Virus record (IMG/VR): IMGVR_UViG_3300030618_000012
Coordinates: 1 to 64,000 of that record
Direction: 5' to 3' (one strand)
Source of the DNA: a virus
Length of the DNA stretch: 64,000 nucleotides
The notes under the pieces are model-generated. The model saw nothing but the letters and a program-made list of their open reading frames with translations. It was not told the DNA's origin and ran no database searches. A program made the translations under genes and the position numbers. This document shows positions 1-64,000 of this stretch, piece by piece (the stretch's first letter is position 1; each line of letters starts with the position of its first letter).

Positions 1-18
1 GCGGGTTCCCAACGGCAT
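1..18 (-). CDS. Start of an unidentified gene after the tape measure (partial)
   Basis: Only six codons (MPLGTR) lie inside the window. The ATG at 18-16 follows an AGGAAAAGGG ribosome site lying in the end of the tape-measure gene, with 6 bases between them, and it starts just past the tape-measure stop. In contractile-tailed phages the gene in this place usually encodes a baseplate or tail-hub protein. That is inference from position only. Confidence 0.5.
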
Positions 19-20
19 GA

Positions 21-2162
21 TTAACCCTTTTCCTGATTCGTGACGCTATTCACAGCGTTTTGCATATGGTACTGCATGCGGTCGTCGATCGCTTTCGCGA
101 GTGTTTTTGCGTCCATTCCCGCACCGCTGATATAGAAATTCATCGTTGGCGGCGTTGCCATGACCCCGCCGACACGCTGCGCGGTGAGTGATGTCGAGCC
201 GTTCGATCCGTCGATAATCTGCTTCTTGTACGTTTCCATCGCCGCGAGCCCGCGCTGCGCGACGAGAAGCTGATTCTTGAAATCGGCGATCTGTATTTGC
301 GACAGGCCGATCGGATTCTGAAGGCGCGAGTTCGCCTGGTTCGCGCTATTCAGATAGCCCGCTTCGAGGTTATCGACGGTGTATTGGACGTCGCCTTTAC
401 CGATACCGCCTTGCTTCAACTGCTGCACGGGAACGCCCAGCGCGCCCGCGATCGCGTTCTGTACCTGTGTGAGCATGAGTGTGTCGCGGTTCTGGCCGAT
501 ACCCGAACTCGAACCGCCGTAGTGCCCGGCGACTTTCGCTTGATAGTTAGGGTCGGAATTGCCGTTGTAATAGCCAAGTCCCTTCGACACATCGCCGCCA
601 GCACGCTTCAGGCTTTCCGCGTAGATGCGGGCGCCAACCATGATGTTCGCGCCCGGGTCCATTACGTCGGAGCCGCCGCCATAGGCTTTCCAGTTGCCCT
701 TCGTTACCTGCATAAGACCGCCCGCGCCGGTCGACGAATACTGACCGTTTCGACCGTGCGATTCAGTCTGCATGATCGCATAGAGCATTTGCGGATCGAG
801 CCCGTACGCCGCTGCGCCCGCTGCAATTTGCGCGCTGTACTGGCTATTTTTCCAGTCGCCGTTACCTCCGCCGCTCGTCGACATGTTGGACGGACCAGAC
901 GAGCCAGAGGCGCCCTTGACGCCCCCCGCCTGCCCGATGTTACCCGCCCATGCCGCCCACGCCTGGTGAATGTCCACGGCCTGTGAGAACGACGCTACGG
1001 ACGCCGCGAACAGGTTCATTGCAAGCGTCGTCTGGTTGGCCGTCTGGATACCGGCCTTGTTCGACTCGTCCATCTTGTCGACGATATCGCTTGCTTTTTT
1101 CTGCTCTTTTTTCTTGTCTTCGGCCTGCTTCGTTTCAGCCTGTTTTTGAGCAGGCGACGGCGCGTCGGGAATCCAGAAGTGGCCCGGTCCAAAGTGACCA
1201 GGGCCGGTCGCGCCAGGTGTCGACGATGCGGGTTGACTGGGTACAAAGTGGCCGTTGACGATTTTCCCGGGTGTCGGCGCGTTTGGCGTCGTTACCTTGT
1301 TCATTGCGTCGACGATCTTCGTGATCCATCCAACGAACTTTTCTGCGGCGGGTAACAGGTGCTCACCGAGCGATATTTCGAGTTCGTTTATCGTTTCCTT
1401 GAACTTTCCAAGCTCGTCGTTAAATTTTGCGAGACTATCTTCTGACTGCTGGCGTTGCGTGATTTCTGTCGTCGTAAGCTGGTTGATGTCGCCGATCGCC
1501 GGTCCAAGCTTTTGAAGCGTCAAAAGCCAGTCCTGAGAGAAGCCGGTCGACTTCGCGATACCCTTCACCTGATCGGACGACTTGCCTTGAAGCGACGAAG
1601 CAATCTGGCGCATTTCGTCGTTCAGACCGGTCGGCTTATCGTACGATCCCGGATCGACGCCAAGGAACTGCTTCATTTGGAAACGCTTCATTCCCGACGG
1701 ATCGGCGAACGCGTCATTCGACATTTGCGACAGGCGCTTGACGCCTTCTAGCGCACCGTCACGGCTCACCATGCCGCCCGAGCCATTGGCGAAGGCTCGT
1801 TGGTAGTTCTCGATCCGCAAGCCCGACACACCCAGTTGCATTCCCGCCGCGCGCTGGGCGTTAAATTGCTCGCGAAGGTCCATTACCGACTTGACGCCGA
1901 TCGCGAGTGCGCCAACTGCGACGGCTGCGACGGCGAATTCGGCGCCTAGACCCTTGACGGCGGTCGCGACGGCGTTCAATCCCGGAACCATTTGATCGAG
2001 TTCCTTCGCCGCGCCGGATGCGAACTCTTTAAGCCCCTTACCGGCCTTCGACCCCGATTTTTCTACACCGTCCATCTTCGTCTGTAGCTTCTCAAGACGA
2101 GAAATACTGTCTTTTAGCTCGACGGTGTACTGAAGTACGAACTTGTCAAGATCGTCGGCCAT
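21..2162 (-). CDS. Tail tape measure protein with lytic transglycosylase domain
   Basis: A 713-residue protein. Residues 1-60 are charged and coiled-coil-like (LEKLQTKMDGVEKSGSK). A hydrophobic stretch near 75-95 (FAVAAVAVGALAIGV) is typical of tape measures, which set tail length and are ejected into the host envelope. Around residues 445-545 there is an SLT-type soluble lytic transglycosylase domain (LYAIMQTESHG with the likely catalytic Glu near 467, then GAGGLMQV and GYYNGN), which would open peptidoglycan during DNA entry. The middle is rich in Gly, Ser and Pro. The gene follows the chaperone candidate by 10 bases, the normal order. The length is modest for a tape measure, suggesting a fairly short tail. 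The role is well supported; enzymatic activity is inferred from the motif. Confidence 0.9.
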   Translation of the reverse strand: MADDLDKFVLQYTVELKDSISRLEKLQTKMDGVEKSGSKAGKGLKEFASGAAKELDQMVPGLNAVATAVKGLGAEFAVAAVAVGALAIGVKSVMDLREQFNAQRAAGMQLGVSGLRIENYQRAFANGSGGMVSRDGALEGVKRLSQMSNDAFADPSGMKRFQMKQFLGVDPGSYDKPTGLNDEMRQIASSLQGKSSDQVKGIAKSTGFSQDWLLTLQKLGPAIGDINQLTTTEITQRQQSEDSLAKFNDELGKFKETINELEISLGEHLLPAAEKFVGWITKIVDAMNKVTTPNAPTPGKIVNGHFVPSQPASSTPGATGPGHFGPGHFWIPDAPSPAQKQAETKQAEDKKKEQKKASDIVDKMDESNKAGIQTANQTTLAMNLFAASVASFSQAVDIHQAWAAWAGNIGQAGGVKGASGSSGPSNMSTSGGGNGDWKNSQYSAQIAAGAAAYGLDPQMLYAIMQTESHGRNGQYSSTGAGGLMQVTKGNWKAYGGGSDVMDPGANIMVGARIYAESLKRAGGDVSKGLGYYNGNSDPNYQAKVAGHYGGSSSGIGQNRDTLMLTQVQNAIAGALGVPVQQLKQGGIGKGDVQYTVDNLEAGYLNSANQANSRLQNPIGLSQIQIADFKNQLLVAQRGLAAMETYKKQIIDGSNGSTSLTAQRVGGVMATPPTMNFYISGAGMDAKTLAKAIDDRMQYHMQNAVNSVTNQEKG

Positions 2163-2172
2163 TTATTGAATC

Positions 2173-2622
2173 CTAGTTACCCTGTTGCGCCGCGAGACCG
2201 ATAGCCGGTCCCATAATGCGAGTGATTTCGACCGCGAAAGATGTCGCCATTTCGGCGCCAGCCTTCTCCCAAAACACGGGCCGGTCGGCGTGCGTCTTGG
2301 GGTCGATGCCGTTGTGTTCGAGGATTGCTTCGAAGACGCTCTCGACGTTTTGCCACGACCCAAGATGGTTGTCGATCAGTTGCGGCGTCTTCATTTCGAT
2401 GCGCGCGCCGTTGTTTATCACGACCGCATAGGCGAGCACTTCGAGCGTGTAGGCGCGACGGAATGTCTTGTCGTGCGACGCCGCGAACTCGACAAAACGC
2501 TGCTGGATATCCCATCCGTCGAGCGCCGGGAAGCGACTGATTTCGACGGCACGTTTTGTTCCGTCGGGAAGCGTAATTTCAAAATTCATGCGGAAGCCCA
2601 AAGGAAGGTCGACAAAGAGCAC
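2173..2622 (-). CDS. Probable tail assembly chaperone
   Basis: A 149-residue acidic-to-neutral protein ending 10 bases before the tape measure, the position of tail assembly chaperones in long-tailed phages. It starts like many of these proteins (FEITLPDGTKRAVEI), which are thought to coat the tape measure during tail assembly. A GTG start at 2622 lies 10 bases after GAAGGGGG; an ATG at 2589 (MNFEITLPDG) is the alternative start but has no clear ribosome site. Many phages make a frameshifted longer form of this protein. I saw no convincing slippery heptamer here. Identity rests mainly on position. Confidence 0.6.
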   Translation of the reverse strand: MLFVDLPLGFRMNFEITLPDGTKRAVEISRFPALDGWDIQQRFVEFAASHDKTFRRAYTLEVLAYAVVINNGARIEMKTPQLIDNHLGSWQNVESVFEAILEHNGIDPKTHADRPVFWEKAGAEMATSFAVEITRIMGPAIGLAAQQGN

Positions 2623-2656
2623 TCATTATCGACCCCCTTCGAGTTGCGGGCAAGCT

Positions 2657-5278
2657 TTACAGTTCGGCATCGAGCGCTATATTTGCCAACGCCAAAAACA
2701 GACCGGCGGCGGGGGTATTCGCGTTCGGAGTAATGTTGTTGCTTGTCGCGCCGCAGCCAATCGACGTCACGTTACTGGAACTAGAAATGTTAGCTGTTAC
2801 GGCTGGCGTCGTGCGCATCGAAACTGGAATAGGAAGGCCTGACGTCGTGGCATTCCCCGCCGAAGGGTTGTATCCTGCTATGGCAATCCCGTTGAATCCG
2901 ATGCTGTTGTGATAGCGAAGACATCGATATCCTGTAATTCCGACATCTTCTTCTTCGAACGGCGTGCAAACAGAACCAGCCTCAAGTTGGACTTTTGTAA
3001 CCCCAATCGTCGCGCCAACGGTCTGACTCCATTGTGTAGTCCCGGTGGCGCACAAGAAAGCCCCACCAGACTGCCACACATTAAGAGTCGAAGTTGCAAT
3101 TCCTCCGTTGTTGATACCGCCGATGCGCAACCAAAGGCCCATTGCACTTGAACGCGGAATTGTCGCCCCGGACGGAATCGCGGGCCAGTTTATATTTACC
3201 AGTTTCGGGGTATTTGCTACGGCAGTGAACGTCCCTACGATGCTGAAGTTTGATGTACTGTCGCAAAGTGAAACGGAATAAGTACCGCTAATGCTTGCCG
3301 TGAACAGGAACTGGACTGATATCGGCTGACCAACCATATCGTAACAGTTGAACCCTTCAATCTGTTGCGTGATTCCGATCCAGTTATTAGTCCCGGAAAA
3401 GCTAGACGCTGCGCTTACACTCGAAGCTTGGGCGGTACTGTACGTTACACCGTTAAAAGTTAGGGTTCCAGAAGAAAGGCTGTAGCTTCCGCCCGCGCCG
3501 TTGACCGCGCCGCAGTAACGATCGGGTCCGCCATATACGCGCGCTCCTGCAATCGTTACTGCGGCGCGTTGCGCGAACATGCACTGGCCGTTAATTATCT
3601 TGTTCTTTCCCGATGCAGCGCTAATCTGCTGCGATCCGTCCGAGAAAGTAAGCGGGCCGCTCGCGATTGTTGGATTCGCCGTACTCATGGACGATGTCGC
3701 GGCGAACGACGCCTCTTGCGAATAGAGCGTCGCAAACGCGCTGTTTTCGATCTTAATACGCTTAAACCCAACCCCCAACGCAGTAGCTGCAACCGACCCG
3801 CCGCTAATCGACTTTGTCAGTTGTACGTACGCGGTGTTTGCCGGTGTCGTGCCGGTGGCGGTCTCGCGCGTGAAGGCGGTTCCGTTGGCGAGTGTGATTG
3901 AGCACACCGTACCAAGGTTGGCATTTGCCGAACTGAAGGCCGTCAACGTCAATGCGATGGTTCCGCTGGTCACACCGCTGGTTAGAATATCGCCAGTAAG
4001 AGACAGGGGGACCGCTGCGCCAACCGGGATGTTCTGAGAGACGTCGCTTGCTGCAGTCGTGAGCGCTAGGATGTTCGAAAACATAGAACCGCCCGCGCCC
4101 GTAGCGTCGTTCTGACCGCTGAACGTGGTACCGGTCCAGCCGATATTTCCGAATTCACCCGTACTGTTGTAGAGCAGGTTGGAATGTCCCTTGGCGCCGA
4201 TCAAACCAGAAATCGTCGTATCACTTCCGATCGTCGCACCGCCAGCGACATTCAACGCGCCAGCTACGCCAGCGCCGCCAGCGACGATCAGGGCACCTGT
4301 CGTCGGCGACGTGGAAGCCGTAGCATTGGTCACGTCTACGGCACCCGCAAACGTCGAGGCGACCGCAGCGTTCGTTGTCGCTACATGGTCGGAAGATACG
4401 AGACCAGACGCATTGATCGCGCCGCCTACGCCTACGCCGCCCGCAACGATCAGGGCGCCCGTGGTAGGGGAAGTTGACGCGGTCGCAGACACGATATCAA
4501 CGGCGCCGTCAAGCGTCGCGGTACCTCCTACCGAAAGATTACCGGTCGAATTGATTGCACCGCCGACGCCGACGCCACCCGTAACGACGAGCGCGCCGGT
4601 TGACGGAGAAGTGGACGCGGTAGCGGCAGCGACCGACGCGGTTTGGGTAGTGACCTTTTGGGCGACCTGAAGATTCTTGCTGATACCGACGCCACCCGTA
4701 ACGATCAGGGCGCCCGTTGTCGGGCCGGTCGTATCAGTCGTCGCGGTTATCTGCGCGGCACCCGCCACGTTTAGGGTCTCGCCGACGGTAAGGTTATCGC
4801 CGACCGTAACCGACAGAGCGACGCCAAGGCCACCCTCAACGATGATTGCGCCCGTCGTCGTGCTGGTCGAGTCTTCGGTACTGGCAGCTTCGATCGGATC
4901 GGTTACGGTCAACGAGCCCGCGATGCCAACGGAGCCGCCGATATTGACGTTTCCGCCAATACCAACGCCGCCAATCACGACGATTGCGCCTGTCGTATTA
5001 CTAGTCGATTGGGTCGTGGCGTTGGCGATCACCTCACCCTCGACCGTGACGTCTCCGCCGACCTGCATGTCGAGTTCAACCCCCACGCCTCCCGCGACCG
5101 TGAGCGCGCCGGTAACTGGTGACGTCGAATCGGCTGTTCCGGTAATCTGAAGGGACGTAAGGCCCGCGATCGTACCGCCTGTGATTGCAGCTTCCGCCGC
5201 GTCGACCTTTGCGTCGAACGAAGCGTTAAGCGCGGCTGCGGTTAGAATCTGACCAGGCGTATAGTTAGACGTGCTCAT
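2657..5278 (-). CDS. Tail fibre or spike with seven STSPTTGALIVAGGVGV repeats
   Basis: An 873-residue protein. The N-terminus (MSTSNYTPGQILTAAALN) resembles the attachment ends of phage fibres. Residues about 48-355 hold seven imperfect repeats of 38-55 residues built on STSPTTGALIVAGGVGVGG, a pattern seen in trimeric beta-structured fibre shafts. The C-terminal 330 residues start at GKNKIINGQC and resemble the carbohydrate-binding-like tip module of many phage fibres, ending in a DVGITGYRCLRY segment and a small Ser/Asn-rich tail. Role: host receptor binding at the baseplate. It overlaps the stop of the gene before it by 4 bases (ATGA). The fibre class is clear; receptor and fold are not known. 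Confidence 0.85.
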   Translation of the reverse strand: MSTSNYTPGQILTAAALNASFDAKVDAAEAAITGGTIAGLTSLQITGTADSTSPVTGALTVAGGVGVELDMQVGGDVTVEGEVIANATTQSTSNTTGAIVVIGGVGIGGNVNIGGSVGIAGSLTVTDPIEAASTEDSTSTTTGAIIVEGGLGVALSVTVGDNLTVGETLNVAGAAQITATTDTTGPTTGALIVTGGVGISKNLQVAQKVTTQTASVAAATASTSPSTGALVVTGGVGVGGAINSTGNLSVGGTATLDGAVDIVSATASTSPTTGALIVAGGVGVGGAINASGLVSSDHVATTNAAVASTFAGAVDVTNATASTSPTTGALIVAGGAGVAGALNVAGGATIGSDTTISGLIGAKGHSNLLYNSTGEFGNIGWTGTTFSGQNDATGAGGSMFSNILALTTAASDVSQNIPVGAAVPLSLTGDILTSGVTSGTIALTLTAFSSANANLGTVCSITLANGTAFTRETATGTTPANTAYVQLTKSISGGSVAATALGVGFKRIKIENSAFATLYSQEASFAATSSMSTANPTIASGPLTFSDGSQQISAASGKNKIINGQCMFAQRAAVTIAGARVYGGPDRYCGAVNGAGGSYSLSSGTLTFNGVTYSTAQASSVSAASSFSGTNNWIGITQQIEGFNCYDMVGQPISVQFLFTASISGTYSVSLCDSTSNFSIVGTFTAVANTPKLVNINWPAIPSGATIPRSSAMGLWLRIGGINNGGIATSTLNVWQSGGAFLCATGTTQWSQTVGATIGVTKVQLEAGSVCTPFEEEDVGITGYRCLRYHNSIGFNGIAIAGYNPSAGNATTSGLPIPVSMRTTPAVTANISSSSNVTSIGCGATSNNITPNANTPAAGLFLALANIALDAEL

Positions 5279-5913
5279 GATAGTCTGCTCGTATCCAGAG
5301 TAAAGGGGTTCCCAAGTCCGTCGATAAGCGCGCCGGAAACAATAGGCGTGATGCTACCGACCGCAGCCGAAATAGCTTTCGTGAGTGTGGCGAGGGGAAC
5401 GACAGAAGGCGGGTTTGCGATGCTGATTCCATACGTCGATTCGTCGGCCGGTTGTTCGGGTGCGTAACCGGTAGATTCGGCCGGTTGTGCCTGTTCGAAA
5501 ACGACCACAATGCGCACGGCGGAAATCATTTCGCCTGACTGCTCTATATCGCATTCGGACATCACCATAGACCGCGTGATTACCGACTTGGTATTGATCG
5601 ACATCGTTGCTGTCAGGTTGCTGAAATAGGATATTACACTCTTTACGGTCGACAAGTCGGAGCACAACGCCGTCACTCGAACGCGGTCTGGCGAAATGAT
5701 TTTTACACTCGCGATGTCCGCCGAAAGGATCGACTGATAGACCGTCGAATCATTAATCTGCTGGTTAGACAGCGGCTGATCAGTGTTGTCAGACGGCGTA
5801 GTAATCTCGACGTCGACTATCCCAAGGTCCGTCCAGATAGCGGAACCGGTCGAATCGTCGGTAACCGAAAAAGAAGGCGCACCGAGTACGGTTGAGAGGA
5901 TTGAGCCGGGCAT
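5275..5913 (-). CDS. Dit-like tail protein, paralogue 1
   Basis: 212 residues from the ATG at 5913, chosen because AAAGGGGGCG sits 6 bases before it; a longer frame to 6003 lacks such a site. It is a clear paralogue of the next gene. Both start MxxxILSxxLxAPSxxVT, carry a shared middle (SINTKSVITRSMVMSE here, YTIKSRGLVLRNMMMNE there) and end in a Gly/Ala stretch then FTLDTSRLS or FVLDSSVLG. The middle resembles Dit-like or baseplate-adaptor domains. The Ala/Gly C-terminus could be a membrane or channel-seeking segment. It lies between the fibre and the second copy, so a baseplate or tail-tip role is likely but not proven. Confidence 0.6.
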   Translation of the reverse strand: MPGSILSTVLGAPSFSVTDDSTGSAIWTDLGIVDVEITTPSDNTDQPLSNQQINDSTVYQSILSADIASVKIISPDRVRVTALCSDLSTVKSVISYFSNLTATMSINTKSVITRSMVMSECDIEQSGEMISAVRIVVVFEQAQPAESTGYAPEQPADESTYGISIANPPSVVPLATLTKAISAAVGSITPIVSGALIDGLGNPFTLDTSRLS

Positions 5914-5935
5914 TACGCGCCCCCTTTGATCGTAT

Positions 5936-6550
5936 TCATCCGAGCACGCTCGAATCGAGAACGAACGAACCGCCAGAGACATCAACCAGTGCGTCGCCAA
6001 CAACCGGAACGATCACGGAAGCGGCCGTCGCGGCAATGGACGCCGCCAATCCCCCGACAGACTGCACCGCCGAAGAAATCGTCTGAAGACCCTTGTCAAT
6101 CAGTGTCGAGTCGGCGGGTTGCGCAACGGTCTGCTGGCCCGTGCTGCTTTTGTTCTGCGTCAACAGTTCCTTGAATGCCAGTCTGACCGGGCTCGCCGAC
6201 AACATATCGGCAGTTTGCTTGATCGCGGCTTCGTTCATCATCATGTTGCGAAGCACCAGGCCGCGCGACTTGATTGTGTACGTGCTCGTGCGATCGAGCA
6301 GGGCAGAGTTAAGCATGGCGAGACTGTCGAGCGTCGGCGCGAACACGTCGATTTCCGTCACCATCGGCTCGACAACGCGCGCATCGACAACCGTTGTTCC
6401 GTCTTCCCGCTTGTGGCGAAAAATCTTCGAGCGCAGCTTTATCACGACCTTTGACACGCCGCACGCCTGTGCGATGTTGATCGCTGTCGCATCGCTGGTG
6501 ACGGTCAGGGAAGGCGCCGAAAGTGCGCTCGAAAGGATCGTGTTCGCCAT
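5936..6550 (-). CDS. Dit-like tail protein, paralogue 2
   Basis: 204 residues. The segment VVEPMVTEIDVFAPTLDSL and the following YTIKSRGLVLRNMMM resemble the N-terminal domain of Dit-like tail proteins, which form rings at the tail tip or baseplate. The C-terminal third is hydrophobic and small-residue rich (GGLAASIAATAASVIVPVVG). Paralogue 1 follows it by 22 bases. The copy here keeps a longer basic loop (KIFRHKREDGTTVVD) that paralogue 1 lacks, so the two have probably split roles in the baseplate. Family assignment is moderate. Confidence 0.6.
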   Translation of the reverse strand: MANTILSSALSAPSLTVTSDATAINIAQACGVSKVVIKLRSKIFRHKREDGTTVVDARVVEPMVTEIDVFAPTLDSLAMLNSALLDRTSTYTIKSRGLVLRNMMMNEAAIKQTADMLSASPVRLAFKELLTQNKSSTGQQTVAQPADSTLIDKGLQTISSAVQSVGGLAASIAATAASVIVPVVGDALVDVSGGSFVLDSSVLG

Positions 6551-6556
6551 GGCGCT

Positions 6557-7054
6557 TTACAGCAGAGGTCCGATGTTTTGTGCGACGCTCTGGACGAGTT
6601 CAGACGCGCTCTGAGCCCCCGCGAACGTCCCGAACACGAAGTGATAGACATTCCCCTTCTTGCGCCCTTGCGCGGTCAGGGAGTCGGCCAGAGCGCCGGA
6701 AAGAATGGTACCGTTCGACATCGCGACCTTGCCGCCATCCGCGTAGCAAATGACGCACGATGTCGTGTCCACGATCGGCAACAATTGCGGGCTCGACTTG
6801 CGCATTTGCATCAGGACTTTCAGGTTAGAGTCGTCGCTGCTGTTCGGTATGACGCCTACAGAAAGAAGCAGTGGAGACGTCTTATCGAACGTGAAAATCG
6901 ATCCGTCGTAAAGCTTTTCGTACCCCGAAACTTCTGTGTTCTCGACATTCAGCGCGTCTTCATCATCCGCGAAAGACGACAGGGTGAAGCCGACCGGAAA
7001 CGACGTCGTTGCAATAATCGTTATGCCGGTCCCGAAACCGCTGATATCGATCAT
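6557..7054 (-). CDS. Second tail-tube-like protein (DUF3277-like paralogue)
   Basis: 165 residues that align over their whole length with the tail tube gene at 8085-8552. Shared points are the start (ISGFGTGITIIATTSFPVGF against ISVFGLEANVVASTTFPNGI), the acidic turn FADDED/FANDGD, IPNSSDDSNLKVLMQ/IPQSNDDVNLTVLED, and the basic end QGRKKGNVYHFVFG/EGKAKSKRFSFKFG. Tube-fold proteins also build baseplate hubs and tube initiators, so this copy may form the first or last ring of the tube or a hub layer. It sits among baseplate-like genes 6 bases before a Dit-like gene. The paralogy is seen directly; the role is inference. Confidence 0.65.
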   Translation of the reverse strand: MIDISGFGTGITIIATTSFPVGFTLSSFADDEDALNVENTEVSGYEKLYDGSIFTFDKTSPLLLSVGVIPNSSDDSNLKVLMQMRKSSPQLLPIVDTTSCVICYADGGKVAMSNGTILSGALADSLTAQGRKKGNVYHFVFGTFAGAQSASELVQSVAQNIGPLL

Positions 7055-7060
7055 GCGCTA

Positions 7061-7309
7061 TTACGCGGCCGGTGCAACGTTGGCGGCGTCCTTTTGAAGT
7101 TGTTCGGCTGCAGCCTGAAGTGCGACCGCTTCTTCAGCGATCTGCGCGGACGTTTTATGGACAACAACAGATTCCGGCGTCGGACCGGTCGAAATCGGAT
7201 GCGCCGTGAGAGGGGCTTCTGCCTGAAGCACTGACGAAGGCTTCGACGCCTTGAAATTCTTGACGTCGATGTTGATCACGCCGTGCGATACAGATTGTGC
7301 GGTCATCAT
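7061..7309 (-). CDS. Small unknown structural-cassette protein
   Basis: 82 residues, Ala-rich, with a helical C-terminal half (AQIAEEAVALQAAAEQLQKDAANV) likely to form a coiled coil. AGGTGAA precedes the ATG. It lies tightly between the wedge-like gene and the second tube-like gene, so it is probably a tail assembly or minor baseplate protein. I recognise no family. Confidence 0.6.
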   Translation of the reverse strand: MMTAQSVSHGVINIDVKNFKASKPSSVLQAEAPLTAHPISTGPTPESVVVHKTSAQIAEEAVALQAAAEQLQKDAANVAPAA

Positions 7310-7314
7310 TTCAC

Positions 7315-7722
7315 CTATACGGATGCTTGATTTGATGTCGAAGTGTTCGATACGGTGATCTGGTCATAGATCGTCGTCACGTCCGCTTCGTACGTAAACT
7401 GGGCCTCACTCAGGCCGCTGTTCGGATTGATCGCCGTCGTCGGTGTGATCGTCAACGACGAAATCCCCGTGACGTCCGGGGCTTCGAGAATGTTATTTTC
7501 GAGCGACTCGCGCGCCAGGTCGTAATCCGGCTGGGGCGTAAATACCGTTCCAAAATAGTCGACTCCATCCGCCGTGTTGTACTGGTTTTCGCCGAGTACC
7601 ATCAACGTTTTTTGCAGGATGTTTTGTGCGCACGCGGGCGCTCCGGTCAGAAAGCCAAGGTTGCGGCCGTCAACCAGATACATATCATTGTTTTCGTTGC
7701 ATGCGATGGTCATGGTTGCCAT
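7315..7722 (-). CDS. Baseplate wedge-like protein (Mu gp46 / gp25-like)
   Basis: 135 residues from the ATG at 7722, which overlaps the TGA of the gene before it (TGATG). The sequence NNDMYLVDGRNLGFLTGAPA, then LGENQYNTADGVDYFGTVF and ILEAPDVTGISSL follows the pattern of Mu gp46 and other gp25-like baseplate wedge proteins: an NDxYLD start, a GExxYxxxxGxxYF core and a VPGVxxV end. These proteins form the inner baseplate ring and start sheath assembly. Family call is from motif memory, not a profile search. Confidence 0.65.
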   Translation of the reverse strand: MATMTIACNENNDMYLVDGRNLGFLTGAPACAQNILQKTLMVLGENQYNTADGVDYFGTVFTPQPDYDLARESLENNILEAPDVTGISSLTITPTTAINPNSGLSEAQFTYEADVTTIYDQITVSNTSTSNQASV

Positions 7723-8081
7723 CAAATCACCCCAGCTTGAAGCGCATCCGTGAACTCCGCTATTTCATCCTGTTCGAGGTAGTACAGATTGCACGACGCA
7801 CTAAACTCGGTCCAGTCTGCGTCGCTGTCGAACATGAAGTTGCCGAAATTCGGCTGATACATGTAAGGGTAAGGAAGCAGACCGATACCGCCGAAACAGC
7901 GAATTCCGTTTATAAGCGGAAAAGGACTTGCCGAACCGGCGGGGTCGGTTGATAGAACAGAACGGCTCACGTCCGCACACATATGATTCACGGCCTGATA
8001 GACGTGAATCGTCCACAAAACCCCGTCTGCGTTGAACGAGATTTGCTGGTTAGGTACCTGTTCGAGCGGAATCGCGAGCAT
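7722..8081 (-). CDS. DUF6983-like tail or baseplate protein
   Basis: 119 residues. The start (IPLEQVPNQQISFNADGVLWTI) matches a family of small phage proteins (DUF6983-like) beginning IPLxxxPNQxxxxxLdG, found beside baseplate genes and thought to plug or line the baseplate hub. It follows the tube gene by 3 bases and overlaps the wedge-like gene. Structural role likely, exact position unknown. Confidence 0.6.
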   Translation of the reverse strand: MLAIPLEQVPNQQISFNADGVLWTIHVYQAVNHMCADVSRSVLSTDPAGSASPFPLINGIRCFGGIGLLPYPYMYQPNFGNFMFDSDADWTEFSASCNLYYLEQDEIAEFTDALQAGVI

Positions 8082-8084
8082 GCA

Positions 8085-8552
8085 TTACGCCGTCGTTCCC
8101 GGCGGGTTCTGGCGCGTCACCTGGCCGAACTTGAACGAAAAACGCTTGCTCTTCGCCTTGCCCTCTGCGGTACCCGACTGGACAACCGGACCGGTCACCA
8201 TCTTGCCGTCCGAGCACGTCACGACCATGCCGTTCGGATACGTCCAGACGATAGTAATTTCGTCCTGCGCGCTCGTCTTGCCCTTCGCAACGCGGTTGGC
8301 ATCTTCGAGAACGGTCAGGTTCACGTCGTCGTTGGACTGCGGAATGATGGTCGTGGTGATTTCGACCAGTTGCGGCCGGGACCATGTCACGGTATCGCCG
8401 TTCGGGCCGATCGCCATATCAGCGATTTCCAGGTCGGGCGAATCGAGCGGGTCGCCGTCGTTGGCGAATGCCGTGATGTTGATACCGTTCGGGAAGGTTG
8501 TCGAGGCGACGACGTTGGCTTCTAGGCCAAATACGCTAATGTCTTGAGCCAT
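8085..8552 (-). CDS. Tail tube protein (DUF3277 family)
   Basis: 155 residues beginning MAQDISVFGLEANVVASTTF, with the DUF3277 pattern found directly downstream of DUF3383 sheath proteins in KPP10-like and BcepB1A-like myophages. Tube subunits stack into the hollow tail core through which DNA passes. An AGGAGT ribosome site lies just before the ATG. A strong hairpin (8589-8620) separates it from the sheath gene, which could allow more tube than sheath messenger or protect the 5' end. A second tube-like gene lies at 6557-7054. Confidence 0.85.
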   Translation of the reverse strand: MAQDISVFGLEANVVASTTFPNGINITAFANDGDPLDSPDLEIADMAIGPNGDTVTWSRPQLVEITTTIIPQSNDDVNLTVLEDANRVAKGKTSAQDEITIVWTYPNGMVVTCSDGKMVTGPVVQSGTAEGKAKSKRFSFKFGQVTRQNPPGTTA

Positions 8553-8588
8553 TGCATAAACTCCTGTGTGATTCGGATTGTACCGGTC

Positions 8589-8620
8589 GAAGGGGTTCGA
8601 CTAGCGCCGAAAACCCCTTC
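8589..8620 (-). other. Hairpin between sheath and tube genes
   Basis: GAAGGGGTT and AACCCCTTC form a perfect 9-base stem around a 14-base loop. On the minus transcript no T-run follows, so it is more likely a processing site, partial attenuator or 5' stabiliser for the tube message than a strong terminator. Confidence 0.55.
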
Positions 8621-8630
8621 TTCGACAGCG

Positions 8631-10151
8631 TTAGATCATCACATCGGAGCCGACAACCGACCGGATAGCGTCCGACTTCGAGTACACGAACTGGTAATTT
8701 GCAACCCATTCCGTAAGCTCGCTGTTCGGGTTCTCTTGCGACGTGAACGTGATCGACAGCCAGTATCCCAGCGTCTGAACCTGACGCCATGCCGTCGTGT
8801 CGCCAGTGATCGACGAAATCAACTGTTGCTGTACGGCGCTCAACGGCTTGCCGACGGAAATTACACCGTTGGTCTTCGCCGTCTGGATCGTCGGCGTCAT
8901 GACGCCTAGCAGCATCGCGGCGCCGCTGTCGTCGGCCGGTACTTCAGGCACGTTCAGGAACAGGCTCATGAATTGCGCGCTGAAAGACGACTTCAGCCAC
9001 ATTTCATTCGCGAAGGTGTTCATATCGGTAGCGGCTTGCGATCCGCCGCAGAGAACGCCGCGCTGATAAAACGCCAGTTGTTGACCGGCCGACTGCGTCA
9101 CGCCGATATAGTTTCCTCGCGATGCATCGACCAGGTTCGCCGTGTTGTCGTCGGACACTGTAATGTTCCGGTTGGCGAACTGGTAGTACATGTAATTCTG
9201 CGACGCAGCCGCCTGACTATAGTTTGTCGCCGCGAGGATTTCGCCCGGCGACTGCTCGATATAGTCATTGGCCTGGGTCGTCGACAGGATGTTGATTCCG
9301 ACGCCGCTAAAGCCGCCGATCAGCGCAAACAGCGTTTGCAGGTTCGCCAGCGGCGTCGCGAGCAAATACATGTACTGGTTGTTCTGCGAATCGGTCCACG
9401 CCGAAATCGCTTCGATCTGCGTGTTCGTGAGCGGGGTCGACGGCGTGCAGTATGCGAACGAACCGAAGTTGTTCGAGATTGCGGCCGAACTGGAAATCGC
9501 GACGTCAGGCGTTGCCGCAGCTTGACCCGGTACAAGGATTGTGCCGCCGGTCGTCCATCCCAATAGCGCGGAGATATCGGTCGACAGTCCCGTCGGGGTT
9601 GCCGACAACGTCCCGGCACCCGAATTCGATCCGGTCAGGACGAACTGGTTCGTGTTGGTGTTATAGGTCACCGTGCAGTTCGTCAACTGCGTATCGACGT
9701 TTAGGCGAAGAGCCGTTTGCAGTGCAGCCGCGACCGCCGTCAAGGTCGAGCAGCCAGCGAACGATATAGCCGAGATCGGGATCGCTGTCGCGCCGTCATT
9801 CAACGTCAACGTGCCGGTTGTAACGCTCACGAACGAAGCGAGTACCTTGGCGATCGTGTCGCCGACGATCATCGGGGCGATAGCGGTCGAGACCCAGCGC
9901 ACGAAGCTGATCAGGGACGGGCTATTGATCTTCTTGTTGACGAACGAGAAGTACGCTTGCGCACGCAGGTACTCTTCGGACTGCGTACCGAAGTATGCGC
10001 CGACAGATAGCGCGTTCGAGAACTGGGCGACAAGGCCCGGCGGAAGCACTGAGTTCTGCGTAACGAGTCGCAGGATTAGCTGGCGCTGCGCGACCGCCGC
10101 GCCCGCGCCTACGCCGGAAATGATGCTGATATACCTGCTCATCGAAATCAT
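8631..10151 (-). CDS. Contractile tail sheath protein (DUF3383 family)
   Basis: 506 residues. It begins with MSRYISIISGVGAGAAVAQR and includes FSNALSVGAYFGTQSEEYLRA and FVRWV, which are features of DUF3383 proteins, the sheath of KPP10-like myophages. The sheath contracts to drive the tube through the host envelope. The inner third (DGATAIPISAISFAGCST) is a likely surface insertion. GTGGAG precedes the ATG at 10151; ATG at 10142 is an alternative. Its place between neck genes and the tube gene is the standard order, and it is the main evidence for a contractile tail. Confidence 0.88.
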   Translation of the reverse strand: MISMSRYISIISGVGAGAAVAQRQLILRLVTQNSVLPPGLVAQFSNALSVGAYFGTQSEEYLRAQAYFSFVNKKINSPSLISFVRWVSTAIAPMIVGDTIAKVLASFVSVTTGTLTLNDGATAIPISAISFAGCSTLTAVAAALQTALRLNVDTQLTNCTVTYNTNTNQFVLTGSNSGAGTLSATPTGLSTDISALLGWTTGGTILVPGQAAATPDVAISSSAAISNNFGSFAYCTPSTPLTNTQIEAISAWTDSQNNQYMYLLATPLANLQTLFALIGGFSGVGINILSTTQANDYIEQSPGEILAATNYSQAAASQNYMYYQFANRNITVSDDNTANLVDASRGNYIGVTQSAGQQLAFYQRGVLCGGSQAATDMNTFANEMWLKSSFSAQFMSLFLNVPEVPADDSGAAMLLGVMTPTIQTAKTNGVISVGKPLSAVQQQLISSITGDTTAWRQVQTLGYWLSITFTSQENPNSELTEWVANYQFVYSKSDAIRSVVGSDVMI

Positions 10152-10177
10152 GAATGTGACTCCACTTGGGTGATTGG

Positions 10178-10744
10178 TTACTGTTTCGGCTTCTGTTTGC
10201 CGTTGACTGAGCTTGCTACGCCTTGCCAGGCTTGAGAAGTGTCGATCAGCGGTTTGTCGAAGCCCTTCTGTTCAATCGTCGATTTCGCGTTGGGAGCCCA
10301 GTCACCGTCTCGAATAGCGTCGACGATACAGCCTTCGAGTTCGAGCGCGATTTGGCCTAGAACCTTTTCGGGAGCAAGCTTGCCTTTCAGCAAATCTTCG
10401 GCCATGCGCGCCTGAATTTTCTTTCGTCTTTGAAGAAATCGCGAGTACGCCAATTGCATAAACGGACGGGGCGGAATTCTGATTATTTTCCCATCCTTAC
10501 GCTTGATCGTTGCGCCGAAATTCTGTATACGCATGATCCATGCGATAGACATGCCGACTTTTTTCGGGTCTATTTCGCGATCTTTCGTTTTAACCTTTTT
10601 TCCCTGCCTATCCTTTACCGTTTTACCGCTCACCTTACCGGCTTTATAGCGGGCCGATTCGAACCAGCCAGCTTCTATTTCGTTCTGCTTTCCAAGCGCC
10701 TGAAGCGCGGCTATATGACGGTCGACGAGTCGTGTTTTTGCCAT
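10178..10744 (-). CDS. Tail completion or neck protein, basic
   Basis: 188 residues, strongly basic. The pattern MRIQNFGATIKRKDG then IPPRPFMQLAYSRF matches the core of HK97 gp10-like or gpG-like tail completion proteins (a histidine- or Asn-containing G-segment followed by IPxRPFL/M). These cap the tube at the neck before heads and tails join. It starts 2 bases after the neck protein gene ends. The family is reasonably clear. Confidence 0.65.
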   Translation of the reverse strand: MAKTRLVDRHIAALQALGKQNEIEAGWFESARYKAGKVSGKTVKDRQGKKVKTKDREIDPKKVGMSIAWIMRIQNFGATIKRKDGKIIRIPPRPFMQLAYSRFLQRRKKIQARMAEDLLKGKLAPEKVLGQIALELEGCIVDAIRDGDWAPNAKSTIEQKGFDKPLIDTSQAWQGVASSVNGKQKPKQ

Positions 10745-10746
10745 GG

Positions 10747-11349
10747 CTATACAGGGAAAGTGCCCGCTCCCTTGATACCCTCGACGACGGCACCCTGAAC
10801 AATGTTTGTTGCGGGTATCGTCACTGCCAGTTGCGCCTGATACTGAACGATCAGGTCGAATGAAGGCGTCGCTTCGTAAATGTCGCGATCGTCTTTATCC
10901 CACGGATTGCGGACGGTACCGACCTTCAGTACCGATACGTTACTCGTGCGCGTCAGTTGCTTGACGATCGTGCGCATGTTCAGGTACTGAGCGCAATAAC
11001 GCACGACGTCGAGCGCGGTCGGCAATGTCAGGTCTGAAGGGTTCTGGATTACCATGGCCGAAACCTGAAAATGCGCTTCGATCCACTGCTTTTCCGTCTT
11101 CGTGTAAGTACCCTGCGGATTGGGCGGCGTATCCGGCGTCGGCGGGTTATACGTGCTCTGAACAGCGGGCCAGCCGTACCGATCGTCAAACTGACGCTCA
11201 AGGTAGATCGTCCCTGCGGTAACGGCACCCTGCGGCGACGGCTGATCGCGTTGCACGGTGAGATAGTTCCAACCGGCGAGAGCGGACGCCGCGTCGAGCG
11301 TATCGGCGACCAGGGCGAACAGTGTATTGTCGGTGTAGAGCGTCGTCAC
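10747..11349 (-). CDS. Neck terminator-like protein
   Basis: 200 residues from the GTG at 11349, chosen because its GTGA overlaps the stop of the gene before it by 4 bases; reading starts farther up would overlap by over 50. The sequence RDQPSPQGAVTAGTIYLERQ, the repeated Pro/Asn loop and KVGTVRNPWDKDDRDIYEAT resemble phage neck or tail-terminator proteins of the E217/BcepB1A type. Position between the collar and tail completion genes agrees. Confidence 0.65.
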   Translation of the reverse strand: MTTLYTDNTLFALVADTLDAASALAGWNYLTVQRDQPSPQGAVTAGTIYLERQFDDRYGWPAVQSTYNPPTPDTPPNPQGTYTKTEKQWIEAHFQVSAMVIQNPSDLTLPTALDVVRYCAQYLNMRTIVKQLTRTSNVSVLKVGTVRNPWDKDDRDIYEATPSFDLIVQYQAQLAVTIPATNIVQGAVVEGIKGAGTFPV

Positions 11350-11735
11350 AGTACTGGGCCGGTTGCGCCGTTCTTTATGCGGCATGCGAGAACGGTCGAC
11401 CATCCATCCTGTTGAAACCAGTTCTCGCCATCCGCGAAGGCGTACAGGTCTCCGTTATAGATGAAACGGTCGCCGCTCGTGTCGCGATCGAGCGCGACCA
11501 TTGCGAGAGACGCCCATACGCGTACGTAGAATTTGTTGAAATCAAGCCCCTCCTTCTGGTAGTTCGCTCGCGGTACTGCCTGGACGCTTGCAGAAAGGGT
11601 TGCTGCCTCGCCAAACGAAGCGATCCACTGACGCGCCGTATTCATCGTACGGCCGGTCGTGGCGTAATACTGTACCGATCCGAACTTGATCAGCTTGCGC
11701 GCGCGCTTGAGAAGGTTCGAGCCCGGATTGCTCAC
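11346..11735 (-). CDS. Collar or head-tail joining protein
   Basis: 129 residues (SNLLKRARKLIKFGSVQYYA, then DGENWFQQDGWSTVLACRI). Similar small basic proteins between DUF4054 and the neck terminator form the collar in related myophages. It overlaps the DUF4054 gene by 4 bases and the next gene by 4 bases, a coupled set. Function is taken from position and resemblance, not from a catalytic motif. Confidence 0.6.
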   Translation of the reverse strand: MSNPGSNLLKRARKLIKFGSVQYYATTGRTMNTARQWIASFGEAATLSASVQAVPRANYQKEGLDFNKFYVRVWASLAMVALDRDTSGDRFIYNGDLYAFADGENWFQQDGWSTVLACRIKNGATGPVL

Positions 11736-12202
11736 CAGAAAGTACCCCCAGCCTTGCGAAAGCCGCTGCGTTCTGGCGTCGGATTACCGCCGATATATAG
11801 ACCGCCGACGGCCTTGACCGCCAGCAGTGCGAGCAACTGTTGACCGTACCGCGTCTGATTCAGCCAGTAGCGCCATGGGTCATCGTCGATCGGCGGAGGG
11901 AGACTTCCAACAGAGACCGAACCGACAGAAGCCGATGTCTCGATCGATCCCGGTTCGCCCGGGTCTTCTCCCTCATCGACGTTGTTCTGATCGGCGGTGA
12001 AAAGGGTAAGGATGTGCGCGCACAACAGGTCGAGCGCCAACTGCAAAGAGTTGCCGTTCAGGATGTTGAACGAAGAATCGTACGTGCTGATATAGTCTGA
12101 AGCCACTCCCCAGTACGTCAAGATTGTGGCTTCAGGATATGTTGCAGCATTCCCAAAAACGGTGAATAGCGCTCGAAAATTCGTGTCGTTGTACGCGGGC
12201 AC
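11732..12202 (-). CDS. Head-tail connector protein (DUF4054 family)
   Basis: 156 residues. The start (MPAYNDTNFRALFTVFGN), then ILTYWGVASDYIS and an Ala/Leu-rich helical core ending LLALLAVKAVGG matches DUF4054 proteins, the gateway below the portal. The last residues (ERSGFRKAGGTFW) are the usual short tail of the family. The middle has an acidic Gly/Ser loop of about 25 residues. It overlaps the next gene by 4 bases. Confidence 0.75.
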   Translation of the reverse strand: MPAYNDTNFRALFTVFGNAATYPEATILTYWGVASDYISTYDSSFNILNGNSLQLALDLLCAHILTLFTADQNNVDEGEDPGEPGSIETSASVGSVSVGSLPPPIDDDPWRYWLNQTRYGQQLLALLAVKAVGGLYIGGNPTPERSGFRKAGGTFW

Positions 12203-12205
12203 GGC

Positions 12206-12679
12206 TTACGCTCCCCATTCCTGGGCGATTTCCTTCATCGGGGTTTTGACCTTGATTCGTTGTGCGACCGAATCCTTGGTCAGTTGCGCCTGGTTGTCGG
12301 ACGGCTTCATGTTGTCTTCGACGACGCGGGCGATCGCTTTGTGATTGCTCGAAATGTCTCGATTGACGACTTCCATGCGACCATTTTTAAGGTGCTTTTG
12401 GAACAGCCAATGACCCTTCAGACTCTCGTACTGATCTTCCGTGATGGACGTCACAACGCCGCGCGCGGTCCACAAAACGTTTCCGTTTAAATCCTGAGTC
12501 TGTTCGCCGAAACCAAGACGCTGGCTAGGCCGATTGGCGCCGCCGCGAATGGTGATGGTTTCTTCGTTAATCGGCGCGACGATACGCGGTCCCTTTTCAG
12601 GGTTTTCCAGACCGATCGTGCGATACACACGATACGACATGGAATTCGTCATGGTCGACAAGATGTAAACGTTGGACAT
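12206..12679 (-). CDS. Unknown head or neck protein
   Basis: 157 residues, no family recognised. It has SYRVYRTIGLENPEKGPRIV, a central RPSQRLGFGEQTQDLNG and a basic end. It lies between the capsid terminator and the DUF4054 gene, so a head-completion or minor capsid role is likely. The start has TTTGAGGTTT-like purine spacing rather than a strong ribosome site: AAAGAGGTTTCAAA precedes the ATG. Confidence 0.65.
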   Translation of the reverse strand: MSNVYILSTMTNSMSYRVYRTIGLENPEKGPRIVAPINEETITIRGGANRPSQRLGFGEQTQDLNGNVLWTARGVVTSITEDQYESLKGHWLFQKHLKNGRMEVVNRDISSNHKAIARVVEDNMKPSDNQAQLTKDSVAQRIKVKTPMKEIAQEWGA

Positions 12680-12736
12680 TTTGAAACCTCTTTATCAAGT
12701 CCGGGTATGGTGCTCGAAGGCTTACCGGATCGGTAG

Positions 12737-12763
12737 AAAAGCGCGAGGTTTTAAACCTCGCGC
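12737..12763 (-). terminator. Terminator after the major capsid gene
   Basis: On the minus transcript an 11-base inverted repeat (GCGCGAGGTTT / AAACCTCGCGC) is followed at once by TTTTCT, a textbook Rho-independent terminator 36 bases after the capsid stop. It would keep capsid message far above that of the connector genes that follow. Confidence 0.85.
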
Positions 12764-12798
12764 TCGACATAGACCGACGTCGCCGCCGGTCGACAAGC

Positions 12799-13947
12799 TT
12801 AGATGCCAGCGACGCGGACGACTGCCCATGGGCGCTTGCAGAGTGTACCGGCCGTACCGTTCGAATAATCTTCGATGTACGACTTGGCACGCTTTTCGAC
12901 ACCAAGCGTAACGAACTTGGTCTGAACCAGTTGGGCGAAGGTCTCGCCGCCGTCCGTCGAGCCGTCGATTTCAGACGAGATTTCTTCTGCGAACAGATAG
13001 AAAACGTCGTCGCTACCGTCGGCCGCGCCCAGTTCCGGCGCCGATTCAACGCGAATCTTTTTGTACGTCTGGTCGAGCCAGTCGCGCACGCTCACGCCGA
13101 AGTCGGTCGTCACGGTCAGGTAATCGACTTTGTCCGTCGGCAGAGCCAACGTCATATCGACCTTTTCCGGGTTGATCTGATCTTGCGATTGCGTACGCAG
13201 TTGCACCACGGCCATACGGATGTCGCCCGTGATCGCCTGGAAAGTGCCGTTTGCCGAACCCCAACCGCCGGTAACGGACGACGAGATATAGGCTGGCAAG
13301 TTCGGATCGTTCAGGAAACCGTACGTCTGGTTGTTGCCGCTATTCCAGCCGTAGAAACCGACTGCATTTCGGAAGATTTCCAGGCCGACAGCCGAACCTT
13401 GACGCTTCGTTTCCGCGCTCGACAGACGCATCGCGGCCGAACGACCTTCTTCGAGCAGACCGACCTGGATGCCGATTTCACCGCGAACGATCGTCCGTTT
13501 GATGAAGTTCGTATTCCAGAGTGCGAGCGGAATGTTCGTGAAGTCGCCGTATTCGGTCGCGGTCGCGGCCGGTTCGACGATGCCCTGCACGATTTCCTGA
13601 TCTTCCCAGCTACCGACGGTCTTCACGCCGATCAGGTCATCGATCTTGCGAGCCGATGTCATGACCTTGATGAAACCCGGCAACCAGGTTTGCAGGAACT
13701 GGACCGGCGTCGGAACGCTCGCTGCTGTTGCGGGCGCAACGAAGGCGGCATCCATCGCCGCGCCTGAGCCCGCGCCACCTTCGTACAGCAAGTGGACCTG
13801 TCGCAGTACGGTTGCGTGATCGAACACGATGCCAAATTCGCGTGCAATCTCTTGCACCGCTTTGGATGTGATTTGTTTCGCATCCATCGTCAACGGCACA
13901 ATCTTGCGACCGCTGATCGACGAGCGAATTACGGAAGGCTTCAGCAT
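12799..13947 (-). CDS. Major capsid protein
   Basis: 382 residues. Segments such as [59 protein letters not shown] and a C-terminal [21 protein letters not shown] match DUF2184-type HK97-fold capsid proteins of myophages. It follows the decoration gene and has its own TAGGAG ribosome site and a strong terminator, as expected for the most abundant protein. The N-terminal 55 residues may be scaffold-like and cleaved; no cleavage site could be fixed. Confidence 0.88.
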
Positions 13948-14013
13948 TTGTGAGAACTCCTAAAGTAGTCTCGTTGATGTCAGGCGCCTGTTTTAGCGCG
14001 CCTGTGCGGTCAA

Positions 14014-14646
14014 TTACAGTTGAACGATTGCCAGGGCCGATACGGGAGCGCCGACGGCGGATGCGCCAAGCGGCGTGTTCGTAACGATGATCGGGTTGCC
14101 CGGCACAGCCAACATACCGGTCGGTACTGCCGAGCCCTTCGGAACGTACACCAGACCGCCCAACGGAATCACCATCGTGTTGTCGCCACCCGGTACGCCG
14201 ACCGGAACGTAGGCGAGCGTGTCGCCGTAGTTCATCGTGACAGCGCCAGCCGTACCGTTGAAAATCTCGCACACCATACCGGTGAACATGTCGAACATTT
14301 CACCTTCCGTGCCTTGCGGAAGGTCGATCGTCGGCGCCAGCGCGCTACCAATCTGACCGTACGATGCATAGCGTTCGGGGTGGCCCAGGATGCCGTAGAA
14401 GTCGACACCGCCGACCACGACGAGATCGCTATCTGCCGCGAGCGTGGTACCGCCGGGAACGCTGCCGTCGGCCGAATAGCCGAACACGCGCGACATCCGG
14501 TTTGTGGAAAGCGCCGGGTCACTCCCGATCGAAGCCGACGTAATGCGCGCTACCTTGCCGCGCGTTGGGCCGTGGCGTACGATCTGGCCTTGGAAACCAG
14601 TTGTGTACGCGCGCTTGACAGAAGTCTGAAGTTGACCGTTGCTCAT
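14014..14646 (-). CDS. Probable capsid decoration (cement) protein
   Basis: 210 residues, low charge and beta-rich, with Gly/Val/Pro turns (VPVGVPGGDNTMVIPLGGLV). The gene lies between the protease-scaffold and the major capsid, where related myophages carry a head decoration protein. The ATG overlaps the protease stop region by 1 base. The call is by position and composition. Confidence 0.6.
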   Translation of the reverse strand: MSNGQLQTSVKRAYTTGFQGQIVRHGPTRGKVARITSASIGSDPALSTNRMSRVFGYSADGSVPGGTTLAADSDLVVVGGVDFYGILGHPERYASYGQIGSALAPTIDLPQGTEGEMFDMFTGMVCEIFNGTAGAVTMNYGDTLAYVPVGVPGGDNTMVIPLGGLVYVPKGSAVPTGMLAVPGNPIIVTNTPLGASAVGAPVSALAIVQL

Positions 14647-16313
14647 TAGCTCACCTTTTTGAGGTATGCCGAGACGACCGAATCACCATCGGCACCATCA
14701 GCGGCTTGGGTTGGAACAGGATTTTGTTGAACGACAACGCCGTTTCGCAGGTTCTCGTGCGCGGTAAGGAACGCGTCGAGGGCCGTGGATTCGTGACCTT
14801 TCGGGCACTTGATTTTCAGGGCTTTTACCCCGTAAACAGCGACGTCAGTAGATGTGCAAGATGCAATATCAAGGGCGCCGTCGAATGTGCCAACCAGTTT
14901 AGACACGCCGTCCACGAAGCGAGTCTTGCGAGTAGCGTCAGCATAGAAATTACGCAGCGCAGCATCAGCACCCGTGTGCTTTCCTGCCGAAGGGCCAGGC
15001 GACGCAGAGCCTTGTCCACCTTCGCCGCTCGCCGCGCCCGGTTCGCCTTCATCCGTTCCCTCACGGACCTCAGCGGTAAGTCCCTCGACGGCGTCTTCGG
15101 TTGATTCTCCATTGGGTTCCCCGGTCTCGCCGCTCGACGCTTCGGCGCCCATTTCGTCGCCTTCCTTTTTCGGGGTGGCGGGCGTTGCTGGTGCTGCGGC
15201 CGGTTGTGCTGGCGCGGCTTCTTCGCTACCGCCCAATGCGGCGCCTAGCTGTTTGAAAAGCTCGATCATTTGAGCGACGATCGCCTTCGGGTCGGCGCCG
15301 CCGGTATCCGTTTCGCCTTCGCCCTGCTCGACGGCGCCGCCAGTAGCGGCTGAAGCAGGCGCGGCAGGAGCACCAGCGCCACCAGCAGTTGCACCTTCCG
15401 CAGCGACTTCGCCCGTTCCCGTTTCACCGCCAGCGACTTCGCCCGTTCCCGTTTCACCGCCAGCGACAGGCGCGGCAGGAGCCGTTGCGGCGCTCGCGGC
15501 TTCACCAGCAGCGGCACCAGCGGACGGGTCCGTCGCGACCGCAGCCGGATCGGTACCGGCGGGAGCGGGGGCAGCGGCCGGAGCGACTCCGTTGTGTGCC
15601 GGTTCTGCAGCTTCTTCGCCCATGAATTGTTCGAAGGCCGGAAGCAACTGCTTCATGAGGGCTTGAACCTGTGCTGCTGCATTCGCATCGAACGAACGGC
15701 GCGGTACGGTAGGCTTCGCCATTGCATAACCTCTCTGGTCAATGTTGGTTGAGATGGAAAACGACAGCGAGTCAAAACACAGCCGCTTCCCGTCGAGAAC
15801 ACGCGCGCCGGGCACGCGCCCAACTTCCACGAGCGCGATGTGATTGCCGCGCATGTTCGTTTGAATGACTTCGCATTCAACACCATCGACGACAACCGTC
15901 CGAACTTCGAAATCGCAGGTATAGCCAAGCGACAGGTCTTTCTTTCCGCTCGACAGGTCGGCCTGCATAGACCGACTGAAAATCTTGATACTTCCCTTGA
16001 CCCATGGCTGTGCGTACAGCACGTCGAACAGCACACCATCAATGCCCTTTTCTTCCGGCGCCGTTGCGCTCGTGTCGCCCTGGAAGCCGCTCAACATTTC
16101 GTGATCGTTGATCAGCGGAATGAGTTGCAGCGAGGCGAGGTATTCGGCGTCGGAGACAGATTCCGGCGGTCGATAAACGTTGACAATCCGGTTGGGGTCG
16201 CCGGGCAATCCGACTTGAGCCGCGCTGTACTGAAAAACGCCGCTCGACGCAATTGGGCATCCCTTGACAAAGAGATAGCCGTTTTGGTCCTGAAGGCGGG
16301 CGCTGGCTGGCAT
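14646..16313 (-). CDS. Prohead protease fused to scaffold (DUF2213 family)
   Basis: 555 residues. Residues 1-180 match the DUF2213 prohead protease fold, with LINDHEM (His71), a Ser near 128 in LSLGYTC and the closing NHIALVEVGRVPGARVLD segment; these are the likely catalytic His and Ser. From 205 to the end it is Ala, Gly, Glu and Pro rich, with acidic helical tracts, as in capsid scaffolds (an in-frame start near 190-200, MAKPTVPRRSF, could also make a separate scaffold, since GAGGTTATGCA precedes it). It would guide and then mature the prohead. A 10-residue unit is tandemly repeated in the scaffold (15401-15460). Confidence 0.82.
   Translation of the reverse strand: MPASARLQDQNGYLFVKGCPIASSGVFQYSAAQVGLPGDPNRIVNVYRPPESVSDAEYLASLQLIPLINDHEMLSGFQGDTSATAPEEKGIDGVLFDVLYAQPWVKGSIKIFSRSMQADLSSGKKDLSLGYTCDFEVRTVVVDGVECEVIQTNMRGNHIALVEVGRVPGARVLDGKRLCFDSLSFSISTNIDQRGYAMAKPTVPRRSFDANAAAQVQALMKQLLPAFEQFMGEEAAEPAHNGVAPAAAPAPAGTDPAAVATDPSAGAAAGEAASAATAPAAPVAGGETGTGEVAGGETGTGEVAAEGATAGGAGAPAAPASAATGGAVEQGEGETDTGGADPKAIVAQMIELFKQLGAALGGSEEAAPAQPAAAPATPATPKKEGDEMGAEASSGETGEPNGESTEDAVEGLTAEVREGTDEGEPGAASGEGGQGSASPGPSAGKHTGADAALRNFYADATRKTRFVDGVSKLVGTFDGALDIASCTSTDVAVYGVKALKIKCPKGHESTALDAFLTAHENLRNGVVVQQNPVPTQAADGADGDSVVSAYLKKVS
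15401..15460. repeat. Exact tandem 30-base repeat in the scaffold part
   Basis: Two perfect 30-base copies (15401-15430 and 15431-15460) encode GGETGTGEVA twice. The surrounding Ala/Gly/Glu tract is low complexity, so slippage expansion of a flexible linker is the simple explanation. Confidence 0.9.
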
Positions 16314-16456
16314 TCGTGGCTTAAATAAGGTTTGCTGTTGAACTTTCGTGCGATTATCGTCGAAAGTACTTGAACGTTTACGCCGAATTTGTTAGAGCCG
16401 GATCGAGATGCGAATGATTGGGTATGGGTCGGGAGTTGCCGCGAGGATAAGACCGG

Positions 16457-16612
16457 CACAACTTTCCGAAAGCCGCGCCAGCAAAAGGTCTCAGGATGAT
16501 AGTTGTATTATTATAATAATTATTAATATATATATTTATATATACACACTACATACCTATATGGTTTAGAGGGTGAAAATAATCTCCACCCAACTTAACT
16601 TTCCAACTTGCA
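16457..16612. repeat. AT-rich element, copy A
   Basis: It shares with 43634-43799 the order CAACTTTC(C)GAAAG, GCCAGCAAA, TGATAGTTGTAT, about 45 bases of almost pure A/T, (C)CYATATG, TTTRGRGGGT/TTTGGGCGGT, CCAC(C)C and CAACTTAACTTTCCAACTT-like ends. I judge about 70 percent identity by eye. It lies between the protease gene and a small frame in a stretch of about 300 bases without a confident gene (16314-16615). Possible roles: replication origin, recombination site, or the flank of a past mobile insertion. Confidence 0.8.
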
Positions 16613-16615
16613 CGG

Positions 16616-16783
16616 CTAACGTATGAGGAAGAGCGCCAGAATCGCCAGGTCAAGCATGACAAGGCGCGGCTTGAGCACGGGAAGCCTCTCGACGAACTCG
16701 ACGACGTTCGCCAGGCTATGCTTGAAGGACCAGCGACCAGAATCGATCGGAGCGGCTATTGCGTTGCTTTCGGTTGTCTTCAT
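16616..16783 (-). CDS. Possible 55-residue membrane-tail protein
   Basis: The frame starts MKTTESNAIAAPIDSGRWSF and ends KPRLVMLDLAILALFLIR, a hydrophobic C-terminus. It lies 34 bases after the head morphogenesis gene on the same strand, but no ribosome site precedes the ATG. The opposite strand is open through the same bases (residues such as LTYEEERQNRQVKHDKARLE) without a start codon, so either could be a remnant. Low confidence. Confidence 0.35.
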   Translation of the reverse strand: MKTTESNAIAAPIDSGRWSFKHSLANVVEFVERLPVLKPRLVMLDLAILALFLIR

Positions 16784-16817
16784 GGCGTATGGTATATGAA
16801 AGGTTAGTGGATGAAAT

Positions 16818-17684
16818 TCAATCGTCGTCTATGTCGCCTTCGCGGTACCCGATCAGCGGGCGCATTCGGCATCGGCAGTTAATCGCCCATCCCGGCGGTC
16901 CCTGATCGGCCTTTGGGCCTTCCCAAAGGCGCGGATCGTCGATCTTGTACACTTCCCCGTCCCGGTCAAGGTGAGTCTGCCTTGGCACCCTCCCGGCGCT
17001 ACTATGCATCCATCGGAAGTACTCGACGCCGTTGTCGTCCAGACGCTTGATATTCAGACTCGAATACAGCTTGGCGTTCTGGTCGCGGGCGATTAGCTCG
17101 ATCCGCTTTTCGCTGAACTTCCCTATCTCGCGAAGCGCGTTGGTGATCCCGCTCACACCCTGTTGTTCCGGGTCAGGGCTCGTAAGCGACAGCATTACAG
17201 CGCTGTAAACTTTCTCGTGTACTTCTTCGCTGATATTCGTAATCAGCGTGAAATTGAAATCCTTGCTGGCGTCGATCGTCTGACGAACCGAATCCGTGTA
17301 ACGAACTCGCGGCTCTTCGATCCCCATCGCCGACATACTGAACCATGACGAAGTCTTGGACGTCTGGTCGACTTTGTCAACGAAATCATCGGAAAGTTTT
17401 GCAGCAGCACCCTTGAAAACGTCATTCCACTTTTTGCGAAGACGATTCAGAATGCGCTTGAAAAGCTCGTCGGTCGCCGCGTCCTGCGCGAAGAAGCGTT
17501 CGGCTTCAGGATGGTCGATCGCCTCTTTCAGTTCCTTGCGATAGTCGTCGACCATCGCCGAACAAAGCGCGCGCAGTTGCGCCCTATACCACGCCTCGAC
17601 GGCTGTATTGGGAATAAGAGTCTTCCCCTCGCCAACAGGCTTCGGGGCGCGCTTCTGGCGCTTTCTGGACGCGGTAAAGGTCAT
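16818..17684 (-). CDS. Head morphogenesis protein (Mu F / SPP1 gp7-like)
   Basis: 288 residues from the ATG at 17684 (MTFTASRKRQKRAPK), which overlaps the stop of the gene before it (TAATG). The frame stays open farther upstream but that part is antisense-like overlap with another gene. The C-terminus has the family signature GPPGWAINCRCRMRPLIGY, plus HLDRDGEVYKIDDPRLWEG. These minor head proteins bind the portal and help shape the prohead or are ejected with DNA. Confidence 0.75.
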   Translation of the reverse strand: MTFTASRKRQKRAPKPVGEGKTLIPNTAVEAWYRAQLRALCSAMVDDYRKELKEAIDHPEAERFFAQDAATDELFKRILNRLRKKWNDVFKGAAAKLSDDFVDKVDQTSKTSSWFSMSAMGIEEPRVRYTDSVRQTIDASKDFNFTLITNISEEVHEKVYSAVMLSLTSPDPEQQGVSGITNALREIGKFSEKRIELIARDQNAKLYSSLNIKRLDDNGVEYFRWMHSSAGRVPRQTHLDRDGEVYKIDDPRLWEGPKADQGPPGWAINCRCRMRPLIGYREGDIDDD

Positions 17685-17887
17685 TACGCCGTGATCTGGA
17701 ACGACGGAAGGCCAGCCGCTCCGGTCGTGGTCGCTACCGTATAGCCGACTGAGCGCAACTGCTGGATTGCAATGGCCGGGTTCTGGCACAGGTACGCCGT
17801 CGGCGCGAGCGCGAGAATTTCTGCAGCAGTAAGGGGCGCCGCCTTCAGTGCAGCGGCCAAACCCTGAATGTCCATTGTCGTTGCCAT
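17684..17887 (-). CDS. Small unknown protein after the portal
   Basis: 67 residues (LAAALKAAPLTAAEILALAP then AIAIQQLRSVGYTVATTTG). AGGAAGGC lies 7 bases before the ATG. It sits 3 bases after the portal stop and is coupled to the head morphogenesis gene. Ala/Leu-rich, probably helical. No family recognised. Confidence 0.7.
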   Translation of the reverse strand: MATTMDIQGLAAALKAAPLTAAEILALAPTAYLCQNPAIAIQQLRSVGYTVATTTGAAGLPSFQITA

Positions 17888-17890
17888 GTC

Positions 17891-20278
17891 TTAGCCTTCC
17901 TGTGCAGTTTGATAAATTTGGGCTTGACGGCATGCGTTGCCCGCGTCAAGCCAGTTTTTAAAGTCGTCGATCGACATGCGCTGGCACGCGCCAAAGCCGT
18001 CCCATCCGTCCGTGAACGAATCGTTATACCCGCCGATAGCGGCCTGCTCGTCGTCAAAGCCCAACATGCACTTGTATTCGTCGAACTCGCCGTCTTCGTT
18101 GTTTTGGGTAATCACGTAGACGTCCCTCGCGCGCATGTTAGGTCCGACGAAGCAGTCGACTTCATCACCGTCCGCGCCGTCATAGCCTTTGATGTACCCG
18201 TAATGGTGCGGCATTTCGACCGACCATTCCTCGCCGTTCAGGTCGATCCCCTCGCGGAACGTACCGCGCGGATTCTCGATCACCAGATTGAGCCCGGCGA
18301 TGCGTATTTTGGGCAGTCTATCGGCCTTCATCTTGCCAACGACGGCAGAGTCTTCGCCGCGACGAACGGTCGGTCGTACGGTGCGCTGGATGCCCGGTTT
18401 CGTCCCCTGGATCGCGGGCGAATCGTCTCCACCGATCTTGTTCGAAAGCTGATACAGCAACATGAGTGTCATTGCCTGCAGCGGGTCGACCTTTGGCTTG
18501 CCCGCGCCACCCTGAACCATTTGCTGCAGCAGGATGGGCATAAGCGTCGCCATGGTCGCCGGTTGCGTACCGGTCGCACCAACTGGAAGGTCGTCCTCTT
18601 CACCCTGGGTACCTTCAGCACCGCTATTCGGGCTCACAGGCGTCCCGGCGGTTGTTTCTGCTGCCTGACCCTTCTCCTGTGCCGCGCCTGCCTTCTGGAA
18701 GGCTGCAATGTTTTCCGGCGACAGGCCCGGCGTCTCGTTGGCATCTTCGTCGGTGAGTTCGTTATATCCGCTATGCTCGTCCTCGCGCAACGTGTTGCGG
18801 TATTCGGCAGGCGACACGGCACCGATGTCGTTCACCTGGATAGCTGCGGTTTGCGCCTTCATGTAATTGAGTTCGGCGCGTTCCTTGGCGGTCATGCTGT
18901 CGACCGCGTTACAAACGGCTTCGAGGTTCGTGCCCAAGTCTAGCGAACGTGCCAAGATGTCATAGTGCCGTTCGAGCAACGGCATAAAGACGTGCTCCTG
19001 AACCGATTCGAGCTCTTCATGATACGAGCGCATTTCGAATTCGCCCGTCGCGTTGAACCCCTTCGGAGACGTCCCCAGCAGCTTTGTCGACGGCGTACGC
19101 GCGATCGCCGAAACAAGCTGATACTGATTCATGATGATCGAGTCAAAATCCGACAGATTAGTGTCGAACTGCTCCATCGATTCTTCTTTACCCAACACCT
19201 TGACGCCGTGATTGTCGCGGTAGCGAATCCAGAGTGCGAGGCGCTGTTCGAATTCCGCCTGGTTGGCGAGCGCGCGCTGCATGTCGACGTGAATCGCGCT
19301 CGTGCGCTTGCTCATCGCGAGCAGCGGCGATTCGTTGGCGGTGCGTTCGGCCGCGTAGATGCGTTCGTAGATGCGCTGAGTAAGCGGAACCCCGCCGAAA
19401 ATGTATGTCGGTTTCAGGATGTCGGCGGGTTGGGGGCCGCGCGCAATGACAAGGTGAGACTTGTGATATTTCTTGCCGCTGATCACCCAGTATTCCGGGT
19501 CGTAGAAACCGATCGACGCCGGGTCGCTTGTCCCCTTCGTCGTCATTACCGGCATCATCCAGTACGGATCGATCTGAGAAATGCCCTGGTACGAGTCCTT
19601 TGCGACCCCGTCGATATTGAACGGCTTTTCGTAATACAGCGGGTCGGTCGATTCGACCTTGAAAATTGCGACGCGTATGCCGAATACGTTTTTGAAACGG
19701 TTCAGTTCTATCAGGTTGTGCTTGAGCGTGAAGCGCTTGTCGGCTTCCTTGATCAGGTCTGAGTTTTCCGTACTGAGTTTCTTTCCGCCGCGCGCCTTGA
19801 TCGTCCATCCATTGCGGGCCGCGTCCTCGCCTGACATTGAACAGGCTTTGTCGACGAGCCAGTGCTGTGCAATGATCGCGCACGACTGGTACCCGATAAA
19901 GCCTTGCGACATATACCAGCGCTGGATTCCTTCCGGTACCGTGTATTCGCTGTTCGGCCCTTCCTTCAGCATGCCCGTGTCGTCATCCATCGACGCCATT
20001 ACGCCGTCGTCGATAAGTCTCGTGCGTGCCGCCGTTGACGCGTCGTCGAATGCCGCCTGGCGCTCGCCAGCCAGTGCGTTGAAAATGGGGAAATCCTTCA
20101 CCGATCGAAGTTCGACCGGTCTGCGCTCGCTCTCTCTATCCCAGTCCTTCAGTTTCTGGATAGGGTCTAGCGGATCGACGATTTTCGCGACCGGGCGCTC
20201 TTCCTTTTCCGGCTCGACGGGCTTCGCCTCGCTACCGAACACACGCCGAAGGAATTTAAGCATTTGTATAGGGACCAT
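17891..20278 (-). CDS. Portal protein with C-terminal pyrophosphatase-like domain
   Basis: 795 residues. Residues 60-480 match DUF1073-type portals: PEGIQRWYMSQGFIGYQSCA, IAQHWLVDKACSMSGEDAAR, a KGTSDPASIGFYDPEYWVISG segment and LLGTSPKGFNATGEFEMRSY. The portal is the ring through which DNA enters and leaves the head. A Gly/Pro/Glu linker (520-650) then leads to residues 665-785 that resemble the phage InPase domain (IENPRGTFREG, PHHYGYIKGYDGADGDEVDC, FVGPN, DEYKCMLGFDDEQAAIGGY). The start is unsure: ATG at 20278 or 20263, neither with a clear ribosome site. The DGADGDEVD acidic motif is a plausible metal site. Portal identity is firm; the second domain is a motif call. Confidence 0.85.
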   Translation of the reverse strand: MVPIQMLKFLRRVFGSEAKPVEPEKEERPVAKIVDPLDPIQKLKDWDRESERRPVELRSVKDFPIFNALAGERQAAFDDASTAARTRLIDDGVMASMDDDTGMLKEGPNSEYTVPEGIQRWYMSQGFIGYQSCAIIAQHWLVDKACSMSGEDAARNGWTIKARGGKKLSTENSDLIKEADKRFTLKHNLIELNRFKNVFGIRVAIFKVESTDPLYYEKPFNIDGVAKDSYQGISQIDPYWMMPVMTTKGTSDPASIGFYDPEYWVISGKKYHKSHLVIARGPQPADILKPTYIFGGVPLTQRIYERIYAAERTANESPLLAMSKRTSAIHVDMQRALANQAEFEQRLALWIRYRDNHGVKVLGKEESMEQFDTNLSDFDSIIMNQYQLVSAIARTPSTKLLGTSPKGFNATGEFEMRSYHEELESVQEHVFMPLLERHYDILARSLDLGTNLEAVCNAVDSMTAKERAELNYMKAQTAAIQVNDIGAVSPAEYRNTLREDEHSGYNELTDEDANETPGLSPENIAAFQKAGAAQEKGQAAETTAGTPVSPNSGAEGTQGEEDDLPVGATGTQPATMATLMPILLQQMVQGGAGKPKVDPLQAMTLMLLYQLSNKIGGDDSPAIQGTKPGIQRTVRPTVRRGEDSAVVGKMKADRLPKIRIAGLNLVIENPRGTFREGIDLNGEEWSVEMPHHYGYIKGYDGADGDEVDCFVGPNMRARDVYVITQNNEDGEFDEYKCMLGFDDEQAAIGGYNDSFTDGWDGFGACQRMSIDDFKNWLDAGNACRQAQIYQTAQEG

Positions 20279-20307
20279 GGGTAGATGCGCACACGCGCGT
20301 GTGTCGG

Positions 20308-20336
20308 ATGATAACCCGGAATTCCCATCAATCCAA
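20308..20336 (-). promoter_or_regulatory. Sigma70-like promoter for the structural operon
   Basis: On the minus strand TTGGAT and TATCAT are separated by 17 bases, ending 30 bases before the portal start. Together with the plus promoter at 20399 it makes this a divergent control region. Confidence 0.6.
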
Positions 20337-20398
20337 TCCTAAGTGATTGATTCCAAAGGATAAAGCCGATTTGTTTGATGTTTTCGGCTTAAAAGTGG

Positions 20399-20427
20399 TT
20401 GACGTGATCGAGAAACGTCGACAGAAT
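20399..20427 (+). promoter_or_regulatory. TCGA-spacer promoter for the 20480 gene
   Basis: TTGACG, 17 bases, CAGAAT. The spacer holds TCGA-N6-TCGA (GATCGAGAAACGTCGA), the repeated phage cassette pattern. The message then carries an AGAAAGGATATGCGCC ribosome region before the ATG. Confidence 0.65.
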
Positions 20428-20479
20428 CCGGTTCAGGGTCGATTTACCCTATAGAAAGAAACCAGAAAGGATATGCGCC

Positions 20480-20986
20480 ATGAAAGCACCTTCCCAGCAA
20501 GACTTCGAGTTTTACGACGGCTTCCGCCCGCTCGTATTGAGCCCTGAAAAGTCCGTTCCTACCGCGCGCGAGCCAAGGCGTTATCCTGTGCGGGTTGACG
20601 TAAGCAAGCTTTCAAAAGCGTTCGATAACGCCAAGGAAAAAGGTCTTCGTTTTGTCAAGATGCGCCTTCTTGGAAACGGCATCGCGCTACGCTTCGAACC
20701 CGCCGGTCCGCGCGCGAAGGCCGAAAACGCCGGTGCAATCTACGCGCTCGACGACAAGTATTCGACGTACCTCGGAAAGATCATCGGCGGTCGCTTCATG
20801 CGCTCGCATGCGTGCTCCGACGAACAGAATGCAGCAGTGATTGCTGCGTGCGGTTCGCCTCTCGACGCGGCCGTAGCGTTCGGCAAGAAATTCGGTATAT
20901 GCTCGTGCTGCGGAAGGGAACTGTCGAACGAACTTTCCGTTGAGCTTGGTATCGGCCCGATCTGTCGCGGAAAGTTTTTCGGTTAA
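20480..20986 (+). CDS. DUF6011-like zinc-binding protein
   Basis: 168 residues. The C-terminus FGICSCCGRELSNELSVELG then IGPICRGKFF matches the DUF6011 zinc knuckle (CxxCGRxL ... GIGPxC). The middle (NGIALRFEPAGPRAKAENAG, KIIGGRFMRS) is a mixed alpha/beta part. Such proteins occur widely in phages and mycobacteria with unknown role. First gene of a four-gene plus-strand set inserted between portal and terminase. Confidence 0.75.
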   Translation: MKAPSQQDFEFYDGFRPLVLSPEKSVPTAREPRRYPVRVDVSKLSKAFDNAKEKGLRFVKMRLLGNGIALRFEPAGPRAKAENAGAIYALDDKYSTYLGKIIGGRFMRSHACSDEQNAAVIAACGSPLDAAVAFGKKFGICSCCGRELSNELSVELGIGPICRGKFFG

Positions 20987-20999
20987 TAAGGAAACCTGA

Positions 21000-21212
21000 T
21001 TGAAGACACTGATTAAAGATGTGTGTACGGCTGATCTGCAGCCGTACAATTACGACATGGATACGTGTCCTGTCGGCCAGCGCTGTATTTTGCTGGGAAA
21101 GGGCGGGGTAGCGCATATCACACAAGGATCGCGCGAACCCTTTTGGATAGCTTGGGCGCCAATTCCTAAACGGGACAAGGCAGAAGAGCAACGACGAGGA
21201 CTTTTTACATGA
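21000..21212 (+). CDS. Unknown 70-residue protein
   Basis: TTG start with TAAGGA 7 bases before it, 13 bases after the previous stop. Contains a Cys-rich front (DVCTADLQPYNYDMDTCPVG) and IAWAPIPKRDKAEEQ. It overlaps the next gene by 4 bases, supporting translation. Confidence 0.65.
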   Translation: MKTLIKDVCTADLQPYNYDMDTCPVGQRCILLGKGGVAHITQGSREPFWIAWAPIPKRDKAEEQRRGLFT

Positions 21213-21457
21213 CCAAAGATTCTATCGACCCTCCTGTTCGTTTTGACGACAACATTCGGGTCATCCACAATTCGAGTTTCTTCGACACGCCGCGAGACGA
21301 ATCGGAAAACGAGAAAGATGTACCGTATATTCCGAACGAGCGCGAGTGGATGGCTCTGAGATCGGAAGTAAGGTTTCATTCTTTCACCACTGGTTTCGCT
21401 ATCGGTCTGGCGGCATTCGCTTTAATTATTGGGATCGTTGTATTTGCAACGAAATAA
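21209..21457 (+). CDS. Single-pass membrane protein
   Basis: 82 residues: an acidic front (DESENEKDVPYIPNEREW) and one C-terminal membrane helix (FAIGLAAFALIIGIVVFAT). The ATGA overlap with the gene before shows coupling. Likely tail-anchored in the inner membrane with the acidic part in the cytosol. Function unknown. Confidence 0.7.
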   Translation: MTKDSIDPPVRFDDNIRVIHNSSFFDTPRDESENEKDVPYIPNEREWMALRSEVRFHSFTTGFAIGLAAFALIIGIVVFATK

Positions 21458-21464
21458 CCTGTAT

Positions 21465-21497
21465 CCCGCGATACAATTGTGAAACATTTATCGCGGG
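21465..21497 (+). terminator. Hairpin terminator after the membrane protein
   Basis: CCCGCGATA and TATCGCGGG form a 9-base stem 7 bases after the stop, followed by CTTCTCCCC. Only a weak T tail, but position and stem strength fit an operon end. Confidence 0.6.
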
Positions 21498-21616
21498 CTT
21501 CTCCCCATGCTTTCACTTGACGTTCTGGCCCGTTTTAAGACCGAAATAGCGATATGCTGGTTAGCCGTTCTATTCGTCAACTTCGTCGTCGAGCCCAACA
21601 CAATCTCAAAATTCAC

Positions 21617-21639
21617 GACGCCTATCAAGCGTCTTTTTT
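21617..21639 (+). terminator. Rho-independent terminator
   Basis: GACGC, a 7-base loop, GCGTC and six T. A canonical terminator ahead of the small GTG-start gene. The stretch 21498-21672 otherwise holds no convincing gene. Confidence 0.75.
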
Positions 21640-21672
21640 CGTTGCTTCTTAACCAGCTAAAAAGGGCTATTT

Positions 21673-21864
21673 GTGGAAATTACAAAGGATGGTAGGGCCG
21701 AATCCGTCACGGTAGAAGACGGTATCGCCGCGAGGGTTGAAATGTACGTCGACGAACACGGCGATTTCCGGGTAATGTGCCAGGTGTTGTTCGTCGACGA
21801 AGAGGTTGCTAGGATTAACCAAAGAACGTCGCCGCGTCTCTTTTCGGACGGATCATCGACATAA
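21673..21864 (+). CDS. Small unknown protein overlapping the terminase end
   Basis: 63 residues from a GTG start (MEITKDGRAESVTVEDGIAA) after AAAAGGGC. The last 16 codons overlap the 3' end of the terminase gene on the other strand, so the C-terminus may be under double constraint. Acidic, no family recognised. A real gene is probable because codon pattern before the overlap is normal. Confidence 0.5.
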   Translation: MEITKDGRAESVTVEDGIAARVEMYVDEHGDFRVMCQVLFVDEEVARINQRTSPRLFSDGSST

Positions 21865-23437
21865 TCAATGCGTCCGCCACGTTAGGCGATTTGATACCGC
21901 GCTCACGTAGATCGATCTTTGCCTCTACCTTGAATTTACCCAGCCGGTCAACATCCTTGCGCGGTGACGCAAGTTCAAACTTCATTTGGTCGACGAACTC
22001 TTTTCCAACGCCGTCAAGGTCTATCGAAATGAGTTCGTCAATCGGATGCTTTATCCCCAGTACGATGTACTCGTATGTCTTGCGGAAACGCGTTGCTACT
22101 TCATCCCACTTCTGAGCCTTGATGTTGCTGAAATGATCCTTGTTCAGGATATCGACGTGCGGAAGCTTCATGTACGAGCCGTCTGGATCGTCCACGCGAC
22201 CGCCAGCATTGAAAGGGTCGTACTGAATACTCTGCCTGAACTCGTCGTTTAGCTCACCAAACTTTGCGCCGCAGTGCGCGCCGACGCCGATAGAATCCCA
22301 GGTAATCGAAGAGCCAAGCTCTCGCGCCATGTTCCATACGCGCGTACACGACTTAAGCAGTTCGTCTTCGAGACCGCGCCATTCCTGCACCCTCATAATG
22401 ACGTTTCCGTGGCTGTACACGGTCGCGCACTTGTCGTCCCCATCGTCGGCAACGTCGAATCCTATGCGCTTTATACCGGACGGTTCCCAACCGGCCCGGA
22501 TGCATACGTGATGCTTAGGATTATTGATGTTTTGTAGGCGCCATCTAACACGCGCCTCTACACTCAACCCATCGGGCTCGCCGCGCCACTCGAACTTGAT
22601 ATTCTTGTGCGCATTGATCGCGGCTTCGACATATTTCAGTGGGATGACTGACTTGTCCGCACCATCACGCGGAATACCGCCGTAGACGTGTTCCGCTTCT
22701 TCGGGCTCGCGCCGGTAGTATTCGTAAATGATCTTGAGCATCGTCTCTGACAGGTACGGATTCTCCTGCCAGTTGATTTCCCTCTTGACCGTATCGAGCG
22801 GCGGATTGACGACGAAGTTCTGATAGACGAAGTCGGTAATCTGGTCCGGGTTAAAAATCAGCCATACCTGCGAACCCTGCTTACGAATCGTCGGCTCGAT
22901 CGTCTTCCACTGGTCCGCATTCAGATAGTGGGCTTCTTCGAGCCAGAGGATATCGACGCCTTCTGTCGACTTGATTTCTTCGAGGTTGCGCTCGATACCG
23001 TAGAAAAGGAATTCGCTACCCGTGACGCGGTGACGGATGGATGTCTTTAGAATTTCGAAGTCTTGCCGGAACGGGCTCGCCGCGATCTTGTCTTTGATCA
23101 GCGTGTAGACCGACTCACTGATCTTGTTCTGAAACTTACGGGCGCATAGAATCTTGACGGTATAGTGCGCCGCGAGGAACACCGCGTACCCGGCCGCGTC
23201 GTGCGACTTCGACGAGCCGCGACCGCCGTACAGTACCTTGTAACGCGACCGCGTGCGCCAGAATGACTTAAGCGCCGGGTTAAGGGTGTACATCGGCAAG
23301 TCGGCACTTGCGAGCGTCTCCACGCCCGTGTAAAGTGCCTCATTCAATGCCCGAACGACTTCGAGCTTTTCCGGGTCGTAATATGCGACCGGTAGCGGGC
23401 GTTCCAATGTAATTTCGTCGACGTCGAGCGGTAGCAT
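21815..23437 (-). CDS. terL: Terminase large subunit
   Basis: 540 residues. Walker A is GGRGSSKS near residue 74, and Walker B with the catalytic Glu is ILWLEEAH near 165. A nuclease half follows with GFDVADDGDDKC near 325 (metal-binding Asp cluster) and MKFELASPRKDVDRLG near the end, as in Terminase_3 family proteins. It pumps DNA into the prohead and cuts it. It is 1.5 kb away from the portal and faces the same way, with four plus-strand genes between. The start at 23437 has no clear ribosome site; an internal start is possible. Confidence 0.92.
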   Translation of the reverse strand: MLPLDVDEITLERPLPVAYYDPEKLEVVRALNEALYTGVETLASADLPMYTLNPALKSFWRTRSRYKVLYGGRGSSKSHDAAGYAVFLAAHYTVKILCARKFQNKISESVYTLIKDKIAASPFRQDFEILKTSIRHRVTGSEFLFYGIERNLEEIKSTEGVDILWLEEAHYLNADQWKTIEPTIRKQGSQVWLIFNPDQITDFVYQNFVVNPPLDTVKREINWQENPYLSETMLKIIYEYYRREPEEAEHVYGGIPRDGADKSVIPLKYVEAAINAHKNIKFEWRGEPDGLSVEARVRWRLQNINNPKHHVCIRAGWEPSGIKRIGFDVADDGDDKCATVYSHGNVIMRVQEWRGLEDELLKSCTRVWNMARELGSSITWDSIGVGAHCGAKFGELNDEFRQSIQYDPFNAGGRVDDPDGSYMKLPHVDILNKDHFSNIKAQKWDEVATRFRKTYEYIVLGIKHPIDELISIDLDGVGKEFVDQMKFELASPRKDVDRLGKFKVEAKIDLRERGIKSPNVADALIMSMIRPKRDAATFFG

Positions 23438-23439
23438 AT

Positions 23440-23461
23440 TTAGAGGGTTTTGTCTAATTTT
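23440..23461 (+). terminator. TTAGA/TCTAA hairpin of the repeated cassette
   Basis: TTAGA-loop-TCTAA followed by TTTT, just before the promoter at 23466. It would stop transcripts antisense to the terminase from entering the small-gene operon. Confidence 0.55.
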
Positions 23462-23465
23462 CCGC

Positions 23466-23493
23466 TTGCATTGTCGACGTATTTCGATAAAAA
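23466..23493 (+). promoter_or_regulatory. TCGA-spacer promoter
   Basis: TTGCAT, 16 bases, TAAAAA. The spacer contains TCGACGTATTTCGA, the TCGA-N6-TCGA pattern. It lies 31 bases before the 23524 gene. Confidence 0.6.
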
Positions 23494-23523
23494 TGCAAAT
23501 TCAGACAGAAAGGTATATGAAAG

Positions 23524-23679
23524 ATGCAATTAGTAAAGCCTCGTTGCAAGCCGGTTCGCGGTGGATGGGTCGTTTACGGACTTGGTATCACGAAGTTCAG
23601 TTGGGTATCTATCGATCGTGCTCTGAGCCTTTGGCAATCCGTCGCGCTTATGACTGTTCTGAAGGGGACGGGTCAGTGA
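23524..23679 (+). CDS. Unknown 51-residue protein
   Basis: Starts MQLVKPRCKPVRGGWVVYGL and continues ITKFSWVSIDRALSLWQS. AGAAAGGTATATGAAAG, the phage-wide ribosome site, precedes this ATG. The frame that starts at 23517 reads through basic nonsense-like sequence and I reject it. The last bases overlap the next gene (GTGA). Confidence 0.7.
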   Translation: MQLVKPRCKPVRGGWVVYGLGITKFSWVSIDRALSLWQSVALMTVLKGTGQ

Positions 23680-23897
23680 TTGGCATGAAACCGTCAAATG
23701 TCGAATTCCTTCGCAAGCTGCGCGCATGGCATTACGCACAAGCCCTTAGTTATCGCGGGCGAGCGGAAGCCGTTGGACAACTGGATCAGCAGGCCGGTGA
23801 ACGAACCGCGAGCGTTTTTCACCATCGATCGAACGAGCATCGTCGATTCGTTGAGCAACTGAACGAGTTTTTCCCGGAAACTGATCGCGTTATGTGA
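23676..23897 (+). CDS. Unknown 73-residue helical protein
   Basis: GTG start overlapping the TGA before it; ATG at 23685 is an alternative. Basic and helical (FLRKLRAWHYAQALSYRGRA, then HHRSNEHRRFVEQLNEFF). AGGGGACGGG lies before the start. No family recognised. Confidence 0.65.
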   Translation: MIGMKPSNVEFLRKLRAWHYAQALSYRGRAEAVGQLDQQAGERTASVFHHRSNEHRRFVEQLNEFFPETDRVM

Positions 23898-23917
23898 GGA
23901 AGCGAACATCCACGGAT

Positions 23918-23946
23918 TTGCTATAGTTGTTTTTGTCGCCTATAGT
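23918..23946 (+). promoter_or_regulatory. Sigma70-like promoter without the TCGA pair
   Basis: TTGCTA, 17 bases, TATAGT, 45 bases before the 23992 gene. Unlike its neighbours its spacer lacks TCGA-N6-TCGA, so it may be controlled differently. Confidence 0.6.
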
Positions 23947-23991
23947 CGTCGTGTGGAATATCCACTCCAACCCTAGAAAGGAACAGAAATC

Positions 23992-24303
23992 ATGAATGCA
24001 AACCTGAACGTATCGCAGTCGAGCCCGTCTGCCCTTGACGCCCTTCGACAAGCCCAGGCCGAAGCGCTGGCGCCCAAGCCGCGCGTGACGCAGCATACCC
24101 CTCCGCAGTACATGACGAAGCAGCAAGGCTTTGTTCTGAAGATGTCGCAGGACGCCGGATGGGTTATCCGGTCGATGGTCGCCAACACCAAAACGCACAA
24201 GGTCGCGATTTCGATCGAAAAGGATGGTGAAGTTGCCTGGATTGCTTCCGACGGCGCGCTCAAATCCGAATCGGAAGTTGTCAAGGCAAGCGGTTCCGTG
24301 TAA
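23992..24303 (+). CDS. Unknown 103-residue protein
   Basis: Ribosome site AGAAAGGAACAGAAATC. The N-terminal 45 residues are Ala/Gln/Pro rich; the rest (QDAGWVIRSMVANTKTHKVA, ISIEKDGEVAWIASDG) looks like a small beta domain. It stands alone between its own promoter and a terminator, suggesting an individually controlled gene. Confidence 0.75.
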   Translation: MNANLNVSQSSPSALDALRQAQAEALAPKPRVTQHTPPQYMTKQQGFVLKMSQDAGWVIRSMVANTKTHKVAISIEKDGEVAWIASDGALKSESEVVKASGSV

Positions 24304-24340
24304 GGTCAGTTTTTCCCCGAACAAAGCGGGGGATTTACAG

Positions 24341-24382
24341 GCCCGGTCGCATATCCCTCTAGGTGCGCCGGGCTTCTTTTTT
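24341..24382 (+). terminator. Rho-independent terminator
   Basis: GCCCGG and CCGGGC enclose a 21-base loop and are followed by TTCTTTTTT. A smaller CCCG/CGGG hairpin lies just before at 24316-24331. The T-run leads straight into the ribosome site of the next gene, so some read-through is probably needed for its expression. Confidence 0.75.
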
Positions 24383-24396
24383 AGAAAGGGTCAGAA

Positions 24397-24774
24397 ATGG
24401 AAATCAAGTACGGAACTGGAATAGCTACGGAAGGCCCCGGTATCGACATCAAGCTAACCGGCGACGAGGTTGCAATCGCAATACGGGCATGGCTCGTTGC
24501 GAGAGGCGTCGTTACGGTCGGACCGATCACGATCCGCGTGAACGGAGAACTCTGCCGAGAGGGTAACGTGTATGTGGACCCGGCCGGATACGTCAACGTC
24601 AATGACCAGCACACGGTATTTGGTCATGGTATTGATCGGGTACCCTTTGGTAATGATACTGATCTTGTGAGGGGTAAGTTCGCTGGTTTCTGCGTGGAAG
24701 GCGAGAAACATTGTGTCTGTGGCGGAGACTTGCCGCGCGTTCGTGCTGATTGCACAAACTGGCGTAAGGCGTAG
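24397..24774 (+). CDS. Unknown 125-residue protein
   Basis: AGAAAGGGTCAGAA lies before the ATG. The first 70 residues alternate hydrophobic and polar residues (IDIKLTGDEVAIAIRAWLVA, GVVTVGPITIRVNGELC) as in a small alpha/beta fold. The C-terminus is Cys-rich (FCVEGEKHCVCGGDLP). No family recognised. No own promoter seen. Confidence 0.7.
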   Translation: MEIKYGTGIATEGPGIDIKLTGDEVAIAIRAWLVARGVVTVGPITIRVNGELCREGNVYVDPAGYVNVNDQHTVFGHGIDRVPFGNDTDLVRGKFAGFCVEGEKHCVCGGDLPRVRADCTNWRKA

Positions 24775-24825
24775 AATTCCTTCGAGAACGGTCGAAATTT
24801 TAACCAGTATAACGAAGGACGAAAC

Positions 24826-25140
24826 ATGACATTCAATTTCAACCAGGCTAGTGTACGGTCGCACAAGGCCGGTTCCAAGGTTCACGTTATCAAGGCGCTT
24901 ATCTGCCTGAAAGAAGATCGCCCTCGCAAGCCTTCCGAACTCGACGTTCTGACGAAGGCGATCGACTACATCAAGTCGCTTGAGGCGGAAGTGTCGCGTC
25001 AACAGTCGAGCGTTGTCGTTGAAAATTTCAGCGTTCGTATGGAAAGCGAATCTGGCACGCTGCAGAAGATCGGCGAAGCTGTCGGCCGTGGTGCGCTTGG
25101 ACGCCTGTTCGGCGGAAAACAATGGCAAATCAATGAATAA
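24826..25140 (+). CDS. Unknown 104-residue protein with coiled coil
   Basis: Helical AIDYIKSLEAEVSRQQSSVV followed by a Gly-rich end (GEAVGRGALGRLFGG). The leader carries TTCGAGAACGGTCGA, a TCGA-N6-TCGA pair, at about 24783, and a TATAAC near 24812, so it probably has its own promoter. It overlaps the next gene by 8 bases. Confidence 0.7.
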   Translation: MTFNFNQASVRSHKAGSKVHVIKALICLKEDRPRKPSELDVLTKAIDYIKSLEAEVSRQQSSVVVENFSVRMESESGTLQKIGEAVGRGALGRLFGGKQWQINE

Positions 25141-25513
25141 CGGAATCGATAAAGCCGCCGTGATGTCGAAGGGCATCGAGCAATGGCGAGAACATTACAT
25201 GACATCGCACGATGAAGCTCGACAAGCTTCTGTCGACCCCGACAGGAAAGAAGCTTCCATAAGGATCGAGAATGCAAGGAGCAGAAAGCGGTCGGCTCTC
25301 GCGTGTATGGCCGCGACATTGCTACTTCACGATCGAGCGGTAGTTGACGTATCGAACCGACGCAAGAAAATCCGCGCCGATTTCGAGGCGGCCGGAATGC
25401 TGTTACCCGGCTATCGGTTGGGCTTTATTGGCGATCGACCTATAGCGATTTCGATCGATATCCCGCTAGTCGTAAAGAATCCGTTTCATATCGCAGGCTT
25501 GACGGGAATCTAA
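25133..25513 (+). CDS. Unknown 126-residue basic protein
   Basis: Start at 25133 (MNNGIDKAAVMSKGIEQWRE) overlaps the previous stop. Helical and basic (RIENARSRKRSALACMAATL, DVSNRRKKIRADFEAAGMLL), then a beta-like end (GFIGDRPIAISIDIPLVV). Possibly DNA-associated. ATG at 25163 is an alternative start. Confidence 0.6.
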   Translation: MNNGIDKAAVMSKGIEQWREHYMTSHDEARQASVDPDRKEASIRIENARSRKRSALACMAATLLLHDRAVVDVSNRRKKIRADFEAAGMLLPGYRLGFIGDRPIAISIDIPLVVKNPFHIAGLTGI

Positions 25514-25785
25514 TGGCTCTCGAAAAGATTGGATTCATCCCTGTCGATCCCGTAGGCGGATCGGAGTCAGCGGCGCGAAATGGATGGTCAGGTGACATTC
25601 ATCCGAACTGCATTCGGTCGACAAAGGAAGGTGCTGCGAAAGCATGGTTTCTTCGCCAGACATGGGACATCAACCAGCAACACGCCTTCTATACGGCGAC
25701 CAGTGGCGCCGCCTGGTGTGAGTTCCTTGGCGTTCAGTTCAAGACGGTCTTTGTAGGAGAACTTACTAATGCTTTCCAGTCATAA
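25513..25785 (+). CDS. Unknown 90-residue protein
   Basis: TAATG coupling with the gene before. Starts MALEKIGFIPVDPVGGSESA and contains WDINQQHAFYTATSGAAWC. No domain recognised. It overlaps the next start by 17 bases. Confidence 0.65.
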   Translation: MALEKIGFIPVDPVGGSESAARNGWSGDIHPNCIRSTKEGAAKAWFLRQTWDINQQHAFYTATSGAAWCEFLGVQFKTVFVGELTNAFQS

Positions 25786-26074
25786 GCCCAATTTTGTCGA
25801 GGACGGCATGCATAAGCCCGGCGCGCTCGCGAACAAGCCGGAAGAGTTCGTGTTTGTGACTGCCTCAGTTCCATACGGTTATCGATGGTATCAGGTGGCG
25901 ATGTGCCAGGACGATATAGACCGTGATGTTCACGACCTGTTCGCGCATAGCCTTCAATCAACGGTCTTCGTCGGGCTCCATGACGGGACGTTCAAAACCT
26001 TTACGACGCTCACGGCATGGAGCGAATTTCTGTCAGGCTTCCGAGGGGCGGTCAATGATAAACGGACTTCTTGA
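25769..26074 (+). CDS. Unknown 101-residue protein
   Basis: TAGGAGAAC precedes the ATG. It has ASVPYGYRWYQVAMCQDDID and VGLHDGTFKTFTTLTAWSEF. It is acidic with aromatic clusters and is not recognised. It overlaps the next gene by 20 bases. Confidence 0.65.
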   Translation: MLSSHKPNFVEDGMHKPGALANKPEEFVFVTASVPYGYRWYQVAMCQDDIDRDVHDLFAHSLQSTVFVGLHDGTFKTFTTLTAWSEFLSGFRGAVNDKRTS

Positions 26075-26393
26075 ATTTCGGGAAGAGCGCGACGAAGCTC
26101 GCATGCGCTTGCGAACGGAAATATTTCGTCAGACGCTAGACCAGTCATCGCGGGGTCGATCCGTCTGGAGATCGTTCCTCGCGATGGGCGATCAGGCTCT
26201 ACATACTAGCGTCGGAACCCCACGTAGCGCCAAGGAGAGGTGGCGTGATGCGTATCGCGATACTCGAAAACGCGATAGGGAGATTTGCAAGTCGATTTCA
26301 AGCATTACAAGCCAATGGATGTCAACGTACGTCAAATGCATCGTTGCGCCGCGCAAGATAGATTCATTGCTAGGTCGACCTAGTGGTTTTTAG
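26055..26393 (+). CDS. Unknown 112-residue basic protein
   Basis: GAGGGGCGG lies 4 bases before this ATG (MINGLLEFREERDEARMRLR), which fixes the start. Basic and helical; resembles the 25133 product in style (short, Arg-rich, Ser/Ile ending), so the 25.1-26.4 kb genes may be an old duplication of a gene pair. That link is by eye only. Confidence 0.6.
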   Translation: MINGLLEFREERDEARMRLRTEIFRQTLDQSSRGRSVWRSFLAMGDQALHTSVGTPRSAKERWRDAYRDTRKRDREICKSISSITSQWMSTYVKCIVAPRKIDSLLGRPSGF

Positions 26394-26418
26394 AATTGTC
26401 GACGCGTTTCGATTGATG
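26391..26418 (+). promoter_or_regulatory. TCGA-pair promoter, weak
   Basis: TAGAAT, 16 bases, TTGATG, with TCGACGCGTTTCGA in the spacer. The first hexamer overlaps the TAG stop of the gene before. The -10 is poor, so the assignment rests on the TCGA-N6-TCGA core. Confidence 0.45.
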
Positions 26419-26469
26419 TAGTATCGGGTCTCGTCGACGTTGTTCGACTTTTATAGAAAGGAACAGAAA

Positions 26470-26919
26470 ATGAAAGAATTTCCACTGTCAATACTTCGCG
26501 AAGCAAACATCAAGCGTCTTCCGCAGTTTCGCGATCGCCAAGGAAACCTTGCACACACGCATCCGCAGGGGAAGTGCTGGTCGCCGGATCGATGGATGAA
26601 TGCTGTAACCGGCGAAGTGGGCGAACTTGCTGGCGAGCTTAAAAAGGCTGCGCGCGGTGACTATGGCCTGGATACGCGGTACGCGATGGACCATAACGTC
26701 GACGCCATTCCTGAATCCGTCAAGTTAAAGATCGCTCAAGAAATGGCCGACGTGGTTACATACCTTGATTTGCTGGCGATTCAATTCGACATCGATCTAG
26801 GTCAGGCGATCAAGGATAAGTTCAACATCGTTTCGGGACGCGTCAACTCGTCGATTTGCATCGTCGAGTTTTCCGACGGAACGTTTGTTGTTTCCGACGG
26901 CAACGAAATCCCCTTCTGA
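26470..26919 (+). CDS. MazG-like nucleotide pyrophosphohydrolase
   Basis: 149 residues from the ATG after AGAAAGGAACAGAAA. The core NAVTGEVGELAGELKKAARG with EVGELxxELKK, then IAQEMADVVTYLDLLAIQFD and AIKDKFNIVSGRV, matches all-alpha MazG NTP pyrophosphohydrolases, with metal-binding ExxE...ExxD residues. These enzymes hydrolyse NTPs or (p)ppGpp-related alarmones; phages use them to keep host metabolism in a growth state. The C-terminal 20 residues (VEFSDGTFVVSDGNEIPF) are an extra beta strand pair. Confidence 0.85.
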   Translation: MKEFPLSILREANIKRLPQFRDRQGNLAHTHPQGKCWSPDRWMNAVTGEVGELAGELKKAARGDYGLDTRYAMDHNVDAIPESVKLKIAQEMADVVTYLDLLAIQFDIDLGQAIKDKFNIVSGRVNSSICIVEFSDGTFVVSDGNEIPF

Positions 26920-26928
26920 CCGGTTTAT

Positions 26929-27312
26929 ATGGCCCGCTTTCACTGCCGTTGCCGTCACTGTCGCACGCGTCGGGTGCTGAAGCAACACCCAACCGGGTAC
27001 ACGGCTGTTCCGCAGTGCCGCGTGTGTGGAAAACGCTTCTATACGTTCAAAAACAAGCTGGTCGGTCCTATATTCGTCGTCGACAAATGGATGCAGCGCC
27101 GTACGAAGAAGAATCGCGCAATGGGCTGTATGTGCATCGGCTATAAATGGGAAGGTAACATGACCGGAGCCATGCATCGTCGCGGCTCGAAGCAATGCTG
27201 GTTCAGGGCGAACGGCGATCAACGCGTGTACGGTGACTCGGATTATTTTATGGACCCTGACATAGAAAGGATGGATTATGAAAGCAACACAGAAGTTTTA
27301 CGCGCGGCCTGA
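26929..27312 (+). CDS. Zinc-ribbon protein of unknown function
   Basis: 127 residues with two Cys pairs up front (CRCRHCRTRR and CRVCGKRFY), a WMQRRTKKNRAMGCMCIGY segment and MTGAMHRRGSKQCWF. This is the pattern of a common phage family with Cys/His-rich ends (GYxxxHRxGSxxC). Metal binding likely; function unknown. No clear ribosome site. It overlaps the next gene by 35 bases. Confidence 0.7.
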   Translation: MARFHCRCRHCRTRRVLKQHPTGYTAVPQCRVCGKRFYTFKNKLVGPIFVVDKWMQRRTKKNRAMGCMCIGYKWEGNMTGAMHRRGSKQCWFRANGDQRVYGDSDYFMDPDIERMDYESNTEVLRAA

Positions 27313-27508
27313 TAAAGCGCCGACGACCGAAGTCGTACCCGTACTCGCGAATCACGCGGTCGACGGCGATCGCGGCGTGAACCTTCGCTTTATCGCCGTC
27401 GGTGAAAGCGCAGCATCCGGCGAAATGCATGTTCGCATGTCGAGCTTCGAAGCGCTGTCGCTCGCGGCTGAAATCGTGCTGAAGGTTGCGCGAGCGAAAG
27501 TGTTCTAA
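27278..27508 (+). CDS. Unknown 76-residue protein
   Basis: AGAAAGGATGGATT lies before the ATG although this is inside the gene before it, so it has its own strong ribosome site. Has VNLRFIAVGESAASGEMHVR and a helical end. Not recognised. Confidence 0.65.
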   Translation: MKATQKFYARPDKAPTTEVVPVLANHAVDGDRGVNLRFIAVGESAASGEMHVRMSSFEALSLAAEIVLKVARAKVF

Positions 27509-27888
27509 TGCAACGCGCCTTTACGCTAGATGGCTGGGGTAATGGCCCGCTCTTCGCACCTGTCGTGAAGCAAAGACCGCTCGCACGCCCGAAAGGTCTT
27601 CAGGGTACGGTTAGAAGGCGTCAGGAGAGGGGGCGTACGCCTCGCTGGGCCGATCGGAAGGCAATGGCGGCAATCTACCGTCAAGCGCGCCTGTTGACCC
27701 GTCTAACGGGCGAATTATGGGTCGTTGACCATATCGTTCCACTGTTCGGAAAGTACAACGGCGCCCATATCGTGAACGGCTTGCATTGGGAAGGGAACAT
27801 GCGGGTCGTTCATTGGCGTGAAAACGCACTCAAGGGGAATTTTGAATGGCCCGATATGCCGGTTAAACAGTTAGAGTTTTTACTCTAA
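27508..27888 (+). CDS. HNH endonuclease-like protein
   Basis: 126 residues. WVVDHIVPLFGKYNGAHIVN then GLHWEGNMRVVHWRENALKG fits the HNH pattern: DH, then GLH, N and a late N/K as metal and phosphate ligands. The front is basic (RRRQERGRTPRWADRKAMAA). It may be a free-standing homing nuclease or a phage packaging or recombination nuclease; there is no DNA-binding repeat. The TAA stop is formed by the CTCTAA arm of the terminator hairpin. Confidence 0.7.
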   Translation: MQRAFTLDGWGNGPLFAPVVKQRPLARPKGLQGTVRRRQERGRTPRWADRKAMAAIYRQARLLTRLTGELWVVDHIVPLFGKYNGAHIVNGLHWEGNMRVVHWRENALKGNFEWPDMPVKQLEFLL

Positions 27889-27893
27889 TTTGG
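27871..27893 (+). terminator. TTAGAG/CTCTAA terminator
   Basis: TTAGAG, a 6-base loop, CTCTAA, then TTT. The stem lies in the last codons of the HNH gene and holds its stop. Cassette copy next to the outer-membrane protein gene. Confidence 0.7.
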
Positions 27894-27897
27894 GCGA

Positions 27898-27926
27898 TTG
27901 ACGTCGAGAAAGGTCGAGAATACTAT
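27898..27926 (+). promoter_or_regulatory. TCGA-spacer promoter of the outer-membrane protein gene
   Basis: TTGACG, 17 bases, TACTAT, the best sigma70 match among the cassettes. The spacer is TCGAGAAAGGTCGA plus GAA. Confidence 0.75.
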
Positions 27927-27979
27927 TCGTCTAACGGTTCGCAACGTGCGTTCCGATCCACAGAAAGGAATAGAAAGAA

Positions 27980-28648
27980 ATGAAAAAGATCGCTTTCGCC
28001 GTTGCAGTCGCCTTCGCTTCGATCAATGCCCACGCAGACGACTGGATGCCGCGCATTCAGGTCGGTTCCGGCTATCAGTTCTCTAAGGACATGGGCGATG
28101 GAACCTGGATTCAGCAAGGCGCATTCAACAATCACGAGCAGACAAACGGCGCGGCGTTATCGATTGGACTCACGGGTCGTATCTGGACTAGCGGTCCATG
28201 GTCGGTCGACTATCACCTTGACTATGTGTATTACGGCCAGCAGTCGGCCAGTGTCGACGGCGTTCCCGACAACCAGTACAACGCGCAAACCCATCGCATT
28301 GTCGGATATCAGGGTGAACGCCTGAGCCCGTTTAACGGTCAAGGCCACGTTCAAGGTATTCCGCTCACGCTCGATATCGGCTACACGTACAACGGATGGC
28401 GCGTATCGGCTGAAGGCGGCGCTTGGGAGTACTGGAATACGTGGCACGAGTCGCTGTATGATCTGTCGAACCAATGGGTCGACCTTTCTCACGTCACCAA
28501 GCCGCAGACTGGATTCGTCGTTGGCGCTCGCGTCGAGCATGGCCCGCTGTCGCTGTCGTACCGGTACTACCAAGTCAAAGAACAGTGGAATCCGCAACCG
28601 GGACTTGTGACAGGTACTCAAATGCTCATGCTACAGTACAAGTTCTAA
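27980..28648 (+). CDS. Phage-encoded outer-membrane beta-barrel protein
   Basis: 222 residues with a Sec signal peptide (MKKIAFAVAVAFASINAHA, cut before DDW). The mature part alternates residues as in transmembrane strands (YHLDYVYYGQQ, LTLDIGYTYNGWRVSAEG, GARVEHGPLSLSYRYYQVK) and ends MLMLQYKF, with the terminal Phe that the BAM machinery recognises. It has its own promoter cassette, so it may be made separately from its neighbours. Similar phage proteins act in superinfection exclusion or change host surface properties. Whether it masks this phage's receptor is unknown. Structure call is strong, role is inference. Confidence 0.85.
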   Translation: MKKIAFAVAVAFASINAHADDWMPRIQVGSGYQFSKDMGDGTWIQQGAFNNHEQTNGAALSIGLTGRIWTSGPWSVDYHLDYVYYGQQSASVDGVPDNQYNAQTHRIVGYQGERLSPFNGQGHVQGIPLTLDIGYTYNGWRVSAEGGAWEYWNTWHESLYDLSNQWVDLSHVTKPQTGFVVGARVEHGPLSLSYRYYQVKEQWNPQPGLVTGTQMLMLQYKF

Positions 28649-28669
28649 ACTCTGTAAGGACTGTTTATC

Positions 28670-28879
28670 ATGCCAGAAAGAAAACTTTTGTCGATCTTTG
28701 TCGAGTGGCGCGATGAAAAGGGCGATCGCGATTCGGTCACGTACTACGCCGAAACGCTTGGGGATTCACGCGCCAGGCTTCGTGCTGCGCAACGGGTCGA
28801 GATTTGTCGATCGTCTCAGTTCGTGATCACCGCGTATCGTTTCGAACATAGCGACGGTTCGGTAACCAACGCTATTTAG
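28670..28879 (+). CDS. Unknown 69-residue protein
   Basis: TAAGGA 9 bases before the ATG. Starts MPERKLLSIFVEWRDEKGDR; small beta-alpha type (VTYYAETLGDSRARLRAAQR). The TAG stop lies in the TTAGAG arm of the next terminator. Shares the outer-membrane gene's transcript. Confidence 0.65.
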   Translation: MPERKLLSIFVEWRDEKGDRDSVTYYAETLGDSRARLRAAQRVEICRSSQFVITAYRFEHSDGSVTNAI

Positions 28880-28897
28880 AGTCTTTCCTCTAATTTT
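28876..28897 (+). terminator. TTAGAG/CTCTAA terminator
   Basis: TTAGAG, 6-base loop, CTCTAA and TTTT. The TAG stop of the gene before it is in the first arm. Confidence 0.75.
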
Positions 28898-28901
28898 CAG
28901 G

Positions 28902-28930
28902 TTCCGTTCGTCGAGATTGTTCGATAAGAT
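28902..28930 (+). promoter_or_regulatory. TCGA-spacer promoter
   Basis: TTCCGT, 17 bases, TAAGAT, spacer with TCGAGATTGTTCGA. A CGTTCGTCGA / TCGACGAACG inverted repeat spans the promoter (28906-28955) and could be bound by a dimeric factor or form RNA structure. Confidence 0.65.
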
Positions 28931-28979
28931 TCTTTCACGGTCGACGAACGGCCGGAACCTAGAAAGGAATAGAAAGATC

Positions 28980-29231
28980 ATGGACAAGATTCGGATTACG
29001 CCGCTCGACACGAAAAATCTTGACGAAATTACCTTGGTCGATCCACTAATTACCGCGTTTCGCAACGCGATGCGCTTCGGAAACTCCACGGTTATCGCGA
29101 TGATCAAGGGTTCTCCGTACATTTTCTTCGTCGAAAAATCTTCTCTTGGGCTCGACAAGTTTTACGCCCGACTGCTGAATGAGAACGGCGAAATCGTTGC
29201 AATCTGCGACTTCGACAGTTTCGATATGTAA
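28980..29231 (+). CDS. Unknown 83-residue protein
   Basis: AGAAAGGAATAGAAAGATC precedes the ATG (MDKIRITPLDTKNLDEITLV). A longer frame through the promoter is not used. Mixed alpha/beta, ending IVAICDFDSFDM. Single-gene unit between cassette promoter and terminator. Confidence 0.75.
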   Translation: MDKIRITPLDTKNLDEITLVDPLITAFRNAMRFGNSTVIAMIKGSPYIFFVEKSSLGLDKFYARLLNENGEIVAICDFDSFDM

Positions 29232-29238
29232 ATCAACC

Positions 29239-29260
29239 GGGCGCCGCGAGCGCCCATTTC
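29239..29260 (+). terminator. Rho-independent terminator
   Basis: GGGCGC, 5-base loop, GCGCCC, then ATTTCTTT, 7 bases after the stop of the gene before. Confidence 0.65.
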
Positions 29261-29281
29261 TTTCGTTTTGGAGAACGAACC

Positions 29282-29575
29282 ATGCGCACTGGACCTAACT
29301 TCCGATCGCTTCAAATCCTGCTGAAGACCCGCGAGCAGCGTCGCGTCGACGAAGCGTTCGACGAAGCGTTCGACGATGTCACATACGATCGCTCACGCGC
29401 CGTCGAACTGGCGAAACTCGAAGACGCCGAAAAGGCGTATCACCTTTCGGCTCAATTCCGCCTTGACGTGATTCAGGAACTGATCGACGAAGGCCGCACA
29501 CGCCAGCAAGCGGAAGGCATGACGCGGGATCAAGCGCGCCTGTTCCGTGAAGCACAACGCCTGGGCGCAATGTGA
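29282..29575 (+). CDS. Unknown 97-residue helical protein
   Basis: TTTTGGAGAACGAACC before the ATG. Acidic helical, with a short internal repeat VDEAFDEAFDD and KLEDAEKAYHLSAQFRLDVI. Coiled-coil likely. It overlaps the DUF1643 gene by 4 bases (GTGA), which suggests linked roles. Confidence 0.65.
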   Translation: MRTGPNFRSLQILLKTREQRRVDEAFDEAFDDVTYDRSRAVELAKLEDAEKAYHLSAQFRLDVIQELIDEGRTRQQAEGMTRDQARLFREAQRLGAM

Positions 29576-30075
29576 ACAGCGGCGCAACCATAAGCGAGTG
29601 CGGTCTGTACCGGATGGACCTGTTCCGCATTGTTAGCAAACCAACGGCAGAGCCGATCGAGATAGTTTACGTTGGTGTGAATCCGTCGACGGCCGGTCCT
29701 TTAAATGACGACCAGACCATCGCAAAACTTCGCGAGTTCACGAGGCGATCTGGCGCCTTCAAGTTCTCTATTGTCAATCTGTTCGCCTATCGCTCGACCG
29801 ACGTAAAGGAACTCGCCAAGGTTTCGGACCCGGTCGGAAAATTGAACAACAGGGCTATTAGCGATGCGCTCGCGCGCTCGGATATCGTCGTCCCAATGTG
29901 GGGGTCGCGGAACAAGCTTCCGAAGGTTCTATGGCCGCGCATCGATGAAGTTGTCGACGGGATTCGACGCTCGAACAAGCTGGTTATGACGTTCGGATTC
30001 ACAAAGACCGGCGACCCTAAACACCCTTTGATGCTTGGGTACGACACCAAGCTAACACTATGGAACCTGGAATGA
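29572..30075 (+). CDS. DUF1643 family protein
   Basis: 167 residues from a GTG start. IVYVGVNPSTAGPLNDDQTI, then FSIVNLFAYRSTDVKELAKV, VVPMWGSRNKLPKV and TKTGDPKHPLMLGYD give the full DUF1643 pattern (NPSTA, NDDxTI, NLFAYRAT, WG, GxPxHPLxL). The family occurs in phages and mobile elements; biochemical role is not established. Family call is strong. Confidence 0.85.
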   Translation: MNSGATISECGLYRMDLFRIVSKPTAEPIEIVYVGVNPSTAGPLNDDQTIAKLREFTRRSGAFKFSIVNLFAYRSTDVKELAKVSDPVGKLNNRAISDALARSDIVVPMWGSRNKLPKVLWPRIDEVVDGIRRSNKLVMTFGFTKTGDPKHPLMLGYDTKLTLWNLE

Positions 30076-30278
30076 AATTCGCATCTAGCCTTTGGCTCGT
30101 TAGCGTCTATGCTGAAAGATCACACACGAATCCTTCGTGGACGACAAACGTACGAGCGACGAGCAAGCATGGCGCGATCATTTGCGCCATGACCGTTTAT
30201 CAAGGGGCGATTGGTCGCATCGAGTGCGAGCCTTTCGACGGATACGGCGAAGCGTCGCCGGAATGGACGGGCGAATGA
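30072..30278 (+). CDS. Unknown 68-residue protein
   Basis: ATGA overlap with the DUF1643 stop fixes the start at MKFASSLWLVSVYAERSHTN. Contains GAIICAMTVYQGAIGRIEC. It overlaps the next gene by 4 bases. Not recognised. Confidence 0.6.
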   Translation: MKFASSLWLVSVYAERSHTNPSWTTNVRATSKHGAIICAMTVYQGAIGRIECEPFDGYGEASPEWTGE

Positions 30279-30502
30279 AGTCCGATCTTAAAGAAGGCGA
30301 CACACCGCCGGAAGACGTTGGCGAGATTTACGCCGACATGCACCTTCAGTTCGAGGCGCGGTATCCGACGGCGTCGCACCGCAAGATCGCGACAATGGTC
30401 GCCGTTCACTATATCGAAGAGTCGTTGCGCGTTACGCGCGAACGTGACTTGCTTCAGCTTGCGTTCGATAACCTGAAGGAGGCGGCGAAGTCGGTCGATT
30501 AG
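30275..30502 (+). CDS. Unknown 75-residue helical protein
   Basis: ATGA overlap start (MKSDLKEGDTPPEDVGEIYA). The rest is helical (FEARYPTASHRKIATMVAVH, LLQLAFDNLKEAAKS). The TAG stop lies in the TTAGAG arm of the next hairpin. Confidence 0.65.
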   Translation: MKSDLKEGDTPPEDVGEIYADMHLQFEARYPTASHRKIATMVAVHYIEESLRVTRERDLLQLAFDNLKEAAKSVD

Positions 30503-30515
30503 AGTGTTTCCTCTA
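30499..30515 (+). terminator. TTAGAG/CTCTA hairpin
   Basis: TTAGAG, 6-base loop, CTCTA then TT. Weaker copy of the cassette terminator, overlapping the stop of the gene before. Confidence 0.5.
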
Positions 30516-30544
30516 TTGCGCCGGTCGACGCTTGTCGATAGTAT
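30516..30544 (+). promoter_or_regulatory. TCGA-spacer promoter
   Basis: TTGCGC, 17 bases, TAGTAT. The spacer holds TCGACGCTTGTCGA. A further TTGCGCCGGTC / GACCGGCGCAA inverted repeat (30516-30571) encloses the promoter. Confidence 0.7.
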
Positions 30545-30588
30545 TCGTTCACGGTCGCGTGACCGGCGCAACGCAGAAAGGAACAGAA

Positions 30589-30768
30589 ATGCGTACTTTT
30601 GACGATCATAGCGGCTTGCTCAAGACCCTGGATGAAAAGCACTTCAGCGAGTTTCGCACGAAGCACGGCGCAATCCTGTTCATCGTCGGCTGTGCGCTTG
30701 TAGGCCTCCTGGTTCCCCTGTGCGGTGTTCTGTGCTTCACTAACTGGCTCGACCCGCTCTTTCACTGA
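30589..30768 (+). CDS. Small membrane protein
   Basis: 59 residues after AGAAAGGAACAGAA. A polar front (MRTFDDHSGLLKTLDEKHFS) and one membrane helix (ILFIVGCALVGLLVPLCGVL). Directly behind a strong cassette promoter. Function unknown. Confidence 0.7.
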   Translation: MRTFDDHSGLLKTLDEKHFSEFRTKHGAILFIVGCALVGLLVPLCGVLCFTNWLDPLFH

Positions 30769-30771
30769 ATC

Positions 30772-30957
30772 ATGACCGCGAGCCTGCTAGACGACGATTC
30801 AATAAGCCTGGTCCGCAAGTTCGTTGCGGTCTTTGGCGCCGACGCGTACGAACGCCTGTGCGACAAGTTCGCCGGGCAACCGGACGAGCGTTTAATCTCA
30901 ACCATGAAAAGGGCCTTGTATGGCGACCCGCAAGAAACCGATCCCCGTACCGATTGA
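30772..30957 (+). CDS. Unknown 61-residue protein
   Basis: Starts MTASLLDDDSISLVRKFVAV, helical with KFAGQPDERLISTMKRALYG. It overlaps the next gene by 38 bases, an unusually long overlap in this cluster. Confidence 0.6.
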   Translation: MTASLLDDDSISLVRKFVAVFGADAYERLCDKFAGQPDERLISTMKRALYGDPQETDPRTD

Positions 30958-31183
30958 AGACGCGCGCTTCATTGCGCATGGCGTAACCGACCCGGAACTT
31001 ACCGAGGCCCGTACGAAGGGCTATTCGGTCGCGTTCCTGTACGAGACGAAGGGTATATCGCTCGACGAATGGCAAAAGGTCTGGTTTGCATTCCGCCCCT
31101 CGAAAGAAGAGGAAATGGAGCGGACCATGTCCGAAGCCGTCCGCACAGGCAACGCCCGCAACCCCGTTCGAATCGAGTTTTGA
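30920..31183 (+). CDS. Unknown 87-residue protein
   Basis: Starts MATRKKPIPVPIEDARFIAH and contains GYSVAFLYETKGISLDEWQK. AAAAGGGCCTTGT lies before the ATG inside the gene before. No family recognised. Confidence 0.65.
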   Translation: MATRKKPIPVPIEDARFIAHGVTDPELTEARTKGYSVAFLYETKGISLDEWQKVWFAFRPSKEEEMERTMSEAVRTGNARNPVRIEF

Positions 31184-31185
31184 TC

Positions 31186-31404
31186 ATGCCAAACACAATC
31201 AGACATACCCATCGCCTCATGCGAATCAAAGACGGCCTGTCGTTCGTCGTCGAAATCGAACTGAACATTGATGAAATCGCACAGTCGCTGGCGGCACGCG
31301 CGATCGAGTCGAAGAGTCAGAAGTCGCAAGCCTTGAACGGCGATATCAAATGCAGGGTGATTTCTACCGGCGACGATATCCAGAAGAAGACACTACAGGT
31401 TTGA
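31186..31404 (+). CDS. Unknown 72-residue protein
   Basis: ATG 2 bases after the previous stop (MPNTIRHTHRLMRIKDGLSF). VVEIELNIDEIAQSLAARAI is a beta-alpha element. Internal start MRIKDG is possible. Not recognised. Confidence 0.6.
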   Translation: MPNTIRHTHRLMRIKDGLSFVVEIELNIDEIAQSLAARAIESKSQKSQALNGDIKCRVISTGDDIQKKTLQV

Positions 31405-31407
31405 GCC

Positions 31408-31773
31408 GTGGCAAAGGACCGTTCAGACTATCTCTTTACGCGCAAGACCATTCGAGAGAGTATCCCCCTCAGAAGTGGCCTTGAGGCCCGCGAGATAGCG
31501 GCTGTGAGCGGTTACTCGCTGATTTCTGTACGCAGGGTCATTGCAGAACTAAAAGCCGCTGGTGACGTCTTCATCATTAGCTGGAAGGTCGAGCGAGACG
31601 AGGAAGGATTTCCAACAGGCCAGCCGCGAGCACTTTATGCGCGTGGTGCGAAACGACCGGATGCACCGCGACCGGCGCCGATACCTAAGCCGCTTGTTTA
31701 CAAGCGCTATCGCGGGCGACGTGATCGCAAGCGCATTCACTTACGTTTATTTGGGGATGTCAATGAGTCTTGA
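31408..31773 (+). CDS. Winged-helix DNA-binding protein
   Basis: 121 residues from GTG. LEAREIAAVSGYSLISVRRV then IAELKAAGDVFIISWKVERD reads as helix-turn-helix plus wing (AREIA...SxxSVRRVIAxL). The basic C-terminus (KRYRGRRDRKRIHLRLFG) could add DNA contacts. It is a candidate regulator of the repeated TCGA promoters, though this is only a suggestion. It overlaps the methyltransferase-like gene by 11 bases. Confidence 0.7.
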   Translation: MAKDRSDYLFTRKTIRESIPLRSGLEAREIAAVSGYSLISVRRVIAELKAAGDVFIISWKVERDEEGFPTGQPRALYARGAKRPDAPRPAPIPKPLVYKRYRGRRDRKRIHLRLFGDVNES

Positions 31774-32512
31774 AGAATTGATGAATAGCATGGCCGGAAA
31801 TCTGTTGTTCCGCTCGAACCGGTTCAAGGGAACGGTCATTGCGCTGTGCAATCTGACGACGAACTTCGTCGAGCCGTGGATTGTTGGCGGATACCTCGTG
31901 ATCATGGTCGACCCGCAGCACGAGCGCACGTACTTTGACGGCTTCGCGGTGTATCGCATCAAGTCGACGATTCTCGAAGCGCTTCCCTTCCTTCGTCGCG
32001 CCATGATGCAAACGAAAGTCGTTTTCGTCGCTGGCTTTCCGCCTTGCACCGATATGGCGGTGAGCGGGGCTCGCTGGTTCGAGCACAAGCGCAAGCTTGA
32101 CTCGATGTTTCAGGCGAAGGCGGTCGCGGTTGCCGAACAGTGTCGAATGGTTGGCGAGCTATCCGGCGCACCGTACCTTGTCGAGCAACCTGTAAGCGTG
32201 CTATCGCGTGTTTTTGGTAAGCCGCAGCATAGCTTTCATCCATGGCAATACACAGCCTACTGCGACGAGGACAATTACACGAAGCGTACGAACCTATGGA
32301 CGGGCAACGGCTTCGTCATGCCTGGTCCGAGTCGCTTCCCTGATACGCCAGCGCCCGATGACCGCATTCATAAAGCGCCGCCGGGAGAAGATCGAGCGAA
32401 CTTCCGCAGCGCAACGCCAAAGGGCTTCGCGCGAGCGGTCTATTGCCACAATGCACCGCATATTGTCGAAATGCGTCGACTGGAAATGGAAGCTTACCCG
32501 GACTCCCTGTAA
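31763..32512 (+). CDS. C5-cytosine methyltransferase-like protein
   Basis: 249 residues from ATG 31763, 7 bases after TTGGGG. VVFVAGFPPCTDMAVSGARW has the PPC motif IV with the catalytic Cys; YLVEQPVSVLSRVFGKPQHS stands where motif VI (ENV) is expected, with Gln for Asn; then YTKRTNLWTGNGFVMP. The glycine-rich SAM-binding motif I near the N-terminus is not evident. It belongs to a phage family often annotated as DNA cytosine methyltransferase. It may modify phage DNA or a nucleotide, or be a degenerate enzyme. Confidence 0.65.
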   Translation: MSLEELMNSMAGNLLFRSNRFKGTVIALCNLTTNFVEPWIVGGYLVIMVDPQHERTYFDGFAVYRIKSTILEALPFLRRAMMQTKVVFVAGFPPCTDMAVSGARWFEHKRKLDSMFQAKAVAVAEQCRMVGELSGAPYLVEQPVSVLSRVFGKPQHSFHPWQYTAYCDEDNYTKRTNLWTGNGFVMPGPSRFPDTPAPDDRIHKAPPGEDRANFRSATPKGFARAVYCHNAPHIVEMRRLEMEAYPDSL

Positions 32513-32625
32513 TGGAAGATACCCTCACAACCGCCGGTTGCCTTGTGGTGATCATTCTTGTCTGCTGGATTTTCGCGGAAGGAATAAATCTCTTCGGGCG
32601 CTGGCTGTGGAGCAGGAAACGATGA
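32512..32625 (+). CDS. 37-residue membrane peptide
   Basis: TAATG coupling to the gene before. METLTT-like front then LVVIILVCWIFAEGINLFGR, one membrane helix and a basic end (LWSRKR). The next gene overlaps its stop, so it lies in a translated chain. Function unknown. Confidence 0.55.
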   Translation: MEDTLTTAGCLVVIILVCWIFAEGINLFGRWLWSRKR

Positions 32626-32978
32626 GAACGCAAGACCTTGAACGAGCTATTGTCCAGTGTAAGAAATTCTTTGTCAGTCCTAAGCATGGTCGCGCCGTCT
32701 ATGAGTACAGCGATATTCGTGAGGTGCTCGCGACGAACAAGGTCGACGCGACAAAGATTACTAACGGAATGATGGGTCGCATGATCGCCAGATTTGGCGG
32801 GTTTGTTCTCCATCAGTCGACGATCGGCGGTAGAACTGTTTCGACGGTTCAGGCCGCGCCGGAACGTATCGAGCAATTGCGCAAGCTGGTGTCGAGCTAC
32901 GTCGACAAGCCGTCAAAAGGGTCGAACGGCGTGCGTTTTGGCGCCGGTCCAAAATACTCAACAAGGGCGAGGTTCTAA
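32622..32978 (+). CDS. Unknown 118-residue protein, possibly nucleic-acid binding
   Basis: AGGAAACG before the ATG (MRTQDLERAIVQCKKFFVSP). YSDIREVLATNKVDATKITN then MMGRMIARFGGFVLHQ looks like a small helical DNA-binding domain with a later basic Gly/Ser tail. Not recognised. Confidence 0.6.
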   Translation: MRTQDLERAIVQCKKFFVSPKHGRAVYEYSDIREVLATNKVDATKITNGMMGRMIARFGGFVLHQSTIGGRTVSTVQAAPERIEQLRKLVSSYVDKPSKGSNGVRFGAGPKYSTRARF

Positions 32979-33196
32979 TGAGTCAGTCGCGCAAGGGTTC
33001 GGCGTTCGAGGCGCTAACCAACATTGCAATCGGAATCGTCGTGTCGATGATCGCGAACGCTACCGTTTTTCCGCTTTTCAACTTCCATCCGTCGGGCTCG
33101 CAAAACTTCGAGATTACGGCAATCTACACCGGCATTTCCTTCGTGCGATCGTACCTGATTCGTCGGATGTGGAATTCCATAGGGACAAGGGTCTAA
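32978..33196 (+). CDS. DUF7220-like two-helix membrane protein
   Basis: 72 residues. SRKGSAFEALTNIAIGIVVS, NATVFPLFNF and YTGISFVRSYLIRRMWN match a phage membrane family (RKGSxxEaltN ... RSYxxRRxFN). Two membrane helices (10-30 and 40-62). Function unknown; family call fairly strong. Confidence 0.75.
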   Translation: MSQSRKGSAFEALTNIAIGIVVSMIANATVFPLFNFHPSGSQNFEITAIYTGISFVRSYLIRRMWNSIGTRV

Positions 33197-33198
33197 TC

Positions 33199-33450
33199 AT
33201 GTATTGGGATTCAGAAGGGGAATGTTTCCGCTACAAGATCACGGAAATTAACTGGTCGGACATCGCCAAGGCGTACGCGCGCTGCAATGCTATCGTCATA
33301 TCGAACATCGTCGGCTGGACCCAGTACGGTTTTCGGGATATTTCGACCGGCGCGACGATCATGGAGACGCGCATAGGTGTAACCTCCTATCGTGCGCTGT
33401 ACGTTGCCATGGTCAAATATGTCGCAAGCAAACAAGGTGCGTCGAAATGA
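33199..33450 (+). CDS. Unknown 83-residue protein
   Basis: ATG 2 bases after the previous stop (MYWDSEGECFRYKITEINWS). Contains ISNIVGWTQYGFRDISTGAT. Beta-rich middle, helical end. It overlaps the next gene by 4 bases. Confidence 0.65.
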   Translation: MYWDSEGECFRYKITEINWSDIAKAYARCNAIVISNIVGWTQYGFRDISTGATIMETRIGVTSYRALYVAMVKYVASKQGASK

Positions 33451-33746
33451 ATCGAAGCGAAGCGATGGATATTATTCAGCGGTCGATCAATGACGCGAAG
33501 ATGAGCCTTCCCTGTTTTCTGGTCGACCTTGGCAAGGTGTTCGGCGGTGCATACGCAGGAATTGCAATCGTGTTCGCGGACAACGAAGACGCTGCAGCGC
33601 GCCTCGTGAACCAGACATACAAAGACGCCCTTCACCTGAACCCGTCTTCGTTCGGCCAGCACACCAACCGCGAGCGTCAGTGCAAGGCTTCTGATTGCGA
33701 TCGCATGGACTCGTCGGTGCCGGGCGCATTTATCGTAATGGGGTGA
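33447..33746 (+). CDS. Unknown 99-residue protein
   Basis: ATGA overlap. MNRSEAMDIIQRSINDAKMS is helical; GGAYAGIAIVFADNEDAAAR follows. The end has a Cys pair (RQCKASDCDRMD). Not recognised. Confidence 0.65.
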   Translation: MNRSEAMDIIQRSINDAKMSLPCFLVDLGKVFGGAYAGIAIVFADNEDAAARLVNQTYKDALHLNPSSFGQHTNRERQCKASDCDRMDSSVPGAFIVMG

Positions 33747-33750
33747 TATC

Positions 33751-33933
33751 GTGAAAGAATCGAAACGCGTCGACAACCGGGTATTTTGCGATACATGCAA
33801 CAGCTTGCGATCGAAAGACTGCAGCCGGGCAGATTGCGGTATGCGCATCGAGGTTACAGCCGTTCCAAAGGATGATGTCTACTTTATCGCTGAAGGCTGC
33901 AGCGTAACCACACGTAAGGCCATGCTGGATTAG
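33751..33933 (+). CDS. Small Cys-rich protein
   Basis: 60 residues from GTG. VFCDTCNSLRSKDCSRADCG has four Cys and likely binds zinc. The rest, IEVTAVPKDDVYFIAEG, is beta-like. Spacing from the previous stop is 4 bases. Confidence 0.6.
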   Translation: MKESKRVDNRVFCDTCNSLRSKDCSRADCGMRIEVTAVPKDDVYFIAEGCSVTTRKAMLD

Positions 33934-33945
33934 GAAGGTGTCGCG

Positions 33946-34098
33946 ATGGACGATTTCGGAACGCTTATTTCGAACACGCCAGCGTACGCGCACGGCGCAT
34001 GCCTTTGCGGTTTCTTCGTGTTTATGATGTGTGCGGAGTGCAACATGTCCGAACACTTTCACGACGAACTGCTTCGCGCGTACGGTGCGATTGAATGA
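33946..34098 (+). CDS. 50-residue Cys-rich protein
   Basis: AGGAAGGTG 5 bases before the ATG. MDDFGTLISNTPAYAHGACL then CGFFVFMMCAECNMSEHFHD; two Cys pairs and nearby His suggest a zinc site. It overlaps the next gene by 4 bases (ATGA), which supports translation. Confidence 0.65.
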   Translation: MDDFGTLISNTPAYAHGACLCGFFVFMMCAECNMSEHFHDELLRAYGAIE

Positions 34099-34265
34099 AC
34101 CAATCGTACATGTTAATGTTCGTTTTTGGCTTCTTTACCGGGCTCGTTGCTGTCGGATGGTTCATTGTATTTTTGTCGCGGTATCGTGAAGTGCAGTTTA
34201 AGAAATTGGAGAATTCGACATGGGTCGACAAACGATTTGGGATGGTCGAGGACTACCCGAAATAG
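34095..34265 (+). CDS. 56-residue single-pass membrane protein
   Basis: MNQSYMLMFVFGFFTGLVAV GWFIVFLS forms an N-terminal membrane helix, followed by a charged tail (RYREVQFKKLENSTWVDKRF). ATGA start overlap. It shares 46 bases with the next gene in another frame; both frames look coding. Confidence 0.65.
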   Translation: MNQSYMLMFVFGFFTGLVAVGWFIVFLSRYREVQFKKLENSTWVDKRFGMVEDYPK

Positions 34266-34495
34266 GCGACGAGGTTCTGTTCGATACGGCTTCGTCTGGC
34301 TGGTGTCGGGGATTCGTAGACCGCTTCGAAGTTGTTAGAAAGAATCCAAGCCAGTGCAAGCATGATTCGTACGCATGGCGGATCGAAGTGCATATGGTCT
34401 GTCGCGATGCCGGGCGCGAGACGTATCCCATGATGCGTTTTCTTGAGGAAGTGTTTCCGCTTACGCATCAAATATTGATCAAGGCGGAGAAATGA
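34220..34495 (+). CDS. Unknown 91-residue protein
   Basis: TTGGAGAATTCGAC precedes the ATG. IGDEVLFDTASSGWCRGFVD resembles a small SH3-like barrel; WRIEVHMVCRDAGRETYPMM follows. Overlaps both neighbours. Not recognised. Confidence 0.65.
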   Translation: MGRQTIWDGRGLPEIGDEVLFDTASSGWCRGFVDRFEVVRKNPSQCKHDSYAWRIEVHMVCRDAGRETYPMMRFLEEVFPLTHQILIKAEK

Positions 34496-34767
34496 AGCGC
34501 GACTCCATCCAGGCGCGTGATATCACGCCGGGAATGACCATTGTTCCGCCGATCCGCACCATGCGCCACGCGCTCGTCGAGCGGGTCAGGCGCGATGGCG
34601 ACGGGCTCGTGATCGATACGCAAGGCACACCATTCGATAAGAATGACATTCCGCGAAACATGCGCAATCACAACACATCCTATATAGTTCTCGTGACCGA
34701 CATCGGCCTGAAATCTTACGACGCAAACCAGGTCGTTGACGTTCTGGTATATGAACCTCATGGCTAA
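34492..34767 (+). CDS. Unknown 91-residue protein, small barrel-like
   Basis: ATGA overlap. SIQARDITPGMTIVPPIRTM then HALVERVRRDGDGLVIDTQG reads like an intein/Hint-like or SH3-like small barrel (DLxxGMTIxxP... VxxVxxDGD), a fold seen in many small phage proteins (also 36686 and 39450). Function unknown. Confidence 0.65.
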   Translation: MKRDSIQARDITPGMTIVPPIRTMRHALVERVRRDGDGLVIDTQGTPFDKNDIPRNMRNHNTSYIVLVTDIGLKSYDANQVVDVLVYEPHG

Positions 34768-34945
34768 ACCAAGCGGAGGGAGGGGTATTCGTCGGCGCGG
34801 CCTGATATGGGGTCAATCGTTCGAAGGTCCGGGTACGATTGGATACTGTTACATCAAGTGTCTTAAATGCCCCAATGCGACGCAGCGCGACAGACCTTTG
34901 TGTCGGCTGTGCAGTGAGAAAGAAAACAGAAGGCGGATGAAATGA
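34760..34945 (+). CDS. Small zinc-finger-like protein
   Basis: 61 residues. CYIKCLKCPNATQRDRPLCR LC gives CxxxCxxC and CxxC, a likely zinc ribbon, followed by a basic tail. Start is uncertain: ATG at 34760 or 34751. It overlaps both neighbours. Confidence 0.6.
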   Translation: MAKPSGGRGIRRRGLIWGQSFEGPGTIGYCYIKCLKCPNATQRDRPLCRLCSEKENRRRMK

Positions 34946-35241
34946 GCGCAACGTATGTGTATTTAGTATCCGCGTACACGTCGCACGAGTCCTGCAATGT
35001 CATCGCATGCTTCTCGCTTGAGCGCGATGCCAAGGCGTTCGCGGATCGCTGCAGAAAGTATGATGAGAAGAAGCCGCATGTTCCTTATCTCAACGAACCA
35101 GACGAAAACTGGACGCGTTGGGAAAAGGCGAACGGGCGCTGGTACGATCGGCATCCGGCGAAGCTGCATTCAGAGCCAGACGCTTATATCGTTGAGGGTA
35201 TCAGGTTGCGACCGGCCGTCATGAAAAAGGTCCCGAAATGA
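34942..35241 (+). CDS. Unknown 99-residue protein
   Basis: ATGA overlap. Starts MSATYVYLVSAYTSHESCNV with DAKAFADRCRKYDEKKP, then a Trp-rich turn (ENWTRWEKANGRWYDRHPAK). Small alpha/beta. Function unknown. Confidence 0.65.
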   Translation: MSATYVYLVSAYTSHESCNVIACFSLERDAKAFADRCRKYDEKKPHVPYLNEPDENWTRWEKANGRWYDRHPAKLHSEPDAYIVEGIRLRPAVMKKVPK

Positions 35242-35555
35242 ACCTTGATAACGTTTTGGTCGTATCGTTCGAAACGCTCGTCGAGTCTGTACGGCATATC
35301 TCTATGGACCCGGAGAAGATCAGGATTCTGATTCTTATATCGAAGACAGATAAGCCTCACTACGTCACAAATTGGGACGGAAAGGTTTTGAAAGTTAACC
35401 CGCCTGTCAGGATGACATGTCCCTTAGACTCTGTTGAGTTTCCATGCAATAACAAGATCGCCACCGAGTTCGATCCGTTGTCGGCGTTGTCGGCGTGCTT
35501 TCGTTGCCGCGCTGTCGTTTGTGCCGTCGACAAAGGTCGAATCTTTTCGGATTAG
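35238..35555 (+). CDS. Unknown 105-residue protein
   Basis: ATGA overlap. Beta-rich front (LVVSFETLVESVRHISMDPE) and KIRILILISKTDKPHYVTNW; Cys near the end (CFRCRAVVC). TAG stop in the TTAGAG arm of the next hairpin. End of a run of 20 genes coupled from about 30.6 kb. Confidence 0.65.
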   Translation: MNLDNVLVVSFETLVESVRHISMDPEKIRILILISKTDKPHYVTNWDGKVLKVNPPVRMTCPLDSVEFPCNNKIATEFDPLSALSACFRCRAVVCAVDKGRIFSD

Positions 35556-35568
35556 AGTGTTTCCTCTA
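35552..35568 (+). terminator. TTAGAG/CTCTA hairpin
   Basis: TTAGAG, 6-base loop, CTCTA, no T-run. A degenerate cassette copy: the promoter behind it lacks the TCGA pair and shows only GATACACTA (35579-35588). Confidence 0.5.
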
Positions 35569-35614
35569 GGCATGTTAGCGATACACTAGACGCCTAAACC
35601 AGAAAGGAATCAGA

Positions 35615-35899
35615 ATGTCCGATCCAAGGCAAACCCATCTTCGCTTTCTCCTTGACGCAGAGTACCGTTATCTAGGCGAGCCCATGGCGAAGGTAATAGA
35701 CGACGTTCTGCTTCTGTTGCCCGACCTGGTAGAGGATCGCGACGCGCTCGCGCAGGATGTCAACGCCGGTTTGAGTGAAGAGCACCGCGAGGCACAGAAG
35801 CGCCTCGAAAAGAAGCGCCGCGAGTTCTCGTCTGTTCTCTGTCAGGTCGAGCACCTTCGACAGGTAATCAGGCAGTATTACAGGAACACTTCGATATGA
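35615..35899 (+). CDS. Unknown 94-residue coiled-coil protein
   Basis: AGAAAGGAATCAGA before the ATG. VIDDVLLLLPDLVEDRDALA then EEHREAQKRLEKKRREFSSV are helices with heptad character. It overlaps the next gene by 4 bases. Confidence 0.7.
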   Translation: MSDPRQTHLRFLLDAEYRYLGEPMAKVIDDVLLLLPDLVEDRDALAQDVNAGLSEEHREAQKRLEKKRREFSSVLCQVEHLRQVIRQYYRNTSI

Positions 35900-36306
35900 A
35901 CAAGACACCGTTTATCACGATGAAGAAGCAGGTTCGCCACATCATACCGGGCGATATCATCGTAAGCTCGACCATGGGCGCCAAGCTCGTTACGTACGCT
36001 GCACGAAGCATTGATGGTAACTTCGTTTTTTTCTTCGGACTGCCTAACGAAAAGGGCGAGTTCGACGACGAAAAGGGGACGGGCAGACGCGTTAGTGTCG
36101 ACCGATTTTGGGGCGAAACTGAGTTCACCGTGATCGTTGGCGTTACCCCGACGAGTGCCGAGATTCTGCTTTTGCGAGAACAACTCGCCGCGCGTGATGC
36201 TGCGCTGGACGCGGTACTGAAGCTTGCCACGTCTCAGGCCGGTCCGCTCAATCCGGCCTGCTTCGACATCGTTGCTTTGCTTGATCGGAACGGGGTTCGG
36301 ATATGA
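35896..36306 (+). CDS. Unknown 136-residue protein
   Basis: ATGA overlap. HIIPGDIIVSSTMGAKLVTY then GNFVFFFGLPNEKG is small-barrel-like; the C-terminal half is helical (LLLREQLAARDAALDAVLKL). Not recognised. Confidence 0.65.
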   Translation: MNKTPFITMKKQVRHIIPGDIIVSSTMGAKLVTYAARSIDGNFVFFFGLPNEKGEFDDEKGTGRRVSVDRFWGETEFTVIVGVTPTSAEILLLREQLAARDAALDAVLKLATSQAGPLNPACFDIVALLDRNGVRI

Positions 36307-36689
36307 ACGAGAAAACCACCCCCGTGTCGCGCCGTCGCTTCGAGGTTGAAATTCGTGTTGTCGAAGTCGTTGACAACCCGGCGTACTACGACCCGTACGC
36401 AGAACAAAATTTTCGCTCGACAACGACCCATGATCTTTTCGACGCGGGCAATCCAAAGTTCGGCATGAAGTCAGGGTCGGATGTCCAGAAGACGATCAAG
36501 AAAGACGTCGGATATGCCGAAGTATCGTTCGACTTTAGCCTGTTGGAATTCTCGAAGTACTTGCGCGACGGTGCGATGGAAGCGATGCTGGAAGATCGCG
36601 TAAAGAATGCGGTGTTCGCATGCATCGTCGACAAGTCTTTTGGTATCGTTACGCAGCTTGTCAAGTGGTTTAAAAGGAATCCATCATGA
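36303..36689 (+). CDS. Unknown 128-residue protein
   Basis: ATGA overlap. EVEIRVVEVVDNPAYYDPYA is beta; the end (LEDRVKNAVFACIVDKSFGI) is helical. No family recognised. Confidence 0.65.
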   Translation: MNEKTTPVSRRRFEVEIRVVEVVDNPAYYDPYAEQNFRSTTTHDLFDAGNPKFGMKSGSDVQKTIKKDVGYAEVSFDFSLLEFSKYLRDGAMEAMLEDRVKNAVFACIVDKSFGIVTQLVKWFKRNPS

Positions 36690-36916
36690 AAATAAGAGCC
36701 GTTCGCGTGGGCGAGCTTAGACTGGGCGCGATTATTCGTTGGCCGATCGACCAGACGCTCTACCATCGCGTCAAGGGTATCACGCGCAACCCCGGTAACA
36801 CGGCGCTTGTAAAGGTCGACGGCGGACGTTCTATTGGCTTCTCGATCGACGAGCATGTCTATGTGCTTGAAGACGAACCGGCGCTGATCGTACTGGACGC
36901 TTTACAACTCGGATGA
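36686..36916 (+). CDS. Unknown 76-residue small barrel-like protein
   Basis: ATGA overlap. MKIRAVRVGELRLGAIIRWP and YHRVKGITRNPGNTALVKVD then IGFSIDEHVYVLED fit the same small-barrel plan as the 34492 and 39450 products. Function unknown. Confidence 0.65.
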   Translation: MKIRAVRVGELRLGAIIRWPIDQTLYHRVKGITRNPGNTALVKVDGGRSIGFSIDEHVYVLEDEPALIVLDALQLG

Positions 36917-37128
36917 CAGTCGACGAGCTTCGAGCCCTGATCAACGACCCGTCTGTTCGCGGTGACCTTGTTGTAATGGTTCCTGACGATATGGCGTTGT
37001 TTGGTGAGTCATCACCCGATGTCGCGCGCGTATCAAGACCAAGATTCTTCATCGGTTCCGACAAGTGCGAGCCCGACGACCCGAAAGCAAACTTCTTCTA
37101 CATCGGACCAAAAGGATTTAACGAATGA
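36913..37128 (+). CDS. Unknown 71-residue protein
   Basis: ATGA overlap. MTVDELRALINDPSVRGDLV VMVPDDMALFGE: a short helix then beta strands. Resembles small phage proteins that begin TVxELxxxL...DxxVxxxDD, function unknown. Confidence 0.65.
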   Translation: MTVDELRALINDPSVRGDLVVMVPDDMALFGESSPDVARVSRPRFFIGSDKCEPDDPKANFFYIGPKGFNE

Positions 37129-37538
37129 AGCCCAATTCAAACACCTATTTCGGTCGCTATCGAATTTACCTTCGAGAGGCGTCGACCGGTATGTTGATCG
37201 CGCCGTTCAGTCCGCACCTTTGGGATAGATTCATCGACAGCCTGGTTGACGTCATTATGACGCTGGTAACGTTCGCCTTCCTTATTGGGTGTATCTGCGT
37301 CTATCCGGTCGCCGTGGCACTCTTCGCCCTTTTCGCGTGCGAGGGTGACCGACTCAGAGCAAAGCGATACGAAGCATACTTGTCTCGCATGTCGAAGGAA
37401 ATCAAGAGTTTCAGCAATGCCGACAAGGTCGAGTTTCTGAGCGTGCCGGACGGGTATTGTGACAAACCAATGGACGATGTGTGGATATGTACTCGCGGTA
37501 GGGGTCACGAAGGCCCGTGCGCGGACGAACGCCCATGA
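37125..37538 (+). CDS. Membrane protein with Cys-rich tail
   Basis: 137 residues, ATGA overlap. Two membrane segments (DVIMTLVTFAFLIGCICVYP and VAVALFALFAC), a basic helical region, and a C-terminal CDKPMDDVWICTRGRGHEGP C tail that resembles a CxxH-type zinc motif. Function unknown. Confidence 0.65.
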   Translation: MKPNSNTYFGRYRIYLREASTGMLIAPFSPHLWDRFIDSLVDVIMTLVTFAFLIGCICVYPVAVALFALFACEGDRLRAKRYEAYLSRMSKEIKSFSNADKVEFLSVPDGYCDKPMDDVWICTRGRGHEGPCADERP

Positions 37539-37693
37539 CCGATCCCGTCACGGAAGATACGGAGCCGTACCGCTCCCGCGATTTCTTTACATGCGGTTTA
37601 TGCGGCGGCTCTGGCTGGGTGCCTCGCGACCCTGACATCGGAACCGATCAGGAATGTTTCGTTTGCGACGGGAAGGGAGAAGTTACAGATTAG
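37535..37693 (+). CDS. 52-residue zinc-knuckle protein
   Basis: ATGA overlap. FTCGLCGGSGWVPRDPDIGT then CFVCDGKGEV has two CxxCxGxG units like the DnaJ zinc domain. The TAG stop lies in the TTAGAG arm of the cassette hairpin. Confidence 0.7.
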   Translation: MTDPVTEDTEPYRSRDFFTCGLCGGSGWVPRDPDIGTDQECFVCDGKGEVTD

Positions 37694-37707
37694 AGGCTTC
37701 ACTCTAA
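37690..37707 (+). terminator. TTAGAG/CTCTAA terminator
   Basis: TTAGAG, 6-base loop, CTCTAA, TTT. Stop codon of the gene before lies in the first arm. Confidence 0.7.
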
Positions 37708-37715
37708 TTTAGTTA

Positions 37716-37745
37716 GTGACAAGCGTCGACCGCATTCGATATGAT
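37716..37745 (+). promoter_or_regulatory. TCGA-spacer promoter
   Basis: GTGACAA, 17 bases, TATGAT, spacer with TCGACCGCATTCGA. A GTCGACCGCA / TGCGGTCGAC inverted repeat covers the core (37726-37761). Confidence 0.7.
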
Positions 37746-37788
37746 TCGTTTGCGGTCGACGTGATCGCGATACCAGAAAGAGATAGAA

Positions 37789-38031
37789 ATGTCCGCACTT
37801 TCCGAAATCAACAGCAAGCGCTTCAATCGTGCTTCGCGTTTGTCCTTCAAGTTGATCGATCAGCAAGCCTCGAAGGCTATCGATCCGCGCGTAACGCGCC
37901 GGTTGGCTCGCATCGTTCTTTCCGCGATGCGTAACGGAATTCTCAAAGACGGTTATAAGCCGTCCAACGGTCTGAAGCGTGTCGCTCGCTACGGCCACAA
38001 GCGCAGGGCGCAACCCAAGGTTAATCCGTGA
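37789..38031 (+). CDS. Unknown 80-residue basic protein
   Basis: AGAAAGAGATAGAA before the ATG. Helical and basic (RLSFKLIDQQASKAIDPRVT, KRVARYGHKRRAQPK). May bind nucleic acid. It overlaps the next gene by 4 bases (GTGA). Confidence 0.7.
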   Translation: MSALSEINSKRFNRASRLSFKLIDQQASKAIDPRVTRRLARIVLSAMRNGILKDGYKPSNGLKRVARYGHKRRAQPKVNP

Positions 38032-38576
38032 CTTGGGAAACAACCCTTCAGGCTTTAGGTGCGGGCTCGCATTGCGTCGAACTCGCGTCGAGCAACGGGC
38101 GCTTTACCGCGCTCGTGAAGGTAACCGACAAGGGCTTTGTCCACCTGTTCAAGAAGCCCGACGAAGGCGACATGTACACGCCTTGGCTGCTCGTGCGCGG
38201 CGATCGCCTCGAACACCTGGCGAAGATCGAAGTAGAATTGTGGGCGTATCAGAACGCGGAACTAATGCGCCAGTTTGAACAGCCGCAAACGCGTCATTTT
38301 CAAGGATCAATCGTGAGCAAATTTCAAGTAGACCAAATCTGGCGCGCGAAACAACCAGCGAACTCGGGCGGTCTCGTTAATGACCGCGTGATCATATACG
38401 TCGGTTCGTTCGGGCAGGTCCAGTACGACTCGCCTTCCGTTGCACACGGCCGTCGCTATCCAACCGTCGGCGAAGCCGTGTTCGATAAATGGGCCGGTCG
38501 CCTTATCGAAGAAAAAGAACTGCCTCTGGACGAATGGGCGCCGTGGAACTTTCAGAACAGGGTCGCAAACAAATGA
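38028..38576 (+). CDS. Unknown 182-residue protein
   Basis: GTG start in a GTGA overlap. First half (GRFTALVKVTDKGFVHLFKK) and second half (QVDQIWRAKQPANSGGLVND) look like two small domains joined at about residue 95, where an internal ATC GTG AGC start (IVSKFQVDQIW, near 38310) would make the second domain alone. Not recognised. Confidence 0.65.
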   Translation: MTWETTLQALGAGSHCVELASSNGRFTALVKVTDKGFVHLFKKPDEGDMYTPWLLVRGDRLEHLAKIEVELWAYQNAELMRQFEQPQTRHFQGSIVSKFQVDQIWRAKQPANSGGLVNDRVIIYVGSFGQVQYDSPSVAHGRRYPTVGEAVFDKWAGRLIEEKELPLDEWAPWNFQNRVANK

Positions 38577-38821
38577 AGCTACTACTCGACGGCGAGCGCA
38601 AGGAAGTCCGCGCATCGCGACAATGGTCTATGTTCAAGCACAAAGGATTCAGAGTGACCGCGCATCGGGAAGACTGCGATACGCCTTTCGTCGAGGTTGA
38701 ACTTGCGTTCGGAACCGACGTTAAAGACGGTTCTTTGAAGTACCACATGACCGATGTCGAAGCGCTCGACCTGATTGATCGTCTGCAATCCGCCCTTTCT
38801 ATTTTGCCTTCGAGTAAGTAG
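38573..38821 (+). CDS. Unknown 82-residue protein
   Basis: ATGA overlap. MKLLLDGERKEVRASRQWSM, beta-rich, then a helix DVEALDLIDRLQSALSILPS. Not recognised. Confidence 0.65.
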   Translation: MKLLLDGERKEVRASRQWSMFKHKGFRVTAHREDCDTPFVEVELAFGTDVKDGSLKYHMTDVEALDLIDRLQSALSILPSSK

Positions 38822-38940
38822 TGAAACGCCCTTCGTTTATACGCATCGACTTTGTCGAGAATGGTCTGTACTTCAGCGTATCATTCAATGGTAGAGTGCC
38901 TTAAGGCGTTAATCGCACGCGTTCCCGGAGGAGGTTGATT

Positions 38941-39156
38941 GTGACTGTCGTGACGAAGAAGTTTCCCGAAGAGTGGATGACGCTAGACGGTCGCCGGATC
39001 GCCGTGTCTGACATGGACGAGGATCACGTACGCGCCGTACTGAACATGATCCTGAAGCGTCGCCGGTTACGCGCACGCTTGCGTCTGGAACTGAAAGCTC
39101 TTGATGAATGGGCCGAAGAATGCATCAACGACGATGCGAAGTGGGGTAAGTCTTGA
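38941..39156 (+). CDS. Unknown 71-residue protein
   Basis: GTG 6 bases after GGAGGAGG, the strongest classical ribosome site in the window; TTG at 38935 abuts it and is rejected. MTVVTKKFPEEWMTLDGRRI then ILKRRRLRARLRLELKALDE. Helical basic end. It overlaps the next (interrupted) gene by 4 bases. Confidence 0.7.
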   Translation: MTVVTKKFPEEWMTLDGRRIAVSDMDEDHVRAVLNMILKRRRLRARLRLELKALDEWAEECINDDAKWGKS

Positions 39157-39350
39157 ACCATCCGTTAGAAGACCTAAGCGTCCATCTGTAAAAGGCCTAC
39201 GTCGATATCGCCGAGGCGTTCAATGCGACGTTTCCGCCGATCGGCGATGCTCATGTAATATCGAAGGTGCGGTCGCTCATGCAGGAGGCTTCAGACAAGC
39301 TCGAACATGCTAAGGGCCTGGTTACGAGTGAGATATGCCGATCGCGTTAG
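39153..39350 (+). pseudogene. Small gene interrupted by an in-frame TAA
   Basis: TTG start in a TTGA overlap. Codons 1-12 read MNHPLEDLSVHL, codon 13 is TAA (39189-39191), and the same frame then runs KAYVDIAEAFNATFPPIGDA to a TAG at 39350 with normal codon usage and a helical end (VRSLMQEASDKLEHAKGLV). A single base change (for example from AAA, CAA or GAA) would explain it. The final TAG sits in the TTAGAG cassette arm exactly as for intact genes, so the frame is genuine. Recent nonsense mutation, or suppressed stop. Confidence 0.7.
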
Positions 39351-39364
39351 AGCCTTTCCTCTAA
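39347..39364 (+). terminator. TTAGAG/CTCTAA terminator
   Basis: TTAGAG, 6-base loop, CTCTAA, TTC. It contains the TAG end of the interrupted gene. Confidence 0.65.
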
Positions 39365-39372
39365 TTCTCCGC

Positions 39373-39402
39373 TAGACGCATGTCGACACTTTTCGATATT
39401 AT
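39373..39402 (+). promoter_or_regulatory. TCGA-spacer promoter
   Basis: TAGACG, 18 bases, TATTAT, spacer with TCGACACTTTTCGA. The -35 is the weakest of the set, the -10 one of the best. Confidence 0.6.
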
Positions 39403-39449
39403 TCGCTTGCGGTCGACGAAGACCGGGCCTAGAAAGGAACAGAAAGATC

Positions 39450-39728
39450 ATGGCGACCATCCAAATCCGCGCGCAAGACCTGAAGATTGGCGACAGGCTG
39501 GTTTTCTCCGCACACAAGACCGTCGAGCTAACCGACGTCGTCAAGGCGCCCACTTCCGGCCGTGTGTACGTCTCCTGGATGGAATCGAACGAGACGCGTA
39601 CCGGCATGATCGAGCACGATTACCACTTCGATTCGTACCTGTCGTTCGCAGCGATTGAAGTCGTCGAGGGCTTGCGCGAGATTGACGCCGACGGCTTCGC
39701 GACGTATCACCTTCCGTTCAAGCTGTAA
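39450..39728 (+). CDS. Unknown 92-residue small barrel-like protein
   Basis: AGAAAGGAACAGAAAGATC before the ATG. IRAQDLKIGDRLVFSAHKTV then SGRVYVSWMESNETRTGMIE: Hint or SH3-like short barrel start (DLKxGDxLxF). Related in plan to the 34492 and 36686 products. Function unknown. Confidence 0.7.
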   Translation: MATIQIRAQDLKIGDRLVFSAHKTVELTDVVKAPTSGRVYVSWMESNETRTGMIEHDYHFDSYLSFAAIEVVEGLREIDADGFATYHLPFKL

Positions 39729-39755
39729 AATCAAGCGAGCCCGGCGCGAGTCGGG

Positions 39756-39769
39756 TTTATGCGTATAAA
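39756..39769. promoter_or_regulatory. Palindrome TTTATGCGTATAAA (site 1)
   Basis: Near-perfect dyad in the leader of the 39798 gene, 28 bases before its ATG, overlapping the only -10-like TATAAA. First of three related sites. Likely operator. Confidence 0.55.
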
Positions 39770-39797
39770 CTCTTCGCTTAACAGAAAGGAATAGAAC

Positions 39798-40202
39798 ATG
39801 AAAACCCTGATTATCGAGCCGTTCAAGCAAATGACCTTCCGCATGCTCCCGTTCGATCGCGTATGGGACTTGGAAATGATCGGCGGTATTCTCGAACTGA
39901 TCGACAGCGGCGTCGGATATTGGGCGGTCGACGAGGCGCCGGAGCCGCACCAATTGCCGTTGCTCTTCGTGCTCACCGAACAAGAGCCATTGAGTGCTGA
40001 AGGTCCGCAAACGCACCGCGTCGACCTGGCGACTGTCGCATGCGGTATCAATCGCATTCTGTCGGGCTCGTGCGAAGTGAACGTCGACGCGATCGGCAAC
40101 ATCGCGAAGTTCGTCGCGACAAACGACCTATCGCACGTCGATATCGAAGACATGGACCTGATCGTCCAGGCTGGCGTGTACGGCAAGATCGTGTTCGGGT
40201 GA
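39798..40202 (+). CDS. Unknown 134-residue acidic protein
   Basis: AGAAAGGAATAGAAC before the ATG. Acidic (GVGYWAVDEAPEPHQLPLLF, VDIEDMDLIVQAGVYGKI). The Leu/Ile pattern suggests a compact alpha/beta fold. Its leader carries the palindrome at 39756. Confidence 0.7.
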   Translation: MKTLIIEPFKQMTFRMLPFDRVWDLEMIGGILELIDSGVGYWAVDEAPEPHQLPLLFVLTEQEPLSAEGPQTHRVDLATVACGINRILSGSCEVNVDAIGNIAKFVATNDLSHVDIEDMDLIVQAGVYGKIVFG

Positions 40203-40330
40203 AAATACGCCACCTGAAGAAACGACCGCGACCCGTCGAGCGAGCATGGATTTACGGCGGTCGTTTCACCGTACCAAAAGAGACGGTCGACGCGATCACC
40301 GCTTGGCTTAAGTCTTTCATTCGCATGTAA
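40199..40330 (+). CDS. 43-residue basic protein
   Basis: GTG start in a GTGA overlap. MKIRHLKKRPRPVERAWIYG then VPKETVDAITAWLKSFIRM. Short, basic, helical end. Overlap with the gene before is the main support. Confidence 0.6.
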   Translation: MKIRHLKKRPRPVERAWIYGGRFTVPKETVDAITAWLKSFIRM

Positions 40331-40341
40331 AACCGCGCGAC

Positions 40342-40355
40342 TTTATGCGCATAAA
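40342..40355. promoter_or_regulatory. Palindrome TTTATGCGCATAAA (site 2)
   Basis: Perfect 14-base dyad 16 bases before the next ATG. With flanks it matches site 3 (41777) over 23 bases in inverted orientation. Confidence 0.6.
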
Positions 40356-40371
40356 CTTTGAGGTAAGCATC

Positions 40372-40626
40372 ATGGCACGAAAGAAAATGAATGCGGCCGA
40401 ACGTATCGCTGCGCTGGTTGAGCGGGCAAAGTTAAATGGTCGTGCGCGTATCACGCTGAAGCGCAACCACAGGCTAGGGTTTAGCCGCGAGGTAGTCGAG
40501 TGCTACCTGTCGGGTACCGTCTACCGAAACGGGCAGTACGTCGGCCGGCGACTGTTTTTCAGTCTTAACGGAAATAGAATCTCCCGTTCTAAGCTGCTGG
40601 GCATCATGATGGATTGGCTTGAATGA
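40372..40626 (+). CDS. Unknown 84-residue basic protein
   Basis: TTTGAGGTAAGCATC precedes this ATG (MARKKMNAAERIAALVERAK); a longer frame would read through the palindrome. RNHRLGFSREVVECYLSGTV and a basic helical start suggest nucleic-acid binding. It overlaps the next gene by 4 bases. Confidence 0.65.
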   Translation: MARKKMNAAERIAALVERAKLNGRARITLKRNHRLGFSREVVECYLSGTVYRNGQYVGRRLFFSLNGNRISRSKLLGIMMDWLE

Positions 40627-41036
40627 GCCTCGTCCACGTAAGCGGATACGCGCACGTCAATCCGGTCGACGTCGCCAAGGTCGAGGGGTTTCCTCTGACG
40701 CTGTCGATCGTCGTCACGATGCGCAATGGCGACGCGCTCACGCGGTACGTCGACGAGAAGGACATCGCCGAACTCATGGAGCCTTCTACGGATGACCCGG
40801 CGACCTGGTCTGAAAGGCAGTTTAATTTGTGGCTTACGATCCACCATCCGAGTATGGGAGACTACACATCAGAGGCGGGCCGAAGATACCAAATGTATAC
40901 GAACAAGGGTCGCCGGATGACCGTGTTCGATTGGGAACTTGAAGCGGTGAACGACCATAAGCCTTGCGTCGACCGCGAGAGCGCGTTTGCCCTTAAGCTG
41001 TCTTCGTACGTGGCGCTTTTTAATCGGGCCAGTTAG
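40623..41036 (+). CDS. Unknown 137-residue protein
   Basis: ATGA overlap. Beta front (VHVSGYAHVNPVDVAKVEGF, SIVVTMRNGDALTRYVDEKD) resembling small phage barrel proteins, then a Trp/Tyr-rich middle. Not recognised. Confidence 0.65.
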   Translation: MSLVHVSGYAHVNPVDVAKVEGFPLTLSIVVTMRNGDALTRYVDEKDIAELMEPSTDDPATWSERQFNLWLTIHHPSMGDYTSEAGRRYQMYTNKGRRMTVFDWELEAVNDHKPCVDRESAFALKLSSYVALFNRAS

Positions 41037-41046
41037 AATCATCGAC

Positions 41047-41178
41047 ATGCATATTCTTCGAATCCTTTTCGCGCTTGTGTCGCTCCCGTGCGTGGGAATG
41101 GCTTGGCGCCAACCGCTGATCGATCGACAAAAGTCGACGCGTCGCAATACCCGGCCGGGTCAACTTGATTATGGCTAG
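41047..41178 (+). CDS. Possible 43-residue secreted or membrane peptide
   Basis: MHILRILFALVSLPCVGMAW is a short signal or membrane helix, then a basic tail. There is no clear ribosome site, so this is a weak call. Confidence 0.4.
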   Translation: MHILRILFALVSLPCVGMAWRQPLIDRQKSTRRNTRPGQLDYG

Positions 41179-41244
41179 GTGATCGCGGTTCGATCGTCAC
41201 GCACGACGGTTGACCGCCGACGACAATCTGACGCCGATAGAAGA

Positions 41245-41296
41245 ATCGCCCGCGCTGGACGTAGACCGTTAATCTACTGGCGCGGGCGATTTGCTT
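41245..41296 (+). terminator. Long-stem terminator
   Basis: ATCGCCCGCGC and GCGCGGGCGAT form an 11-base stem followed by TTGCTTTT. First of two terminators in series at the end of the small-gene region. The stretch 41179-41400 holds only regulatory sites. Confidence 0.8.
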
Positions 41297-41319
41297 TTAG
41301 AGGGATCGCTCTAATTTTT
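41297..41319 (+). terminator. TTAGAG/CTCTAA terminator
   Basis: TTAGAG, 6-base loop, CTCTAA and TTTTT. Best T tail among the cassette copies. Not fused to a stop codon here. Confidence 0.75.
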
Positions 41320-41322
41320 CTG

Positions 41323-41351
41323 TTTGCGACGTCGAGAAACGTCGATATGAT
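41323..41351 (+). promoter_or_regulatory. TCGA-spacer promoter
   Basis: TTTGCG, 17 bases, TATGAT, spacer with TCGAGAAACGTCGA. It lies 53 bases before the 41405 gene. Confidence 0.7.
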
Positions 41352-41404
41352 TCGGTCATGGGTTGCAGCACGGAGCCGCGACCGGATAGAAAGGAATAGA
41401 AATC

Positions 41405-41629
41405 ATGTCACAAGCCCAATACCTCGTTGCAGATAAAGCGGTAGAGGCGTATGACGCTTTCGTGTTCACTTCGGTTGGGCGCGAGTTCAATCAGGGCCGT
41501 GCCGACGTTCTGGCTTGGGTTGCTGCGGACGAATGTAAGAAAGCTGCGCGCGACAAGGCGCTGAACCATATGACTCAAATGTATTATCACGAGCAGGCGA
41601 AAAACTTCGTCGCGATCATTGCGGATTAA
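41405..41629 (+). CDS. Unknown 74-residue helical protein
   Basis: AGAAAGGAATAGAAATC before the ATG. All-helical look (YLVADKAVEAYDAFVFTSVG, NQGRADVLAWVAADECKKAA). Last gene of the plus-strand region, a single-gene unit between cassette and bidirectional terminator. Confidence 0.75.
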   Translation: MSQAQYLVADKAVEAYDAFVFTSVGREFNQGRADVLAWVAADECKKAARDKALNHMTQMYYHEQAKNFVAIIAD

Positions 41630-41723
41630 AGATCACGGCGCGTCGCGGGTTTCCAGTACCGATCAGGCGACGCGCAAAGAGCGCTGCGTTCGAGCGTGTG
41701 AATCCGACGGCACAAAGAGAAAG

Positions 41724-41754
41724 GCCCGAAGCGCTTATGACGCGACGGGCTTTT
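41724..41754. terminator. Bidirectional terminator between convergent genes
   Basis: GCCCG and CGGGC, with TTTT to the right and CTTT on the other strand. It separates the plus gene ending at 41629 from the minus gene ending at 41799. Confidence 0.65.
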
Positions 41755-41776
41755 GTGCTTTCAGACTCGCGCAAAG

Positions 41777-41790
41777 TTTATGCGCATAAA
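41777..41790. promoter_or_regulatory. Palindrome TTTATGCGCATAAA (site 3)
   Basis: Perfect dyad in the convergent gap, inverted relative to site 2 but sharing 23 bases with it. No promoter is expected here, which argues for a structural or replication-linked role as well as an operator. Confidence 0.55.
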
Positions 41791-41798
41791 GTCGACGG

Positions 41799-42326
41799 TT
41801 ATCGGGGCTTCGTCGGCCAGGTCGAGTTCACGCTACCATGCATCGTGTCCATCGCGTTACCGGCTTGCGAACCGCCCACCTTGAACGCTTGACGCTGTTC
41901 GGTGAGTGCCGCGCCCGAGTTCGCCTTGGCCTTGATTTCTGCCTTCGCCTCGTCCATTACCGACGGGCTTTTGGTCGTGCGCAACTCGCCTTCAGGTTCG
42001 GTCTTCACGCCTTCGCCCACGATTGCGTGGTCGACGACCGGAACCTTCAATTCGACATGCTGTTCGCCAAACGATTCGCCCGTGTGCTCGACTTCGACGT
42101 TGATCACGCCTTGCGCCGGTTCGGTTGACGTGATGGTTGCGCCGATCACTTGCGGCTCGACAGCGGTCACAGGTTCTGTAGCGCCGATAGGCTTCACTTC
42201 AAGCGGATCGTTACCCGGCGTTGCGATCGACGCAACTGCAGCTTGAGCTTCGTTTGCAGCGGTCAATGCTGCCTGGACTGCTTGCGACTCGGTTACATCG
42301 GCTTCGGTTGATTGGACGTCGGACAT
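41799..42326 (-). CDS. Unknown 175-residue Ala/Glu-rich protein
   Basis: AAGGAAAATGAT precedes the ATG. Low-complexity front (VTESQAVQAALTAANEAQAA), a Val/Glu beta stretch (GVINVEVEHTGESFGEQHVE) and a Lys/Ala helix. Its style recalls the 82-residue product at 7061 (both contain GVINxxV and Val/Pro tracts). Possibly a minor virion or assembly protein. No family recognised. Confidence 0.6.
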   Translation of the reverse strand: MSDVQSTEADVTESQAVQAALTAANEAQAAVASIATPGNDPLEVKPIGATEPVTAVEPQVIGATITSTEPAQGVINVEVEHTGESFGEQHVELKVPVVDHAIVGEGVKTEPEGELRTTKSPSVMDEAKAEIKAKANSGAALTEQRQAFKVGGSQAGNAMDTMHGSVNSTWPTKPR

Positions 42327-42436
42327 ATCATTTTCCTTACAATTGATTAGAGCCCTTTAGACGGGCCGTTGGGAATTTTGGCTACCCTATCCTTAGTAGA
42401 ACATCACGAACGGAAAGGATGCCGTGCTAACGCGAT

Positions 42437-43336
42437 TTAGCTGGCATTTTCAGAAGGTGTTTCGCCTCTCATTTTCGCCTCGAACGCGATCGCTTCTGGC
42501 GAACCAGGCGAAGGGTGTTTGAAAGCTTGCGGATTGCCCTCGCTCGAACCCGGATCGCGGTCCAGTTCGTCGCGATAGAAATCGTCGAGCGACTTCGTTG
42601 CCTTCGTCGTTCCCGCCTCGTCGACGACCGTAATTCCGTAGATCACCTGAAGCGAATCGATAGCCTTGGCGCGAACGGTCTCGCGCACAAACGGATTGTT
42701 GAGCAGCGACAACCAATGCCAAATGGCGTGCTTGACCGAAAACATGCGCGAAAGCGGCGTGGCGCCGAAGCGCTTGGCGAACACCTGGCGATAGACGATG
42801 TTGTGCTCAAGCGCTTCGATGCGCGCGAACAGGTGCATGTCGCCGTAGTCGGTGCCAAAGACGCGGATGAATGCCCGCTCTGGATTCCAACCCATCACGC
42901 GGTAGTCGGCGTAGTCGCTGATCAGTCCGATATTGTCGTTGGCAAACCCCTGATCGCGAAAGGCTCTGGCGGGCTGCACCTCACTCGTGACGATATCGCG
43001 CTCGCGGTTCTCGTCCATCCATTCGTCGAGGTTTTTGGCGACATCGCCGCGAGTCGAATCGTTAAGCGCCTTGACCGCAGCTTCGAATTCTCCCGGCGAG
43101 CGCGTGTCGTGGACTTCCCAGTTATCCGGCTTCTTGTCGGGCATGCGGGATTCACGCTTTGTCCGGGCTGCAGACTTAGCCGCGACCTTCAAACGCTCTT
43201 CGTGCGTATCCAGTGCGGGATTGACCGGCTTTATGCGGTTCGGTGCCTTGGGCTTGGCTGGCGTGATGCGTTTAGCCGCTGCGCTCGTACTGGCGTTCTT
43301 TCCGGGCTGCTTGGGCGTCTTTGGGCGTTCGGTCAT
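42437..43336 (-). CDS. Probable terminase small subunit
   Basis: 299 residues. The front is basic and Ala/Pro/Lys rich (DNA-contact tail). The centre has LISDYADYRVMGWNPERAFI RVFG then HLFARIEALEHNIVYRQVFA and RFGATP, the layout of TerS proteins: an HTH that reads the phage DNA, then oligomerisation helices. It has a strong sigma70 promoter. It is 20 kb away from the large subunit, which is unusual though seen in some phages. No profile was run, so the call is moderate. Confidence 0.5.
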   Translation of the reverse strand: MTERPKTPKQPGKNASTSAAAKRITPAKPKAPNRIKPVNPALDTHEERLKVAAKSAARTKRESRMPDKKPDNWEVHDTRSPGEFEAAVKALNDSTRGDVAKNLDEWMDENRERDIVTSEVQPARAFRDQGFANDNIGLISDYADYRVMGWNPERAFIRVFGTDYGDMHLFARIEALEHNIVYRQVFAKRFGATPLSRMFSVKHAIWHWLSLLNNPFVRETVRAKAIDSLQVIYGITVVDEAGTTKATKSLDDFYRDELDRDPGSSEGNPQAFKHPSPGSPEAIAFEAKMRGETPSENAS

Positions 43337-43370
43337 GGCCGCGAGGATCGTCGAGATTCGATAGGATTCG

Positions 43371-43397
43371 ATTATACCGACATTGGGCGCTTGTCAA
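43371..43397 (-). promoter_or_regulatory. Consensus sigma70 promoter
   Basis: TTGACA, 15 bases, TATAAT on the minus strand, 34 bases before the ATG of the small terminase candidate. Both hexamers are perfect, the spacer is short. It differs in kind from the cassette promoters. Confidence 0.7.
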
Positions 43398-43633
43398 GCT
43401 AAAAAGTTCGATACGGCTATGCAGCGGTAGAAAACTGACGATTGCATTACTGCAAAACAATATAGCCTTTCAGTTTGCCGCAAGTGTTTGATTTGATAGC
43501 AAATTACGTTCCTTACACAGTTGACATAATGAATTCTATCGATCTTTCAGTGTGCAGGCGTATTGAAAGAATATGACAAGTGTCGCTTGTCACTTTACGG
43601 TCTAGTTGGGATATCCAGCACTCTTGACTCTCT

Positions 43634-43799
43634 CAACTATCCGTTCAACTTTCGAAAGTCCAAGCCAGCAAACGGATTGCGGTTGATAGTTGTATATATA
43701 TATAATTGTATGATCTATATATATATATATATACATTACACACCCATATGCTTTGGGCGGTATTTTTAACTTCCACTCCAACTAACTTGCCAACTATCA
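43634..43799. repeat. AT-rich element, copy B
   Basis: Partner of 16457-16612. Here TGATAGTTG (43684-43692) and CAACTATCA (43791-43799) are perfect inverted repeats around an AT-rich core that includes a 20-base TA run near 43717-43733, and ACTTTCGAAAGT is a perfect palindrome at the left. It lies in a gene-free gap (43398-43885) next to the GIY-YIG fragment. A GACAAG-TGTCG-CTTGTC hairpin is at 43575-43591. Confidence 0.8.
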
Positions 43800-43885
43800 A
43801 AGTCACAACTATTCGCGGCAATGTCCAGTATATTCAACAACCTGCGCGGACATCCTCAAGTATTTCCTTAGCTATTCACTCGACG

Positions 43886-44047
43886 TCACGCCTTTGCCAT
43901 GGCTTCGCGGCTCTCAGGTGTGACCTTCCGACGCCGGGCAGCAGACAGGGCGTTCCTATACCCATAGAAGCGACAGTGGAAGGTTCGCGCAGTGCTTCCA
44001 ATGGAAAAGCCGCCCGAAGGCGACCTGACCACATACACGCCGCACAT
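43886..44047 (-). CDS. GIY-YIG endonuclease fragment, 53 residues
   Basis: ATG 3 bases after the helicase stop. MCGVYVVRSPSGGFSIGST gives GVY and SIG, matching the GIY and YIG motifs, then ARTFHCRFYGYRNALSAARR with the conserved Arg region. The catalytic Glu helix and any DNA-binding part are missing, so it is either a truncated homing endonuclease or a minimal regulatory remnant. The AT-rich element lies 86 bases beyond its stop. Confidence 0.6.
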   Translation of the reverse strand: MCGVYVVRSPSGGFSIGSTARTFHCRFYGYRNALSAARRRKVTPESREAMAKA

Positions 44048-44050
44048 AGA

Positions 44051-45685
44051 CTAGAATCCCGTAACCTTGGCTTTCCGGGGCGTACCGGTCGCGGAGTCGA
44101 CATGACCGTCCCCCTCGAAATCTTTCATATTCCCTACTTCTTCATCGAACGACTTGACGTCCGTAAACTGGCTAAACAGATACCCGGCATAGCCGCCCGT
44201 GAACAGGTGCTCTTTCGCGCCAAGCGCGAGCATCTTTGGCCGAAGGTGTTTCCAGAACGGTTTGACGTGTTTAAGCGTATCCTGAAAAAACATCTTGAAC
44301 TCGCTGGTCTTGACCCCAATACAGCGGTGACCGCCTACCTTACGAATCCATACGAACTTGCCGGGAAACTGCTTCAGCATTTCAACCAGGTAGATGTCAA
44401 ACACATCGTCGTTGATCGTGCCTCTATCCTGAGACATTTCCGTGATGCTGAAGTCAAATACCCTCTTCGACACCCGTCGAACCATGTCGCGGTACTCGTC
44501 GATGCCGTTCGACTCGATCCATGCGCGGGCTTCTGCCATGATCTGCCAGAGGTTTTCGCGCACAAGGGAAAAGTCGGCCTTGAAATCCTGCTTCCATTGC
44601 TGCTTACCGGCGACGTCGGGCAACTGGCCACAGAACATCGGGTAAAAGCGACGATTGCCGGTGTCGTCCCGTAACAGACCCTCGTACTTGTTCGCATCCA
44701 TGATCGTAATCCACTGGCGCGGTTGATGAATGACGCCCTCGAACTTGTACGAGAACTTGTCATGCGTACGTGTGATGGTGTCTTTCATGCGATTCAGGTC
44801 GGATTTTGAGAAGCCGCTCATTTCGCCGACCGAGGCTATCACCGACTGACCCGTGATTTCACGAAGGAAATCGACCTTGTTGCCGTCGAGATTAAGCTGA
44901 ACGCTATCCGACTCAGGATCGCCCGTCACGATGCGCGTCAACAGCTTTCCGAAGTAGGATTTACCGCACCCTTGCGAACCGATCAGCGTCAGGACGATCG
45001 GCGCTTCTTCGCCGGGAAACATGCAGCGACAATAAAGAGACAGCCAGAAGTAGAAGCCGAACTCCTTGTTGAGCGGCGTTGTCTGGCTGTCGAACATATC
45101 GATCAGGGCCGTCTGCATGCGATCAACCCCATCCCATTCCGGGATCAGCTTCTCAAGCCTGACCTTCAGGTCATTCTGGCGATTCCGCAGCGCGTACTGG
45201 CGCACGGCCTTGATGACCTTGTCGAGTTCCAGCTTACGCAACCCTACAGCATTGTAAGCGTCCAGATAGTCGGTACCATCATAAAAATCATCCATGATGA
45301 CACCCTTGTGATCGACGATCCGGCCGCGAAACTCGTCGAAGTGCGGGCGCTGGCCGGTACCCTTGAACAGGTAGTCGAGCACGATGCGCTTGTTCGTATC
45401 GGTCGGTTCCGGCATGGCGATAAACATGTCGCCCATGCGAACCTTTTTGATGTCCGCGAACTGGATAACATCGGCGATTTCCTTGCCGCGCTCCACCAGT
45501 GATTCAATCTTGACGGCTTCCTCGACCCGTTGCTCTTTTTCCCGGTATGCAACGACGCGCGCGGCCTTCTGTTCGGTCGCCACCTCTTCGGCCTGCTCTG
45601 CATAGCCCTGCGCTTCCAGTTCGAACATGTCGATCGTCTGGTTGTCCTCTTCGACTTCGCTAGGTTTGGTAATTTTTCGTGCCAT
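44051..45685 (-). CDS. VirE/VapE-type replicative helicase
   Basis: 544 residues. LIPEWDGVDRMQTALIDMFD, then APIVLTLIGSQGCGKSYFGK (Walker A GSQGCGKS near 238), SVIASVGEMSGFSKSDLNRM (Walker B region), TRTHDKFSYKFEGVIHQPRQ and DDTGNRRFYPMFC match the virulence-associated E family, SF3-like ATPases used as replicative helicases with a primase next door. The N-terminal 100 residues are charged and coiled. It follows the homing-endonuclease candidate by 5 bases, and the primase gene is upstream in the same operon. Confidence 0.85.
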   Translation of the reverse strand: MARKITKPSEVEEDNQTIDMFELEAQGYAEQAEEVATEQKAARVVAYREKEQRVEEAVKIESLVERGKEIADVIQFADIKKVRMGDMFIAMPEPTDTNKRIVLDYLFKGTGQRPHFDEFRGRIVDHKGVIMDDFYDGTDYLDAYNAVGLRKLELDKVIKAVRQYALRNRQNDLKVRLEKLIPEWDGVDRMQTALIDMFDSQTTPLNKEFGFYFWLSLYCRCMFPGEEAPIVLTLIGSQGCGKSYFGKLLTRIVTGDPESDSVQLNLDGNKVDFLREITGQSVIASVGEMSGFSKSDLNRMKDTITRTHDKFSYKFEGVIHQPRQWITIMDANKYEGLLRDDTGNRRFYPMFCGQLPDVAGKQQWKQDFKADFSLVRENLWQIMAEARAWIESNGIDEYRDMVRRVSKRVFDFSITEMSQDRGTINDDVFDIYLVEMLKQFPGKFVWIRKVGGHRCIGVKTSEFKMFFQDTLKHVKPFWKHLRPKMLALGAKEHLFTGGYAGYLFSQFTDVKSFDEEVGNMKDFEGDGHVDSATGTPRKAKVTGF

Positions 45686-45690
45686 ATCGA

Positions 45691-46671
45691 CTACGCTCCG
45701 ATTCTTTCAGACAGTAATCCTGTCATTTTCAATGTTTGTCGACCGTTCTCGAATGTCTTAGAGATTTCACGAAGCAAATCTCGACCGTGAATTTCTTCGA
45801 TTCCTATATCACTTCCCGTTAAGTACTTACCCTCGTTCATTACAACGGTGACGCCGGAAGTACTTATTACCGATTTACTATTCGGAGATTCGAGCCACCC
45901 CAAAAACACGTTACGGGTGAAAACTTCAGTCATTCCGCTGTCGATAAGATGCGGCCCATCGAAGTCGATTTCGTAACGGTCGGATTTATATAAACGCTTG
46001 ATTCTCCGCTCCACGTCGGCGCATAGTCGACCATCTTCGAAATGAACAAGCGATCGAAGCGGCATAGATAATCCTTCGATCGCACCGAATTGAGAGGCTC
46101 TATTTGCCGGTTCGAAGTTAGTAATTCCAATCTTGAAATTTCCAGGACGAATAATCCCACCTTCACTCAGGAATTCACGAGAGTACAGGAACCCTGGAAT
46201 GTCTGGATTGAACCCTCCCGTACCGCGCTCCATATGGACGCATATCTCGTCAAGCCACCTATTTCTCCACGCAGCGTCGTACGCACTCATTGACCCCTTC
46301 TTAAATTCGTTCCGAGTCCTACACCCCTTAGCTTCCAACCTGCACGTTTCTAATGTCCATGTCGTACGGACCTTTTCCATATGAGCGCATATCTCGTCAA
46401 GCCAACCATTATTCCGCGCGGCTTGGTATATACCACTTGACCCCTTCTGAAATTCGTACCGCGTCCGATACCCCTTAGCTTCTGACTTGCACCTTTCGAA
46501 GGTCCACGCCGTACGGACCTTTTCCATATGAGCGCAGATTTCATCAATCCACCTATTTCGAAAAGCGGCTTGGTATGTACCACCTGACCCCTTCTGAAAT
46601 TCGTACCGCGTCCGATACTTCGCCGCTTCTGACTTGCACCTTTCGAAGGTCCATTTTGCCGGGAGACCCAT
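45691..46671 (-). CDS. GIY-YIG homing endonuclease candidate with three repeats
   Basis: 326 residues from ATG 46671. Residues about 7-155 are three tandem 48-residue units: WTFERCKSEAKGYRTRYEFQ, KGSSGIYQAA and LDEICAHMEKVRT, known as DNA-binding repeats in phage homing nucleases. The C-terminal part has GFLYSREF, FKIGITNFEPANRASQFG and VERRIKRLYKSDRYEIDF, a degenerate GIY-YIG plan (GIY, YIG, Arg, Glu). The coding is more AT-rich than its neighbours and it sits exactly between two replication genes, all signs of a mobile intergenic endonuclease. Confidence 0.75.
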   Translation of the reverse strand: MGLPAKWTFERCKSEAAKYRTRYEFQKGSGGTYQAAFRNRWIDEICAHMEKVRTAWTFERCKSEAKGYRTRYEFQKGSSGIYQAARNNGWLDEICAHMEKVRTTWTLETCRLEAKGCRTRNEFKKGSMSAYDAAWRNRWLDEICVHMERGTGGFNPDIPGFLYSREFLSEGGIIRPGNFKIGITNFEPANRASQFGAIEGLSMPLRSLVHFEDGRLCADVERRIKRLYKSDRYEIDFDGPHLIDSGMTEVFTRNVFLGWLESPNSKSVISTSGVTVVMNEGKYLTGSDIGIEEIHGRDLLREISKTFENGRQTLKMTGLLSERIGA

Positions 46672-46675
46672 CCCC

Positions 46676-46999
46676 TCAAATCCTCGCGTCAAACGAATAA
46701 CTCACATACTGCGGCGCTTCGAGCCCGGCCGCGAACTTTGCGACTTCCTCTTTGGTCGGCTGCACGATCTTGAACGACACTTCGCGCGCCGGTTTCATCG
46801 GCCACACCGACAGACACCACGCTTGCGGATTGTTTGCGGAGGCATCATGTGAGCGCTCGACGCAGTTCGCCCAACGACCCATTGCATATTCGAACGCGAC
46901 GTCGATCGAAGACGCCTTGACGCAGTCAATCACCTTTCCCGTTTCGCCGTCATTCCGTGACTTCCGCACGACATACCATTCGATCGACCTGGCGTCCAT
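46676..46999 (-). CDS. Unknown 107-residue protein
   Basis: AAAGAAAGGATT before this ATG (MDARSIEWYVVRKSRNDGET), so the start is here and not 7 codons earlier. Contains SSIDVAFEYAMGRWANCVER and SVWPMKPAREVSFKIVQPTK. It follows the primase by 17 bases. No family recognised. Confidence 0.65.
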   Translation of the reverse strand: MDARSIEWYVVRKSRNDGETGKVIDCVKASSIDVAFEYAMGRWANCVERSHDASANNPQAWCLSVWPMKPAREVSFKIVQPTKEEVAKFAAGLEAPQYVSYSFDARI

Positions 47000-47016
47000 A
47001 ATCCTTTCTTTATCAA

Positions 47017-48153
47017 TCATTTGACAATCTCCGAATATTCAGATAATGCAAAGTCCTGTTGCTGGCGGTTGCGGATTTCCAGCAGGTCGGTGATGTAACG
47101 TATCACGATGTAATCGACAAATGTCGACCAGGTGCGTTTGTTGGTCTTGCGACAGGTGTCATGCGCGCAACCGAACACGTAGTCGTATTCGGCGCCGGGA
47201 ATGCGATCGCGGAAGTAGGCGCCTCCGGTATCGCCGTTAGAGTGCTCGTCTCCCCACGGGCATTGAATGCGGTACTTGCCGCTCATGTTCTGGACGACGG
47301 CTCCGTTCGAGCCCTCACCCATTTGCATGTCGTCAAGGATTTTGACGGCCAGCTTCAGCCAATAGTGATTGAACCAGTCGTCGATATCGGCGTTGGCGAG
47401 TTCAGATTCGCTTCGGACCTTTGCGACGGGCTTGACCACTGAAAATCCAAAGCGTGCTGCGATATGAGCAATTCCATACCGTCTCGCATAGTCTGCACAA
47501 ACCAGTCGAGCTCGATACGGATTTTCTCCCGCTGCTCCGGTGTCATTTGATAAGGGATACTTAAGGGTTCCATCAGGCTTACGTTTGTTATTGATCCCCA
47601 CGGGCATCCGGCCATAGCGCGAGACGTCTCGAATCGTGGTGTCTCCGCCCTTTTTGACAAGTACTCCCGCGACGAATCCGGTAAGGAACGCTTTAAACTG
47701 AACCATGTCGGCGCAAGGCTCATCCAGGAAGTACCAGCATTGATAGTTGTTGGGGGAAGTCTCAACGATGGCAGTAGGCTCAAGTACTCGTCGAATATCG
47801 TCAAGTCCGAGTCCGCCTTTGGACCCAGTGCCTGTGCCGACATCGTCAACCATGAGTGCAAGCCCATGGCCGAAAGACTGTTCGCCGCGCCAGTAGCGCA
47901 TTTGTCCGGTGCGCGGGTTGGGTGTTTTGATGGACGATGAAATGCACGCATAGCAGTTGTCGTTCCCATTGATGTACTTGCCGTCTGACCACGCGACCGG
48001 CCACCATCCGGCATTCAGTTTCTTGCCGTCCGCGTCGACCTGTACCGTTGCTTCCCTGGCATAACCAACCATCACCCGCTCTTCTTCGGGTATGCCCCTA
48101 CCGAGTTCTCGAAGAAACTCTTCGGCCATGGCTACCTGTTCACGCAAGTTCAA
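47017..48153 (-). CDS. Primase of the RepB-like / AEP type
   Basis: 378 residues from TTG 48153, chosen because the phage ribosome consensus (AGAAAGGGACCAGAAA) lies just before it; a longer frame runs across the promoter region. GHGLALMVDDVGTGTGSKGG, then LEPTAIVETSPNNYQCWYFL matches AEP/RepB-like primases (the VDD motif and a TSxxxxQ strand). The C-terminal part has a Cys/His segment (IQCPWGDEHSNGDTGGAYFR, FGCAHDTCRKTNKRTW), a zinc-finger-like unit for template binding. With the VirE helicase it likely primes phage DNA synthesis. Confidence 0.78.
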   Translation of the reverse strand: MNLREQVAMAEEFLRELGRGIPEEERVMVGYAREATVQVDADGKKLNAGWWPVAWSDGKYINGNDNCYACISSSIKTPNPRTGQMRYWRGEQSFGHGLALMVDDVGTGTGSKGGLGLDDIRRVLEPTAIVETSPNNYQCWYFLDEPCADMVQFKAFLTGFVAGVLVKKGGDTTIRDVSRYGRMPVGINNKRKPDGTLKYPLSNDTGAAGENPYRARLVCADYARRYGIAHIAARFGFSVVKPVAKVRSESELANADIDDWFNHYWLKLAVKILDDMQMGEGSNGAVVQNMSGKYRIQCPWGDEHSNGDTGGAYFRDRIPGAEYDYVFGCAHDTCRKTNKRTWSTFVDYIVIRYITDLLEIRNRQQQDFALSEYSEIVK

Positions 48154-48191
48154 TTTCTGGTCCCTTTCTAGTCTTTCGTCGACAAGTGGCG

Positions 48192-48220
48192 ATCTTACGC
48201 TACCGCTTTTCGGTAAGCAA
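48192..48220 (-). promoter_or_regulatory. Promoter of the primase operon
   Basis: TTGCTT, 17 bases, TAAGAT on the minus strand, 39 bases before the TTG start. A GTCGACAAGT segment follows the -10 instead of lying in the spacer. Confidence 0.6.
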
Positions 48221-48255
48221 TACATAGTTGTGAAAAATTCCCCAACTTTTACCGG

Positions 48256-48284
48256 TTGAAATCTCGACGGTTCTCGACTACTAT
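48256..48284 (+). promoter_or_regulatory. TCGA-spacer promoter of the SF1 helicase
   Basis: TTGAAA, 17 bases, TACTAT; spacer with TCGACGGTTCTCGA. Divergent from the primase promoter. No terminator hairpin is needed or seen before it. Confidence 0.7.
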
Positions 48285-48346
48285 CCATATGCCCGGTGTG
48301 CGCCGGGTCCGCTTGTTGCGGTGAACACCAAAAGAAAGGCTTAGAA

Positions 48347-49546
48347 ATGTCAAATATGAGCGACGTGCCCGGCAAGACCTTTTCGTTCAACGAAGGCCAG
48401 CTAGAAGCAATCCGCCTGATAAAGAAGTGGTATAGCGATTACGTATTGGGGCGCACGACGAAGCAGTGTTTCTTCCTGAACGGCGACGCGGGCACGGGCA
48501 AGACGTCGGTCGCGAAGGCTGCTGCGATCGAGTGCATGGGTGGCGAGTCGATGCTGTACCGCGTCAAGTTCATTGCGCCGACGGGTAAGGCTGCGTCGCG
48601 GCTGCGTCAGAAAGGATGTGCGGGCGCCGGTACGCTTCACCAGTTCGTTTATCGCGTGCTGGGTGAAGACGAAGAGGGCGACCCGCAATTTATGGAGAAG
48701 GTGAAGCACGACGAGAATCCGTCGCTCGTGGTGTGTGATGAGATTTCGATGATCACCGCATACGACTTTGGTACTGTCAGGCGTCGCGGTATTCCCATCC
48801 TGCAACTGGGTGACCTGAAGCAGGTACCGCCGGTCAAGGGTACGCCGTGCGTGACGCATCAGGATGCCGATTACACCCTGACCGAGACCATGCGCCAGGT
48901 AGATGAAAACGGCCAGCCCAAGCCATTGTCGAACATTATCCGGGCTGCGATGTTTCTGAGCGAAGGCAAACAGTTGCCGTGTCGCGAGTATGACGACGTC
49001 CAGGTGCGCGCCGGTATGCCGCCAATCGCCGATCTTCTGGCGCACGTCGACGAGAACGCCCAAATCCTGTGTTCGTACAATTCGACTCGCGTCGGCATCA
49101 ACACCGACATCAGGAAGGCGCTTGGATTTGACGGCCCCACGCCGCAAGTGGGAGAAAAGGTAATGTGCTGGTTTAATCAGCATGGCAAGAATTTCATGAA
49201 TGGTGAGCAGGGGATCGTGCTGGGGTATCGTGAGCCCGACACGGAAGAGTGCGCCGAGGGCGACGCGCCGCAAATGCTAATGCTTACACTGCGCTCGCTC
49301 ACCGACGGCCGTGAGCGTACGGTAAAGTTCAACCCCCTATCGTTCGACGCGGACGACGCGGTTGCCAAGGAAGCGCTCAAGGCGCCCGGTGGATTCCAGT
49401 TCGGGTATTGCTGCACGGCACACAAGGCCCAAGGTTCTGAGTGGGATCGCGTACTCGTGATCGAAGAGCGCATGGGTGATTACGCCAAGTTGGGCTACAC
49501 AAAGGCTACACGGGCTGCGAAGAATCTTCGCTGGTATCGGCCATAG
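48347..49546 (+). CDS. SF1 DNA helicase (RecD/Dda-like)
   Basis: 399 residues from ATG 48347 after AGAAAGGCTTAGAA. FLNGDAGTGKTSVAKAAAIE holds Walker A (near 48). FIAPTGKAASRLRQKGC is motif Ia, LVVCDEISMI motif II (DEAD-like DEIS, near 128), LQLGDLKQVPPVKGT motif III, and YCCTAHKAQGSEWDRVLVIE motif V, with YTKATRAAKNLRW as motif VI. A 5'-to-3' helicase for replication or recombination is likely. Missing the usual N-terminal accessory domains, so closer to Dda than RecD. Confidence 0.88.
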   Translation: MSNMSDVPGKTFSFNEGQLEAIRLIKKWYSDYVLGRTTKQCFFLNGDAGTGKTSVAKAAAIECMGGESMLYRVKFIAPTGKAASRLRQKGCAGAGTLHQFVYRVLGEDEEGDPQFMEKVKHDENPSLVVCDEISMITAYDFGTVRRRGIPILQLGDLKQVPPVKGTPCVTHQDADYTLTETMRQVDENGQPKPLSNIIRAAMFLSEGKQLPCREYDDVQVRAGMPPIADLLAHVDENAQILCSYNSTRVGINTDIRKALGFDGPTPQVGEKVMCWFNQHGKNFMNGEQGIVLGYREPDTEECAEGDAPQMLMLTLRSLTDGRERTVKFNPLSFDADDAVAKEALKAPGGFQFGYCCTAHKAQGSEWDRVLVIEERMGDYAKLGYTKATRAAKNLRWYRP

Positions 49547-49579
49547 TCTGTACTGACGATTCTTGATCAACCCAGCACG

Positions 49580-49613
49580 GCCCGAAGTGTAGAACAGAAC
49601 CCTCTTCGGGCCG
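49580..49613 (+). terminator. Hairpin after the helicase gene
   Basis: GGCCCGAAG and CTTCGGGCC form a 9-base stem; no T-run follows, so termination may be partial. Confidence 0.5.
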
Positions 49614-49630
49614 CTATTCAAGGAATGAAA

Positions 49631-49846
49631 GTGTCGCTAAAATTTCTCAAGGTAAACCCGGAAACGGCAAACATTACCGCTGGCATCGCATTTATTTGTG
49701 CTGTGTTTGCGTTCTCGTTCGGCTGCTGGTACCTGGTGCTATTCAAGCTGTTGCCGTACCTGATTCATCACCTGTCGTTTAGCTGCGCGGCTAGAGTAAA
49801 TCCTCTAGTTACTTTCTCGACGATTGTCGATAAGCTTCGTCAATAG
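49631..49846 (+). CDS. Two-helix membrane protein
   Basis: GTG at 49631 lies 6 bases after AAGGA; the ATG at 49625 touches that site and is less likely. TAGIAFICAVFAFSFGCWYL and LVLFKLLPYLIHHLSF form membrane helices. Unusually, the frame runs through the whole cassette hairpin and promoter before stopping, so its 19-residue tail may be accidental. Confidence 0.55.
   Translation: MSLKFLKVNPETANITAGIAFICAVFAFSFGCWYLVLFKLLPYLIHHLSFSCAARVNPLVTFSTIVDKLRQ
49791..49808 (+). terminator. CTAGAG/CTCTAG hairpin
   Basis: Six-base stem, 6-base loop, then TTACTTT. The cassette hairpin, here coding for the C-terminus of the membrane protein. Confidence 0.55.
49809..49836 (+). promoter_or_regulatory. TCGA-spacer promoter
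   Basis: TTACTT, 16 bases, TAAGCT, spacer with TCGACGATTGTCGA, 39 bases before the secreted protein gene. Confidence 0.6.
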
Positions 49847-49875
49847 AATCGACCCAACACAGAAAGGAATAGATC

Positions 49876-50259
49876 ATGAAAAAGTTCACCCTCTCAGAAG
49901 TGCTAGTAATCGTTATGTTGTTCGCGGCTGTAATGGTCGTCGCGCGCCCGACACAGGCCCATACCGTTTGCGGACCCTACGCATGCCAGCCCGCGCCGGT
50001 GTTCGAGCCGCACGTTCTCGCCGATTATGAGCAGTCGGTCGAAGGGCATCGCCAGCGCATGACCCTGACCGATTTCGCGTGCAACGGGCGCGGTCGCGAA
50101 GCGGTGTTTGTCGACGGAAACCCCAACCATTTCATGCGCGGTTGCTGGTCGAATGGGCCACAGAACATGATCGAGATTGCATGGCCCAATGGCAACGTCG
50201 CTGAAATCCCGTATGGCGAACTGGTTAGCACGCCTTACGGTGAGAAGGTCGGTTTCTGA
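49876..50259 (+). CDS. Secreted protein with signal peptide
   Basis: 127 residues after AGAAAGGAATAGATC. A signal peptide (MKKFTLSEVLVIVMLFAAVM then VVARPTQA, cut before HTV). The mature part has four Cys (CGPYAC, FACNG, RGCW) that could form disulfides in the periplasm and an IEIAWPNGNVAEIPYGEL beta hairpin. No family recognised. The tiny membrane proteins that follow suggest an envelope-directed operon. Confidence 0.7.
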   Translation: MKKFTLSEVLVIVMLFAAVMVVARPTQAHTVCGPYACQPAPVFEPHVLADYEQSVEGHRQRMTLTDFACNGRGREAVFVDGNPNHFMRGCWSNGPQNMIEIAWPNGNVAEIPYGELVSTPYGEKVGF

Positions 50260-50376
50260 ATGGACTTCCTTCACGTTCTCGCCTTTACCGCTGGCGTGTT
50301 GCTCGTAAGCAGGTTCACGGCCGCGCCCGTGTTCGTCGGTATCGTTCTACTGTGCTACGCGGGCGGGTTTATCTGA
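50260..50376 (+). CDS. 38-residue membrane peptide
   Basis: MDFLHVLAFTAGVLLVSRFT, then APVFVGIVLLCYAGGFI. ATG is adjacent to the stop before it. Almost wholly hydrophobic. First of three tiny membrane proteins in a row. Confidence 0.55.
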   Translation: MDFLHVLAFTAGVLLVSRFTAAPVFVGIVLLCYAGGFI

Positions 50377-50377
50377 T

Positions 50378-50518
50378 ATGCGTCGACGCTACCGACCGCC
50401 GTCTGTGTTCGATTGCCTGTTGCTGGTTGGCGGCGTACTACTGATCATCGGCCATAACGTACTGATCGGCCTTGTGCTGATCCTGATTTCTATGCAGGAA
50501 TTTTTCGAGGGAATTTAA
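50378..50518 (+). CDS. 46-residue membrane peptide
   Basis: Basic front MRRRYRPPSVFDC then LLLVGGVLLIIGHNVLIGLV LILIS, one or two helices. ATG 1 base after the previous stop. The internal motif GGVLLIIGHNVLIG recalls GGCVLVSCDHPIMGV in the next gene, so these may be tandem duplicates. Confidence 0.55.
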   Translation: MRRRYRPPSVFDCLLLVGGVLLIIGHNVLIGLVLILISMQEFFEGI

Positions 50519-50521
50519 CCT

Positions 50522-50623
50522 ATGTCGGTTATCGTTTTCATCGGCGGTTGCGTGCTCGTCTCGTGCGATCATCCCATCATGGGCGTACTGCTGATCCTGT
50601 GTGCGTTTGGAGTGTTCTCGTGA
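50522..50623 (+). CDS. 33-residue membrane peptide
   Basis: MSVIVFIGGCVLVSCDHPIM then GVLLILCAFGVFS. The stop overlaps the next gene start (GTGA), supporting translation. Similar in plan to the 46-residue peptide before it. Confidence 0.55.
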   Translation: MSVIVFIGGCVLVSCDHPIMGVLLILCAFGVFS

Positions 50624-50850
50624 AAATTATCGCCACGATCCGCTATCACGCGGACAACGACCCGGACGAAACACCGTTCTCGAACCCTGTCGACGCGAAT
50701 CGCCATGGTGATCGGCTGGCGATCGTCAAGAAAATTCGCGCGCATATGGCAAATGTTTGGGTCTTCGGCGCCGAGCAGCATGTTTACGAACTGACGAATA
50801 ATGACTGGATCGAAATCGTCTCGATCGTGCAGCGAGAAACACCAACGTAA
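50620..50850 (+). CDS. Unknown 76-residue protein
   Basis: GTG start in a GTGA overlap (MKIIATIRYHADNDPDETPF). KKIRAHMANVWVFGAEQHVY follows. Soluble alpha/beta. Not recognised. Confidence 0.6.
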   Translation: MKIIATIRYHADNDPDETPFSNPVDANRHGDRLAIVKKIRAHMANVWVFGAEQHVYELTNNDWIEIVSIVQRETPT

Positions 50851-50866
50851 CTCGACAAGTGTCGCT

Positions 50867-50895
50867 TTACACGTTACGCCGGATTAGTTTACAAT
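50867..50895 (+). promoter_or_regulatory. Sigma70-like promoter
   Basis: TTACAC, 17 bases, TACAAT. A CTCGACAAGTGTCGC dyad (50851-50865) lies directly upstream of the -35 instead of in the spacer. Confidence 0.6.
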
Positions 50896-50925
50896 TCGAC
50901 CCAATGTAATCTATTGGGGTTGATC

Positions 50926-51336
50926 ATGATCGACGAGCAAAAGGCGCGCAAGCTCGAAGCGCTCGAAGAAATTCGACGCATGCGTGAAGAGAACAGAAAG
51001 AAGGATGCCGAAGAACGTCGATCAAACCTGATCAAGAAAGCCAAAGAACGCGACCAGGCCATTCGTGACCGTCACGACCGAAACATAGAAGGTAACCGCC
51101 GTCGACGCGGAGCGATTGGCGTATTCTGGACTAGCAGGGGTATTACCAAGCTTCACCCTTACTCGACGCGGGCCATGATCGTGCGATGGATGCGCGAGCA
51201 CCTTGCCGAAGGGCAATCGATCGATATCGACGAGCTTCACAAGAAGTGCTCGCCCTTCCTGTACGGCGCCAAGATTCGACAGCACCTGGTTCGCCTCGAA
51301 GAGTTCGGCCATATCGAGTACGTATTTAAAACGTAA
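50926..51336 (+). CDS. Coiled-coil protein with C-terminal winged helix
   Basis: 136 residues; TTGGGG lies 8 bases before the ATG. Residues 1-55 are a charged coiled coil (KLEALEEIRRMREENRKKDA). The end, AMIVRWMREHLAEGQSIDID then KIRQHLVRLEEFGHIEYVF, looks like a winged helix. A plausible transcription regulator with its own promoter. Confidence 0.65.
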   Translation: MIDEQKARKLEALEEIRRMREENRKKDAEERRSNLIKKAKERDQAIRDRHDRNIEGNRRRRGAIGVFWTSRGITKLHPYSTRAMIVRWMREHLAEGQSIDIDELHKKCSPFLYGAKIRQHLVRLEEFGHIEYVFKT

Positions 51337-51345
51337 GGAATCCTT

Positions 51346-51687
51346 ATGAGAATCAAGACTCTCACGATTGCAGAAGCCAAGGTCGCTCGTGAGTCGTGGC
51401 GCCGTACGTTCGCCCTGTTTCCTGTCAGGGTTGCCGATGGGGAATGGCGCTGGCTTGAGTTCGTCGAGCGTAGAGAACTGTCGACGGTATCGAGATATGT
51501 AAGAACCTTTACGGTTCAGCATCGCGCGCCCGGCGCTGTCGATTTTTACCCGCCCTACCCTTGGCTCGTCGGAGACGGTCGTAACCGTATTTGCAATCAG
51601 GATTTTGAAGTTGAACAGCGCCGCTCCAACCGAGACCGACCTGAATTCCCCAAATCAGAAATCATAAAGGATCATCGTGCAAGCTAA
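51346..51687 (+). CDS. Unknown 113-residue basic protein
   Basis: TAAGGAATCCTT before the ATG. TFALFPVRVADGEWRWLEFV and ELSTVSRYVRTFTVQHR suggest a small beta domain. It overlaps the phosphatase gene by 11 bases. Confidence 0.65.
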   Translation: MRIKTLTIAEAKVARESWRRTFALFPVRVADGEWRWLEFVERRELSTVSRYVRTFTVQHRAPGAVDFYPPYPWLVGDGRNRICNQDFEVEQRRSNRDRPEFPKSEIIKDHRAS

Positions 51688-52255
51688 TGACCGACCGCTT
51701 TACATCTTCGATCTTGACGGGACATTGGCCCTGATCGATCACCGACGACCGCTTGTCGAGGCGCCGTATATTTTCGTCGGTGACGCCGCGAATACGCACT
51801 CGATCCATGACCCGAATCACCCGCGCAAGTACAAGACGATCGACGGGATGGTGTATCAGCAAGACCCCAATTTCAAGCCGGATTGGTCCGCGTTCTATGA
51901 CGCGTGCCACCTGGACGTGCCGAACATGCCGGTCGTGCGCACATTCAACCAGCTTTACACGATCGGCGCCGAACTCATGATCTGGTCGGGTCGCGAGGAT
52001 AGCGTTCAGGATAAGTCGATTCAATGGCTGTCGCGTGTCCTGAACATTCACGGCCATATGCTCGCGCAAATGCTCAGGATGCGCCCAACCGGCGACTACA
52101 CGCCCGACGAGCAGCTTAAGCGCAAATGGCTCAACCAGCTTCAGCCGTCGCAGCGTCAACGCCTGACCGCCGTTTTCGACGATCGAGACAAGGTCGTAAA
52201 GATGTGGCGCGGCGAAGGCGTTACGTGCTTTCAGGTGGCGCCGGGAGAATTCTAG
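51677..52255 (+). CDS. PNKP-type polynucleotide 3'-phosphatase (HAD family)
   Basis: 192 residues from GTG. YIFDLDGTLALIDHRRPLV has the DxDGT catalytic motif; ELMIWSGREDSVQDKSIQWL is motif II; GDYTPDEQLKRKWLNQL has the Lys; AVFDDRDKVVKMWRGEGVTC is motif IV. This is the T4 Pnkp phosphatase-domain layout without the kinase half. In T4 the enzyme repairs tRNAs cut by host defence nucleases such as PrrC, so an anti-defence or DNA-end repair role is plausible. Confidence 0.82.
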   Translation: MQANDRPLYIFDLDGTLALIDHRRPLVEAPYIFVGDAANTHSIHDPNHPRKYKTIDGMVYQQDPNFKPDWSAFYDACHLDVPNMPVVRTFNQLYTIGAELMIWSGREDSVQDKSIQWLSRVLNIHGHMLAQMLRMRPTGDYTPDEQLKRKWLNQLQPSQRQRLTAVFDDRDKVVKMWRGEGVTCFQVAPGEF

Positions 52256-52310
52256 TCATAGCACGAAATAATATCGATCATCAATTTTAACATTACTACC
52301 AGGATAAATA

Positions 52311-52532
52311 ATGTTCTCACTACTAATCACAACCCTTAACGCAACGACGACCAACGGCAATCGCAAGTCTCCGCCGCGCCTGATCCCGGTAGGCTCGCAC
52401 ACCACATCGTTTATGTCGGAAGAGTTACGAGAAGCAGCGATTACTGCGATCGACAAGTACAACGCCGATCGCTACAGCGAGGCTGTTGCGCATATCGTCG
52501 GCCATATCTCGTACATGTACGTGCGCCTGTAA
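52311..52532 (+). CDS. Unknown 73-residue protein
   Basis: CAGGATAAATA before the ATG. Front MFSLLITTLNATTTNGNRKS, then FMSEELREAAITAIDKYNAD, helical. Not recognised. Confidence 0.6.
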   Translation: MFSLLITTLNATTTNGNRKSPPRLIPVGSHTTSFMSEELREAAITAIDKYNADRYSEAVAHIVGHISYMYVRL

Positions 52533-52565
52533 ATCGTCGCGAATCGTAACAATCAAGGAATCCTC

Positions 52566-53636
52566 ATGAATCAACCAATCAAGCGCGAAATGTCCGGTCG
52601 TATCGTCGTGATTAACATCGACGGCTGTATCAGTGACGATCGCTGGCGCCGGGCTCGCGTACCGGAAGGTGCCAATCAACCCGAACACTTCGCGCACTAT
52701 CACGCTGGCGCAAGCGACGATCCACCGTTGCATTTCGGTTCGGCCATTCTCATGAATCACATCGCTAACGGCGATTTCATCGTTTTCGCGACCGGTCGCT
52801 ATGCGAAAGAGGCGGAATCGACCGCCGCATGGATTAGCCGGAATTTCCGTATCGAGCCGGTTACCGACTTTTCCATCCTCATGCGCGCCGACGAAGACCA
52901 ACGCCCGGTCGTCGAAGTGAAGCGAGAGTTTGCCGCATACCTGAATAATTCGTTCTGCCAACAGAAGGGAATGAAAGTCGTCGCGGCATACGACAACCGT
53001 CGGGACGTTGTTGAAGTCTATCGCGAAGCCGGATTCGAATCGACCATCCTGAACGAGAACGGTGAGTTCGTCCCGTATGAAGGCGACGGCGACGACCAGA
53101 AGGCGTCGAGCGATCAACCGCTGGTTCCGACCGGCCTGCACGTACCATCGATTCAGACCGTTCGGAACGTACCGTTGCCTACCGAAATCAGAATAAACGA
53201 CTTGGTGAACGTTTCAACAATGAACACGAGCGGCGCGGAGAACAGTGTTGCGCGCGACGGGTTCGAAAAGAATATTGCCGAACTCGTCGCGTCGATCGGT
53301 TCAATAGGCTCTCTCGGCGTCGCGCTCGACGCGGGCGTTATGAAGGATGTCGGGATTCCATCGGCGCTCCCACTCGCGGAAAAAGTCGACTATAGCAACC
53401 GGAAGCACTCGCACTATTTCAAGGACGTTCGACACCTTGATTACGTCGACGTCTACCGCGTACTGCAACTGTTCAACGTCACGGACAACGCAATCGGACA
53501 CGCGATCAAGAAACTTCTTGTCGCCGGTTGTCGCGGCTCGAAGCCCAAAAACAGGGATATCTCCGAGGCAATCGACTCTTTGGAGCGCTGGCTCGAACTG
53601 AACGCCGAAGACTTTTTCAACCAGAACGCGACATAG
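52566..53636 (+). CDS. HAD-like protein without the nucleophile, plus a C-terminal helical domain
   Basis: 356 residues. Residues 10-180 follow the plan of HAD phosphatases (IVVINIDGCISDDRWRRARV, FIVFATGRYAKEAESTAAWI, VVAAYDNRRDVVEVYREAGF). The first catalytic Asp of DxDGT is Asn (NIDGC), so phosphatase activity is doubtful. A linker leads to residues 280-352: KHSHYFKDVRHLDYVDVYRV then NAIGHAIKKLLVAGCRGSKP and EAIDSLERWLEL, like DUF3310-type phage domains. It follows an active-looking HAD gene, so the pair may have diverged by duplication. Function unknown. Confidence 0.65.
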   Translation: MNQPIKREMSGRIVVINIDGCISDDRWRRARVPEGANQPEHFAHYHAGASDDPPLHFGSAILMNHIANGDFIVFATGRYAKEAESTAAWISRNFRIEPVTDFSILMRADEDQRPVVEVKREFAAYLNNSFCQQKGMKVVAAYDNRRDVVEVYREAGFESTILNENGEFVPYEGDGDDQKASSDQPLVPTGLHVPSIQTVRNVPLPTEIRINDLVNVSTMNTSGAENSVARDGFEKNIAELVASIGSIGSLGVALDAGVMKDVGIPSALPLAEKVDYSNRKHSHYFKDVRHLDYVDVYRVLQLFNVTDNAIGHAIKKLLVAGCRGSKPKNRDISEAIDSLERWLELNAEDFFNQNAT

Positions 53637-53817
53637 TCGATCCTTGTCGAATTAGCTCGAAATGTTGTACACTGGCTGCTCCTCGTCTCGTAAAGACACT
53701 CAGGAGGAACAGCCAGAAAGACCGCTCAAGACAAATCCGCCCGGCCGTTTCTGGTTCGGCTCTGGTCTTCAGCCGTAACCCGTCGCACCGCACGAACATA
53801 GAAAGAGGATAGAAAGA
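53637..53817 (+). other. Structured leader region before the 53818 gene
   Basis: A 181-base gene-free region. TCGATCCTTGTCGA (53637-53650) is the cassette core and TACACT (53668-53673) a possible -10. CTGGCTG-CTCCTC pairs with GAGGA-ACAGCCAG to give a 13-base stem with one mismatch (53672-53716), which would hide an AGGAGG. A second hairpin (53753-53780, GGTT.CGGCT / AGCCGTAACC) follows. The ribosome site of the gene is further on, at 53801-53817. Confidence 0.5.
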
Positions 53818-54102
53818 ATGACAGATAAAGCATGGTCTATCGATAGCGAAGAAGAGTTGCGCAATACTCAACTTCGTCTGCAGGAACTGAAGCGTCAGAA
53901 GGATATGTCGACGGCGCGGATTCACGACAAGATCGGAAAGTACATCGACAAGACCGTTGCGGGTCACGAACTGGATTTGAGAGGGGTCAATGACTTTCTG
54001 GTTGTCCATCGTTGGGAACTGATCAATATCCTGACCGAGGGCGAGTATGCGAAACTCTTGCAGTTTCGCGCCCTTTCATTGGAACAGACCGAGAATGACT
54101 GA
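53818..54102 (+). CDS. Unknown 94-residue coiled-coil protein
   Basis: AGAAAGAGGATAGAAAGA before the ATG. SEEELRNTQLRLQELKRQKD is a coiled coil, and the end has INILTEGEYAKLLQFRALSL. First gene of the polymerase operon. It overlaps the next gene by 8 bases. Confidence 0.65.
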   Translation: MTDKAWSIDSEEELRNTQLRLQELKRQKDMSTARIHDKIGKYIDKTVAGHELDLRGVNDFLVVHRWELINILTEGEYAKLLQFRALSLEQTEND

Positions 54103-54412
54103 ACGTACACGTCGAGCGCTCGCGCGTCGCGATTTTTTCAAGGGATACACACCGAACAGGCCGTCGGCAATCGCCAATTCTTTCGGTGCACCGATTCATA
54201 AGCCGCTGTGCATCCGCAGCATGCGCCAGTATTATCGCGCCGTGAAGCTTCACAACGAGCGTGCTACTGCCGCGAGCCCGAACGGAGAAAACCTCCTTCA
54301 CATGCTGCGCGGGCAATCGCCTCATGACCATTTGAAGGACATGTCGAGTAGCCGGATTGCTCGTGACGTTCGAGACGCAAAGCGCCGCATGAGGATCGAT
54401 CATGCTGTTTAG
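54095..54412 (+). CDS. Unknown 105-residue basic protein
   Basis: Start MTERTRRALARRDFFKGYTP overlaps the gene before. Basic throughout (SMRQYYRAVKLHNERATAAS, ARDVRDAKRRMRIDHAV). It overlaps the exonuclease start by 11 bases. Could be a nucleic-acid-binding partner. Not recognised. Confidence 0.6.
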   Translation: MTERTRRALARRDFFKGYTPNRPSAIANSFGAPIHKPLCIRSMRQYYRAVKLHNERATAASPNGENLLHMLRGQSPHDHLKDMSSSRIARDVRDAKRRMRIDHAV

Positions 54413-54965
54413 CATCTTCGATACCGAAACGACAGGCCTCACTAAGCATCCCGAAGCGTCGATCGAAGATCAGCCGAAGATTATCGAGTTCGGCGGAATC
54501 ATCACCGACGGCGTGAGCGTGCTCGAAGAGCTTGAGTTCAAATGTAATCCCGGGCAGGCGCTCGAAGCGGTGATTACGAAGATCACGGGATTGACCGACG
54601 CCGACCTAAAGGACAAGCCTCCGTTCGCGTCGTACGTCGAAGACCTTCGCAACTACTTCACGAAGACGCGCGGTCGGATCGCGCATAACCTTTCCTTCGA
54701 CCGTGACATGCTGTACTACGATTGCGAGCGTGCCGGGCTGAAGCTATCCGACATCGGCTATTACGTTGACGCGCCCGGCGGATCGACAACGATCGAGATT
54801 TGTACCGTCGAGCAAAGCTTCTTCGAGTATGGCCGAAACATGAAGCTTCAGGAACTGATCGAAATCGTCAAGGGCGAATACGTTCAGAAGCACAGGGCGC
54901 TCGACGACGTTTTACAACTGTTCGACGTGGCGAAGTTTTTGGGTATCTTCGAGGTGTTCGCATAA
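54402..54965 (+). CDS. DnaQ-like 3'-5' exonuclease (DEDDh)
   Basis: 187 residues. FSIFDTETTGLTKHPEASIE has Asp7 and Glu9 of Exo I; IAHNLSFDRDMLYYDCERAG has the Exo II Asp; YVQKHRALDDVLQLFDVAKF has the Exo III His and Asp. This is the layout of DNA polymerase III epsilon. It probably proofreads for the family C polymerase three genes downstream. Starts within the gene before, so translation is coupled. Confidence 0.88.
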   Translation: MLFSIFDTETTGLTKHPEASIEDQPKIIEFGGIITDGVSVLEELEFKCNPGQALEAVITKITGLTDADLKDKPPFASYVEDLRNYFTKTRGRIAHNLSFDRDMLYYDCERAGLKLSDIGYYVDAPGGSTTIEICTVEQSFFEYGRNMKLQELIEIVKGEYVQKHRALDDVLQLFDVAKFLGIFEVFA

Positions 54966-55165
54966 TGCAGGTTCTTTACATGACGGTGCAAAAGAAGCTT
55001 CCACTTACGCCGCGCGAGTGTTCGCAAATCTCCCGCGACTGTAACGTTCAAATCGTCGCGCTCGAATCGCTGTCGACAGGCTTTTTCTATTCGGTCGAGT
55101 TTATGGAAGGATCGAACAACGAAAACGTGTCGACCGTCCTTTGTCAGGTGGCTGATCCCGTATGA
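54965..55165 (+). CDS. Unknown 66-residue protein
   Basis: TAATG coupling to the exonuclease. MQVLYMTVQKKLPLTPRECS then VQIVALESLSTGFFYSVEFM. Small beta/alpha protein. Its place between exonuclease and polymerase hints at a replication role. Not recognised. Confidence 0.6.
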   Translation: MQVLYMTVQKKLPLTPRECSQISRDCNVQIVALESLSTGFFYSVEFMEGSNNENVSTVLCQVADPV

Positions 55166-55353
55166 GTATGCAATATCTAAATGGCGGGTTCGAAGTGCTC
55201 GTTATCATGGCGCTTTTGCCGGACGGAAAAATTGCAGTGTGCGACGTTGATCGTGCGGGCGATGATCCGCTTGTTTCTATGGATGGCGCGCGACGTTTCG
55301 AGGTTGCAATCCAGTTTCCGCAGAAAGAAATCACGCGAGTAGAGGCAAAATGA
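55162..55353 (+). CDS. Unknown 63-residue protein
   Basis: ATGA overlap. MSMQYLNGGFEVLVIMALLP and DGKIAVCDVDRAG, then RFEVAIQFPQKEITRVEAK. Beta-rich. The overlap with the polymerase start shows coupling. Function unknown. Confidence 0.6.
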   Translation: MSMQYLNGGFEVLVIMALLPDGKIAVCDVDRAGDDPLVSMDGARRFEVAIQFPQKEITRVEAK

Positions 55354-58181
55354 TCCAGTTCCCCCAATTGCGGGTCCGTACCGGCTTCAGCTTCAAGAAG
55401 GCATACGGACACCTTGACGACGTCACGGAACGCCTTCAGGCGATCAATACGGGGTCCGCCGGTATCGTCGACGCGGGCACATGGGGCCATGTGAAGTACG
55501 AAGATGCCATGAAGAAAGCGGGTATCACGCCGATGTTCGGCGCCGAACTCCCGGTGATCACTGAAGGTTCCGACTTCAAGCCGCGCGCCTGGGTACTCGC
55601 GAAGGATACGCGTAAGCTGTACAACATCACGTCGCGAGCCGAACGCAACGGCGGTGTATCTGCTGTCGAACTGGCGCATTCGCGAGAAGGGCTAATCAGG
55701 TTTATGGGCGGCGCAATCCACGCACCGCACGGCGCCTTCGATTACGTCGATATCAACCCTGCGTCGATCACGCATGCGCTCAAGGCGGTTCGCTACGCGC
55801 GGCGTTTCAACATGCCAATGGTGCTTACATCGTACAACGACATGCCCGACTACAGGCATGAGTCGGACGCGTACGCATGGGAGGTTCGACAGTCTGTCGG
55901 GCCGCGCATCATTTCGGATGTCGGCGCGCTGCATGAATACCTGGTTGAGGATGCCGGTATCATGACGAACGCGGAATTTACCGACGCCGTCTATAGCACA
56001 CATGCGATCGCCGATCAATTGAAAGACGTCAAGCTTCAGAAGGCACCACTGATCGAACTCGAAGGCGATATGGTCGCAGAAGCGCGCGAGGGCATGCGAG
56101 AACGCCTGGCGCTGGGGCACATCAAGGAATGGACACCTGAATATGAAGCGCGCTTCAATAGCGAAATTGAAATTATCAAGGCGAAAGCGTTTGACTCTTA
56201 CTTTCTGTGCGTGGCGGACCTTATCCGCTTCGCAAAAAAGAAGATGCTCGTTGGCCCGGCGCGCGGCTCGTCGGCCGGTTCACTCATTTGCTATCTACTT
56301 AGAATTACTGAAGTTGATCCGATCAAATATGGCCTTCTCTTCTATCGGTTCATTGACATCAGTCGTTCAGACTTCCCGGATATCGACATCGACTTCGCCG
56401 ACACTAAACGTTACATGGTGTTTGACTACCTGAAGGAAAAGTACGGTGAACAAAACGTATCTAAGCTTGGAAACGTCAGTTTCCTTAAAGGACTGTCGAC
56501 GCTTGAAAAAGTCCGTCAAAAGTTTGCGCTCCCGTTTAGTGCGACGGACCAGGTTAAAGCCTCGCTTGTTGATTACCCTGAAGGCGACCCGCGCTATGGT
56601 TTCGCTGTACAGGACACCATTAATCAGACAGAAGCGGGGCGCGAGTTTGGTCGACGCTTTGAATCGGCCGCCGCTTGCGCGAGTGCTATCGAAGTCCATC
56701 CGTCGCATAGCAGCGTACACGCGGCTGGGATCATCGTGTGTAACGACCCAATTAGCGACTATGCGACCGTCACGGCGGACGGCATTGCGCAAGTCGATAA
56801 ACGCGATGCTGAAAAGCTTAACCTGCTCAAAATTGATGCGCTGGGCCTTCGGACCCTTGGCGTGATCGACGACGCCAATTGCGTTACGCACGACGAACTG
56901 TATGCGCTTGAACCTGTCGATCCGGCCTGTTTCAAGATGCTGGACGACGATAAGGTCGGCGGTCTGTTTCAGTTCGAGGGCGACGCGGTGCGCTCGATCA
57001 CGCGCCAAATGACGATTGACCGTTTCGACCAGATTGATCACATCACATCACTGGCGCGACCCGGCCCGATGTCGTCTGGTATGGCGAACGCCTATATCAG
57101 GAGGGCGAACGGAAAGGAGTCCGTAACATACGACATTCCGCAGCTTCGACCCATTCTGGAATCGACGCACGGCGTTATCGTGTATCAGGAACAGATTATG
57201 TCGATCGTGAAGGACGTCGCCGGGTTCGACTGGGAACAGACATCCTCGATCCGCCGTGCGATGGGCAAGAAGATGGGCGAAGAGTACTTTAATAAAAAAC
57301 TCGAAGAGTTCGTCGATGGATGTGCCAAAACGTCAGGTGTTGCGCGCGACGACGCGACGAAGATATGGCAACAAATGCGCACGTTCGGCGCGTACGGCTT
57401 CAACCGGTCCCACAGCGTGAGTTACGGTCTTGTCACGTACTGGACGCTGTACATGAAGGTGTATCACCGTCTGGATTATGCAGCGGCTTCCTTGCGCGCC
57501 GCCAAGGACGACGAACAGGTATATGCAATCCTTCGAGAACTCGCCGCAGAAGGGGTTCCGTACACACCGATGGACCCTGACTATTCGGAAACTAACTGGA
57601 TGGTCGCAGCGGGCCGTCTAGTGGGCGGCATACAAAACGCCAAGGGATACGGCCCGGTTACCGCGCTGAAGTATATCGAGAAGCGTCGACTAGGAATGAT
57701 CACAGAGAAAGATCGGGCCAAGCTGGCGAAAGCAGAAGTCAAGTTCTCCGATATCGCAGAAGCACGGACGCGATGGGGCTGGGCCTATGATGACCCGACG
57801 GCGATCGGCGTCACGAGCGGAAACCCCATCGTCACAATTAAAGAGGTTCGCGAGCGCGACGACTGTCTTATAATCGTCAAGCTTCGAAAGAAATCACTTG
57901 AAGACGAGAACGACCCTGTTCGACAGAAGCGTCGCGTCGAAAATGGAAAGGCCGAAAAGTATCGAGGGGCGTCGCAATTTCTAGACATGCACTGTGTCGA
58001 TGATAGCGTTGACTCCCCTGTAAAGGTTCGTTTGCGCCCGAAAGAATTTATGACGCACGGCGCATCGATCGCAAAGAACGATCCGGTAGGCGCATGGTAC
58101 CTCGTAAAAGCATGGCGTATCGGCAGTGTCTTCATTGTTAAAAACATCATTCGCATCGACGATAAGGACTGGACCCAGTGA
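55350..58181 (+). CDS. Family C DNA polymerase (Pol III alpha-like)
   Basis: 943 residues. Residues 1-265 are a PHP-like domain, but the HxHxxYS start is replaced by VRTGFSFKKAYG, so its metal site looks lost. LVGPARGSSAGSLICYLLRI and FPDIDIDFADTKRYMVFDYL hold the palm GSSAGS and catalytic Asp pair (near 343-345); NLLKIDALGLRTLGVIDDAN supplies the third Asp. GLFQFEGDAVRSITRQMTID, SLARPGPMSSGMANAYIRR and AYGFNRSHSVSYGLVTYWTL are finger and palm signatures. It is about 200 residues shorter than bacterial DnaE, with a reduced C-terminus. This is the likely phage replicase. Confidence 0.93.
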   Translation: MIQFPQLRVRTGFSFKKAYGHLDDVTERLQAINTGSAGIVDAGTWGHVKYEDAMKKAGITPMFGAELPVITEGSDFKPRAWVLAKDTRKLYNITSRAERNGGVSAVELAHSREGLIRFMGGAIHAPHGAFDYVDINPASITHALKAVRYARRFNMPMVLTSYNDMPDYRHESDAYAWEVRQSVGPRIISDVGALHEYLVEDAGIMTNAEFTDAVYSTHAIADQLKDVKLQKAPLIELEGDMVAEAREGMRERLALGHIKEWTPEYEARFNSEIEIIKAKAFDSYFLCVADLIRFAKKKMLVGPARGSSAGSLICYLLRITEVDPIKYGLLFYRFIDISRSDFPDIDIDFADTKRYMVFDYLKEKYGEQNVSKLGNVSFLKGLSTLEKVRQKFALPFSATDQVKASLVDYPEGDPRYGFAVQDTINQTEAGREFGRRFESAAACASAIEVHPSHSSVHAAGIIVCNDPISDYATVTADGIAQVDKRDAEKLNLLKIDALGLRTLGVIDDANCVTHDELYALEPVDPACFKMLDDDKVGGLFQFEGDAVRSITRQMTIDRFDQIDHITSLARPGPMSSGMANAYIRRANGKESVTYDIPQLRPILESTHGVIVYQEQIMSIVKDVAGFDWEQTSSIRRAMGKKMGEEYFNKKLEEFVDGCAKTSGVARDDATKIWQQMRTFGAYGFNRSHSVSYGLVTYWTLYMKVYHRLDYAAASLRAAKDDEQVYAILRELAAEGVPYTPMDPDYSETNWMVAAGRLVGGIQNAKGYGPVTALKYIEKRRLGMITEKDRAKLAKAEVKFSDIAEARTRWGWAYDDPTAIGVTSGNPIVTIKEVRERDDCLIIVKLRKKSLEDENDPVRQKRRVENGKAEKYRGASQFLDMHCVDDSVDSPVKVRLRPKEFMTHGASIAKNDPVGAWYLVKAWRIGSVFIVKNIIRIDDKDWTQ

Positions 58182-58441
58182 AGCTATCAGAACTCATGCG
58201 AGACCAGAATCGCGTAATCAAAAATGCCATTCCGGAAGCGCTCAAAACGGTACGCGGCGCTATGGCGATGGCGCTCGACTCGCCAGTCCCAGAATTTGTC
58301 GAAATGGGTCGAGAACTGGCGAGCAAAGAAGCGGTTTTTATGGCGATGGGCGCTTTCCAGTGTTACTTCGACATGATGGAACTGGTAATAAAGATCATCG
58401 ATGCGGCGGAGCGGTCGCAGGAGGGTCAAGGTAATGGGTAA
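58178..58441 (+). CDS. Unknown 87-residue helical protein
   Basis: GTG start in a GTGA overlap with the polymerase. MKLSELMRDQNRVIKNAIPE and FMAMGAFQCYFDMMELVIKI, wholly helical. Could be a small polymerase accessory protein; only position supports that. Confidence 0.6.
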   Translation: MKLSELMRDQNRVIKNAIPEALKTVRGAMAMALDSPVPEFVEMGRELASKEAVFMAMGAFQCYFDMMELVIKIIDAAERSQEGQGNG

Positions 58442-58862
58442 CAAACAGCGCGAGTCCGCCGCGTGGAGTAATTTCTCCGACTCTATCGATAGGGGTCGAC
58501 TTCTGACGCATCGCGTCGAGAACATGGAAGGCAACGGCACGCCCGACGTTATCATGAAAAATAGCTACGGGACCGTTATATGGTGCGAGAACAAGGCGCT
58601 CGAAGTATGGCCTAAGCGCCCTACTACCTGCCCCCTAAAAAATTCGTTCGAGCGCGGTCAACTAGGCTGGATGCGTGAATGGAAATTTAAAAACGGTCAC
58701 GCGTTCTGCCTGCTGCGCGTCGAAGATAAGGAGTTCTATCTGCTCGATCCGGCATGGCGCATTGAAAATAAGACGCGCGCCGAACTGCTAATTCTGGCGA
58801 AAGCGACCGGCAAGACACAGATTATCGAATTCCTGTACGAGCTACGGAACAATGGACTATGA
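58434..58862 (+). CDS. PD-(D/E)XK nuclease, VRR-NUC or resolvase-like
   Basis: 142 residues from ATG 58434. NMEGNGTPDVIMKNSYGTVI then WCENKALEVWPKRPTTCPLK gives GTPD and ExK, the catalytic core, with FERGQLGWMREWKFKNGHAF as the following helix and VRR-like strand. Phage proteins of this kind cut branched or damaged DNA or act as resolvases. It overlaps the SNF2 helicase by 4 bases, suggesting a joint role in fork or recombination processing. Confidence 0.75.
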   Translation: MGNKQRESAAWSNFSDSIDRGRLLTHRVENMEGNGTPDVIMKNSYGTVIWCENKALEVWPKRPTTCPLKNSFERGQLGWMREWKFKNGHAFCLLRVEDKEFYLLDPAWRIENKTRAELLILAKATGKTQIIEFLYELRNNGL

Positions 58863-60391
58863 AAACCAAAGGAATGAAACACCAGTTGCGCGGTCTCGAC
58901 GCGAGCGAAGGCAAGCGAAACTTCGCTTTCTTTATGGAGCAGGGAACGGGAAAGACATGGGTAACGCTGGCCGACGGCGAACGATGCTTCGTCGGTAACA
59001 AGATCGATGCTGTCGTTGTGTTCGCCCCTAAAGGCGTTCACTCGAACTGGGTTCTGCGTGAGATTCCTAAACACCTTGGTGTTGCGAGCGTTTCTTTCGC
59101 ATGGAATGGGCCTGTCAAGACGAAAAAACAGAAAGAGGGTCTCGCCCGCCTGTACACGTCGGAAAGTCGCTTTACCGAGCCAACCCTTCGAATCCTGTCG
59201 ATCAATTTCGAGGCGATGCTGCGACCTGAAGCGATCGAGGTTGTCCGGGAATTTATGAACAGCTTCCGCGTAATGGCTGTTGTCGACGAATCGAAGAAAA
59301 TCGGCAATCCAAAGGCGAAGCGGACCGTCAACATCATTAATGCCGGGCGCGCGGCAACCGCTCGACGAATCCTGTCGGGTAAGCCCCTTACCAAGGCGCC
59401 GATGGACCTTTTTTCTCAGTTCGATTTTCTGAAAGAGGGGTTACTTGGCACTACTTCGTATCGGGCGTTCGTGAGCGAATACGCCGTTCTGCTCGACCCC
59501 CAGTCGCCCCAAATGCAGGGTTTGATTCGCAAGATGGGTCCGAAAGCAGCGTTCGCACAGGTCGTCGCGACGGAGAAGGTCGTCGACGAGGAAACCGGCG
59601 CTACGGTCGAACGCAAGCAATACAAAAACCTCGACAAGCTCGCGGCGATGATTGCGCCGCATGTATTTCGCGTACGCAAGTCTGAGTGTCTGGACCTTCC
59701 GCCAAAGGTTTACAAGAAGGTTTATTTCGACATGACCGACGCGCAGCAGGCCGTCTATGACGAACTGAAAAACGAACTGGCATACGCGAGCCAACAGGAG
59801 GGTCCGCAGTCGTTCGTTGCAATCGCCGCGCGCGCCAAGATGCAACAGTGTACCAGCGGCTATATCAACGTCAACGGTAAGCCCGAGATCATGGCGCCTG
59901 AAGACAATCCGCGCATGCGAGAGTATCTGGACGTCGTCGATGATATCCCCGAAGACAAATCGTTCATTACGTGGGCGATCGGGCGCGAAGAGATTCGACA
60001 GATTTGCGTCGCGCTCGAAGCAGAGGGGATATCGTATGTTGAGTATCACGGCGGCGTAAGCGACGAAGATCGGGAAATTGCAATCGATGATTTCCAGAAT
60101 GGTCGGGTCCGCGCGTTCGTCTGCAACAAGGCCGCGTATGCAGGGCTTACCCTGACGCGTGCAACGTACTCGCTTTACTACTCGTGTGATTTCGACAACG
60201 ACGTGCGCGGTCAATCCGAGGATCGCTGTCACCGTATCGGCACGACCGAAAGCGTGCTGTACGTTGACTTCATCGCTCGCGGAACGATCAATGAAGATGT
60301 TGCCGCGAGCCTGGCGTTCAAGGATCACATCGCCGATATCGTGATCGACAATGATCGAAAAGAGGTTGCGACATTCGTCGAGAATGGGTAA
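58859..60391 (+). CDS. SNF2-type helicase
   Basis: 510 residues. RNFAFFMEQGTGKTWVTLAD has Walker A (near 30); VVVFAPKGVHSNWVLREIPK is motif Ia; MAVVDESKKIGNPKAKRTVN is motif II; RRILSGKPLTKAPMDLFSQF motif III; RAFVCNKAAYAGLTLTRATY motif V; GQSEDRCHRIGTTESVLYVD motif VI. SWI2/SNF2 ATPases move on duplex DNA and remodel protein-DNA complexes; phage members take part in replication restart or recombination. The gene before encodes a nuclease, the gene after is a tRNA. Confidence 0.88.
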   Translation: MKTKGMKHQLRGLDASEGKRNFAFFMEQGTGKTWVTLADGERCFVGNKIDAVVVFAPKGVHSNWVLREIPKHLGVASVSFAWNGPVKTKKQKEGLARLYTSESRFTEPTLRILSINFEAMLRPEAIEVVREFMNSFRVMAVVDESKKIGNPKAKRTVNIINAGRAATARRILSGKPLTKAPMDLFSQFDFLKEGLLGTTSYRAFVSEYAVLLDPQSPQMQGLIRKMGPKAAFAQVVATEKVVDEETGATVERKQYKNLDKLAAMIAPHVFRVRKSECLDLPPKVYKKVYFDMTDAQQAVYDELKNELAYASQQEGPQSFVAIAARAKMQQCTSGYINVNGKPEIMAPEDNPRMREYLDVVDDIPEDKSFITWAIGREEIRQICVALEAEGISYVEYHGGVSDEDREIAIDDFQNGRVRAFVCNKAAYAGLTLTRATYSLYYSCDFDNDVRGQSEDRCHRIGTTESVLYVDFIARGTINEDVAASLAFKDHIADIVIDNDRKEVATFVENG

Positions 60392-60418
60392 AGTGAGGGC
60401 TCTCACCGAAAGGTTGTC

Positions 60419-60493
60419 GTCGCGTTCATCTAGCGGTTAGGATCACAGGGTTTCATCCTGTTAACACGAGTTCGAATCTCGTACGCGACTCCA
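60419..60493 (+). tRNA. tRNA-Glu, anticodon UUC
   Basis: A 7-base acceptor stem (GTCGCGT / ACGCGAC), D-arm TCTAGCGGTTAGGA, anticodon arm ACAGG-GTTTCAT-CCTGT with TTC at 34-36, T-arm ACGAG-TTCGAAT-CTCGT, discriminator T and encoded CCA. AGGGCTCT (60396-60403) and AGAGCCCT (60496-60503) form an 8-base inverted repeat that would pair around the tRNA and mark it for processing. The phage coding uses GAA often, so this tRNA may raise late expression or replace a cleaved host tRNA. Confidence 0.93.
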
Positions 60494-60533
60494 AAGAGCC
60501 CTTAAGAGAATTTATAGAAAGGATCAGAAATGT

Positions 60534-60875
60534 ATGAATGAACCCCGCGTTTTCGTACCGCAAGTCGTCGAGCGTTACAACAATGACAAGGGTCGATTCG
60601 AGCCTGTCTTTGACCTTTCGACGGCAACGGTTTTCGGCACGCTAACCCCGATCCTGAATCCGACCGACAACCCGATTTACCTCGCGCGCTTAACGAGTCG
60701 TATCCGCGATGGACTGAAAGACTTCGACGCGGACCGGGACTGTTTTCTTGCAATTGGTGATCCGTCACTGATCGCCGTTTGCTCTGGACTTATCCTGCGT
60801 CGTCAGAAGCAGTTCAAGATGTTGAAATGGGATAAGAAGATGACCCGCTACATTGTTATGGATATCAACCCATGA
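60534..60875 (+). CDS. Unknown 113-residue protein
   Basis: MNEPRVFVPQVVERYNNDKG, VFGTLTPILNPTDNPIYLAR, DCFLAIGDPSLIAVCSGLIL. Mixed alpha/beta. The usual ribosome spacing (AGAAAGGATCAGAA) points to an ATG at 60530 that reads only MYE then TGA, overlapping this start by one base at 60534. The real start is probably reached by re-initiation or relaxed spacing. Confidence 0.7.
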   Translation: MNEPRVFVPQVVERYNNDKGRFEPVFDLSTATVFGTLTPILNPTDNPIYLARLTSRIRDGLKDFDADRDCFLAIGDPSLIAVCSGLILRRQKQFKMLKWDKKMTRYIVMDINP

Positions 60876-61504
60876 GCGATATTCAACCGCAGCAACCCGA
60901 CACGTTTGACGATGAGCCGGGGATCAGTGCCGATGATATCTTCGGCGTGGGCGACGCGCCCGACATGACCGCTGCAGAACAGGGCGACGCGCTCGAAAAA
61001 CTGATCGAGCTTGCAGAACAGTTGCGCGCCAAAGACGCCGATGTTGTGCTCGCGAACGAAGCGCTCGCGCTGGTCAAAGGCGAAGCGGACACGCTTCGTT
61101 CGCGGACTATTCCGAACCTTATGCAGCGCCTGAAAATGATGTCTTTCACGCTCGAAGATGGTTCGGAAATCAAGATTAAGCCCGATATCAAGTGCTCGTT
61201 GACCGTCGAAAAGAAACCGGCCGCGCTTGCCTGGGTTCGCGCTCGCGGCGACGACGGGATTATCAGGAAGGAGCTTACGCTGTCATTTGGTAAGGAAGAC
61301 GAAGAGAACGCAAAGAAAGCCGAAAAGCTTTTGCGTGAACAGGGTTTTACACCAGACATCGGCGAAAATATTCACCCGCAAACGCTGAAGTCGTATGTCA
61401 AGGAGCGCATGGAAGCGGGCGATAACATTCCGCTCGACACGTTTAGCGTGTTCGAATACAAAGAAGCGAAAATAACGCTTCCCAAAAAGAAAAAGTCGAA
61501 GTAG
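60872..61504 (+). CDS. Unknown 210-residue protein, probably in DNA metabolism
   Basis: ATGA overlap. An acidic, disordered N-terminus (DTFDDEPGISADDIFGVGDA), a coiled coil (LEKLIELAEQLRAKDADVVL), then IPNLMQRLKMMSFTLEDGSE and IKIKPDIKCSLTVEKKPAAL, and a Lys-rich end (LPKKKKSK). The coiled coil plus beta-strand core recalls phage Gam-like or DUF7173-type proteins placed next to DNA-binding genes. Only a resemblance. Confidence 0.65.
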   Translation: MSDIQPQQPDTFDDEPGISADDIFGVGDAPDMTAAEQGDALEKLIELAEQLRAKDADVVLANEALALVKGEADTLRSRTIPNLMQRLKMMSFTLEDGSEIKIKPDIKCSLTVEKKPAALAWVRARGDDGIIRKELTLSFGKEDEENAKKAEKLLREQGFTPDIGENIHPQTLKSYVKERMEAGDNIPLDTFSVFEYKEAKITLPKKKKSK

Positions 61505-61551
61505 CATTCAATCCGCTGTACCAACAATTTTTCAGAAAGGAATCAGAAATT

Positions 61552-62466
61552 ATGGCAACTGCAAAGAAAACCGCGTCGAGGCCTGTCGATCAGGAAGCGA
61601 AGCAAGAGGTTCTGGCGTCTGCTTCGACGGCTGTCGCCGAAGTCAAGCGCACCGCGATCGCCGCGCCGTCGTTTATGGACGCTGCGGACATGGGCGCGGG
61701 TTTCGAGGGTGCGAGCGCGGACGCTTATGCAATCCCCTTCCTGCAACTGCTTCAAAAGATGTCGCCGGTTGTCGACGAGGACAATCCGAAGCACATCCCA
61801 GGCGCCAAGGCCGGGATGTTCCTGAACACGTTGACCGGCAAGCTGTACGATGTGAAGTCGAGGCCGCTCGACATCGTACAGTCGGCGTACAAACATTCGT
61901 TCATTCTTTGGGGCTCCCGCGACGGTGATCAGGGCGGTTTCAAGGGCGAAATCTCGCCGGAAGACATGGATTCGATCGTCGCCGACGGCAAGGTCGAGAA
62001 CGTGAACGGCAAGCTGATCGTGAAGAACGCCGACGGAACGTTCGATGTCAAGAAGTCCGATTACTACTCGGACACGCGCGCCCATTACGTGATCGTGATC
62101 GACCCGGATACCGGCGAGAGCATGGCTGCGATTCTGTCGCTGGCGTCGACGCAAATCAAGTCGTCGAAAACGCTCATGACGATGCTGCAGAACAAGAAGG
62201 TCAGTATCGGCAACAAGATCGGCACGCCCGCGACGTACGCCAATCGCATCAAGCTCACGACGACCGTTCAACAGAACGATCAAGGTACCTGGTCGACCGC
62301 CAAGTTCGATCTTGACGGTCTCGTGACGGACGCCGAAATCTTCGTTCAGGCGAAGGAGTTCCATAAGGCCGTCGCGACCGGTAAAGCGAACGTCGACTAT
62401 TCGAAATCGGTCGATACGGGCGAAGGCAATGTGACCGGCGCACCGAAGCAGGCAGAAGGCTTCTAA
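61552..62466 (+). CDS. Probable phage DNA-binding or recombination-linked protein
   Basis: 304 residues after AGAAAGGAATCAGAAATT. The front is Ala/Lys rich; DAYAIPFLQLLQKMSPVVDE, AGMFLNTLTGKLYD and VQSAYKHSFILWGSRDGDQG are shared with abundant phage proteins often placed beside recombination or ssDNA-binding genes. SLASTQIKSSKTLMTMLQNK follows. The regular beta pattern and acidic end (VDTGEGNVTGAP) fit an ssDNA-binding-like protein, but the true function is not established. Confidence 0.6.
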   Translation: MATAKKTASRPVDQEAKQEVLASASTAVAEVKRTAIAAPSFMDAADMGAGFEGASADAYAIPFLQLLQKMSPVVDEDNPKHIPGAKAGMFLNTLTGKLYDVKSRPLDIVQSAYKHSFILWGSRDGDQGGFKGEISPEDMDSIVADGKVENVNGKLIVKNADGTFDVKKSDYYSDTRAHYVIVIDPDTGESMAAILSLASTQIKSSKTLMTMLQNKKVSIGNKIGTPATYANRIKLTTTVQQNDQGTWSTAKFDLDGLVTDAEIFVQAKEFHKAVATGKANVDYSKSVDTGEGNVTGAPKQAEGF

Positions 62467-62501
62467 ACGTTTTCCGCTGCACTGGGCAGCATCTAACCGG
62501 C

Positions 62502-62519
62502 CGGGCCTGTCATGGCCCG
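62502..62519 (+). terminator. Hairpin after the 61552 gene
   Basis: CGGGCC, 6-base loop, GGCCCG, followed by TCTATC. A moderately strong terminator closing the replication operon. Confidence 0.55.
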
Positions 62520-62548
62520 TCTATCAAAACTTTGTAGGAGTATTGCAA

Positions 62549-62773
62549 ATGTCCATTATCAACAGTATCGAAGAAGGCGCGGAAAAGGTTCTAAAGGAAG
62601 TCGAAAGCGTCTTTTCCGGCGGTGAAGTGAAGAAGGTCGAGGAAGAAATCGTCGGTGAGGCGGAAGCCGTTGCCGGTGACGTCGAGACGGATGCGAAGGA
62701 TGTCGTCGCGGAAGTCGATCCGAAGACAGAAGCACCTAGCACGCCGACTACACCGACTACGCCCGCTGCATAA
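62549..62773 (+). CDS. Unknown 74-residue acidic protein
   Basis: TAGGAGTATTGCAA before the ATG. MSIINSIEEGAEKVLKEVES, helical and acidic, then PSTPTTPTTPAA. The pattern (amphipathic helix, acidic repeat, Pro/Thr tail) is like small phage or phasin-like proteins of unknown function near lysis genes. Confidence 0.7.
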   Translation: MSIINSIEEGAEKVLKEVESVFSGGEVKKVEEEIVGEAEAVAGDVETDAKDVVAEVDPKTEAPSTPTTPTTPAA

Positions 62774-62815
62774 GCGAACATGAAGAAGTAGACGGGCAAG
62801 TTTCATAGCAGAACG

Positions 62816-62838
62816 ACAGGGCGCTTTGTGTGCCCTGT
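62816..62838 (+). terminator. Hairpin terminator-like element
   Basis: ACAGGGC, 9-base loop, GCCCTGT, then TCC. Between the acidic protein and the next gene; a partial terminator or processing site. Confidence 0.5.
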
Positions 62839-62862
62839 TCCACCATCAAGAAAGGAAAGAAT

Positions 62863-63192
62863 ATGCCATCAAAATCCCCAGCGAAAGCTGCGGCGGCAAC
62901 GGGAGTCGACCAAAACAAAGAGCAACAGTGTTCTTTGCCTACGGCGCGCGTCACCGTTCAGTCGGAAATCGAATCGATCTTTAACGCGCTCGTTACGACC
63001 GGCGCGGAAATCGAAGCGCTCGAAAATACTCTTCTGCCGATTGCGCACGGTGGCGTCGTCGGCTCTGGCCAGTGCGGCGACACGGAACCCCCTCCGCAAC
63101 CGCAAGTGATCGACAGCCTTCGCGGCCTGTTGTCGGGCGTCGAGTCATACAACATTCGACTGTCGAATCTGCGTCACCGCCTGGCACTTTAA
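62863..63192 (+). CDS. Unknown 109-residue protein
   Basis: AGAAAGGAAAGAAT before the ATG (MPSKSPAKAAAATGVDQNKE). EIESIFNALVTTGAEIEALE and VIDSLRGLLSGVESYNIRLS form two helices; GSGQCGDTEPPPQPQ is the turn. Looks like a small helical-hairpin protein. It precedes the holin candidate. Confidence 0.7.
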   Translation: MPSKSPAKAAAATGVDQNKEQQCSLPTARVTVQSEIESIFNALVTTGAEIEALENTLLPIAHGGVVGSGQCGDTEPPPQPQVIDSLRGLLSGVESYNIRLSNLRHRLAL

Positions 63193-63201
63193 GGCGTTAT
63201 C

Positions 63202-63456
63202 GTGGGCATTCGGAAAGTCTTTATCGACTGCTGCAGCGAGAACGACGGTCAGAGCTATGACCTTCCTCGCGTTGCAGCCTTCTTCATGGTCTTTACCGGT
63301 TTTCCATCCTTTCTTGCCCTGACCGCGTACAGTGTTTATTCCGGCCCAGACCACCATTTCGACATGATCGCGTTCGGTACCGCGTTCGGTGCGATCCTTT
63401 CCGGTGTTGCGATGGTGACGGGCTCGATCGCATTCAAGCAACGCAGCGATTTATAA
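63202..63456 (+). CDS. Probable holin (two membrane helices)
   Basis: 84 residues from GTG. LPRVAAFFMVFTGFPSFLAL and MIAFGTAFGAILSGVAMVTG are two membrane helices with short soluble ends, a class II holin layout. The basic and polar C-terminus (KQRSDL) and its place two genes before the spanins support a lysis role. No endolysin is seen in the window; it may lie just beyond the right edge. An antiholin or unrelated membrane role is possible. Confidence 0.55.
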   Translation: MGIRKVFIDCCSENDGQSYDLPRVAAFFMVFTGFPSFLALTAYSVYSGPDHHFDMIAFGTAFGAILSGVAMVTGSIAFKQRSDL

Positions 63457-63467
63457 GGAATCCAGAA

Positions 63468-63653
63468 ATGAGTAATGAACGGACCCTCACCCGCAAACAG
63501 CTAGTCGCGGCGTTCGAGGAATGGGAAGAAGAGCGCCGCGCAGAGCCGGAAAATCACGGATTCGAGAATCTGGATGATGGACCCGTCTCAACGGTCGCAA
63601 AAATTCAGGTCGATTACGTCTTTGAACTGGTCGACCGCCAGGAGAAGGCTTAA
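63468..63653 (+). CDS. Unknown 61-residue acidic protein
   Basis: AGGAATCCAGAA before the ATG. RKQLVAAFEEWEEERRAEPE and VAKIQVDYVFELVDRQEKA, helical and acidic. TAATG coupling with the spanin gene. Function unknown. Confidence 0.7.
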   Translation: MSNERTLTRKQLVAAFEEWEEERRAEPENHGFENLDDGPVSTVAKIQVDYVFELVDRQEKA

Positions 63654-64000
63654 TGAGCATTCTGACAGACCTTGTACCCGGATCGCTCGCGGCGAAAGCG
63701 CTGATCGCTGTTGCGGTCTGCGATTTCGCCCTCGCGATCGGCGGGTATTACTACGGCCATAAGCAGGAAAAGGCCGCTTTCGACGACTATGTGCAGACGC
63801 AGAAGGCCGCAGCCGAAGCACAGGTTATCGCCAACCAGGCCGCGCTCAAAAAGCAGTCGGCCGACTTCGCCGCGCAAGTGGCGTCGATCCATTCGGAGTA
63901 CACCGACAATGCACAGCATCTTCAATCGGCGCGTGATGCCGCTCTGGCTTCCGCTGCTAGTTATTCTGGCGAGTTGCAGCGCTACCTCGCCAGTCCCCAC
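63653..64000 (+). CDS. Rz: Rz-like inner-membrane spanin (partial)
   Basis: 116 codons to the window edge with no stop. An N-terminal anchor (LAAKALIAVAVCDFALAIGG) is followed by a long charged helix (YGHKQEKAAFDDYVQTQKAA, IANQAALKKQSADFAAQVAS), the i-spanin plan. It would span the periplasm and pair with the outer-membrane spanin encoded inside it to fuse the membranes at lysis. Confidence 0.8.
   Translation, partial: MSILTDLVPGSLAAKALIAVAVCDFALAIGGYYYGHKQEKAAFDDYVQTQKAAAEAQVIANQAALKKQSADFAAQVASIHSEYTDNAQHLQSARDAALASAASYSGELQRYLASPH
63936..64000 (+). CDS. Rz1: Rz1-like outer-membrane lipoprotein nested in Rz (partial)
   Basis: In the +1 frame of the Rz gene: MPLWLPLLVILASCSATSPV. The lipobox ILASC ends a short signal, so Cys14 is the lipidation site, followed by a Ser/Pro-rich start as in Rz1. 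The nested arrangement is the classical lambda type. Only 21 codons are in the window. Confidence 0.75.
   Translation, partial: MPLWLPLLVILASCSATSPVP

Follow-up and report, generated by a model that had tools for sequence, protein, structure and literature searches.

The gene at positions 27980-28648 (+) of the window, the 64,000-nucleotide stretch analysed here (positions 1 to 64,000 of IMG/VR record IMGVR_UViG_3300030618_000012), very probably encodes an eight-stranded outer-membrane beta-barrel of the OmpA/Ail/OmpX type, as judged from its modelled fold. The barrel gene is an accessory gene located in a variable slot. Sequence relationships indicate that it was probably acquired from temperate phages of Burkholderiaceae, and it looks like a conversion gene carried by a phage without recognisable lysogeny genes. 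The genomic context of related copies best supports a surface-modifying or superinfection-blocking role in the infected cell, and an exclusion function has about an even chance of being correct. The features of the region, all on the + strand, are as follows.

27508..27888, +, HNH-type endonuclease gene, homologue of BcepF1.008 (54%); phrog_26577, E 1.9e-37; synteny with BcepF1, Maja and Karil-mokiny-1
27871..27888, +, small hairpin TTAGAG-TTTTTA-CTCTAA overlapping the stop of the upstream gene; recurs in other cassettes, possible terminator
27898..27926, +, sigma70-like promoter TTGACG-17 bp-TACTAT, 9/12, consensus match only
27962..27977, +, cassette leader / Shine-Dalgarno motif AGAAAGGAATAGAAAG; occurs 12 times in the window (up to 3 mismatches; expectation 0.25)
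27980..28648, +, outer-membrane beta-barrel gene, 222 aa, ATG start, TAA stop
27980..28036, +, predicted signal peptide MKKIAFAVAVAFASINAHA (19 aa), assigned by inspection; pattern common to the family
28037..28645, +, mature 203-aa eight-stranded barrel (AlphaFold, Foldseek)
28670..28879, +, 69-aa ORF; no family match, and no promoter match before it on this strand
28876..28893, +, hairpin TTAGAG-TCTTTC-CTCTAA of the next cassette, where the barrel transcription unit ends

With about 50 distinct homologous proteins, a chance ORF is untenable, and by this measure the reading frame is real. The protein begins with MKKIAFAVAVAFASINAHA followed by DDWMPR and ends in MLMLQYKF; the predicted signal peptide consists of MKK, a hydrophobic stretch and the cleavage site AHA|D, and the relatives have the same pattern. 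The mature part contains no Cys and 15% aromatic residues. Strand-like hydrophobic alternation was found in 15 windows against 3.5 ± 3.6 in composition shuffles (P = 0.011), which, taken alone, is modest evidence for a barrel. The C-terminal aromatic residue that serves as the BamA signal is present, and F222 is kept in at least 90% of relatives. The sequence-only reading had named a barrel of about 203 residues from a signal peptide, alternating strands and a C-terminal Phe; each of these was recovered, and the mature length is exactly 203 aa with the end LMLQYKF.

Structure prediction, which that reading had proposed as a check, returned a barrel. The AlphaFold model reached a pLDDT of 74 and a pTM of 0.68 with 13 relatives, and a pLDDT of 80 (80.2) and a pTM of 0.74 with 29 relatives. 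Most of the barrel in the latter model exceeded 85, and parts of the loops were of low confidence (pLDDT about 52-70). The model comprises eight long antiparallel main strands, four outer loops of 13-25 residues each and three inner turns of 2 residues (72-73, 138-139 and 188-189).

Strands (residues, AlphaFold): 25-34, 57-71, 74-94, 116-137, 140-160, 176-187, 190-198, 212-221
Outer loops (residues, AlphaFold): L1 35-56, L2 95-115, L3 161-175, L4 199-211

Foldseek searches against the PDB matched the barrels of OmpA, Ail, OmpX, NspA, OmpW and PagL, and the best match was moderate (OmpA 9fzd, TM 0.58 of the query and 0.72 of the target, rmsd 3.9). Among viral models (BFVD), a Xanthomonas phage FoX1 protein annotated as hypothetical ranked first (E 1.7e-11, TM 0.71), ahead of many phage models named 'outer membrane protein beta-barrel'; the earlier statement that phages rarely encode such proteins was thus overstated. 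The proposed comparison with OmpW/OmpX-type families gave fold matches to both, but none in sequence profiles: in Pfam scans of 13 family members, Ail/Lom (PF06316), OmpW (PF03922) and PagL/PagP were unmatched at E<=1. The sole Pfam match among these members was OEP (E 0.021), in one member and under its cut-off. Scans of Pfam, PHROGs, NCBIfam and PADLOC yielded no family for the barrel protein. The PDB sequence search gave only sub-threshold matches to Opa, and the profile search gave unrelated proteins.

Direct searches with the window protein recovered a weak match in Paraburkholderia phage IPK (25%) and a 35% match in a 27.6-kb integrase-bearing plasmid record of Paraburkholderia sp. SOS3, and a direct scan of viral contigs found no relative. 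The family was recovered only via the SOS3 match and then by iteration from family members, which gave 24 and then about 46 members in viral contigs. Members were also found in 13 of 398 Burkholderiaceae genomes, mostly in prophages, and in Paraburkholderia franconis. Temperate Paraburkholderia phages carry the family, as do lytic Xanthomonas Foxunavirus phages, the latter with ten records (FoX1, 2, 3, 5, Murka, M29). Conserved features are DGxWxQQ in L1, DxxY in L2, W155, P207 in L4 and H79 inside the barrel; the window protein shows full-length homology to the Burkholderiaceae prophage barrels, including DGxWxQQ, DxxY, W155 and P207. Most members have a CxC pair in L2, which the window protein lacks. 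Across the whole family, the loops vary more than the strands, as is usual (mean information 2.0 versus 2.6 bits), whereas the window protein and its closest relative are conserved at 66% in loops and 65% in strands, and this equality suggests a constrained outer face.

Most of the complete record (73,388 bases, 73.4 kb) shows synteny with Burkholderia phage BcepF1, and on the map of that phage the two record ends meet (window 21-2162 corresponds to BcepF1 51173-53287, and record 72395-73279 to 50240-51172); on these grounds, it was regarded as a complete, circularly permuted genome of a BcepF1-like myovirus. Its DNA polymerase shares about 57% identity with the enzymes of PB1-like Pseudomonas phages, and no phage was matched when the 20-44 kb region was compared by megablast. 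A tRNA-Glu (TTC) gene is present at window 60419-60493. The absence of an integrase, read earlier from the window, extends to the whole 73.4-kb record, in which no tyrosine integrase, resolvase/serine recombinase or HTH_3 repressor was detectable. The carrier phage is likely to be strictly lytic; this falls short of proof because the related phage Maja has been suggested by its authors to be possibly temperate without an integrase (PMC7862960).

The insertion slot is fixed by the HNH gene upstream of the barrel, which is a conserved landmark. The next annotated gene after it in BcepF1 and Karil-mokiny-1 is parB-like, and in Maja one small gene lies between the HNH gene and parB. In the record, parB is missing, and the barrel gene stands in its place. 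A search of the record for the ParB-like gene and the HflC-like lipoprotein of BcepF1, both shared with Maja, recovered neither, despite the mostly syntenic genome. BcepF1 and 13 related contigs, of which several are partial, gave no barrel in a profile search (E<=10); the search itself works, since this profile matched prophage and phage records elsewhere. A crude screen of the relatives for a signal peptide with a C-terminal aromatic residue found no convincing substitute barrel. The 69-aa ORF downstream is probably co-transcribed with the barrel; no relative of it occurred near other barrels in the fetched loci, and it was therefore not seen as a co-inherited partner.

The closest relatives of the window protein are L081 (63%), L082 (59%) and L083 (52%), with which it was joined in the tree at 100/100 support. 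L081 and L082 lie in prophages with phage tail and lysis genes, L082 also with an integrase and tRNA-Ser, and L083 is about 2 kb from a tmRNA, as in an island remnant. Since these nearest relatives belong to prophages or islands, a temperate pool is the most likely source from which the window phage acquired the gene, and the contrast with lysogenic conversion drawn in the sequence-only reading was misleading.

The barrel gene plausibly has its own promoter, as suggested by a consensus match, and belongs to one of about nine similar cassettes, each composed of a hairpin TTAGAG...CTCTAA, a promoter and the leader AGAAAGGAAYAGAAA. The barrel ATG lies 18 bases past the start of the leader motif. 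Promoter-like matches in the region were as numerous as in shuffled sequence (12 versus 11.7); 6 of the 12 sit 50-90 bases ahead of a leader motif, a placement that is not random. The promoter had been described as the gene's own and the strongest of the cassettes: the site itself was found, but its score is shared by several other cassettes and exceeded by that at 37716 (10/12). The leader copies, all on one strand, start at window 23975, 26455, 27962, 28961, 30575, 37775, 39431, 39783, 41388, 48333, 49861 and 60516, and the cassette promoter resembles GTCGA-n-TCGATAnnATTCG. The exact cassette patterns were absent from BcepF1, and the cassette could be a phage-specific regulatory unit.

The contexts of related copies carry most of the functional argument. 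Many temperate copies occupy a moron position between lysis and tail genes, in the order regulator-like protein, barrel and Acyl_transf_3, and the last of these corresponds in PHROGs to an O-acetyltransferase / O-antigen acetylase. The acyltransferase also follows the barrel at the genomic loci L117, L119 and L121, and L117 has a conversion-type context with an integrase and tRNA-Ser. A second arrangement is an early operon of a small protein, a Cro/C1-type HTH protein, the barrel, an AlpA-like protein and a primase/helicase, in which the barrel start overlaps the HTH stop. Foxunavirus copies lie among small genes downstream of the primase in a non-structural stretch; published work describes these phages as strictly lytic and derived from integrase-bearing ancestors, and suggests LPS as their receptor (PMC10892653). 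Other phage positions of the barrel were seen at L037 and L068. The theme that recurs across these gene orders is surface modification, with expression that is early or accessory, rather than a part in the virion or in lysis. The window copy has neither an acyltransferase nor a regulator partner; it has a promoter-like site and lies in a variable slot, while its phage shows no integrase, resolvase or HTH_3 repressor.

Several further observations were made at these loci. Acyl_transf_3 stands beside the barrel in many phages and prophages of Burkholderiaceae (L041, L042, L061, L053, L117, L119 and L121), forming a two-gene surface-modification module. The small regulator-like protein that directly precedes the barrel in many temperate copies (L041:6755-7054 and relatives) is related to phrog_20491, is labelled 'transcriptional regulator' in the SOS3 record and may control the module in the lysogen. 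At L062:8634-9959, a gene with a 2OG-Fe(II) oxygenase domain directly follows the barrel, in the slot held by the acyltransferase in other phages. The 79-kb contig IMGVR_UViG_3300037852_000046 contains two copies of the early operon (L057 and L067), each with one barrel and 40 kb apart, which represent either two tandem prophages or a joined assembly.

The best explanation, which we consider evenly balanced between right and wrong, is that a barrel derived from temperate phages masks a surface receptor and thereby reduces adsorption of competing phages. A surface-modifying role is supported because related copies lie in conversion-type cassettes and in early regulatory and replication operons. 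Expressed from a promoter of its own among the small genes of the genome, the barrel would be exported with loss of the signal peptide after AHA and would fold in the outer membrane of the host as eight strands closed by a polar interior, with four sizeable loops outside. By binding or masking a surface receptor, either LPS or a protein associated with it, these loops would most likely lower the adsorption of competing phages to the infected cell, and perhaps also that of the phage's progeny. Here, we infer membrane insertion, receptor masking and the benefit to the phage. The earlier proposal of a surface change or a block to reinfection was thereby retained as the best-supported reading, with its element of early expression inferred for the window phage from gene position only. 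The argument is one of guilt by association, and context of this kind would not separate exclusion from other surface effects. Tentatively, the uncatalogued family may be a portable receptor-masking shield traded between temperate and strictly lytic phages, with constrained outer loops that recognise one conserved host surface target; as part of this same tentative reading, it would serve temperate phages as a conversion module with O-antigen acetylases, and lytic phages in competitor exclusion or progeny sparing within a single infection. A virion or lysis role is disfavoured, with no structural or lysis neighbours in the window and varied non-structural positions elsewhere.

Other roles on the cell surface were weighed against receptor masking. 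Envelope effects such as surface adhesion, predator or serum resistance, vesiculation or membrane stabilisation have been proposed for Lom/Ail/OmpX-like proteins, and in a lytic phage a general change of this kind would support a long infection. The closest folds (OmpA, Ail, OmpX and NspA) and the lysogenic-conversion context of relatives agree with it, but a benefit to the lysogen should not persist in phages that kill, and both the lytic Foxunavirus phages and the window phage carry the barrel; we consider this rather unlikely. Phage T5 Llp acts on FhuA in a way that spares released virions, and a late receptor block on the host outer membrane could likewise prevent virions from being wasted on debris or vesicles. 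The receptor-masking and family evidence is the same as for exclusion, and the promoter and 5' leader would permit strong or late expression; however, one family branch lies between early regulators and the primase, an early position, and the window barrel is in a small-gene region away from lysis genes, which leaves such progeny protection unlikely. Absence from all relatives searched, as a single gene in a variable slot, would suit a recently acquired passenger without a selected function in the window phage, but the frame is full-length, its promoter and leader are typical of the phage's cassettes and the strand and loop motifs are retained, so the chance is slim. Slimmer still is that of an LPS-modifying enzyme of the PagL/PagP/OMPLA type that chemically alters the phage receptor: PagL is among the fold matches (2erv, TMt 0.55) and the acyltransferase neighbours likewise modify surface glycans, but the enzyme was rejected, as a catalytic Ser-His-acid set was not found among the 49 members, no Ser reaches 90% conservation, the conserved polar and aromatic residues (Q45, H79, Y82, D97, Y100 and W155) yield no serine-hydrolase triad, and there is no Pfam match.

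Most known outer-membrane barrels encoded by phages come from prophages such as lambda (Lom). A family common to temperate and lytic phages makes the question of their function testable: if the barrel is kept without any lysogen to benefit, its use must fall within infection. Our study also provides a name and a functional hypothesis for mostly 'hypothetical' proteins of Burkholderiaceae prophages and Xanthomonas phages, and this bears on the choice of such phages for biocontrol or therapy.

Compared with known systems, the barrel protein shares eight strands, short periplasmic turns and four outer loops with the OmpA transmembrane domain, Ail, OmpX and NspA, but it is only 11-17% identical to them, is phage-encoded and lacks the C-terminal peptidoglycan domain of OmpA. 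FoX1 gp57 and the M29 'outer membrane protein A' of Foxunavirus belong to the same family at low identity: FoX1 was matched at E 6e-5 from a family member, beside being the best viral fold match, and these copies keep the motifs DGxWxQQ and (S/T)W in a lytic phage. They differ in their identity to the window protein (about 20%), in being carried by an unrelated myovirus and in being mostly annotated as hypothetical. Cor of phi80/N15-type phages and T5 Llp are secreted phage proteins that act on an outer-membrane receptor, and the likeness lies in this proposed effect; both are small lipoproteins, whereas the barrel is a predicted integral barrel. Exclusion by lipoproteins has been reviewed (PMC11893012). 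Lom of phage lambda (Ail/Lom family, PF06316) is likewise a phage-encoded eight-stranded OmpX-type barrel and an accessory gene, and lom is dispensable for lambda plaques (PMC10695390). In contrast to Lom, with which it shares no detectable similarity in sequence (Ail/Lom unmatched in Pfam at E<=1), the barrel protein is longer, has larger loops and is carried by a phage without a detectable integrase.
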